A DNA stretch of 31,999 nt from NCBI GenBank assembly GCA_002686955.1, contig NYZA01000199.1:1-31999 (forward strand), read 5' to 3'. The position numbers and the translations under genes were made by a program. This DNA is from Gemmatimonadota bacterium (GTDB taxonomy: Bacteria > GCA-2686955). Numbering within the stretch: position 1 is the stretch's first letter; each line of letters opens with the position of its first letter. This document shows, piece by piece, positions 1 to 31,999 of the stretch. The notes beneath the pieces are model-generated. The model was not told the origin of the DNA. It did no database searches and worked only from the letters and a program-made list of their open reading frames with translations.

Positions 1-1
1 G

Positions 2-1006
2 CTCGATACTTCGCTGGCGCTGCAGATGCGCGAGGCGGGGCGGGCGGTACTCGACGAGCTGGTCGAGCTGCGGGTCGCGACCGGCGAGCTGGCCCCGCGG
101 ACCCGCGACGTCGCAGCGATCGGCCGCAGCCACGGAGTACACGCCGAACCGATCACCCTGGGGCTGAAATTCGCCGGTTGGTACGCGGAGCTGGGGCGTG
201 GCATCGAGCGTTTCGAGAGGGAGCTGGAGGGGGTTGCCACCGGCAAGGTCTCGGGCGCGGTCGGCACCTTCGCCCATCTGCCCCCCGAGGTCGAGGAGAA
301 GGTGTGCGAGCGGCTCGGCCTCACGCCGGAGCCGATCTCGACGCAGGTGATCGCGCGAGATCGCCACGCCGGCTACCTCGGCGCGCTGGCGATCCTCGGC
401 TCGAGCATGGACCGTTTCGCCACCGAGATTCGCCACCTGGCGCGCACCGAGGTGGGTGAGGCGGAGGAGCCTTTCGGCAAGAAGCAGAAAGGATCTTCGG
501 CCATGCCGCACAAGCGGAATCCGATCGTCTCGGAGCGGATCAGCGGCATGGCGAGGCTGCTGCGTGGCTACAGCGTCGCGGGGCTCGAGAACATCCCGCT
601 CTGGCATGAGCGAGACATCAGCCATTCCTCGGTCGAGCGGGTGATCCTTCCCGATTCGACCGGGTTGGTGCACTACATGGCCCGCCGGCTCCGCAATGTC
701 GTGGAGAATCTGCGCATCTTCCCGGAGAACGCGGCGCGAAATCTGGGGCTTTCGGCGGGGCTGATCGCTTCGCAGGCTTTTCTGCTGGAGCTGGTCGAGC
801 GGGGGCTGACCAGAGAAGAGGCGTACGAGCTGGTGCAATCGATCGCCATGGCGGCGCGTGAGGCCGGGCGCCCCTTCCTGGATCAGGCGCTCGAATCGAC
901 CGAGCTGGCGAAAGAGTTGAGTCCCGACGAGATTCGCGAGCTAGCATCGCCCGACCGCCACTTCCGCCATGTGGCGACGATTTTCGAGAGGGTGGGGCTC
1001 GGCTGA
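2..1006 (+). CDS. purB: Adenylosuccinate lyase, 5'-truncated by window edge
   Basis: PurB splits SAICAR to AICAR and adenylosuccinate to AMP, each time releasing fumarate, in cytosolic purine synthesis. The frame is open from base 2 and reads LDTSLALQMREAG before the first internal ATG at 26, so the true start lies upstream of the window. About 334 residues are visible, against roughly 430-475 for the family, so about 100 N-terminal residues are missing. The fumarase/aspartase superfamily signature loop GSSAMPHKRNP, which carries the catalytic serine, is encoded at about 491-523. The HERDISHSSVER segment that follows is also typical of PurB. The stop at 1004-1006 lies 28 bases before purC, consistent with one transcript. 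Confidence 0.97.
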   Translation, partial: LDTSLALQMREAGRAVLDELVELRVATGELAPRTRDVAAIGRSHGVHAEPITLGLKFAGWYAELGRGIERFERELEGVATGKVSGAVGTFAHLPPEVEEKVCERLGLTPEPISTQVIARDRHAGYLGALAILGSSMDRFATEIRHLARTEVGEAEEPFGKKQKGSSAMPHKRNPIVSERISGMARLLRGYSVAGLENIPLWHERDISHSSVERVILPDSTGLVHYMARRLRNVVENLRIFPENAARNLGLSAGLIASQAFLLELVERGLTREEAYELVQSIAMAAREAGRPFLDQALESTELAKELSPDEIRELASPDRHFRHVATIFERVGLG

Positions 1007-1034
1007 TGAGAACCGAACCAGGAGACCGGAAGAT

Positions 1035-1745
1035 ATGACCCGTGGCGACCAGCTCTATGAGGGCAAAGCGAAACGGATCTTCGCGACCGACGATCCGCAT
1101 GTAGTGATCCACGAGTACAAGGACGACGCGACCGCCTTCAACGCCCAGAAGCGGGGCACGATCGCGGGCAAGGGTGAGATCAACGCGGCCACGACGGCCC
1201 ATCTGATGCGCTATCTCGAATCGCACGGGATCGTCACCCATCTGATTGACCATCCGACGCCGCGCGAGCTGGTGACCCACAAGGTCGAGATCGTAATGGT
1301 CGAGGTGATCGTGCGGAACCTGACGGCAGGCTCGATGGCGAAGCGGCTGGGGCTCGCCGAGGGGCTCGAGATTCCGATTCCGATCGTCGAGTACAGCCTG
1401 AAATCGGATGAGCTGGGTGATCCGCTGATGAATGCTCAGCATGCACTCTTCATGGGGCTCGCCACGCGCGACGAGCTCGATCTGATCGAGTCGACCAGCC
1501 GGACCATCAACGAGCTGCTCCGGGCGTATCTGCTCGAGCGGGGCCTGATTCTCGTCGATTTCAAGCTGGAATTCGGACGCGATCGCGAGGGGAAGATCGT
1601 TCTCGCCGACGAGATCAGTCCCGATACCTGCCGCTTCTGGGATCGGGAGACCCGCAAGAAGCTCGACAAGGACCGTTTTCGTCACGACCTGGGCGATGTG
1701 GCCGAGGCCTATCACGAGGTGCACCGCAGGATCTTGGGCAGCTAG
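1035..1745 (+). CDS. purC: Phosphoribosylaminoimidazole-succinocarboxamide synthase (SAICAR synthetase)
   Basis: PurC uses ATP to join CAIR and aspartate into SAICAR, the substrate of the PurB encoded just upstream. The 236-residue length is normal. The N-terminal YEGKAKRIF nucleotide-binding strand, the EYKDDATAFN segment and the DFKLEFG motif are all present. The same frame is open from 969, but ATG 1035 is chosen because an AGGAG ribosome site lies at 1020-1024 and because the family begins immediately before YEGKAK. The TAG stop at 1743-1745 is directly followed by the GTG of purL with no gap, so the two are probably translated together. Confidence 0.97.
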   Translation: MTRGDQLYEGKAKRIFATDDPHVVIHEYKDDATAFNAQKRGTIAGKGEINAATTAHLMRYLESHGIVTHLIDHPTPRELVTHKVEIVMVEVIVRNLTAGSMAKRLGLAEGLEIPIPIVEYSLKSDELGDPLMNAQHALFMGLATRDELDLIESTSRTINELLRAYLLERGLILVDFKLEFGRDREGKIVLADEISPDTCRFWDRETRKKLDKDRFRHDLGDVAEAYHEVHRRILGS

Positions 1746-4133
1746 GTGGACGCGCTCCCGATCTCGTCCTTCGACGGAGACGACGCGGGGCTGGACCGGC
1801 TCCTGGCGGAGCACGCGCTGGTGTTGAGCGCGGAAGAAGCGCGCAAGGTGCGCGGGCTCTTGGGGCGGGATCCCACGCTCGTGGAGATGCACATTTTCAA
1901 CACGATGTGGAGCGAGCACTGTTCGTACAAATCCTCGCGCGCGATACTGAAGGAGCTGCTGCCGACGGAAGGGCCGCGGGTGGTGCTCGGGCCGATCGAG
2001 GATGCCGGCATCGTGCGGATCGCCGAGCACGCGGGGAAGAGCTGGTGCCTGGTCGTAGGACATGAGAGCCACAACCACCCCTCGCAGGTGGTTCCCTACG
2101 AAGGGGCCGCGACCGGGGTCGGGGGAATCCTGAGGGACCTCTACTGCATGGGGGCTGACGTTTTCGGCCTGCTCGACCCGCTCCGCTTCGGCGATCCGGA
2201 GGGAGAGCAGGGGGGACGGGTGCGAGAGATCGCTCGGGGCGTCGTGGACGGGATATGGGGCTATGCGAACGCCGTCGGTGTTCCGAATCTAGGTGGTGAC
2301 ACCGTTTTTCACCCTTCGTTCGATGACAACTGCCTGGTCAATGTGGTCGCATTCGGCATCGTGGAGGAATCGCGGGTCGTTCGCAGCCGGGTCCCGGCCG
2401 AGGCACGCGATGCCAACTATGTCTTCATCTTGGTCGGCAAGCCCACCGACGATTCCGGATTCGGTGGAGCTACTTTTGCGTCGGTAGATCTCGATGAGGA
2501 CGATGTCGAAGCGAACCGCGGAGCCGTGCAGGCGCCCGATCCCTTTCTGAAGCGGGTTCTGGCCGTAGCTTGCCGCGATCTGCTCGATCTGCTCGACGGC
2601 GCAGGTGTGTCTTTCGGCTTCAAGGACCTGGGCGCCGGAGGGATCGCCTGCGTCACGAGCGAGCTGGCGCAAGCCGGTGGGGTGGGGGCCGAGATCGATC
2701 TGGGAAAAGTGCCGGTGTCGCTGCCGACTCTGCCGGCCGAAGTGATCGCCTGCTCGGAGACGCAGGAGCGTTTCTGTCTCGCGGTGCCCGAGGACTGGTC
2801 GGCGCGGGTGCTCGAGATCTTCAACGATCGTTATGAGCTGTCGCGTGTTTCGGAGGGCGCGTGCGCGGCCGTGATCGGACGGGTTCGTCGTGACGGCCGA
2901 TATGTTCTTCGCTTGGGAGAGCAACCGGTTTGCGATGCCGATGTGGATGCGATCACCCAGGGGATTCGGCACGATCGGCCGCGCAAGGCGAGGCAGCGAC
3001 CGGCTCCGGGGCCGGCCGCGGGGCCGGTTAGGGAGGCCTTCGACCTGGGTGAAGGGTTGGACGCATTGGTCGGCTCGCTCGCGTGCGGCTCTCGCGCGGC
3101 GATCTACCGCCACTACGACACCGAGGTGCAGGGGAATACGATGGTGCGACCGGGAGAGGCCGACGCATGTGTCGTGACCCCGGTGCCCGGCGCTCCTTTC
3201 GCGATCGCGGTCTCGGCCGACGGGGATCCGGCGGTGGGGCTGCTCGACCCATGGGCCGCCGGCGCCTTCGCGGTCGAAGAGGCGGTGCGCAATGTCGCGG
3301 CTGTTGGCGGGCGTCCGCTCTGCATCACCGACTGCCTCAACTACGGCAATCCAGAGCTGCCCGAGGTGATGGAGGAGTTCCGCGAGGGGGTGCGGGGGAT
3401 CGCCGATGCCTGCCGGGCGCTCGGTGTGGTCGACGATGATCCCGCGGTGGACGGAACGCCGATTCCTGTCATCAGCGGAAATGTGTCGTTCTACAACCAA
3501 TCCGCCGCCGGCCGATCGGTGGCACCCTCTCCGATCGTGTCTTGCGCGGGTTGGCTTCCGGATGCGTGGCGTGTAACAACGCAGATCCTTGAGAGGCCCG
3601 GCGACGCATTGGTGCTGGTGGGCATGCGTCGCTCCGAGGTTGGGGGGGCGGAAATAAGTCATCGCTTCCCAAAGATCGAAACCGGTGCTCCGCGTCCGGT
3701 CGATTTCGATGCCGCCCGCTCGGAGATTCGCGGAGTGTTGCGGGTTCTGGAACGGGGGTTGGCGCGGGCATGTCACGATATCTCCGGAGGGGGGATCGCG
3801 CTTGCGATCTGCGAAATGACGTTCGGCGCGTTGGCCGCGACCCCGGATTTCGGAGTGTCGCTCGATCTGGACGAGACCAGCGACGATTCGGACTGCGATG
3901 CGGTGGGGCGCTTCTTTGGAGAGATGCCCGGCTTTGTGTTGGAAGTCGATCCTGAGATGGTCGATGACGTGCTGTCGGTTTTGCGGAGCGAGGGGGCGTG
4001 GGCGCGTTCGGTCGGGAGGACGACATGCGATGGCTCGTTCACGGTGCGGGGGCGGGGGCGTCGCGCACTCGACCGCTCGATGTTGGCTCTTGCACGCAGT
4101 TGGCGAGGCGCGTTGGATGCGGTTCTGGCATGA
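1746..4133 (+). CDS. purL: Phosphoribosylformylglycinamidine synthase, synthetase subunit
   Basis: PurL is the ATP-dependent subunit that converts FGAR to FGAM with ammonia delivered from PurQ. At 795 residues it is the small, stand-alone PurL type, with no fused PurS-like or glutaminase domain, so it should need separate PurS and PurQ partners. Family hallmarks include the TMWSEHCSYKSS segment (His58), VGHESHNHPSQ (about 105-113), the glycine-rich YEGAATGVGG loop and NLGGDTVFHPSF. The second half repeats the ATP-grasp-like pseudo-symmetry, with the NYGNPELPEVM and ISGNVSFYNQ segments. The start is GTG, immediately after the purC stop. The stop overlaps the mobB start in an ATGA. Confidence 0.97.
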   Translation: MDALPISSFDGDDAGLDRLLAEHALVLSAEEARKVRGLLGRDPTLVEMHIFNTMWSEHCSYKSSRAILKELLPTEGPRVVLGPIEDAGIVRIAEHAGKSWCLVVGHESHNHPSQVVPYEGAATGVGGILRDLYCMGADVFGLLDPLRFGDPEGEQGGRVREIARGVVDGIWGYANAVGVPNLGGDTVFHPSFDDNCLVNVVAFGIVEESRVVRSRVPAEARDANYVFILVGKPTDDSGFGGATFASVDLDEDDVEANRGAVQAPDPFLKRVLAVACRDLLDLLDGAGVSFGFKDLGAGGIACVTSELAQAGGVGAEIDLGKVPVSLPTLPAEVIACSETQERFCLAVPEDWSARVLEIFNDRYELSRVSEGACAAVIGRVRRDGRYVLRLGEQPVCDADVDAITQGIRHDRPRKARQRPAPGPAAGPVREAFDLGEGLDALVGSLACGSRAAIYRHYDTEVQGNTMVRPGEADACVVTPVPGAPFAIAVSADGDPAVGLLDPWAAGAFAVEEAVRNVAAVGGRPLCITDCLNYGNPELPEVMEEFREGVRGIADACRALGVVDDDPAVDGTPIPVISGNVSFYNQSAAGRSVAPSPIVSCAGWLPDAWRVTTQILERPGDALVLVGMRRSEVGGAEISHRFPKIETGAPRPVDFDAARSEIRGVLRVLERGLARACHDISGGGIALAICEMTFGALAATPDFGVSLDLDETSDDSDCDAVGRFFGEMPGFVLEVDPEMVDDVLSVLRSEGAWARSVGRTTCDGSFTVRGRGRRALDRSMLALARSWRGALDAVLA

Positions 4134-4630
4134 GTGTCGTTGTTTCGGTCGTCGGCTCCAGCGGATCGGGAAAGACGACGCTTCTCGAAGGCTTGATCCC
4201 CTGGCTGATCGGGCGAGGGTGGAGGGTCGCGGTCCTGAAGCACGATGCGCATCGCTTTCAGATCGATCGCGAGGGGAAAGACACGGCACGCCTTTTCGAT
4301 GCCGGTGCGCGACAGGTGGCGATCGCCGGTCAGGGCGAGATCGCGCTGCGGGAGCGGGTGGAAGGGCGGAGCGAGCCGGAGGAGTTGGTGCGGCGGCTCT
4401 TTCACGATATCGATCTGGTGCTGACCGAGGGGTACAAGACCGGCGGATGGCCGAAGATCGAGGTGGTTCGCGGGGCGCATGGCGGAGATCCTGGATGTCT
4501 GGACGATCCGACATTGCGGGCGGTCGTGAGCGACTTGGATCGGCGATGGCCGGTGCCGGCCTTCGAGCTGGGCGATGTGGAGTCGGTCGGGGAGTGGATA
4601 GAGAGCGAGTTCCTTGGATCGGCGGCATGA
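4130..4630 (+). CDS. mobB: MobB-like molybdopterin-guanine dinucleotide biosynthesis GTPase
   Basis: MobB family proteins bind GTP and assist MobA in attaching GMP to molybdopterin. The 166-residue protein begins with a beta-strand and the Walker A loop GSSGSGKT (residues 9-16). It continues with the family's VLKHDAH segment, where MobB proteins bind the nucleotide/cofactor, and has LTEGYKTGGWPKIEV, the MobB signature near residue 100. ATG 4130 is chosen over upstream in-frame starts because it gives a clean Walker A N-terminus and forms an ATGA overlap with the purL stop. Its place between purL and purQ is unusual. MobA or other Mo-cofactor genes are not visible here, so its substrate is inferred from family membership. 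Confidence 0.88.
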   Translation: MSVVVSVVGSSGSGKTTLLEGLIPWLIGRGWRVAVLKHDAHRFQIDREGKDTARLFDAGARQVAIAGQGEIALRERVEGRSEPEELVRRLFHDIDLVLTEGYKTGGWPKIEVVRGAHGGDPGCLDDPTLRAVVSDLDRRWPVPAFELGDVESVGEWIESEFLGSAA

Positions 4631-4649
4631 GCGAGATGGAGATCGACTG

Positions 4650-5465
4650 ATGGAAGCCACGGTCGCGGTGCTGCGGCTGCCTGGAGTGAACTGCGAGATC
4701 GAGACGGCGCGGGCCTGCGCGGTGGCCGGTCTGCGCCCCGAGATCGTGCGCTGGAACGACGCTGAGGCGAAGCTCGAGAGCTTCGATGCATTCGTTCTGC
4801 CCGGCGGCTTCTCATTTCAGGATCGAGTGCGTGCGGGAGTGGTTGCGGCGAACGAGCCGGTACTCGAGATCGTGGTCGAGCAGGCGGAGGCGGGAAAGCC
4901 GGTGCTCGGAATCTGCAACGGGGCGCAGGTGTTGGTGGAGTGCGGCCTGGTGCCTGGAATGGTGCCCGGTGCGGTCGAAGTGGCGCTGGCTCCGAACGCG
5001 GAGCCGGGGTACGAATGCCGATGGGTCTTCTCGGCGCCGAGCCCGATCGGTGCGTCGCCTTTTGTGCGGGGATTGGCGCGAGAGGGGCCGATTCCGATGC
5101 CGGTGGCTCATGCCGAGGGGCGATTCGTTTCGGGGGATGCGTCGCTTTTCACAGCGTTGCATCATGCGGGACAGCTCGCCTTTCGATATGTGTCGCATGA
5201 TGGCGAGGCGACTGGAGATCACAACCCGAACGGGGCCGAGCTCGACACGGCGGGCATGGTGAACTGCAGCGGAAATGTGTTGGCGTTGATGCCGCATCCC
5301 GAGCGATCGGCGTGGCTGCGTCAGGTTCCGACCTGGTTGCCGGGATCGTGGGGGCGCAAGCGGCGGGAGGCGGCGGGCAGGCCGGAGCTTCTCGATGCGC
5401 CCGGGCCGGGCATGGCGGTCTTTCGCGCGCTGGCGCGGGCGGCGATGGAGAGGAGAGAGGGATGA
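4650..5465 (+). CDS. purQ: Phosphoribosylformylglycinamidine synthase, glutaminase subunit
   Basis: PurQ hydrolyses glutamine and channels ammonia to PurL. The class I glutamine amidotransferase triad is visible: Cys89 in LGICNGAQVL, and His216 and Glu218 in MPHPERSAW. The protein has 271 residues, longer than the roughly 225 of Bacillus-type PurQ. The usual GGFSYGDYLRAG loop reads GGFSFQDRVRAG, and RQVP follows the His/Glu motif, so this is a variant PurQ clade. ATG 4650 lies 19 bases after mobB; in-frame upstream codons add nothing conserved. The stop overlaps the next gene's ATG (ATGA at 5462-5465). The variant loop may matter for docking to the unusual PurS-like neighbour, which is inference. 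Confidence 0.95.
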   Translation: MEATVAVLRLPGVNCEIETARACAVAGLRPEIVRWNDAEAKLESFDAFVLPGGFSFQDRVRAGVVAANEPVLEIVVEQAEAGKPVLGICNGAQVLVECGLVPGMVPGAVEVALAPNAEPGYECRWVFSAPSPIGASPFVRGLAREGPIPMPVAHAEGRFVSGDASLFTALHHAGQLAFRYVSHDGEATGDHNPNGAELDTAGMVNCSGNVLALMPHPERSAWLRQVPTWLPGSWGRKRREAAGRPELLDAPGPGMAVFRALARAAMERREG

Positions 5466-6022
5466 GGCGGCTCTACCTCTTGGCGCGCTCGAAGATCCCC
5501 GATCTGGTGGCGCTGACGGCGCGGCAGGCGTTGCGGGGGCCCTTGGGGCTTCCGGTAAGAGAGGTGCATCGCGAGATTCTGTGGACGATCGGGCACGAGG
5601 CGCGCGCCGAGGGAGATGCCGCGCTGGTTGACCGGTTGCTTCATGCAACGACCTTGTTGGTGAACAGCGCGAGCTGGTCCTCGCGTTGGGGAGTCGAGAT
5701 TCCACCGCCCCTCCACGGCACGGGTCGAATGCGAGCGCTCCGGGTGGAGGTTCGCGAACGGGGGGGGAGCGCGGGCGCGCGTGCATTGAAGCGGTTGAGG
5801 GCCGCTTACGGTTTCGACGAGGTCATCTCTTTGGATCGCTCTCTGCTTTGGACCTTGCATCTTCCGGGCGAGATCGACGACGATGCGCTCGAGAAGATCA
5901 TCGAGCGGGCGGTGGTGACGAGAGGGAGAGCCGAAGGGTTGCTCGTGAACCCGCACTACCAGGAACATCGTGTTCTCGACGATCGATCGGCGCCCGGCGA
6001 GGCCCGGGTGGAGGCGCCATGA
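5462..6022 (+). CDS. Two-repeat PurS-like protein (candidate FGAM synthase bridging subunit)
   Basis: This 186-residue protein sits where the operon lacks purS. Residues about 90-172 resemble PurS: a strand (LRVEVRE), a helix ending LRAAYGFDEV, a strand (SLLWTLHL), a helix, then LLVNPHYQEHRV, like the PurS LLANPVIEDY ending. Residues about 2-76 repeat the plan: a strand (LYLLARS), a helix ending LRGPLGLPVREV, a strand (EILWTI), a helix, then LLVNSASWSSRW. The two halves align at LR..G(L/F), (I/L)LWT and LLVN. PurS is normally about 80 residues and works as a dimer joining PurL and PurQ, so this looks like a single-chain dimer. The start is fixed by an ATGA overlap with purQ, and the end overlaps purF in the same way. 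The family call comes from reading by eye, not from a profile search. Confidence 0.72.
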   Translation: MRRLYLLARSKIPDLVALTARQALRGPLGLPVREVHREILWTIGHEARAEGDAALVDRLLHATTLLVNSASWSSRWGVEIPPPLHGTGRMRALRVEVRERGGSAGARALKRLRAAYGFDEVISLDRSLLWTLHLPGEIDDDALEKIIERAVVTRGRAEGLLVNPHYQEHRVLDDRSAPGEARVEAP

Positions 6023-7425
6023 TCGAATCCCATCACTGGAACGAGGAATGCGGTGTTTTCGGCATCGTGGGGCACCCGCGTGCCGCCGAGCTCACCTATC
6101 TTGGTCTCTACGCTTTGCAGCACCGAGGTCAGGAAGGGGCGGGAATCGCTACATTCGATGGGCAGCGCTATCACGAGCACAAGCGTTTGGGCCTGGTGAG
6201 CGACATATTCGATCCGGGTACCTTGGGTCGTCTGGAGGGAAGTAGCGCCGTCGGCCACACGCGCTATTCGACCACCGGATCGACCGTATTGCCGAACGTG
6301 CAGCCCTTGGTGGCGAATCTGCACCACCAGGCGGTTGCGCTCGCCCACAACGGAAATATCGTCGATGCGCGAATGGTGCGCGCGGGCCTCGAGGATGGCG
6401 GCGCGATCTTCCAGACCTCCATGGACTCCGAAGTCGTGCTTCATCTGATGGCGCGTTCGCGACACCGGGAGACCGAGCGACGATTGGCCGATGCGCTGGA
6501 TCGCATCCACGGCGCCCATTCGTTGGTGCTGCTCGCCGGAGACACTCTTTTCGCCGCGAAAGACCCGAAGGGGATCCGCCCGCTGTGCATCGGTGAGCTC
6601 GACAAGGGTGGGTGGATCGTGGCGAGCGAGAGCTGTGCGCTCGATATAGTCGATGCTGGTTTCGTTCGTGAGCTCGATCCGGGGGAGATCGTCGGTTTGG
6701 CTCCCGGCACATCACCGCGAACCGTGCGCCGCGCCCCGGAGGGGGAGCGGGCGGCCTGCATCTTCGAGGCGATCTACTTCACACGGCCCGATTCGATCCT
6801 CTTCGGGCGGACGACCGGAGCGGCGCGCGTGGCCTTGGGACGGCAGCTCGCGGTCGAAGCGCCGGCGCCCGGGGCCGATGTCGTGATCAGTGTTCCCGAT
6901 TCGTCGAACGCGGCCGCGCAGGGGTATTCACAGGAATCAGGAGTTCCCTTGGGCCACGGCCTGATCCGGAATCACTACGTTGGGCGTACCTTCATCAAGC
7001 CTTCGCAAGGTATTCGCGATCTCTCGGCGAGGATCAAATACAACCCGGTGCGAGATGTCGTGCGCGACCGTAGCGTGGTCGTCGTCGACGATTCGATCGT
7101 TCGCGGAACGACAGTGCGGAAGCTCGTGGCGATGGTGCGGTCGGCGGGGGCGCGCGAGGTTCATTTCCGTGTGTCGTCATCTCCGATCGTAGGCCCTTGT
7201 TACTACGGAATCGACACACCTGACGAGCGCGAGCTGATCGGTGCCCGGAATACGATCGATGAAATCGAGAAGATCGTCAGCGCCGATACGCTGCGCTACT
7301 TGTCGATCGAAGGAATGAAGAAGGCGGTCGGCAATGGATCGGGTTTTTGTACGGCCTGTTTCGACCGAGATTACCCCGTCCCGGTAGCCGAGCGGCTCGA
7401 CAAGGCGATTCTGGAGAAGAGCTAG
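6019..7425 (+). CDS. purF: Amidophosphoribosyltransferase
   Basis: PurF makes 5-phosphoribosylamine from PRPP and glutamine, the committed step of purine synthesis. Translation starts at ATG 6019 (ATGA overlap with the preceding gene) and gives 468 residues. The N-terminus MIESHHWNEE precedes CGVFGI, so Cys11 would become the N-terminal nucleophile after propeptide cleavage. Four cysteines match the Bacillus-type [4Fe-4S] ligands: Cys247 (RAACIFE), Cys394 (VGPCYYG), and Cys444 and Cys447 (GFCTACF). The PRPP-binding loop reads VVVVDDSIVRGTT. This is therefore the propeptide-bearing, oxygen-sensitive iron-sulfur type, not the E. coli type. Its stop codon shares one base with the ferredoxin GTG. 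Confidence 0.97.
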   Translation: MIESHHWNEECGVFGIVGHPRAAELTYLGLYALQHRGQEGAGIATFDGQRYHEHKRLGLVSDIFDPGTLGRLEGSSAVGHTRYSTTGSTVLPNVQPLVANLHHQAVALAHNGNIVDARMVRAGLEDGGAIFQTSMDSEVVLHLMARSRHRETERRLADALDRIHGAHSLVLLAGDTLFAAKDPKGIRPLCIGELDKGGWIVASESCALDIVDAGFVRELDPGEIVGLAPGTSPRTVRRAPEGERAACIFEAIYFTRPDSILFGRTTGAARVALGRQLAVEAPAPGADVVISVPDSSNAAAQGYSQESGVPLGHGLIRNHYVGRTFIKPSQGIRDLSARIKYNPVRDVVRDRSVVVVDDSIVRGTTVRKLVAMVRSAGAREVHFRVSSSPIVGPCYYGIDTPDERELIGARNTIDEIEKIVSADTLRYLSIEGMKKAVGNGSGFCTACFDRDYPVPVAERLDKAILEKS

Positions 7426-7631
7426 TGTCACAGTCCGTCGCCACCGAGCTGAGGCCGATCGCAATCGATAGGACTCGCTGCGATCTATGCGGCGCATGTG
7501 CCGGCATGTGCGCTCCCGACTCGATCCGGATCGACCACGCGATGATCGAAGTGGACCAACATAGCTGCACTCTCTGTATGAAATGTGTTCCGACCTGTCC
7601 GGTGACGGCAATCTCCGGGGGCAAGGCGTGA
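7425..7631 (+). CDS. Two-cluster 4Fe-4S ferredoxin
   Basis: A 68-residue cytosolic electron carrier with two complete CxxCxxCxxxC motifs: Cys19/22/25/29 and Cys48/51/54/58. Each last cysteine is followed closely by a proline (CAP, CPV), typical of bacterial-type 2[4Fe-4S] ferredoxins. GTG 7425 is chosen: its first base is the last base of the purF TAG stop, and longer in-frame starts would only read through the purF 3' end. The next gene encodes a geranylgeranyl-reductase-like flavoprotein, so this ferredoxin is its likely electron donor, as in archaea. The ferredoxin stop lies 8 bases before the large palindrome. Confidence 0.93.
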   Translation: MSQSVATELRPIAIDRTRCDLCGACAGMCAPDSIRIDHAMIEVDQHSCTLCMKCVPTCPVTAISGGKA

Positions 7632-7638
7632 TTCCTAA

Positions 7639-7817
7639 GGGTCCGCGCAAGAAAAACTTGTCTTTTTGGTGCCCAGATGTGCCGCAGATCCGGTCGATCG
7701 GTGAGTTCCGAAACCGGAGGAATAGTCGGGCTATTTCGATGATTTCGGAACTCGCCGATCGGCCGGAGATGTGGTGCGGATGGGATGCCAAATGACAAGT
7801 TACTCTTGCGCGGACCC
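7639..7817. repeat. 179-bp imperfect palindrome, two inverted 75-bp units
   Basis: The left arm (7639-7713) and the reverse complement of the right arm (7743-7817) match at about 58 of 75 positions by eye, without gaps. Both begin GGGTCCGCGCAAGA and end with a near-identical block around CGATCGG-GAGTTCCGAAA. The central 29 bases contain a perfect small hairpin, AATAG-TCGGG-CTATT (7721-7735), centred on the same axis (7728). As RNA this would fold into a very long stem. It fills the ferredoxin-reductase gap, and its right arm contains the reductase start codon. A third copy of the 75-bp unit lies at 8995-9069. Confidence 0.93.
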
Positions 7818-8994
7818 TAAGGGCGGCTTCGATGTAGTGGTGGTGGGTGCGGGACCGGCGGGTTCGATGGCGGCGAAGCACGCGGCGGCGAATGGCGCCG
7901 AAGTGCTGTTGCTGGACCGAAAGCGCGACCCCGGCACGCCGGTGCGCTGCGGCGAGGGCGTGAGCGCGGCGGGATTGGCGCAGTACGTCGACCCTCAGCC
8001 GGAGTGGATCTCGGCCGGTATCAAAGGGGCGCGCCTGGTGAGCCCGAGCGGCGTCGCGGTGGAGATCGGTACACTCGGCGCGGGGTATGTTCTCGAGAGA
8101 AAGCTCTTCGACCGGGGACTGATCGAGTTGGCCGCGAAGGCGGGGGCACGGGTGCTCAGCGAAGCGAACGCGGTCGGGTTGCGGCGGGGGAGCGACGGAC
8201 GGATCGCCGGAGTTCGTGTTGTTCGGCGAGGCTCGGAGAGCGTTGTGCCCTGCAAGATCGTAATCGGCGCTGACGGCGTCGATTCTCGGGTCGGCCGGTG
8301 GGCCGGAATCCGCACCGACCTTCGGCTGGCCGATATGGAATCTTGCGCCCAGTATCTGATCGCGGATTGTGAGACGGAGAAGGGCTTCTGCGAGTTCTTT
8401 CTAGGGCGGGATGTGAGCCCGGGGGGGTACGCCTGGATCTTCCCGAAAGGGGATGGGCTCGCGAACGTCGGTCTGGGAGTGTCGGTGAAGGAGGCGCGGC
8501 GGCGCGGATCCGCTATTGAGCACCTCGACCGCTTCATGGAACGACTCGGTCTCTCGGGAAAGATGCTCGGTTTCACCGTGGGCGGCGTGCCGGTCTCGCA
8601 CACCCTCGACACGATAGTGGCCGACAGCGTCATGCTTGCCGGCGACGCCGCCCGTCAGGTCAATCCGATGACCGGCGGCGGGATCTTGACCGGCATGCTG
8701 GGGGGGCAGTTGGCCGGCGAGACCGCCGCCGAAGCGATTCGCGAGGGGGAGGTTTCGGCGCGTGTCCTAGGGCGCTACTCCGAGCGGTGGCACGAACGCG
8801 CGGGCAAGACCAACAAGCGCTGGTATCGGATCAAGGAGGCGGTCGGTCGTTTGCCCGATTCGACGCTGGACGAGACTGCCCGGGTGTTCGAAGGGACCGA
8901 TGCGGCCGATCTCACCCTCTTCAAGATCTTCGCGCGGATCTTCCGGCGGAATCCGAAGCTGATTTGGGATATTCGGCACGTCTTCATGGGGTAA
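7792..8994 (+). CDS. Geranylgeranyl reductase family flavoprotein
   Basis: Members saturate double bonds of isoprenoid chains (archaeal lipids, menaquinone or chlorophyll side chains) using FAD and an external reductant. The 400-residue protein has the N-terminal FAD fold VVVGAGPAG (Gly19/21/24), the family cysteine in VRCGEGVS (Cys53), the YAWIFPKGDGLANVG substrate-cavity motif, and GDAARQVNPMTGGGI for FAD pyrophosphate and ribityl contacts. Residues 1-9 are encoded by the right arm of the palindrome. In-frame starts at 7771, 7780 and 7792 all lie inside that arm, none with a clear ribosome site; ATG 7792 is the closest to the conserved domain. The adjacent ferredoxin parallels Methanosarcina, where the neighbouring ferredoxin feeds the reductase. 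The substrate is unknown. Confidence 0.88.
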   Translation: MTSYSCADPKGGFDVVVVGAGPAGSMAAKHAAANGAEVLLLDRKRDPGTPVRCGEGVSAAGLAQYVDPQPEWISAGIKGARLVSPSGVAVEIGTLGAGYVLERKLFDRGLIELAAKAGARVLSEANAVGLRRGSDGRIAGVRVVRRGSESVVPCKIVIGADGVDSRVGRWAGIRTDLRLADMESCAQYLIADCETEKGFCEFFLGRDVSPGGYAWIFPKGDGLANVGLGVSVKEARRRGSAIEHLDRFMERLGLSGKMLGFTVGGVPVSHTLDTIVADSVMLAGDAARQVNPMTGGGILTGMLGGQLAGETAAEAIREGEVSARVLGRYSERWHERAGKTNKRWYRIKEAVGRLPDSTLDETARVFEGTDAADLTLFKIFARIFRRNPKLIWDIRHVFMG

Positions 8995-9069
8995 GGGTCC
9001 GCGCAAGAATTACCTGTCATCTTGGCGCCCAGATGTGCCGCGGATGTGGTCGATCGGCGGACTTCGAAA
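8995..9069 (+). repeat. Third copy of the 75-bp repeat unit, direct orientation
   Basis: This segment matches the left arm 7639-7713 at about 61 of 75 positions with no gaps, starting GGGTCCGCGCAAGAA and ending CGAAA. It begins at the base after the TAA stop of the reductase gene. No mirrored right half follows: similarity ends at about 9070, where CotH-like coding sequence begins. The reductase gene is therefore bracketed by an inverted copy on its 5' side and a direct copy on its 3' side. Confidence 0.9.
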
Positions 9070-9620
9070 CCACAATCTCCTCCTCCATCGCGATCGTTCC
9101 GGGGGACGGTGGCGAATCCTTCCATGGGATCTCGACAACGTCATGCGGCTCTCGTCGCTTCCGGCGATCTACGGAACGGAGGATGTTCCGGGCCCGGATG
9201 ATCTGCGCAACGGGCTCGTCGATCGCGTGCTGAGCGTCCCTTCGTTCCGTCGCCGCTACCTCGAACGGATGACCGAGCTACTCGATGGACCCTTCGCCAG
9301 CAAGGGCTGCCTGGAGTCGCTCGAGGCTCGGGCTCTCGCCCAGGAAGAGGACGCACGGATCGACGTGGAGAAGTGGACTCGGGAGCGCTTCGATCTGTTT
9401 CTGGCCGAGGTCGACACCTTGATGACGGTGATGGGAGATCGAGAGAGCCATCTCCGGGCTTCGATCGCTTCGTTGATGCCGCCCGCCCGGGTCGATCTTG
9501 CGATCAACGAGCTCGTGATGGCAGGGGACGACACATCGGCCGCAGTGCTGGGGGTGGAGCTCCACTTTCGTGGGCGTTCTCCGATCGATGTCGCCGGCTT
9601 CCACTTGAGCGATGATCCCG
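9069..9620 (+). pseudogene. CotH-kinase / lamin-tail protein, internal remnant
   Basis: The frame reads NHNLLLHRDRSGGRWRILPW then DLDN, the typical CotH spore-coat-kinase-like C-lobe. It continues with PSFRRRYLERMTELLDGPF and a helical tail with EVDTLM. A degraded lamin-tail-domain start follows, with INELVMAGDD and VELHFRGRSPIDVAGFHLSDDPD-like text. The kinase N-lobe, signal peptide and start are absent: upstream of about 9069 the frame runs into the 75-bp repeat. At about 9620 the lamin-tail domain stops abruptly and the sequence becomes the antisense of a beta-helix gene. A GTG at 9035 keeps the frame technically open to 10324, but the part after 9620 is spurious. It is a truncated relic of a secreted protein gene. 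Confidence 0.72.
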
Positions 9621-10540
9621 ATGTCGGAGCGGGTCCCGTTGGCGTACCGATCGGGCCACCGCGGATGCCGGTCGGAGAGGGAGTCGGTGAGCGTGGGATC
9701 TCCCGTATCGATGCAGGGGGAGCCGGGCCGGAGCAGGTAGTCGAAGCGACCGTGGGTGCGGAAACCCGGGTCGGCATCGATATTGCCCTCGCCTGGCCAG
9801 CCGCCTTGGATGTTCGAGTAGGCGAGGATCGGCGCTCCGGCGCTGAGTTCATTCGGTGTGTCGGCCCAGAGGATGCAGTTCGTGAAGGTCGGGTTGGAGC
9901 CCTGGCCGAAGAGCGCGCCGGCATCTTCGAGGGCCGAGTTCTCCGTCAGTGTGCAGTTGTTCAGGGTGGGGGCGGAGTCGAGCGAGTAGAGTCCTGCTCC
10001 TATATTGGCGGTGTTGTTCGTGATGACACAGTTGGCGAGCGTCGGAGAGGCGCTCGCGACGTAATACAATCCTCCTCCGCCTTGGCTGGCCTCGTTCCAC
10101 GAGATTCTGCAGCGACTGACCACCGGTGCCGAGTTCTCACTACAATAGAGTCCGCCGCCGTTGGATGCAGCGTTGTCAATTATGGTGCAGTGCTCTATCG
10201 AGGGAGAGGATTGTTCACAAGTGATGCCGGTACCGCCTTCGGTGATGGTCAAGCCGATGATCGAGGCGGCCAGGTTCGGATCGTGAGGCAGGAACCGGAG
10301 GATGTCCTCGCGCACGCCGTTTAGAACGGTTGCCGCAACGATCTCGGGATTGCGCGGATAGACACTTCGGAGGACGAGGCCCAGTCCGGGGACGGCGAGG
10401 CCCGACTCGTAGTAGGTTCCGGGGAGGACAACGATCGTGTCTCTTTCGCATGCGGCCAGGAGCGCGTCCCGGATCGTCGGAGACTCGGTCGGGACATTGA
10501 TGACGGCAGGCTCCGGAGCTTCGGCATGATGTATCCGGGC
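9616..10540 (-). pseudogene. Secreted parallel beta-helix protein, broken at both ends
   Basis: Minus-strand translation from about 10540 gives VINVPTESPTIRDALLAACE and VLPGTYYESG, the standard opening of secreted beta-helix (pectate-lyase-like) proteins. Repeats such as GGGLYCSENSAP and GAGLYSLDSAPTLNNC follow, then GNIDADPGF, SPCIDTGDP and HPRWPDRYANGTRSDIG. The family ending (AYGG, as in the intact gene at 17371-18516) is lost at about 9618, where antisense CotH sequence begins. No ATG, GTG or TTG in frame precedes the first coil; the frame opens at a stop at 10607-10609, and no signal peptide is encoded. A GTG at 10315 would give a frame ending at 9278, but it starts after the first coil. 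It is probably a dead copy. Confidence 0.75.
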
Positions 10541-10644
10541 ATGGGATGCGCTCGCTGGAGGATATCCTCGTCTGCGTCGTTTCGTCTCTTCGGGCGAAGA
10601 CCCCGGTTAGGCTTGCCCCAGCTCCTCATTCCTCCCCACTTCCC

Positions 10645-10648
10645 GGAG
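10645..10648 (+). promoter_or_regulatory. Ribosome-binding site deciding the subtilase start
   Basis: GGAG lies 8 bases upstream of a TTG at 10657. No comparable site precedes the in-frame ATG at 10546, and starting at TTG places a signal peptide at the N-terminus. Confidence 0.4.
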
Positions 10649-10656
10649 TCCCTTCC

Positions 10657-13452
10657 TTGTTCAACACCGCTCGACTCGATCCACGCTCCTTCCGCCTCTA
10701 CTTCGCCGCATTCTTCTGGTCGGTTTTGGCTCCGCGCGCCTCGGCGGCACCTATCGACGATTCGCTCGGGATCCTCCCCCACAGTCTCGCGCCCGCCCTG
10801 GCCGAAGAGCTCGAGCAGCACGGCGAGAATCCCGATCCGATCCCCGTGGTCATCGTGCTCGACTCCTACCCCGACCTCGACCACTTCTCGCGAGTCGAAC
10901 ATGCCACCTCCGCCTCGCGATCCGGTCGTCCTGCCCGTCTCAAACGACTTCTGGTCGAGAACTTCGAGCGGAGCTCCCCGGGCGTAGCGGCGCTGCTCAG
11001 GGCCGAGCGGGGACGAGGCGAGCGCTTCGAAGCGCGCCCCTACTGGATCTTCAACGGCTTCGTGGCCGACCTGAACCCGGCCGCCATCCGACGGGTCGCC
11101 GATCACCCCGCGGTCGCCCTGGTCCGCCACGCCGATCCGATCGCACCGCCGCGCGTGGCCCCGGCGGAACTATCCCCGGCGAATGCACAGGCGAGCGAAT
11201 GGAACATCGACATGATCAATGCCCCCGACGCGTGGGCGCGCGGCTACCGCGGGCAGGGCGTCGTCATCGGCGGCATGGATACGGGCGTGCGCCTGGAGCA
11301 CCCCGATCTGACCTCGCGTTATCTGGGGGGCGACCACGCCTGGCTCGATCCCTTCGAAGAGCACGCGACACCTTATGATGCCGACGGGCATGGAACTCAC
11401 ACCATGGGCACGATCGTTGGGGGAGATGCCAGCGGCAAAGACATCGGCGTGGCTCCGGACGCCAAATGGATCGCCGCTCGCATGTGGAGCGACATCGGCT
11501 TCAGCTCGCTCGATATCACGCAAGACCTCTTTCAATGGTTCATCGACCCCGACGGCGATCCCGGGACCGACGACGCACCGCGGGCAGTCTCGAATTCATG
11601 GGGCTTCGATTTCGACGGCTGCCTGATCGATTTCCGGCGCGATGTGCTGGCCTGGCGCGCGGCCGGAATCCTGCCGGTTTTTGCCTCGGGCAACTCCGGT
11701 CCGGGAACAGGCTCGAGCGAGAGCCCGGGCAACTACCCCGAGACATTTTCCGTCGGTGCGACCGATTCCGGCGATCGCATCGCCGGCTTCAGCGGACGTG
11801 GGCCTTCCGACTGTGATCAGGAGTGGATCAAGCCCGATATAGCGGCGCCCGGCGTATCGGTGCGATCGAGCGTCGGTAGCGGCTGGCAATCGTGGAGCGG
11901 CACGTCGATGGCGACGCCGCATGTGACGGGCGCCGCCGCGGTGCTACTCTCGGTCGACCCAAGTCTGAGCGTGGACGAGCTCGAGGAGCTCATGAAGATC
12001 TCGGCACTAGATCTCGGCGACGCCGGACCCGACAACGATTTCGGCTATGGACGCCTCGATGTGGATGCCGCGGTACGGGCTGTGCTCGATCGAGGCGCCT
12101 TCCAGGGCACGGTCACCGATGCGACTACCGGATCACCGGTCGACGCGTTGGTCACGGTCGACTTGATCGGCAACACGCGTGAAGCGATCACGGACGACCA
12201 GGGCAGCTACGCTCTTAGCCTGCCCTCGGGTCTGAGCTACACACTTCGAACGACCGGCTTCGGATACGTCGATCAGTCCGCGGTCGCGTTCCTCCCCGCC
12301 CAGACGATCGTCACGCAAGACTTCGCTCTCGACCCGAAGCCGGTCGGACCTTTGACCGGCACCGTAGTCGACGAAGCGATGCTGCCGATCGCGGGCGCGA
12401 AGGTCTCCCTCGCCGATGCTCAGCTCGTCGCCCTGAGCGCCCCGGATGGAACCTTCGATTTGGGAAGCGTTCCGGTCGGCGAAACCCTCGAATTGATGAC
12501 CTCCTACTGCGGTTTGCTCGATGAGATGCGTCAGATTTCGGTGCCCAGTCCTTCCGGACTCGATCTCGAGATCACCCTGGCGAGTCCCGCCCCCGATGAT
12601 ATCGAATCGGGCACGAACGGATGGCGCTCCGAAGCGGTCACCATATTTTATTCCGATCAATGGCATATCTCGACGGAGCGATCGCACTCTGGTGATCTCG
12701 CCTGGAAATGTGGTGCCACCGATGACAGCACCTACGACAACTACCTCGACGCCGGACTGACCACACGCTGCTACGACGTCGACAAAGGCACCACGTTGCG
12801 CTTCTGGCATTGGGTCGCCACCGAGCCGAATCCAACATTCCCCGGTCGCGTGTGGGACGGAGGTATTGTGGAAGCGTCGACCGACGACGGCGCGACCTGG
12901 AACCAGCTCTTCCCCGCGGGCGACTACCCGAACCGCATCACTCCCAACCCCGCCAACGTGCTTCCGGGTGGAACCCACTGCTACGGCGGATTCCGAAAGG
13001 TCTGGGAAGAGGCGATCTTCGATCTGCACGAGATCGAAGGAGCAACACGTTTCCGCTTCCGCTTCGCCTCCGACGGACTCATCACCGACGAAGGTTGGTA
13101 CATCGATGATCTGAGCTTCGCTCCCACCGACCCCAACTGCTCGCTCGCGATCTCGGGCGCTCCCACGAACGTTCCGATCGGGGGTGACGTGGAGTGGGAG
13201 GTGAGCGTCGTCAACGGCGAGAGCCGTCCCGTCAGCTACGATTTCTGGATCGAGATCAGCGGTGTCGGCGGGGATTGGATGGATCCCTATGGCACCAAGT
13301 GGGAGCTCGAGGAGTCGGCTGAGCGTAGCGCCACGGTCCGAATTCGGAACGTGCCCGCCATCACTCCGGGAAGCTACACGGTCCTCTGCCGCATGGGCGT
13401 TCTGCCCGATCTGGTCTGGGCCGAGGACGGTTTCGTCGTGGATGTGCAGTAG
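10657..13452 (+). CDS. Secreted subtilisin-like serine protease with C-terminal accessory domains
   Basis: An S8-family endopeptidase, probably exported. With TTG 10657 as start it has 931 residues. The sequence around YFAAFFWSVLAPRASA would be the signal peptide; starting at ATG 10546 adds 37 residues unlike a signal. An inhibitor-I9-like propeptide region (about 55-160) precedes the catalytic domain. The triad is visible: Asp208 in GGMDTGV, His245 in GHGTHTMG and Ser417 in SGTSMATPH, plus the oxyanion-region Asn in ASGNSGPG. Two carboxypeptidase-regulatory-like folds follow (GTVTDATTGSPVDA and GTVVDEAMLPIAGA). Then come a jelly-roll domain of the immune-inhibitor-A/MAM type (WHISTERSHSGDLAW, WYIDDLSF) and a last Ig-like domain. 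No sorting signal was recognised at the C-terminus. Confidence 0.9.
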   Translation: MFNTARLDPRSFRLYFAAFFWSVLAPRASAAPIDDSLGILPHSLAPALAEELEQHGENPDPIPVVIVLDSYPDLDHFSRVEHATSASRSGRPARLKRLLVENFERSSPGVAALLRAERGRGERFEARPYWIFNGFVADLNPAAIRRVADHPAVALVRHADPIAPPRVAPAELSPANAQASEWNIDMINAPDAWARGYRGQGVVIGGMDTGVRLEHPDLTSRYLGGDHAWLDPFEEHATPYDADGHGTHTMGTIVGGDASGKDIGVAPDAKWIAARMWSDIGFSSLDITQDLFQWFIDPDGDPGTDDAPRAVSNSWGFDFDGCLIDFRRDVLAWRAAGILPVFASGNSGPGTGSSESPGNYPETFSVGATDSGDRIAGFSGRGPSDCDQEWIKPDIAAPGVSVRSSVGSGWQSWSGTSMATPHVTGAAAVLLSVDPSLSVDELEELMKISALDLGDAGPDNDFGYGRLDVDAAVRAVLDRGAFQGTVTDATTGSPVDALVTVDLIGNTREAITDDQGSYALSLPSGLSYTLRTTGFGYVDQSAVAFLPAQTIVTQDFALDPKPVGPLTGTVVDEAMLPIAGAKVSLADAQLVALSAPDGTFDLGSVPVGETLELMTSYCGLLDEMRQISVPSPSGLDLEITLASPAPDDIESGTNGWRSEAVTIFYSDQWHISTERSHSGDLAWKCGATDDSTYDNYLDAGLTTRCYDVDKGTTLRFWHWVATEPNPTFPGRVWDGGIVEASTDDGATWNQLFPAGDYPNRITPNPANVLPGGTHCYGGFRKVWEEAIFDLHEIEGATRFRFRFASDGLITDEGWYIDDLSFAPTDPNCSLAISGAPTNVPIGGDVEWEVSVVNGESRPVSYDFWIEISGVGGDWMDPYGTKWELEESAERSATVRIRNVPAITPGSYTVLCRMGVLPDLVWAEDGFVVDVQ

Positions 13453-13524
13453 CGAGCATTCCGGCTTGTGATGTGAATCGAACTCCCACGTCCCACCCAA
13501 CACCACGCCTCAAGGCATGAAGAC

Positions 13525-13797
13525 ATGATGCTCTCACCCACCGCTCTCGCCATCACCCCCAGTGCCGCGCTCGGCACCTGGCACGTCACCGGAAACACCG
13601 ACGAGCTCGAAAACTGGACCCCGGAGGACGGCGCAGCCATGGCCGACGGCGGCGTTGCTCCCGAAGAGATCGGTCCGGTGATTCTGCCCGTTCCCGGCGT
13701 TGCCCCTCTCGGTGATTACAAGGTCCAGGTCAGGACCGGCGACCACGGCGTCGAAACCAGGGATACTCGGCAAGTGACGGTCACGGTTACGCCGTAG
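13525..13797 (+). CDS. Small protein of unknown function, Ig-like
   Basis: A 90-residue ORF that I do not recognise. It has an alternating strand pattern with a C-terminal GDYKVQVRTGDHGVETRD and VTVTVTP, as in a secreted Ig-like or PKD-like domain. The N-terminus MMLSPTALAITPSAALG is weakly hydrophobic and not a convincing signal peptide. It lies 72 bases after the subtilase and ends 34 bases before a strong terminator, which supports a transcribed unit. It may be the detached tail of a larger secreted protein, or a remnant. Coding status is uncertain. Confidence 0.45.
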   Translation: MMLSPTALAITPSAALGTWHVTGNTDELENWTPEDGAAMADGGVAPEEIGPVILPVPGVAPLGDYKVQVRTGDHGVETRDTRQVTVTVTP

Positions 13798-13831
13798 TGG
13801 AACCCGACGGAGGAAGATTCGATCGATCGGT

Positions 13832-13871
13832 AGCCCGGGCTCGGCGCAGTTCGCCGCTGCCCGGGCTTTTC
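13832..13871 (+). terminator. Rho-independent terminator
   Basis: The 9-bp stem AGCCCGGGC (13832-13840) pairs with GCCCGGGCT (13859-13867). An inner stem CGGCG/CGCCG extends it around a CAGTT loop. The descending arm runs into TTTTCGTT. It would end transcription of the subtilase and small-ORF unit. Confidence 0.88.
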
Positions 13872-13957
13872 GTTCCTGCCTACTCGTCCCACAATCGATC
13901 CCAACCATCCGCTCGGAGACCGGGCGGTTCATTGGCCCCCCCTGCGGAAAGATCCCG

Positions 13958-14355
13958 ATGACCTCCAGCCGACGAGGTTGCGGACGGGCAAAACGACCTA
14001 TTGCCGCCACGGCCCTTTCATTGCTGATCGCCGCCTGTGCCGACCTCGGCGCGAGTCCCGATCCCCCGATCGATCCTCTCACCGCGACCTGGAACGGCGG
14101 CGTAGCGGATCTCCTCTCCCAGCGCTGCGGCGGCTGCCACACCCCCCCATTCAACAGCGGCAGAACCGACTTCAGCTTCGAGTGTTACGACCGCGCTGAT
14201 TGCGGCGGAACGAAAGATGGTGCCTCCGACAAGGCCGATCGAATTCGCGCCCGGGCCGTCGACGCAGGCTCGATGCCCCCGAGCGGCCCGCTCTCTCCAA
14301 CTGAACGCGTGATCTGCTCGAAGAGTGGATCGACGCCGGCACTCCGCTCGATTAG
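13958..14355 (+). pseudogene. Monoheme cytochrome-c lipoprotein with frameshift near 3' end
   Basis: ATG 13958 follows a GGAAAG site. The N-terminus is a lipoprotein signal (basic start, ALSLLIAAC, lipid-attachment Cys27). A c-type heme motif CGGCH lies at 57-61, then SMPPSGPLSPTER, the distal ligand and end region common in planctomycete-type cytochrome domains. After the Arg codon at 14306-14308 the frame gains two bases (GT at 14309-14310). Skipping them restores DLLEEWIDAGTPLD and a TAG at 14353-14355, exactly the expected family ending and 8 bases before the next gene. As written, the frame instead runs to 14482 through unrelated sequence. It is either a recent inactivation or an assembly/sequencing error; the protein is otherwise intact. 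Confidence 0.75.
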
Positions 14356-14363
14356 GGGGTCCC

Positions 14364-15710
14364 ATGATTTCCGCAGCAACCGTCGCTACAACCGATCCAC
14401 GCCACCGCCGCCTCCTCGCGCTTCTCATCGCGGCCATCGTCTTCGCTCCATCCGCCACCGCGCTTCCACAGTTCAGCGTTGAATCCGCCGCCTCGTGCCG
14501 GAGCTGCCATGTCGAGCCCACCGATTGGCACAACCCCGAGAAGAAGTTCCGCAAGTGCACCCTGAGCTGTGCCGCTTGCCACGTCAACCCAACCGGAGGC
14601 GGCATGCGAAAGCAGGCCGGCCTCTTCTACGGAAAGGACCATCTGCCCCTCGCCGGCGCCCGCCCCACCGATTCGCTCGCGCGCTGGCTGGGCTCGATCC
14701 ATCCCCCCGATCCCCCCGGCCGAGGCGATCCCGCCCGCTTCGCCGGAATCCGCCCCAACCCCACCCTTCAGGTCGGCTTCGACCTGCGAACCATGGGCTA
14801 CTACCCCGAGGAGGGCTCCTCTTCCCACTTCCCGATGCAGACCGACCTGCATCTCGCCTTCCGCCCCTACAACCCCGAAGCCTGGCATCGCGGCCGCCTC
14901 ACGCTCCTCGCCACGGCCGGCTTCGAAGGCAGTCGCGCGCAGGAATTCGCCGACCTCGCCGACCGCTTCTTCATCAAGGAGCTCTGGGCCCTCTACGACG
15001 ATCTGCCGAACCAGTCCTACGTCAAAGCCGGCCGTTTCCTCCCCGCGTACGGGTGGCGTTTCGACGATCACACCCCTTTCGTCCGCCAGGGCCTCGGCTT
15101 CGACAACGAGCGACAGATCACCGGCGTCGAGATCGGCCTCAACCCGAACTATCTCTACGGCCACCTCGCCGCATTCAGCAACCACAATTCGAGCCAGTTC
15201 AGCGCACTCACGGACGGATGGGGGGCCGCCGCCAGCGCCGGATGGCGCGATCTATTCTGGCAGCTCGGCGCTTCGTTGATGGTTGAATCGCGCGACCCTC
15301 TGCTCCCAAGCGACACCGATCGCACGCTCGACACCTGGGCCGGGCTCCAATTCTCGCTCAACCTCTTCGACGCCACGCACCCCTGGAAGGCGGCGAACTG
15401 GTTGCCGCTCATTTACCTCGCCGAGGTCGACCTTCGCCGCACCTCCATCGGCTCTGCGACCACCACCGGCTTCACCGCCCTGCACGAAATCGACCTCTCT
15501 CCGACACCCTGGCTCGTTTCCCTATTCCGCTACGAATGGCAAGACAGCGACATAGAGTTCGAAAGCGGCTACCGCACCCGCTGGACTGCCGGCCTGCGGA
15601 TCCACCTCTACACCCATGTGGAGCTCGTGGCCCAGCAACGATGGAACCGCGGCACGGCCCCCGCGGCATTGGGGCGCGAGGGATTGGTGTCGTTACATCT
15701 TTGGTACTGA
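14364..15710 (+). CDS. Diheme cytochrome c fused to an outer-membrane beta-barrel
   Basis: A 448-residue exported protein. A signal peptide (RRLLALLIAAIVFAPSATA, about 15-33) is followed by two heme-binding motifs, CRSCH (45-49) and CAACH (69-73). The second continues into VNPTGGGMR, a motif familiar from outer-membrane cytochrome proteins of metal-reducing bacteria. The remaining 350 or so residues show alternating amphipathic strands with Tyr/Trp/Phe girdles (LWALYDDL, SYVKAGRFLPAYGWRF, TAGLRIHLYTHVELVAQQRW). They end in LHLWY with an aromatic last residue, as outer-membrane barrels do. AGGGGG precedes ATG 14364, which lies just after the corrected stop of the monoheme lipoprotein; the two probably form an electron-transfer pair. 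The porin/electron-conduit role is inference. Confidence 0.8.
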   Translation: MISAATVATTDPRHRRLLALLIAAIVFAPSATALPQFSVESAASCRSCHVEPTDWHNPEKKFRKCTLSCAACHVNPTGGGMRKQAGLFYGKDHLPLAGARPTDSLARWLGSIHPPDPPGRGDPARFAGIRPNPTLQVGFDLRTMGYYPEEGSSSHFPMQTDLHLAFRPYNPEAWHRGRLTLLATAGFEGSRAQEFADLADRFFIKELWALYDDLPNQSYVKAGRFLPAYGWRFDDHTPFVRQGLGFDNERQITGVEIGLNPNYLYGHLAAFSNHNSSQFSALTDGWGAAASAGWRDLFWQLGASLMVESRDPLLPSDTDRTLDTWAGLQFSLNLFDATHPWKAANWLPLIYLAEVDLRRTSIGSATTTGFTALHEIDLSPTPWLVSLFRYEWQDSDIEFESGYRTRWTAGLRIHLYTHVELVAQQRWNRGTAPAALGREGLVSLHLWY

Positions 15711-15850
15711 AGAAAACAGCCGAGTTTCATTGGAGCGATATATCTGTTCCATCCTTCGACCCAAAGGCCACGCATGCCCGTCCCGTCGCGGCGCGTCCGA
15801 TACCGGCCGGACCGCCGTTGCTCTTGAACGCGTGCGCCGGTGCGAACAAC

Positions 15851-15880
15851 GATCGATGCTCGAGAGCGGCGAGATCGATC
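15851..15880. other. Bulged hairpin between convergent genes
   Basis: GATCGATGCTCG (15851-15862) pairs with CGAGATCGATC (15870-15880) with one bulged base and a 7-base loop. It lies between the convergent barrel and secreted-protein genes. There is no T-run on either side, so a terminator role is only possible. The rest of the 189-bp gap (15711-15899) shows nothing. Confidence 0.4.
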
Positions 15881-15899
15881 CCGTCCGATCACGGTTTGC

Positions 15900-16829
15900 T
15901 CATTCCGCGACAATCTCGTCCAGCAAATTCGAGACACATTCGCCCGGGCAGGTGCTTTGCTCGGCCGCCTGCATCAGCACGCGCACCCCCTCGGCCTGCT
16001 GTGGAATCGCGAAGGTCGCGCTCGCGCTCCCCGTCGCGTCAGCCACGGGCAGCCCCACGATCTTGTCGACGCTGACATCGCCGATGTCGAATGTCGCGCA
16101 GTATCCTCCGAATCCTCCGGTGTTCGTCTCTCCATCTTGGAACCCGTACACGATGGCGACGGGACGGCCGGGGATCGCACCGGTCACGGTCCAGGTCGCG
16201 GTCTGGCCGGCCACGAGATTCTGAACCGAAAGCGTCAGGCAGTCGGCCGCGCCCGGATCGTCGACCAAACAGAGATCATCGAGCACCCAGCTCGGATCGC
16301 CTCCGATTTCGGACACCCGCAGCTCGCCGATATCCGCCACCTGGGCGTTTAGCTCCGCGTAGCTGCCCGCGCTCGGATTCGCCAGCTTCGTCGCGATATA
16401 GGCACCGCCGGAATCGTACAGATCCATGCGGACCGTCGTCCCCGTGAACCCTCCCGACACCCAGCACGAGACCCAGCGCTTCGGCGTGGAGAGCTCGATG
16501 GTCTCGGTGTCGCGCGGCGTGCCTCCATCGGAAAAGCACCCGATGCAGGTGTCATCGAAAGCCAGAAAATTGCTGCCGCTACGCGCGGGGGAGCCGAAGC
16601 TCGCGCAATCGTCGAGAATCCCGCCTCCGTCGTAGGCCAGGGGACCCGAAAAGGTCACTCCCTGGGCGGCGTATTCGTCCCTCAGCGCGGTCGTCAGACT
16701 GAAATCGCAAGGCTGCGAGCCGTCGTCGAAATCGATGCAGGTCACGGCGGCGGCCGAGCCACCCATAGTGGTCGCGATCGTCCACGAGACCAGAGCGCGA
16801 GTGGGCAGTGCGTCGATGCTTCTCATCAT
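15900..16829 (-). CDS. Secreted protein of unknown function
   Basis: A 309-residue exported protein. ATG 16829 is chosen because AAGGG lies 5 bases upstream and because a signal peptide follows (ALPTRALVSWTIATTMGGSAAA); the frame is open 70 codons further upstream, but without such features. The first half (CIDFDDGSQPCDFSLTTALR, GVTFSGPLAYDGGG, SNFLAFDDT) resembles a beta-sandwich found in exported proteins that bind surfaces or polysaccharide. The second half (LTLSVQNLVAGQTATWTVTG to VLMQAAEQSTCPGECVSNLL) is a domain I associate with other secreted proteins of environmental bacteria, with paired cysteines. No catalytic motif is visible. The function is unknown. Confidence 0.75.
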   Translation of the reverse strand: MMRSIDALPTRALVSWTIATTMGGSAAAVTCIDFDDGSQPCDFSLTTALRDEYAAQGVTFSGPLAYDGGGILDDCASFGSPARSGSNFLAFDDTCIGCFSDGGTPRDTETIELSTPKRWVSCWVSGGFTGTTVRMDLYDSGGAYIATKLANPSAGSYAELNAQVADIGELRVSEIGGDPSWVLDDLCLVDDPGAADCLTLSVQNLVAGQTATWTVTGAIPGRPVAIVYGFQDGETNTGGFGGYCATFDIGDVSVDKIVGLPVADATGSASATFAIPQQAEGVRVLMQAAEQSTCPGECVSNLLDEIVAE

Positions 16830-16941
16830 GCGACCCTTCTCCGGAACAAAGACGTGGACCGGAGCCATCAGGGTAACAAGAGCCCCACCGATCCGCGCTG
16901 AAACGCGCCCTCGATCGAATGCGCCATAGTAACATCCCCCC

Positions 16942-17370
16942 ATGCCACCCCAAACCGTCCGCGCTTCATGCCTCTGCGAAGCGGTCCGCCTCGAGCTCAC
17001 CCTCCCCGCGAAGTTCTGCGTCCACTGCCACTGCGACAACTGCCGCCGGGCGCACGGCGCCGCCTTCGTAACCTATGCCGGTTTCGAGGCCGAGCGGATG
17101 AAGCTGATCGATGCCGAAGGTCTACTGGTGCGCTACCGCACCGATACCGGTGCTACCCGCTCCTTCTGCTCCCGCTGCGGCACGCCCCTGCTCTACGAAG
17201 GCCCGCGCTGGCCCGGCGAGGTGCATGTGGCCCGCGCGCTGATCGAGGGCGAGCTCGGGCTCGCACCCGAAGCCCACGCCTATGTCGACCAGAAGGCCGA
17301 TTGGCACGAGATCACCGACGAATTGCCGCGCCTGGGCGGAGATAGTGGCGTCGAGCCGGTCGACGATTGA
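16942..17370 (+). CDS. GFA / CENP-V family zinc-binding protein
   Basis: A 142-residue protein of the glutathione-dependent formaldehyde-activating (GFA) fold. The zinc ligands expected in the family are present: Cys10 and Cys12 (SCLCEAV), Cys29, Cys31 and Cys34 (HCHCDNCRRAHG), and Cys76 and Cys79 (FCSRCGTPL). Most family members have no proven reaction, and the formaldehyde name should not be taken as a function. It is divergent from the secreted protein at 16829 across a 112-bp gap. Its TGA stop directly abuts the stop of the convergent beta-helix gene. Confidence 0.9.
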   Translation: MPPQTVRASCLCEAVRLELTLPAKFCVHCHCDNCRRAHGAAFVTYAGFEAERMKLIDAEGLLVRYRTDTGATRSFCSRCGTPLLYEGPRWPGEVHVARALIEGELGLAPEAHAYVDQKADWHEITDELPRLGGDSGVEPVDD

Positions 17371-18516
17371 TCAGGGCAACCAGCCCCCGTTCCCCGGGCC
17401 TCCATAAGCCCCCATGTCGGAGCGCGCGCCGTTGGCGTACCAATTCGGCCACCGTGGGTGCCAGTCGGAGATGCCGTCTTCGATCGTGGGATCTCCGGAA
17501 TCGATGCAGGGAGAGTTGGAAGCGAGCACGTAGTCGTAGCCGTAGATGGAGCGGAAACGAGGATCGGCGTCGATATTCCCCTCACCCGTATGGCCACCCT
17601 CCACGTCGCAGTATCTAAGAACCGGCGTGCCCCCCTCGATTTCGTTCGGATCGTCGCCCCAGAGGATGCAGTTCAGCAGCACGGGTGAAGAATCGGAGCA
17701 GTAGAGCCCTCCTCCGACATCGATGATCGATATGTTTCCCGAGATCGTGCAGTTCGTCAGGGACGGCGAGGAGTCTTCGCAGTAGAGACCACCGCCACGT
17801 CCGCCGGCCATATTCTCGGTGATCAGGCAGCCCGTCAGGATCGGCGAGGCGTTGTAGCAAGTGACGCCGCCGCCGTGGAAATCTCTTCCGTTGCCCGTGA
17901 TCGTGCAGCGAATGAGACTCGGCGACGAGGAGCTGGAACAGGCAACTCCCGCCTCGTTGTTTCCGACAATCGTGCACTCTTTCACCAGCGGTGATGAGGA
18001 GGACTGGCAAGCGATCCCGGAGCCGTAGGACTGATCCGCGGAGCCGATCACACACTTCGAGATCGTGGGAGAGGAATCCTCGCAGTCGATCTCATTCCAC
18101 GCGCCGAGCTTGATCACGCACTCGGTGATGGTCGGAGAGGAGGAGCTCTCACAGCAGATACCGGACTGGCAAGGTCGGGGGGGGCCCCAGTCGCCGGCCC
18201 AGCTGATGGTGAACCCGCTCACGATCGATGCCGCGCTTTCGCCGCTGTGGAAATAGAGCCCGCCGCCATCCCAATCGCAATCGATTTCCGTGCCTTCGGC
18301 GCCGGCCTCCGAGACCAACACACGATCCACTCCGCCGAAATCGAGGTTCTTGTCCCCCTCGGCGGTGTAGGTCCCCGGAGCGACGAGCACGGTGTCGCCC
18401 TCTCCAGCGGCGTTCAGACCTGCTTGAATGGTAGGTTCGTCGCCGGGCACTCGGATCGTCGTGGCGTGGGCGGTGGCGACGAGAACGAGAGCAAGGGCTA
18501 ATTCTCGATAGCACAT
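17371..18516 (-). CDS. Secreted right-handed parallel beta-helix protein
   Basis: A 381-residue exported protein, intact. AGGAGG (18523-18528 on the plus strand, read in reverse) precedes ATG 18516 by 6 bases. A signal peptide (LALALVLVATAHA, residues about 6-18) is followed by TIRVPGDEPTIQAGLNAAGE and DTVLVAPGTY, the standard first coil. Then come about nine coils of 20-25 residues with Cys-Ser-rich turns (CESSSSPTI, CQSSSSPLV, CSSSSSPSL, CEDSSPSL). The cap contains NIDADPRFR, SPCIDSGDP and RSDMGAYGG. Such folds bind or cleave polysaccharide, but no pectate-lyase catalytic residues are recognisable, so an enzyme role is not claimed. It is a paralogue of the broken gene at 9616-10540. Confidence 0.9.
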   Translation of the reverse strand: MCYRELALALVLVATAHATTIRVPGDEPTIQAGLNAAGEGDTVLVAPGTYTAEGDKNLDFGGVDRVLVSEAGAEGTEIDCDWDGGGLYFHSGESAASIVSGFTISWAGDWGPPRPCQSGICCESSSSPTITECVIKLGAWNEIDCEDSSPTISKCVIGSADQSYGSGIACQSSSSPLVKECTIVGNNEAGVACSSSSSPSLIRCTITGNGRDFHGGGVTCYNASPILTGCLITENMAGGRGGGLYCEDSSPSLTNCTISGNISIIDVGGGLYCSDSSPVLLNCILWGDDPNEIEGGTPVLRYCDVEGGHTGEGNIDADPRFRSIYGYDYVLASNSPCIDSGDPTIEDGISDWHPRWPNWYANGARSDMGAYGGPGNGGWLP

Positions 18517-18673
18517 GGGAGACCTCCTAAGAGCGTACGACGCGCATCACGAGACCACCATAGGTCATTTTGGGCGCCCTCCGGGAGAATCGAGATCGGT
18601 AGGACGAATTCGGGACCGCGTCGCTCTCCCCCAATGCGATAATTCGAGCTTTCGTTTCACCGGAGTCCCCCAC

Positions 18674-18679
18674 GGAGAG
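18674..18679 (+). promoter_or_regulatory. Ribosome-binding site for the YgfK-type gene
   Basis: GGAGAG lies 5 bases before GTG 18685. It favours that start over the in-frame ATG at 18712, which would cut into the conserved N-terminus. Confidence 0.6.
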
Positions 18680-18684
18680 CCGCT

Positions 18685-21600
18685 GTGTCCGATCGTTTTC
18701 GCCCCATCCCGATGAGTCTCCTCTGCCGATCGATCTTCGAAGAGCTCGAAGAGCGTGACTCGATCTTCGGCATTCCGAGAGCGCTCTTCTTCCGCCCAGT
18801 GCCGGACGATCGATTCGCAACCGAGGTGTACGGGCAGCCGCTCGACACTCCCTTCGGCGTGGCGGCGGGACCCCATTCGCAACTCGCTCAGAACATCGTA
18901 GTGGCGTGGCTCTGCGGCGCGCGCTTCATGGAGTTGAAGACGGTCCAGACCCTCGATGAGCTCGAGATTCCGAAGCCTTGCATCGATATGCAGGATGCCG
19001 GCTACAACGTGGAGTGGTCGCAGGAGCTGAAGGTGCACGAGTCGCTCGACGAATACGTGCGGGCTTTTGTGCTGATCCACGCTCTGCACCGACGCTTGGG
19101 ACTGCCCGGCGATCGGCCCGGCGTGATCTTCAATATGAGCGTGGGCTATAACCTCGAAGGGATCCGCGAAGGGAATATGCAGGCATTCCTTTGCGGCATG
19201 GGCGATGCGGAGGAGCTACTCTCGAAGCACGTCGAATTGGTGGCTGCATATTTCCCGGGGATTCGAGATTGCGCGCTTCCGACGATTGTTTCTGATAATG
19301 TGACGCTGTCTACGATGCACGGATGTCCGCCCGACGAGATCGGCCAGATCGCGACATATCTGATGCGGGAGTGGGGGCTGCATACGAGCGTGAAGCTGAA
19401 TCCGACTCTGCTCGGACCGGAGCGGGTCCGGGAGATTCTGAACGATCGACTGGGTTACCGCGACATCGTCGTGCCGGACGCGGCATTCGAGCACGACCCG
19501 GTCTACTCCGACGCCGTGGAGCTGATTCGGGAGCTGGAGTCGACGGCGGAGGCGTGCGGCGTCGTGTTCGGCGTCAAGCTCTCCAATACGCTCGAAGTGA
19601 TCAACCATCGCGATATTTTCGCCGAGTCAGAGAAACAGATGTATCTCTCGGGGCGTCCGCTTCATGCCCTGACCGTGAATATCGCGGCCGACCTGGCGAC
19701 TGAATTCGATGGACGACTCTTGATCTCCTTCGCCGGTGGAGCCGATGCTTTCAACGTGCCCGACCTTCTCGCGGGGGGGATGCGGACCGTAACCACCTGC
19801 TCCGATCTTTTGCGACCGGGCGGCTATCTGAGGCTGCCGCAGTATATCGAGCGGACGTCGGAAGAGATGGCGGCTCTGGGCGCCGAGGATCTTCATCGGT
19901 TTGCGATTGCTGTTGCGGAACGCCGCTCCTCTTCATCTGAAGCCGCAACCTATCGAAGCGCGGCGCTCGCGAATCTGCGCGGCTACGCGAACGATGTTCT
20001 CGATGACAGAACACTGCACAGCGACGCATTCGATCGACTCCTCACCAAGACCCGGCGCTCTCTCGGTACTTTCGACTGCATCGAGGCTCCCTGCTCCGAC
20101 GAGTGCGCGATCGACCAGCAAGTGCCGGAGTACATGCGTCTGGTGCGCGAGGGACGATTCGGCGAGGCGGTTTCGGTCACCCGCGAGGACAACCATTTGG
20201 CGGCGGTCCTCGGCCATGCTTGCGATCACCTCTGCGAGCGTGTCTGCATCCGAACGCACCAAGACGAGCCGCTCGCGATCCGCGAGATCAAGCGCTTCAT
20301 CATGGAGCACGAGCGGGAGGTCGATGCGAGGGCGAAGGCGAGCCGAGATGCGCGAGTAGGAGTGATAGGGGCCGGCCCATGCGGTCTCTCGGCGGCCGGT
20401 TTCCTCGCGGAAGCGGGATACGGCGTAGAGCTCTTCGAGGCACGGGAGTACGCGGGCGGGATGGTGGCGGGCACGATCCCTCTCTTCCGGGTGTCGCAAG
20501 GGGTCGTGGATCAGGATCTGCGGCGGCTGGAGGCGCTGGGTGCGAAGATCAGCACCGGTGTGGCCGCGGGTCGCGACCTGACTTTGAGCGATCTTCGGGC
20601 GCGGGGCTTCGACTATGTCGTCGTGGCGGCCGGGGCTCAGGTGGGCCTGCCGCTCGGCATCGAGGGAGAGGAGGGCGAGGGGGTGCTCGATGGCCTGGCG
20701 CTGCTCCGTGACGCCCGCAATGCCCAGCCGCCGGCGCTGGAGGGCAATGTCGGCGTGATCGGCGGTGGAGACGTGGCGATGGACTGTGCCCGAGCCGCGG
20801 CCCGGCTCGGCGCGACAGAGGTTTCGATCCTCTACCGCCGCACCCGGGCCGAGATGCCGGCGCAGGACGAAGAGATCGAAGCCGTGCTCGAAGAGGGGAT
20901 CGGAATCACGGAGCTGGTTGCCCCGCTGGCCGCCCGCTTGGGCGATGGGCGGCTGATCGGCCTGGAATGTGCTCGGATGCGTCTCGGCGTAGCGGACGCT
21001 TCGGGACGCCGGCGGCCGGAAGATACGGGCGAGCGTTTCGTGCTGCCGCTCGATGCACTGATCGTCGCGATCGGGCAACGTGCGGACCTGGGCTTCTTCG
21101 GCGGGGAGCCGGTGCGTATCAACGACAAAGGGTGGATCGAAGTCGACCCGAAGAGCATGCGCACTTCGCTCTCCGGTGTGTATGCGGGGGGGGATGTTGC
21201 CGGCGAGGGCCCATCGAATATCGTTGGCGCCCTCGGCGACGGCCGGCGAATCGCACGCGATATCCGGCGGCGGGAAGAGGGGGTGGAGCCGGCGAAGAAG
21301 GAGACACAACAGGGCGATCTGGTCGATCTTTTGAGGCGGCGCGCACTTCGGGATTGGCGTGTGAAGGAGCGACATCGGCCGCCGGAAGAGCGGAAGGGTT
21401 TTGAGGAGATCGTGAAGACACTCACGCCCGAAGACGCGATCGCCGAGGCGGAGCGCTGTCTCGATTGCGACCTATTCTGCTCGACTTGCGTGAGCGTCTG
21501 CCCCAACCTCGCCTTCTTCACCTACGAGACCGCGGCCTTGGAAGTGTCGCTGCCCGTGCTGGAGGGGCGCGATGGAGGCTGGATCGAAACATCGAAGACG

Positions 21601-22032
21601 TCCTTTGCGCTCGGGCAATCGCTGCAAGTCGCGGTTCTCACCGATTTCTGCAACGAATGCGGCAATTGCGAGAGTTTCTGCCCGACGGCCAGAGCTCCTT
21701 ACCAGGACAAGCCTCGCCTGTATCTCGATGGGCGGGAGTTCGAGGCCGAGACCGACAACGCCTATCATCTTCGCGGAGATACGGAAGCGTGGACTCTGAG
21801 AGCGCGCTTCGACGGAGCGACGCACGAGCTTTCGATCGGCGAAGAGTGGCGTTACCGCTCCCCGAACGCCAGCGTCCTGTTCGCGCCGGGTACTCTCGAT
21901 GTGATCGAGGCCGAATGCGAGGATGGAGAAAGGGTGTCGCTCGATCGCTGCGCGACCATGTTCGTCCTGGGTCGCGGATCGATGCGGTCGATGGGCCATC
22001 TGCTACGCTCCACCGCCGTTTCGGCCGATTAG
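18685..22032 (+). CDS. ygfK: YgfK-type iron-sulfur flavoprotein (putative selenate reductase subunit)
   Basis: A 1115-residue cytosolic protein colinear with E. coli YgfK. The N-terminal 400 residues form a dihydropyrimidine-dehydrogenase-like FMN barrel; GPHSQLAQNIVVAWLCGARF then MELKTVQ, FNMSVGYNLEG and STMHGCPPDEI match YgfK closely. A glutamate-synthase-beta-like iron-sulfur region (Cys470, 474, 513, 517, 521) precedes an FAD fold (GAGPCG, 562-567) and an NAD(P) fold (GGGDVA, 693-698). C-terminal cysteine groups C925xxC928xxxC932xxC935xxxC939 and C989xxC992xxC995xxxC999 would hold further clusters. In enterics ygfK lies with molybdenum hydroxylase genes and is linked to selenate reduction; no such partners are visible here, though mobB lies 14 kb upstream. 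The electron acceptor is unknown. Confidence 0.88.
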   Translation: MSDRFRPIPMSLLCRSIFEELEERDSIFGIPRALFFRPVPDDRFATEVYGQPLDTPFGVAAGPHSQLAQNIVVAWLCGARFMELKTVQTLDELEIPKPCIDMQDAGYNVEWSQELKVHESLDEYVRAFVLIHALHRRLGLPGDRPGVIFNMSVGYNLEGIREGNMQAFLCGMGDAEELLSKHVELVAAYFPGIRDCALPTIVSDNVTLSTMHGCPPDEIGQIATYLMREWGLHTSVKLNPTLLGPERVREILNDRLGYRDIVVPDAAFEHDPVYSDAVELIRELESTAEACGVVFGVKLSNTLEVINHRDIFAESEKQMYLSGRPLHALTVNIAADLATEFDGRLLISFAGGADAFNVPDLLAGGMRTVTTCSDLLRPGGYLRLPQYIERTSEEMAALGAEDLHRFAIAVAERRSSSSEAATYRSAALANLRGYANDVLDDRTLHSDAFDRLLTKTRRSLGTFDCIEAPCSDECAIDQQVPEYMRLVREGRFGEAVSVTREDNHLAAVLGHACDHLCERVCIRTHQDEPLAIREIKRFIMEHEREVDARAKASRDARVGVIGAGPCGLSAAGFLAEAGYGVELFEAREYAGGMVAGTIPLFRVSQGVVDQDLRRLEALGAKISTGVAAGRDLTLSDLRARGFDYVVVAAGAQVGLPLGIEGEEGEGVLDGLALLRDARNAQPPALEGNVGVIGGGDVAMDCARAAARLGATEVSILYRRTRAEMPAQDEEIEAVLEEGIGITELVAPLAARLGDGRLIGLECARMRLGVADASGRRRPEDTGERFVLPLDALIVAIGQRADLGFFGGEPVRINDKGWIEVDPKSMRTSLSGVYAGGDVAGEGPSNIVGALGDGRRIARDIRRREEGVEPAKKETQQGDLVDLLRRRALRDWRVKERHRPPEERKGFEEIVKTLTPEDAIAEAERCLDCDLFCSTCVSVCPNLAFFTYETAALEVSLPVLEGRDGGWIETSKTSFALGQSLQVAVLTDFCNECGNCESFCPTARAPYQDKPRLYLDGREFEAETDNAYHLRGDTEAWTLRARFDGATHELSIGEEWRYRSPNASVLFAPGTLDVIEAECEDGERVSLDRCATMFVLGRGSMRSMGHLLRSTAVSAD

Positions 22033-22038
22033 TGCACC

Positions 22039-23913
22039 ATGAGCAACCAAAACGCCCCAACGATTCAATCTTCCGCCCTCTTCGGTGCCCTCTGCGCCGC
22101 TGCGTTGGCCTTGCTCGTCATCGATGTCGCGGGGTTGGCGGGAGCGTCGCTCGATCATCGGCCGATCCTGCTGCTGCTGGGACTGTTCGTTCCCGGAGTG
22201 CTTGGGGCGGTCGGCGGGATCATGGCCGGTGCCGCGCTCCGGGCGCTCGGCCGCGAGTGGATCGGTCGGCCGAAGCCGCTACGGCGCGCGACGGGTCTCG
22301 CGGCTTTTCTGCTGCTCGGAGCGATGCTCGCACCCTTTTTCGCGAGCGAGCCGCCGGTGGGGGGGAGCCGTGATCCCGGGAAGCCGCGGATCGTACTGCT
22401 CGGGATCGACGGGGCTACATGGGAGAGGATCGACCCTCTGATCGCGAAAGGGGAGCTTCCGAATATCGCGCGTCTGGTCCGCGAGGGGGCTCGCGGCGTA
22501 CTGGAGTCGGAGCTGCCTGCCTTCTCGCCGATCGTCTGGACCACGATCGCGTCGGGTAGGGCACCCGCGGTTCACGGGGTCTCGGGAGCGACCGAGACCG
22601 CCAAGAGCGTTGGCTGTGCCCGCATCTGGGAGGTCTTGCGCGATCACGGCTACAGCACCGGCACCTTCGGCTACCTGATCACGTGGCCGCCTCGAGCGGA
22701 CGACGTGGGGTTCACCGTCCCGGGCTGGACCGCCCACGGCCCCGAGTCCGAACCGGACCCTTACGGATTCGTCAACCGCCTGCGCTTCACCGCCAGCCAC
22801 AGCTCCTTGCCCTCCCCGGTAGAGCTGGCGCGGATCTACTGCGACTGGGCAAGGGCAGGAGGGCGTTTCTCGACGATCGCCCGCGCTCTTGGGCGCGTGC
22901 GAGCCGCGGGGGTCTGGTGGCCCGATGAGATCGATCGATTCCACCTGAGCCGAGAAGCCCTGCTCGACGTGAAGGTCGATTCCTTTACCCGCCTGGCGCG
23001 CGAGCGACCCACCGATTTCACCGCCTTCTACATAGACACGGTGGACAACGAGAGCCACCTCTACTGGCGCTGGCTCGAGCCGGAGAAGTTCGAGGGGGTG
23101 GACGCAGCGAAGACCGCTCGCTATCGGGAGGTGATTCCGAACTCTTACCGACATGCCGACGAAGCCGTCGGACGTGCGCTCGAAGCGATCGGTCCGTACG
23201 ATCTGCTTCTGGTGGTTTCCGACCATGGATTCGAAGCCGGAAACCGCAACCAGTTTACCATCGATGTAGAGAACCTGCTGGCGGTGATCGGACTGGAACC
23301 GGATGCGAGCGAGGGCTACGTCACGATCTATCCGCGCGTCTATATCAAGCCGGCGACCCCCGAGCTCGGGGAGGTGATCGCCGAGCGGGTGCTGCGGATC
23401 ACCGAAGAGACGAGCGACCTCCCTCTCTTTATCGCGCGAGTCGTCGAGAGCGGCGATGTCGAGATCGGGGTCGATGCGGCGCGCTTCGCGGAGAGGATGA
23501 AGGCAGGGCGTTCATCCGAGCGCGAGATGGCTCGGTCGAATGCCCTTTTCGATGGCGAAGCTGCTCCTCTTTCCCGTCTGGTCGACCTTACCAGCCGCGC
23601 CTTCAGCGGCGCCCACAACCTGGATGGAATCGTCGTCGCGCACGGTCCTCTCGTTCGATCCGGGGCTGAGATTCCCCGTTCGAGCATCTACGATGTGACA
23701 CCGACGATGCTCTTCGGCGCTGGACTCCCCGTGGCCGAAGATATGCCGGGAAAGCCGCTGACCGGGCTCTTCACGGAGGAGTTTCTGGCTTCCCACCCGA
23801 TCACTAGCGTGCCGACCTACGAAGTGGAAGGGGCCCGCCCCGGCGGTGAGGAAGAGAAGGAGATGCCGGAGGCGCTCAAGGAGCACCTTCGATCCCTCGG
23901 CTACATCAGTTGA
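22039..23913 (+). CDS. Membrane-anchored alkaline-phosphatase-superfamily hydrolase (type I phosphodiesterase-like)
   Basis: A 624-residue protein. Three hydrophobic segments (about 15-38, 43-66 and 85-103) anchor a hydrolase domain on the far side of the membrane. Superfamily features are the metal aspartate in LLGIDGATW (Asp124), the nucleophile region SPIVWTTIASG (probably Ser163), the FYIDTVDNESHLYW metal site and VVSDHGFE near 395. It ends LKEHLRSLGYIS. Relatives include nucleotide pyrophosphatases, phosphonoacetate hydrolases and lipid/glycan phosphotransferases; the substrate cannot be told from sequence. It starts 6 bases after the YgfK-type gene, so it is probably co-transcribed. Its last 8 bases overlap the convergent paralogue. 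Confidence 0.87.
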   Translation: MSNQNAPTIQSSALFGALCAAALALLVIDVAGLAGASLDHRPILLLLGLFVPGVLGAVGGIMAGAALRALGREWIGRPKPLRRATGLAAFLLLGAMLAPFFASEPPVGGSRDPGKPRIVLLGIDGATWERIDPLIAKGELPNIARLVREGARGVLESELPAFSPIVWTTIASGRAPAVHGVSGATETAKSVGCARIWEVLRDHGYSTGTFGYLITWPPRADDVGFTVPGWTAHGPESEPDPYGFVNRLRFTASHSSLPSPVELARIYCDWARAGGRFSTIARALGRVRAAGVWWPDEIDRFHLSREALLDVKVDSFTRLARERPTDFTAFYIDTVDNESHLYWRWLEPEKFEGVDAAKTARYREVIPNSYRHADEAVGRALEAIGPYDLLLVVSDHGFEAGNRNQFTIDVENLLAVIGLEPDASEGYVTIYPRVYIKPATPELGEVIAERVLRITEETSDLPLFIARVVESGDVEIGVDAARFAERMKAGRSSEREMARSNALFDGEAAPLSRLVDLTSRAFSGAHNLDGIVVAHGPLVRSGAEIPRSSIYDVTPTMLFGAGLPVAEDMPGKPLTGLFTEEFLASHPITSVPTYEVEGARPGGEEEKEMPEALKEHLRSLGYIS

Positions 23914-26119
23914 CGTATCCCAAGGCCCTCAACTGCTCCATTATCTTCTCATTCTCCTCGTCGCTCGGCCCATCGCCCGCCGCATCGCGGCCCTGGATCA
24001 GCGCGGCGTAGCTTCGCCGCGAGGATTCGCCGTGTTGCATTCCCTCGACGATCGGTCCCATGACTCTGCCATCCATGTCGGCGGCGATCGGCAGGCCCAT
24101 ATAGGAGAGCAATGTCGGCGCGATATCAAGGGTCGAATAAGGATCCATGATCCCGAATGCGCGGGCGATCGCGACCATGCGATCGGCGGTGCCGGAAGTT
24201 CCGATCAGGTAGCGCAGCAGCTCCGAGAACGATGTGTCGAGGCAGAGCTTGTCGATCGCACCCTTCGCCGGGAAGCTCCCGCCCGAAAAAAGGAAGACGC
24301 CACGTGGCGCATGGCTGCCGTTGATGTTCTGGCGCACGTGCACATAGGAAGCCAAGGGCCGCATCTCGTCACCGACCCGGACCGAACGATTCCGCGGGGA
24401 TTGGCGCAACACACTCGACATGATCGCAACGCCGACGGCTCCCCTCGATTTGTGTCGTTTGAACCGCTTGCCGCCATCCGAATCGCGAAGATCGACCACT
24501 TCGTCGAAAAGAGGCTCTTCGCTCTCTTCGACCTTCATCGAACGCAGCATTGTGAAGATCGCATCGAGATCCGCCCGCGGAATCTCCGCGTTTGGAGGAG
24601 GCTGCGAAAAGAACGCCAGATCGTTGTGCCACGCATCGTTGCCGGCGGCGAAGACGACCGATGCGTCGAGATCGGCGTCGCCGGAGCGCTCCCCTTTCTT
24701 GCTGAGAGCACAGCGCGCGACACCGATATCCTCGAAGAGCGCGTTCATGTTGAAAACCGCGAATGCCCGGGTGCGCGGCCGGGCCCCATGGTCCGATACA
24801 AGGGCGATCGCACGGCCGTCGTCGGCGAATCGGCCGAGCAGTGCATCGACCCGATCGTAGGTCTCCGCGATCGTGTCTTTGAAGCGGCGCATTTCCTCGG
24901 GTGGCTTCTCCCAGTACTCATCGTCGAAAAGCTCGGGATAGCGGTGAAGAAAGTGACGGTGCTGCACGTCGTCGGTGGCTTGAGTGCCGGTGACGACGAT
25001 GTCGTAATCGCGAATCCGGGTGGCCATTTCGTAGATCCGCTCCACGAGGTCGACCTTTTGGATCGGTTCTAGGGCCTCATCTCCCCGCGGGTAGGCGGCC
25101 GCTTCGAATTCCTGGACCACCGCCGCGCTCAGCGCCGGTGGGTGGGTCGGTGGGGTGACGCCGTTGAAGACATAGTCCAAGTTCGGAACGATCGCGCCTT
25201 CGACCTTTTCGGGCGGCGCGGTGATCAACCAGTTGAGCACCAGAGAGGAGAGGCCCGCCGCGTCGGCCACGTTCCAGAGGGCCGCGGCTCGTCTCGACGT
25301 GGAGGGCACCATGATCGTTCGCCCCTCCTTGCTGGGCTCGGTCCAGCCGGCCACTCCATGTTTGTCGACGGTGACACCGGTGACGAGGGTCGTCCAGACG
25401 ATCGGCGAGAGCCGTTTACCGTAGGTGATCAGATGCCCCCAGGTGCCGCTATCGCGCATACGCTCGAGGTTCGGCAGACGACCTTCTTCGATCAGCTCGT
25501 CGATGATCTTCCAGTACGCGGCATCGACACAGACCAGAGCGTATCCACGATCGGCGATCGGACGCAGCGGCGCGTCGGGTGAGTCCGCCATCGGCGGCGG
25601 GGCGAGCGAGCGGTTCGTGAGCAGAACCCAGAGCACTGTCCCCAGAAGTTGAGCACCGTAAGCAACGCCGAGAGGCCTGCGCAGGCGCTCTAGATGGAGC
25701 AGCACTCCACCCTTGAATAGGAGCCATGGGATCGCGAGTAGGAGGAGGGTCACGAGGATTCCACCCCCCAACGCTTTCGCGAGAAGGATCAACCGGATCG
25801 GATCGCTCAGACCGATGAGGGGCGGCAGATCGAGGTTGGAGCGGACCGCGAGCTCACCGGTCGACGCCGCGAGCGCGAGCGCCACCAGCGGCAACCAGAT
25901 CCTCGGCATGGAGCGGCGGATCAAGGGTCTCAGGACGAGCGCGCCCAGCTCGGTCACGAGCGCCATCAGGTTGCCGTAGACCAGCACGCCGGCGAGGTAC
26001 TGCAGCCAGAGGCGCGAGCCCTCGTGGATCGGCTGGCTCCACGACCGGGCCCCGACCGCCGTGTAGGCGATCGCGACGATGAACGCGGCGGAGATGCGGA
26101 AGATTGAGGAGCTGGGCAT
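23906..26119 (-). CDS. Second membrane-anchored alkaline-phosphatase-superfamily hydrolase
   Basis: A 737-residue protein convergent with, and paralogous to, the preceding gene. It has about five hydrophobic segments (about 8-24, 38-66, 73-90, 108-135 and 153-167). The hydrolase domain carries the metal aspartate in ALVCVDAAYW (Asp199), LSPIVWTTLVTG (probable nucleophile Ser238), TGTQATDDVQHRH and LVSDHGARPRT. The C-terminus is MEQLRALGYVN, like the neighbour's. Compared with the first protein it has a larger membrane part and inserts in the catalytic domain. The ATG at 26119 has no clear ribosome site. The substrate is unknown. Confidence 0.87.
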   Translation of the reverse strand: MPSSSIFRISAAFIVAIAYTAVGARSWSQPIHEGSRLWLQYLAGVLVYGNLMALVTELGALVLRPLIRRSMPRIWLPLVALALAASTGELAVRSNLDLPPLIGLSDPIRLILLAKALGGGILVTLLLLAIPWLLFKGGVLLHLERLRRPLGVAYGAQLLGTVLWVLLTNRSLAPPPMADSPDAPLRPIADRGYALVCVDAAYWKIIDELIEEGRLPNLERMRDSGTWGHLITYGKRLSPIVWTTLVTGVTVDKHGVAGWTEPSKEGRTIMVPSTSRRAAALWNVADAAGLSSLVLNWLITAPPEKVEGAIVPNLDYVFNGVTPPTHPPALSAAVVQEFEAAAYPRGDEALEPIQKVDLVERIYEMATRIRDYDIVVTGTQATDDVQHRHFLHRYPELFDDEYWEKPPEEMRRFKDTIAETYDRVDALLGRFADDGRAIALVSDHGARPRTRAFAVFNMNALFEDIGVARCALSKKGERSGDADLDASVVFAAGNDAWHNDLAFFSQPPPNAEIPRADLDAIFTMLRSMKVEESEEPLFDEVVDLRDSDGGKRFKRHKSRGAVGVAIMSSVLRQSPRNRSVRVGDEMRPLASYVHVRQNINGSHAPRGVFLFSGGSFPAKGAIDKLCLDTSFSELLRYLIGTSGTADRMVAIARAFGIMDPYSTLDIAPTLLSYMGLPIAADMDGRVMGPIVEGMQHGESSRRSYAALIQGRDAAGDGPSDEENEKIMEQLRALGYVN

Positions 26120-26201
26120 GGTTTCGATCGGGAGGTTCGACGTCGAATGGAACTCCGTGCGCCCACGGAGTGACGGCGCAGTCTACACTTGATCGGCGTA
26201 G

Positions 26202-27329
26202 ATGCTCAGTCGCTTTCGGTGCCGGAAAAAGGACGATTTGGACCCTTCGATCCGCCGCTTCGCCGCCTTGGCCCTACTGCAGGCAGCCTTCCTGCCCGCG
26301 CAGCCCCGCGCGTGTGCCGACTCCATCTCTCCATGGCAGGTCGGTGTGCTCTATGGGTCGATGGAGATACCGGGGCACATGGCCATGCGGCGGGGGCTCG
26401 AGAGCGAGGCCGAGAGGATCCGGGAGGCCGCCAAAGCAGCCGGAGTCAAAGGGATTCGGATCGAGACGCGGGTCGCGGGCGGGGGCCCCGAAGGGATCGA
26501 ACGCCAGATCGGCCAGATGAACGAGCTGATTTCGGCCAGAGTCGACCTGCTCATCGTTCAGCCCTCCGACAATGCGGCCCTCTCCCGCCCCCTGCGTAGG
26601 GCCAACGGCGAGGGGATGCCGGTCGTGACCTACGACCAGTACATCTACGGCGGCGCGATCGAGAGCTACGTGACCTCGGATGGCTACGGGGCCGGATTCT
26701 TCAATGGAGAGTATATCGCGTCCCGCTTCCCCGACGACCACACGATCCGCTTGGCGCTCGTGGAGTACCCGCACCTCGCCTCGATGGTCGAGAGGGTGAA
26801 CGGCTTCCTGGACGCACTGAATCGGCTCGAGCAATCCCTGACGATCGTGGGGACATACGAAGCGATCGAACCCCGAAGCGGCGCGATGGCGGGAGCCGAG
26901 ATCCTCGCCGATTTCCCCGATTCCGCTTCGGTGGACGTGGTTTTCTCCGTGAGCAACGCTGGCGGGCTTGCCCTCGTGGATGCACTGGCCGAAGCAGGTC
27001 GCCGAGAGATCCTGGTCGCCACCATCGACGGAGATCCTGAGTCGGTCGAAAACATCCGGGCGGACAGGTTGACCGTCATCGATTGCGCTCTGTTCCGCCG
27101 GCATATGGGGGCCGCGGCTATGAGGGCCGGATGGGCGATCCTGAACGGAGAGGAGATACGTCCGCTCATCAGAGTTCCGGTCTTTCCGATCACGCGCGAG
27201 ACCCTATCCTGCTACGGAGGGTGGTCCGGCGAGCACCCCGAGCCTTTCGCCCTGCCCTGGCCGAGCAAGACTCCGCAATGGCGATGGGAAAGCGTCGACC
27301 GAGTTGCCGGTGGGGGCGCTTTGCGATGA
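26202..27329 (+). CDS. Periplasmic sugar-binding-type protein (LacI/RbsB fold)
   Basis: A 375-residue exported binding protein of the ribose/galactose-binding type. The signal peptide is IRRFAALALLQAAFLPAQPR then ACA. The fold's markers are WQVGVLYGSMEIPGHMAMRR, the 'DLLIVQPSDNAAL' strand-turn, PVVTYDQYIYGG, the second-lobe VVFSVSNAGGLALVDALAE and ILVATIDGDPES. ATG 26202 is given, but a TTG at 26238 preceded by AGGA would start closer to the signal peptide and may be right. No transporter genes are near. The stop overlaps the ATG of a hybrid kinase (ATGA at 27326-27329), so this protein probably presents a ligand to that sensor, in the manner of TorT/TorS or LuxP/LuxQ. Confidence 0.88.
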   Translation: MLSRFRCRKKDDLDPSIRRFAALALLQAAFLPAQPRACADSISPWQVGVLYGSMEIPGHMAMRRGLESEAERIREAAKAAGVKGIRIETRVAGGGPEGIERQIGQMNELISARVDLLIVQPSDNAALSRPLRRANGEGMPVVTYDQYIYGGAIESYVTSDGYGAGFFNGEYIASRFPDDHTIRLALVEYPHLASMVERVNGFLDALNRLEQSLTIVGTYEAIEPRSGAMAGAEILADFPDSASVDVVFSVSNAGGLALVDALAEAGRREILVATIDGDPESVENIRADRLTVIDCALFRRHMGAAAMRAGWAILNGEEIRPLIRVPVFPITRETLSCYGGWSGEHPEPFALPWPSKTPQWRWESVDRVAGGGALR

Positions 27330-29521
27330 AACCATCGAAGTCGCAAATCAGTATTCGGGCGGCAAAGCGTTTGGGCTCGCGGCTCTTGCTCTGGTACGGG
27401 ACCGTGGTCTTCCTGCTCGTGACCGTCATCTGCATAGGCGGGAGCTTGGTCCTGATTCGGCTGGCGAATCGCGAGGTCGATCGATTGGCCGCCACGACCA
27501 CGCTGGTGATCTCCGATGCGATCGAGCGCGTGAGTTTTTCGGGCAAGTACCATGCTCGACTGCTCGTCGACGATCTCGTTCGAAAGCACTCCGACATCGC
27601 CTACATTGCGATTCACGATCGAAAAGGTGTCGTCTTTGCGCACAGCGATCCCTCCCTGAACGACACCCAACCGTACGATCCGGCCGCCCGCGAAGCGATG
27701 CGAGTGCTTGACGGCGGAGTCCAGATCATCCAGCGCTTGCTGATAGACGGACAGCGGATCGAAGAGGTCGACGTGCCTCTGGTCGGCGGCTATGCAAATG
27801 AGCTCTTGGGTGTCGTGCGCGTGGGAATCTCACGTGAGGATTCCTTTCGGGAGCTGATGAAGGGACTGTCGCTGATCGCGGCGCTGGGACTGCTTCTGAT
27901 CGTGGTCTCGCTCGCGATCGTGCACCGAATCAGCCGGCGGCTCGCCGCTCCCGTTACGGAGATGGCCCTTACCCTGCAGGGGATCTTCGACCACGCTCCG
28001 ATCGGTGTGGTGATTCAAGGCAGGGGCGGCAGAATCCTGCATGGCAACAACGCGGTCGGAGAGCTGCTCGACACGACACCGTCGCACGAGAGGGGGCGCT
28101 ACCTTTACGACCTCACCGAGGCGGTGGGCCTCGATGCGCTCGCTCGGGTGACGGAGCGGGTCTTCGAGACCGCCAAGAGCCATGAACAGGAGATCGAGCT
28201 GATCTCCGATGTGGGCACCCGCACGATTTCGATCATCGGGTTCCCCGTGGCCACCGATCGCATGGGCCGCACGTCGGAGGTATGTGCGTTCTTGGTCGAT
28301 CTGAGCCGAACGAAGGCTCTCGAGGAGCAGCTCCGAAGCGCACACCGAATGGAAGGGCTCGGTGAGCTGGCGGGCGGCATCGCCCATGACCTCAACAATC
28401 TGCTCACCGGCATCCTCGAGCACGCGGATCTGGCATTCGCCGAGGCTCCGGCCGGTACGGAGCTACGGGAGAACCTACAGGAGATTCTCGAGGTGGCCGA
28501 CCGGGGCGCGGGGCTGGCCGAAAGCCTGGCATCCTTCGGTCGCGACCGGTCCATCGAAGCGATCCCTCTCGATCTGGCCGAAAGAGTCTCGGAGCTCGTA
28601 CCGATGCTCTCTCATGTCGTGGGAGAGGGGATTCGACTCGATATCGTTCCGCCGAAGGCGCAAGAAGTCGTGGTGAAAGCGGCCCCCGCGCAGCTCGCGC
28701 AAGTACTCCTCAATCTGGCGACGAATGCGGCCGATGCGATGCCCGAGGGGGGGACCATTACGATTTCGATCTCGGAGGCGCCCGCGAATCGGCCGACACC
28801 GGGGAGCGATCGAGCCCTGTCGGTGGTTGAGTGGGGATCCGTGGTCGTCTCCGATACTGGCGTTGGGATGGGCCGCGCGGTCCTGGAGAAGGCGTTCGAG
28901 CCTCTGTTCACGACGAAGTCTCCGGGAGAAGGCGCCGGCCTCGGGCTGTCGACGGCGTACGGGATCGTCAAGCAGCACGGGGGCGAGATCGAGTTGGAGA
29001 GCCGAGTCGGTGAAGGAACGAGTGTGCGGGTGCTGCTTCCGATCGCCCACAGGACGGCGGAGTCCAGCGACCAAGCGCTGCCGGAGGTCGGACCGGTCGC
29101 CGGCGGCGATGAGACGATTCTGCTCGCCGAAGACGCCCCTTCGGTGCGCCGGCTGTTGGTCAAGATCCTCGAATTGAGGGGCTATGGAGTCGTGGCCGTG
29201 GAGGACGGAGCGTCGGCCGCGTCGCTCTTCGCGCGCGAACGGGACGATATCGATCTCGTGCTGCTCGACGTTGTGATGCCCGGAATGGGCGGCCGGGAGG
29301 CGCTGGCGGAGATACGCCGACTCGATCCCGATATGCCCGCGATTCTGATGAGCGGATACCCCTCCGAAAAGGTCCAGGCGGGAGGCCCTCTCGGGAAGTG
29401 GGTCGACTATCTGGCCAAGCCGGTCAAGACCGACGCGCTGCTTCGCATGGTCAGAACGATGCTCGACCGAGCGCAGGGCTCTCGATCGCGCGATGGTGAA
29501 GTGAAGGCCGATCAGAAGTAG
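27326..29521 (+). CDS. Hybrid sensor histidine kinase with receiver domain
   Basis: A 731-residue membrane kinase. TM1 (about 20-46) and TM2 (about 181-200) enclose a periplasmic sensor of about 130 residues. A PAS domain follows (about 215-330; IFDHAPIGVVIQGRGGRILH). The HisKA phospho-acceptor is His354 in GIAHDLNN. The ATPase has the N-box Asn467, the G1 box SDTGVGM (Asp510) and the G2 box GAGLGLST. The C-terminal receiver (about 597-712) has Asp648 in LLDVVMPG and Lys698. No output domain or separate response regulator is nearby, so phosphate may move to a distant partner, or the receiver may act as a sink. It is translationally coupled to the upstream binding protein. Its 3' end overlaps the convergent PHP gene by 10 bases. 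Confidence 0.95.
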   Translation: MKPSKSQISIRAAKRLGSRLLLWYGTVVFLLVTVICIGGSLVLIRLANREVDRLAATTTLVISDAIERVSFSGKYHARLLVDDLVRKHSDIAYIAIHDRKGVVFAHSDPSLNDTQPYDPAAREAMRVLDGGVQIIQRLLIDGQRIEEVDVPLVGGYANELLGVVRVGISREDSFRELMKGLSLIAALGLLLIVVSLAIVHRISRRLAAPVTEMALTLQGIFDHAPIGVVIQGRGGRILHGNNAVGELLDTTPSHERGRYLYDLTEAVGLDALARVTERVFETAKSHEQEIELISDVGTRTISIIGFPVATDRMGRTSEVCAFLVDLSRTKALEEQLRSAHRMEGLGELAGGIAHDLNNLLTGILEHADLAFAEAPAGTELRENLQEILEVADRGAGLAESLASFGRDRSIEAIPLDLAERVSELVPMLSHVVGEGIRLDIVPPKAQEVVVKAAPAQLAQVLLNLATNAADAMPEGGTITISISEAPANRPTPGSDRALSVVEWGSVVVSDTGVGMGRAVLEKAFEPLFTTKSPGEGAGLGLSTAYGIVKQHGGEIELESRVGEGTSVRVLLPIAHRTAESSDQALPEVGPVAGGDETILLAEDAPSVRRLLVKILELRGYGVVAVEDGASAASLFARERDDIDLVLLDVVMPGMGGREALAEIRRLDPDMPAILMSGYPSEKVQAGGPLGKWVDYLAKPVKTDALLRMVRTMLDRAQGSRSRDGEVKADQK

Positions 29522-31152
29522 ATCGGATTCGCAAGGGCCAGCCCCCTCTCACAGCTTCCTTCCGGATTCCCGCAGCGGAGCTCGGCCCGGATCCAGCCTC
29601 TCGCGGGAATCGGTTCCAACAGGAACTCGGCGCGGATCTCGCCACAACCGTCGCCGGTGGCAGCCGCCGCAACCCGCTCCCCTCGCCCCTCCATTCCGAG
29701 ATGTACTACCAACGACGAGGGGCGTCCGAACTCCGCGGTGGATCGTCCTCGGGCGCGAATCGTCGCCGGTCGATCGGGCGCGATTCTATCGCCCGACTCG
29801 AAGATCGCGTCTGCCTGTAGCGCTTCCAGAGAGAGAAAAGGCCCGTTGGTGACGCTCGACCGACCGGCGGCCAGCGCATCGAGCAGAGACCCGTCCCCCA
29901 ACGATTCCCTGATTCGCAGAAGCGTCCTCGCATTGGCGTAGATCTGCTCCTTCCCCCAGGAAAGACTGAGGAAAGGGAGCGCGATCGATCGCCCCAATGC
30001 GAAGCTGCCGTGGGCGTCGTTCCCCGCGGCGATCGGCCGCCGAAGCCCCCGAGCCAGGAACGTCTTCCAACGCTCCAGTCCGATCCGCAACGCGTCGGGA
30101 TTCGCTCGGTTCCACAGCTGCAGTCCGTGCAGGCCCCGCGCCCTCACATCCTCGTCCGACCAGGTCGAGCGATTGAATGCAAAGCGGTTCAGACGCCCCA
30201 TCGGCTCGAAGGGGTGTGCGGCGTAGGCGATCCCTGGTCCGGACTCGATCCGCCGCAGCACCTCGGTGAGGGGAAAGGTCGCGGCGTTGTGAAACCAGCG
30301 CTCTCCTCCGTCCCCCACGCCCGGCAGGAAACTCTCGTGCCCCAGCACCAAGAGATGCAGATTGTGGCCGTCGACGCCGCCGCACGAGACCTCTTCGCCC
30401 GGGAGCAGCCACGCCCCCGCCCCCGCCGCGTTCAGCCGCCGCGCCTCCTCGCGCAGCGATCGCCACTTCGGAAGATCCGGTCGATTGCGCAGGAAGTCGG
30501 CGGGGTCGTCGTCGAGATCGTAGGAATGGTCGGTCGTCGCGGCCCAGCCGCAGCCCGCCGCCGCGGCGAAGACGGCGCTTACCTCCAGCGGAGCCCCGAA
30601 CTCCACCTGATCGGCGGTGTAGGCGGTGTGGTGGTGAAGATCGCCGCCGACCCAGCCAGGCTTGGAGGGGTACGGATCGGCAGCCGCCCGCGTGGCCAGC
30701 ATCGTCGGCCAACGCCCGTAGCTGTCGCCCCGAATCCGTACGCGACGGCTCCGCCTTCGCCCCCCGTCCTCACGAAGGCGCACTTCACCGGCAACAGCCA
30801 GCTCCCCGCGCCGGGCGAGCGGGCCGAGATCGACGTAGAAGATCTTGTGCTGCATCGGCTCGCGGCAGGCCCACTCCAGTGGGATCATCGTGCCGAAGCG
30901 GCGGCCCCGTGGCGCGCGGAGATCGATCTTGATCGACTCGATCGTGACCGGGTATCGATGGGCATCTTTGATCAGAAGGAGAACCGGCAGACGGTCCCCC
31001 TCCCACCCCGGCTCCAGGCGGATCGGCACATCGATCACGACCTCGGGGAAGGGGCGGTAGAGCAATGAGGGCAGGCGACCGTGGCGGTAGTGCACCTCCG
31101 CGTAGAGGGCGGGGAGCAGCCCACTCCACTCAGGCGGTGGCAGCTCGATCAT
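29512..31152 (-). CDS. PHP-domain metal-dependent hydrolase
   Basis: A 546-residue protein. The PHP domain (about 165-440) has the metal motifs DLHHHT (His173, His175), ATTDHS (Asp208, His209), a central Glu in LPGEEVS, HNLHLLVLG, YAAHPFEP and GNDAHG. PHP enzymes cleave phosphoesters (polymerase proofreading, histidinol phosphatase, phosphoesterases). This one has an N-terminal beta domain of about 160 residues and a C-terminal one of about 100, like larger exported or carbohydrate-associated PHP proteins. No clear signal peptide is visible. It starts with an ATGA overlap (31149-31152) with the membrane protein gene upstream, which suggests a joint role in processing a membrane-linked substrate (inference). 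Confidence 0.85.
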   Translation of the reverse strand: MIELPPPEWSGLLPALYAEVHYRHGRLPSLLYRPFPEVVIDVPIRLEPGWEGDRLPVLLLIKDAHRYPVTIESIKIDLRAPRGRRFGTMIPLEWACREPMQHKIFYVDLGPLARRGELAVAGEVRLREDGGRRRSRRVRIRGDSYGRWPTMLATRAAADPYPSKPGWVGGDLHHHTAYTADQVEFGAPLEVSAVFAAAAGCGWAATTDHSYDLDDDPADFLRNRPDLPKWRSLREEARRLNAAGAGAWLLPGEEVSCGGVDGHNLHLLVLGHESFLPGVGDGGERWFHNAATFPLTEVLRRIESGPGIAYAAHPFEPMGRLNRFAFNRSTWSDEDVRARGLHGLQLWNRANPDALRIGLERWKTFLARGLRRPIAAGNDAHGSFALGRSIALPFLSLSWGKEQIYANARTLLRIRESLGDGSLLDALAAGRSSVTNGPFLSLEALQADAIFESGDRIAPDRPATIRARGRSTAEFGRPSSLVVHLGMEGRGERVAAAATGDGCGEIRAEFLLEPIPARGWIRAELRCGNPEGSCERGLALANPIYF

Positions 31153-31999
31153 CCGCGCCCTCCGCGGGCGACGATCCAGAGCCCGATCAGCGAGGGCAGC
31201 CCGAGATTGAGAAGGAATACGAGCAGTGAGGAGTTCACCGCCGCCGCTCCGGAGATGCCGAAGGCGCGCAAGGCGACGACGGCGCCGGCCTCGCGCGTCC
31301 CCAATCCGCCGGGCGTTGCCGGGATCGAGCCCGCCAGGTTGATAGCGATGAAGCCCGCCGCGGCGGCCGCGGGGGTCGCGGTGGGGGCGAAGGCGCGCAG
31401 AAGCGCGGTGTACTGGATGTAGACGATGGCGTAGATGAGCACCGAGAGGAGCGTGGCGGAGAGGATCGCCGAGGGGCGGGCATGCGAGAGGGCGGCGGGG
31501 AAGCGGCCGAGGCGACTCGAGAGGGGGGGGGCCACGCTGCGCAAGAGCTCCTGGGCGCGGGCCGGTCGAGCGCTGATCGCGAAGAATGCGAAGGTCGCGA
31601 GCATCCAGGGCAGCGCGGGCAGGGCGCCGGCCGTGCCGGCTACCAGCGCGCTCATCATGATCAGCAGCGGGGCTGCGTTCAGCGCCTTGTCGATGAAGAA
31701 CGAGCCGGAGAGCTGGATCGGATCTCCGATTCCGACATATAACCCCCTCGCCGCCTCACCGACGCGGCCGGGTGTCGCGAGTCCGAGGGGGAAGCTGGCA
31801 AGTAGCGAGCGGATCGCATCTCGAAAGGCGACCCCCGGTGCCGCTCGTTCGATCAGGACCCGCCATTTCACCGCTTGGAGCAACACGTTGGGAACGACCA
31901 GCACGAGCGCGAGGGCGATCGGCAGGGGGCGTGCTTCATGCAGATTGGCCGCCAGCTCCCGCCAGTCCAGCTTGTGAACCAGCAGTGCGAGGATCGCGA
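31149..31999 (-). CDS. LPG-synthase-TM / UPF0104 family membrane protein, 5'-truncated by window edge
   Basis: The frame is open to the window end, so the start is missing. Upstream of the in-frame GTG at 31904 the translation reads HKLDWRELAANLHEARPLPI, which matches the family's first loop, so the GTG is not the start. About 283 residues are visible, with six or so hydrophobic helices and the family motifs LLQAVKWRVLI, FPLGLATPGRVGEAARG and SIPATPGGLGTREAG. Family members are integral membrane proteins related to the flippase part of MprF and to AglD-like proteins of lipid/glycan pathways. The overlap with the PHP gene suggests co-expression. The substrate is unknown. Confidence 0.88.
   Translation of the reverse strand, partial: AILALLVHKLDWRELAANLHEARPLPIALALVLVVPNVLLQAVKWRVLIERAAPGVAFRDAIRSLLASFPLGLATPGRVGEAARGLYVGIGDPIQLSGSFFIDKALNAAPLLIMMSALVAGTAGALPALPWMLATFAFFAISARPARAQELLRSVAPPLSSRLGRFPAALSHARPSAILSATLLSVLIYAIVYIQYTALLRAFAPTATPAAAAAGFIAINLAGSIPATPGGLGTREAGAVVALRAFGISGAAAVNSSLLVFLLNLGLPSLIGLWIVARGGRG

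Follow-up and report, generated by a model that had tools for sequence, protein, structure and literature searches.

PurS dimers bridge PurL and PurQ in the FGAR amidotransferase (FGAR-AT). The N-terminal region of the large form of PurL comprises two PurS units (PMC3815217), and in a published statistical study a 'PurSS' sequence had to be constructed artificially and manually (PMC3815217). Archaeal mdPurL, whose N-terminal PurS-like region spans about 200 residues, is likewise already known (PMC3261824). A free-standing tandem PurS appears to be new: the form is widespread and mostly unannotated, and no report of it was found in the open-access literature searched. Here we describe such a protein, encoded in a purine operon within a 31,999-nucleotide stretch of bacterial DNA (the window). 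We conclude with high confidence that it is a natural single-chain PurS dimer (PurSS), which most likely acts as the third FGAR amidotransferase subunit in place of the 80-residue PurS.

A sequence-only reading of the window had pointed to a 186-residue protein between purQ and purF, and this protein is present exactly at positions 5462-6022 of the forward strand, from the ATG at 5462 to the TGA at 6022. Both of its ends, read directly, are ATGA overlaps, in that the start sits within the purQ stop (5462-5465) and the stop is shared with the purF start (6019-6022). Profile searches give the gene order purC, purL, mobB, purQ, tandem ORF and purF, with purB also nearby. On the same strand, purC (969-1745; PF01259, 281 bits) lies upstream in the same purine operon, and purF (6019-7425; TIGR01134, 490.7 bits) is ATGA-coupled to the tandem gene. 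The operon had also been read as encoding a small PurL and a separate PurQ, which is borne out by profile matches for purL (1746-4133; TIGR01736, 626 bits) and purQ (4650-5465; TIGR01737, 210 bits), both on the forward strand. The PurL has 795 amino acids, begins with the linker domain (PF18072 at residues 21-62) and carries no fused PurS, and PurQ is the glutaminase partner. No normal purS had been expected elsewhere in the genome, and none was found by a PF02700 search of the 4.28-Mb window assembly, where a separate gene could be missed because the assembly is 84.5% complete.

Several other forward-strand features of the window were recorded. The mobB gene (molybdopterin-guanine dinucleotide synthesis protein B; PF03205; 4130-4630), between purL and purQ, is ATGA-coupled to purL. 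Shortly 3' of purF is a gene for a geranylgeranyl-reductase-like flavoprotein (7771-8994), and between the two lies a Cys-rich ferredoxin-like sequence in a different frame (7426-7770). The character of the ORF at 9035-10324 seems to shift midway, which may be a frame change. Farther along are a subtilase with carboxypeptidase-regulatory-like domains (10546-13452) and a periplasmic sugar-binding-type protein (26202-27329) that precedes a hybrid sensor kinase with Cache and receiver domains (27083-29521).

The landmark pairs from which an internal repeat had been proposed are present in the protein (LRGPLGL and LRAAYGF, ILWTI and LLWTL, LLVNS and LLVNP). Half-profiles were built from 54 tandem sequences and compared by hhalign with 19 single PurS sequences, and the window sequence was left out for its own scoring. 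Single PurS is matched by the N-half profile with an E-value of 2.2e-8 and by the C-half profile with an E-value of 2.6e-10, and the two half-profiles match each other with an E-value of 4.2e-13. Reversed control alignments yielded zero matches in this comparison. The whole window protein scores 118 bits against a family profile made without it, compared with at most 6.6 bits for 1000 shuffles. Its N-terminal unit (residues 1-81, positions 5462-5704), supported by the N-half profile of relatives and by DSSP of the model, has a strand-helix-strand-helix-strand plan and scores 50 bits against the N profile and 19.5 bits against the C profile. The C-terminal unit (residues 90-176, positions 5729-5989), supported by the C-half profile of relatives and by model superposition, includes LLWTL and GLLVNPHYQ and scores 75 bits against the C profile and 19.9 bits against the N profile. 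The best of 1000 shuffles reached 8.8-10.7 bits in the cross-half tests and no more than 13.5 bits in any of these tests. The opposite-half scores (19.5-19.9 bits) therefore show that the internal repeat is real in the window protein too. The cross-half scores, the half-profile matches and the predicted fold support two PurS-like copies in one chain.

Neither the window protein nor its halves match PurS in Pfam (PF02700) or NCBIfam, and the protein has no match among PDB sequences. The suggested comparison of each half with PF02700 thus gives no direct match for the window halves, and their connection to PurS is made by relatives. Full-length relatives with 31-33% identity, collected by scanning named genomes with a two-sequence alignment, include L004 from an unclassified bacterium, L005 from an Armatimonadetes MAG in which the tandem gene adjoins purQ, L006 from an Eisenbacteria MAG with the same purL-purQ-tandem-purF order as the window, and L007 from a MAG of Zipacnadia, a class of Armatimonadota. 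The whole proteins L004, L005 and L007 exceed the PF02700 cut-off with two stretches each. When the halves are isolated, both of those of L004 pass this cut-off and those of L007 fall just under it. A relative from the same small GTDB phylum and family (G001/L003) lies directly before purF and is cut by a contig end; its C-half is 54% identical to the window C-half.

The ORF is one member of a family of free-standing tandem PurS proteins that is widespread and has gone mostly unrecognised. With the family profiles, a full or partial tandem gene was detected in 23 of 151 Armatimonadetes-group genomes, where three more weak matches resemble single PurS or chance, and in 6 of the 7 genomes of the Eisenbacteria group. 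A wide bacterial sample yielded the gene in about 30 of 386 genomes from about 20 families (31 profile matches, some weak or partial). Searches of plasmids, phages and viral contigs gave no matches. A separate canonical PurS was found in 0/31 tandem genomes versus 20/31 other genomes (Fisher p = 1.8e-8 for 0/30 versus 20/31, with genomes treated as unrelated), and the single PurS match in one genome, G220, is the tandem gene itself. All near-complete tandem-bearing relatives tested also lack a separate purS. Small PurL or PurQ matches are present in the tandem genomes, and none of these genomes has a large PurL above the cut-off. As to the proposed survey for the tandem gene beside purQ, purQ is located within 1.5 kb of 39 of the 54 tandem genes. 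Because Pfam at an E-value of 0.01 fails to detect nearly all tandem genes, purS would be scored as absent by automatic annotation. Tandem PurS replaces normal PurS across a wide range of little-studied bacteria and is mostly unannotated.

AlphaFold models were generated from a six-sequence alignment and compared with known structures by Foldseek and VIA-align. The models of the window protein (mean pLDDT 78, pTM 0.76) and of L004 (mean pLDDT 87, pTM 0.83) both contain two strand-helix-strand-helix-strand units. The whole predicted fold superposes collinearly on the first 145-156 residues of large PurL from Salmonella and human, with rmsd values of 3.1-4.0 Å, Z scores that are about 10-11.7 for most entries and never below 8.2, and 133-153 residues aligned in most entries. 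The window C-half (model residues 87-174) aligns on PurS with a Z score of 5.5 (structures 1vq3, 3d54, 1twj and 2cuw), and the L004 N-half model aligns on seven PurS structures with rmsd values of 1.4-2.9 Å. Taken singly, the model units align on PurS structures from Sulfolobus, Methanocaldococcus, Thermotoga, Thermus and Bacillus. In the predicted fold, aligned pairs preserve the relative placement of both units, which corresponds to a dimer-like arrangement. The sequence-only reading stood or fell with a PurS match in its halves, and the predicted structure of the protein alone matches the PurS fold in both units (the N-half by way of L004). Four lines support the identification as a tandem PurS, namely family profiles, fold, gene context and the mutual exclusion of tandem and ordinary PurS.

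A tree of halves (92 columns, unrooted) resolves into four groups: the N-halves (98/93), the C-halves (99/86), single PurS (99/92) and the PurSL halves (98/44). Because the N-halves and the C-halves are each monophyletic, a single duplication-fusion, separate from the PurSL duplication, probably preceded the spread of the tandem family. With 92 columns and no root, the tree leaves some probability to fission, whereby the protein would be an N-terminal domain split off from large PurL or PurSL rather than a duplicated free PurS. This origin would agree with the superposition of the entire model on the large PurL N-domain and with a weak match, collinear over 152 columns, between the tandem profile and the PurSL N-terminus (E 5e-5). 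However, the tandem profile is closer to single PurS (E 1.7e-9 and 9e-8) than to the PurSL N-terminus, the PurSL halves cluster apart from the tandem N- and C-halves (in a weak, unrooted tree of ~90 columns), and the tandem profile has no sequence-profile match to the N-terminus of E. coli large PurL. We therefore regard fission as unlikely and favor duplication and fusion of a free PurS. The protein had also been called an intermediate form, a description that stands for its architecture but is not demonstrated for its evolutionary history, because the tree separates the PurSL duplication and the profile comparison found no sequence link to large PurL.

A different fusion was observed in genome G026 (L109 / L066, contig C254), where a single open frame of 1157 codons, counted stop to stop, joins PurL and PurQ. 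The free tandem PurS is encoded directly downstream, which is the reverse of the PurSL fusion.

The two halves of the family carry different motifs. VNPNKH in the N-half is kept in nearly all of the 54 tandem PurS sequences, and the C-half motif GLLxNPHxQ is intact in the window protein. At residues 68-73 (positions 5663-5680), however, the window N-half has VNSASW instead of VNPNKH, which is nearly unique among the 54 sequences. A hidden frameshift behind VNSASW was rejected, as no NPNKH was seen by eye in the other frames and the frame is kept downstream. The substitution, along with the long branches of both window halves in the tree, could mean that in the window lineage tandem PurS is decaying or without function, with its N-half contact motif lost and another factor taking its place. 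We consider such decay very improbable given the open frame, the ATGA coupling at both ends, the unbroken C-half motifs, the retention of the gene before purF in G001/L003 with its 54% C-half identity, and the lack of any other PurS found in the assembly. Least probable of all is another ferredoxin-like regulator (ACT, PII or Lrp type) that senses nucleotides or nitrogen from within a purine operon, since, although this fold class is widespread and weak structural matches to ACT and PII proteins appear low in the list, the top matches are all FGAR amidotransferase N-domains (Z 8.2-11.7) and PurS (Z 4.8-7.2) versus 4.5 or less for all else, and both the PF02700 matches in relatives and the mutual exclusion with PurS argue against it.

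The partner PurQ had been described as a variant, and both of its proposed signatures, GGFSFQDRVRAG (the FQDRVRAG loop) and HPER..RQVP, are present. In the PurQ tree, the proteins from tandem genomes form one strongly supported clade (100/97) apart from those encoded beside single PurS (100/93), and the window PurQ belongs to this variant class. The loop sequence is GGF(S/T/A)(Y/F/H)(Q/E)DR(V/I)R in all tandem-linked PurQ proteins in which it is covered, whereas the loop of nearly all PurQ proteins from single-PurS genomes reads GGF(S/A)(Y/H)G(D/N)YLR. Because the loop is common to all tandem-linked PurQ proteins that cover it, the variant claim extends to the whole class. The (Q/E)DRVR loop is positioned after the glutaminase oxyanion region, and it may be adapted to PurSS.

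We propose that the two PurS units fold and pack against each other with pseudo-twofold symmetry, as in the PurS homodimer and the large PurL N-domain, and that PurSS would thereby assume the position of the 80-residue PurS as third subunit of the enzyme. A single PurSS would be placed between one copy each of small PurL and PurQ in a putative 1:1:1 complex, through which ammonia from PurQ could reach the PurL active site for the conversion of FGAR to FGAM. Since both units are tied in one chain, the halves can specialise for different partners, and each may have done so. The different half motifs (VNPNKH in the N-half, GLLxNPHxQ in the C-half) and the distinct PurQ loop fit this partner specialisation. 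With less assurance than for the identity of the protein, we lean toward the view that PurSS-PurL-PurQ constitutes a further bacterial FGAR amidotransferase class, with one ancient PurS duplication-fusion, specialised halves, a co-evolved PurQ loop and a 1:1:1 complex, in many lineages scored as missing purS.

The family fills an apparent purS pathway hole in about 20 bacterial families of one sample, whose genomes have no recognisable purS because a divergent tandem fusion provides the subunit. A covalent PurS dimer also opens the two homodimer positions to separate study and mutation. Because these positions are separately mutable in PurSS, the role of each PurS protomer toward PurL and PurQ becomes testable. 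The tandem family moreover provides natural counterparts of the hand-made 'PurSS' (PMC3815217).

PurSS resembles PurS (PF02700 / TIGR00302; Bacillus subtilis and Thermotoga maritima, 1vq3 and 3d54) in the fold and profile similarity of each half, in its purQ adjacency, and in its partnership with a small PurL and a separate PurQ, known here from gene context. However, ordinary PurS has ~80 residues and one unit per chain and forms a homodimer, whereas the window protein has 186 amino acids with two units per chain and is for this reason filed as a tandem variant. The PurSS halves are also asymmetric, with the new motifs VNPNKH and GLLxNPHxQ, and most members fall under the Pfam and NCBIfam cut-offs. 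With the N-domain of large PurL (Salmonella, 1t3t; human FGAM synthase, 9nb3), PurSS shares the predicted whole-length tandem fold and the order of the halves. Unlike that domain, it is free-standing, with about 10-16% identity and no detectable profile link, and PurL and PurQ are separately encoded here rather than joined as synthetase and glutaminase in the same chain. PurSL and mdPurL (PMC3261824) likewise have two PurS-like units before PurL (PurSL was seen in G025 and G036) and no separate purS, but the PurSS pair is unfused to PurL and its halves fall in separate clades. The known range of FGAR-AT architectures thus gains a step, and runs from S+S+L+Q through SS+L+Q, SS+LQ and SSL+Q to SSLQ.

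Follow-up and report, generated by a model that had tools for sequence, protein, structure and literature searches.

A short palindromic element was found inside the start of a reductase gene in the window (the whole 31,999-nucleotide stretch analysed here), which is the entire contig C199 of a Gemmatimonadota genome of 4.28 Mb in 270 contigs (84.5% complete). The layout of the insertion is evident in the sequence (Table 1), and from it I infer a coupled translation. A short non-autonomous transposable palindrome would have entered the reductase gene behind its third codon, with TAA duplicated in the process. Ribosomes leaving the ferredoxin gene would restart at the old GTGA and translate a leader ORF. 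This translation would take the left arm out of pairing and melt the hairpin, and termination at the ATGA followed by reinitiation would produce a reductase with MTSYSCADP replacing MIP. Taken as a whole, this explanation (element insertion, a leader through the hairpin, and an ATGA restart of the reductase) is quite probable.

Table 1. Features of the ferredoxin-reductase locus (positions in the window)
Feature	Position	Strand	Remark
4Fe-4S ferredoxin gene	7425..7631	+	GTG 7425 overlaps purF TAG (TAGTG)
Leader ORF, 55 aa, from GTG 7628 through the palindrome	7628..7795	+	stop TGA 7793-7795
Target-site duplication, left copy TAA	7636..7638	.	
Candidate MITE-like palindromic element, long class	7639..7817	.	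179 bp, near-perfect palindrome
ATGA: leader stop over in-frame reductase ATG	7792..7795	+	
FAD oxidoreductase of the geranylgeranyl-reductase family (400 aa if begun at ATG 7792)	7792..8994	+	
Target-site duplication, right copy TAA	7818..7820	.	
Lone left-arm remnant of the palindrome family	8992..9071	.	83% identical to 7636-7715

The element runs from GGGTCCGCGC to GCGCGGACCC, and these termini coincide exactly with the 179-bp palindrome described in the initial annotation, with a TAA on both sides. Its two 92-nt arms show 75% complementarity, and a 5-nt spacer separates them. The predicted RNA fold has an energy of -142.1 kcal/mol, against -75.3 kcal/mol in shuffled sequences (z -14.9), and none of the 200 shuffles matched this stability. 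The start of the reductase is thus buried in a very long predicted RNA stem, as had been proposed, since its usable start codons lie in the right arm. Without the left arm, the start region folds more weakly than its shuffles (z +2.0). An Rfam search of positions 6800-9300 gave no match at E values up to 1.

The reductase scores 229.6 bits against TIGR02032 (cut-off 158.8) and has a Pfam match to GGR_cat. Apart from ATG 7792, longer starts are possible at GTG 7771, GTG 7774, and ATG 7780, while the next in-frame GTGs were excluded because they already belong to the conserved VVVVGAG motif that binds FAD. All four usable starts are in the right arm, so this part of the initial annotation stands; the original GTG 7628, however, persists upstream and opens a separate frame of 55 codons. 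Counted from ATG 7792, the first nine residues, MTSYSCADP, are encoded by the element, and similarity to orthologues begins at residue 12-13. The derivation of residues 1-9 from the repeat was borne out.

The frame of GTG 7628 reads VIPKGPRKKNLSFWCPDVPQIRSIGEFRNRRNSRAISMISELADRPEMWCGWDAK. It takes in the left arm, the loop, and the greater part of the right arm before it stops at AAATGA (7790-7795), whose ATG opens MTSYSCADPKGGFDVVVVGAG in frame with the reductase. An upstream stop codon overlapping a downstream start codon, the mark of translational coupling, is thus present. The insertion adds 182 nt (the element plus one TAA) and shifts the frame by -1; since the ATG lies -1 from the frame of the TGA, the restart is exactly in phase. 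The coupling of the ferredoxin and the reductase would now consist of two successive overlaps, GTGA and ATGA. It is known that the 4-nt ATGA/GTGA overlap is the commonest coupled overlap in prokaryotes, and that reinitiation requires genes to overlap or to be separated by a very small gap and falls steeply with distance (PMC10666635).

In several distant bacteria (L095-L111), as in the window (7425-8994), a ferredoxin-like, CP-rich frame precedes a geranylgeranyl-reductase-like gene, which suggests that the two are an old functional pair. The half copy at the other end of the reductase gene begins with a TAA that is the reductase stop codon. It lies directly 3′ of the reductase, so that copies with the same orientation bracket the gene at both ends. 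Two long ORFs elsewhere in the window, 9278-10315 (-) and 17371-18516 (-), contain related repeats (265 nt at 72%, and 40-nt units) and resemble secreted parallel beta-helix proteins.

The empty site was found in the nearest relative, the one other genome of the same family that was compared (G001; reductase record JALXCG010000851.1, 70% identical). Its locus (L094) has the same order, purF-ferredoxin-reductase, with no palindrome; the reductase start shares an ATGA with the ferredoxin stop, and the reductase N-terminus is MSAAVTYDLVVVGAG. When the element and one TAA are removed from the window, GTG 7628, which overlaps the ferredoxin TGA, reads MIPKGGFDVVVVGAG; the rejoined sequence has GGC AAG GCG TGA over GTG ATT CCT AAG GGC GGC TTC GAT, a GTGA overlap. 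The rejoined reductase starts with V/M-IPKGGFDVVVVGAG, with six residues ahead of the aromatic-Asp pair (FD/YD), and MSAAVTYD of the relative likewise has six. Since the rejoined flanks match the layout of the relative, the insertion has split codons 1-3 from the rest of the reductase gene. Distant orthologues also start near the aromatic-Asp motif and lack the element-encoded residues. The initial annotation had named the same N-terminal residues in relatives with no palindrome as an observation that would refute it; the orthologues do not show them.

Is the palindrome found elsewhere in this genome? At least 40 near full-length matches (80-93% identity) were detected, along with many short or single-arm copies, and the 14-base end motif occurs at 150 places with at most one mismatch, against 4 for its backward control. 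From the fetched loci, I catalogued 51 complete copies spread over many contigs, a lower bound for the genome. Most fall into two size classes, 17 of 86-98 bp and 32 of 176-180 bp; the others are single copies of 151 bp and 75 bp. An exact 3-bp target duplication flanks 25 of the 51, whereas 10,000 shuffles of the flanks gave 8.8 on average and never more than 19. The duplicated triplets are TAA (10), TTA (6), TCA (3), and TGA (1), and the remaining five are AAA (2), CAA, TTT, and ATA. The duplication is 3 bp long, since 4 bp are common to both flanks in only 2 of 50 copies, and the favoured target resembles C-TNA-G. With TNA-type duplications and no transposase ORF of its own, the palindrome can be classed as a MITE-like element. 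Its other properties are those of MITEs, namely terminal inverted repeats (93% pairing at the 25 outer pairs scored in 32 copies), a small size (75-180 bp) with no transposase, and many dispersed copies (at least 51). The genome-wide count that had been proposed as a check thus returned at least 51 complete copies. At L003 (contig C17:57829-58032), a second element end adjoins a complete copy and a single TTA is common to both, an arrangement of two back-to-back insertions.

A driving transposase was sought in the same genome by profile searches. PF01797 (Y1, RAYT-like) gave one match, on contig C59, with no element ends nearby. An identity with REP/REPIN-RAYT systems was rejected, as this sole Y1 transposase is not flanked by the palindrome family. 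PF01609 matched two loci, both devoid of element ends, and PF13586 and PF13359 had no matches. No transposase with the ends of the family (GGGTCCGCGCAAGAATAACTTGTC), including an IS5-family DDE transposase, was found in the 84.5% complete genome, and no inward-facing pair of end motifs at IS spacing was seen among the first 100 of the 150 places listed. The case for mobility is accordingly one of copy number and target duplications. One locus on contig C75 (L187) has a seemingly broken transposase remnant with a weak PF01609 match and two 18-nt direct repeats, GAGTCAGCCGAAC(T/G)AAAA, which are unlike the palindrome ends. Beyond this genome, the element had no match in 97 other genomes and was absent from viral contigs (exact pattern), plasmids, and phages; in the nearest relative, the end motif was not in excess over the backward control.

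Empty sites were then examined over all copies, together with Pfam checks of the neighbouring genes. The same insertion layout was found in at least three further genes, encoding EF-G2, a histidine kinase, and a methyltransferase. In the histidine kinase gene (L004), the flanking ATG reads MR/KGRRRFGLDLPRLSS (MR/KGRRRFG; the slash marks the insertion point), and its overlap with the upstream gene, TGATG, is also present in the relative. The EF-G2 gene (L019), a paralogue of the main EF-G gene located elsewhere in the genome, reads MFAPAT/KLRNIGVAAHIDAGKTTT, with the flanking ATG nine codons ahead of NIG, the same distance as in the relative. The methyltransferase (L027) reads MPTHVLTEPP/ELDWNRYYD. 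The break points in the four genes lie after codons 2-10, and the element entered in one common phase; the chance of four insertions agreeing in phase is about 1/27. The leaders of the reductase (L001), histidine kinase, and methyltransferase genes terminate on ATGA. The L019 copy has a 1-nt deletion, and its leader stops about 10 nt before the in-frame ATG, which is preceded by GAGGTG, with no overlap. In EF-G2 of both L019 and the relative (L213), TANNNT lies 8 nt before the ATG (TAGGCT and TAAACT, respectively), which suggests that the EF-G2 mRNA may be leaderless in both species.

A 180-bp copy in a lipoprotein gene (L025) is in phase 1 and was excluded from the four cases; it may be translated through in frame. 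Pfam scans of 30 ORF stretches across empty sites revealed three with a domain, none interrupted mid-domain. Two of these three, the BtpA (L176) and MazG (L024) genes, meet the copy at their 3′ end. The transketolase (L174) and cytidylate-kinase-like (L180) genes beside copies probably keep their own starts. Next to genes that Pfam recognises, copies therefore occupy either the start or the end of the gene and do not interrupt a domain. This placement fits a selection filter in which only rescuable insertions survive; the EF-G2, histidine kinase, and methyltransferase genes would have been hit alike because only near-start insertions in the rescuable phase leave a working gene. The capture of a mobile palindromic element as a 5′ end, one of the suggestions in the initial annotation, thus gained support from the copy number, the 3-bp duplications, the empty site of the relative, and the three parallel cases.

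The pairing of the arms has been maintained among the 32 long copies. Standard pairs make up 95.8% of the paired cells, compared with 92.0% in shuffled controls and about 40% when slid. Both sides have changed at 26 of 70 pairs, and the covariation score, in which the relatedness of copies is ignored, is 0.215 against 0.141 for shuffled data. The subfamilies diverge in the terminal 18-28 nt, with both arms still matched. The hairpin may be under selection, and exchange between the arms can also keep them paired. In the methyltransferase copy (L027:1505-1683), one arm has acquired, in its outer part, the sequence type of its partner, which points to conversion or template switching between the two.

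The same insertion may have had other consequences for the reductase. Its translation may begin independently at a ribosome-binding site and start codons supplied by the element, with no need for the leader. Such initiation is possible because weak Shine-Dalgarno-like matches are present: GGAG and GGATGGG precede several in-frame reductase starts, and the predicted anti-Shine-Dalgarno duplexes before ATG 7792 and ATG 7780 have energies of -6.2 to -6.6 kcal/mol. The L019 copy also favours it and is a case against coupling at the start, as its leader ends ahead of the start and does not overlap the ATG behind GAGGTG. However, the duplexes are weak, with energies near those of the top 10% of random 15-mers, and their sites would be paired in the -142 kcal/mol stem when the RNA is untranslated. 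I consider independent initiation a possibility, though a rather doubtful one. Alternatively, the reductase could be silenced despite its intact frame, as a recent, undecayed pseudogene inactivated by the insertion. The ancestral start now reads elsewhere than the reductase, as such a pseudogene would predict. Still, the 400 codons are intact with conserved motifs, the window copy has its own changes relative to the consensus, and three other genes have intact frames in the same configuration; this makes a pseudogene very improbable.

The palindrome might instead be a regulatory device, either a translational switch or an RNase III site separating the reductase from the purine operon, both of which had been raised in the initial annotation. 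The very stable hairpin and the compensatory changes that keep its pairing across copies speak for a device of this kind, and Neisseria NEMIS is a known MITE whose RNA is processed by RNase III (PMC2229807). Against it, Rfam gave no match, and the same element accompanies the unrelated EF-G2, histidine kinase, methyltransferase, and lipoprotein genes, so a gene-specific switch is not indicated. The start does lie in a stem; yet the frame of the old start passes through this stem and ends on the new start, which makes constitutive coupling a likelier outcome than a switch. I regard a regulatory device as improbable. An assembly artefact at a repeat also had to be weighed, as this is a metagenome-type assembly of 270 contigs, some of which end in the repeat. 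Misassembly of the palindrome is nevertheless unlikely because the flanks match the operon of the relative and the target duplication is clean: both flanks continue the relative's gene order with an exact TAA duplication, and joining them restores the ancestral start. Artefact is accordingly the least credible of all the explanations, with next to no probability.

How does the insertion with its ATGA restart compare with known systems? Protein-coding palindromes such as the Rickettsia RPEs, and fusions of MITEs with ORFs, have already been described (PMC2229807, PMC10969869). Like RPEs and the Wolbachia palindromes, which are many-copy palindromes of about 105-150 bp inside protein genes, the present element combines structure and coding (PMC2229807, PMC10969869). 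RPEs are in-frame protein inserts, whereas the four clearest cases here break the frame and restart via the element's ATGA; the family also has clear target duplications and comes from a single genome in a lineage unrelated to theirs. Assignment to the RPEs was rejected for the window copy, as it adds 182 nt with a restart at ATG 7792 instead of an in-frame peptide, and the only possible in-frame, RPE-like case is L025. The element resembles the MITEs Correia/NEMIS, ERIC, RUP, and YPAL in its size (about 100-200 bp), long stem-loop, high copy number, lack of a transposase, and ORF fusions, and several of these also have a target duplication. It differs from them in the 3-bp TNA duplication (versus TA), in its termini, and in the insertion at gene starts with a restart. 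The IS1031 group of the IS5 family inserts at TNA with a 3-bp repeat (PMC12016507), a likeness to the palindrome that concerns the target only. REP/REPIN sequences with RAYT are likewise multi-copy imperfect palindromes; in contrast to REPs (20-40 bp), the present family has 3-bp duplications and does not flank the Y1 transposase. The -4 overlap is that of ATGA/GTGA coupling, the commonest coupled arrangement in prokaryotes (PMC10666635), but unlike ordinary coupling, it is located on a mobile element and cancels the frame shift that the element causes on insertion. No element with an internal stop-start overlap of this kind was found in PMC2229807, PMC10969869, or the searches made of open-access papers. 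Thus, a frame-correcting stop-start inside a protein-coding palindrome appears to be new.

The ATGA rescue would work in both orientations of the consensus, and of the 18 copies with a length of 179 bp, 13 are open as far as the ATGA in one direction and 13 in the other, although all derive from one ancestor sequence. It is conceivable, though unlikely, that such self-healing insertion is itself under selection and not a fortunate by-product, with an outward ATGA in each arm and a long-class length at which the ATGA exactly undoes the frame shift. If this were true, insertion at a gene start in one phase would automatically restart the gene. On the preferred reading of insertion and coupled restart, housekeeping genes can take up a structured mobile element in their first codons and survive, as the stop-start overlap that the element supplies would restore the frame and keep the coupling to the upstream gene. 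The reductase, EF-G2, histidine kinase, and methyltransferase genes would be four natural cases for leader translation that opens a 180-nt hairpin and restarts a gene, and in such genomes predicted gene starts may stem from repeats.
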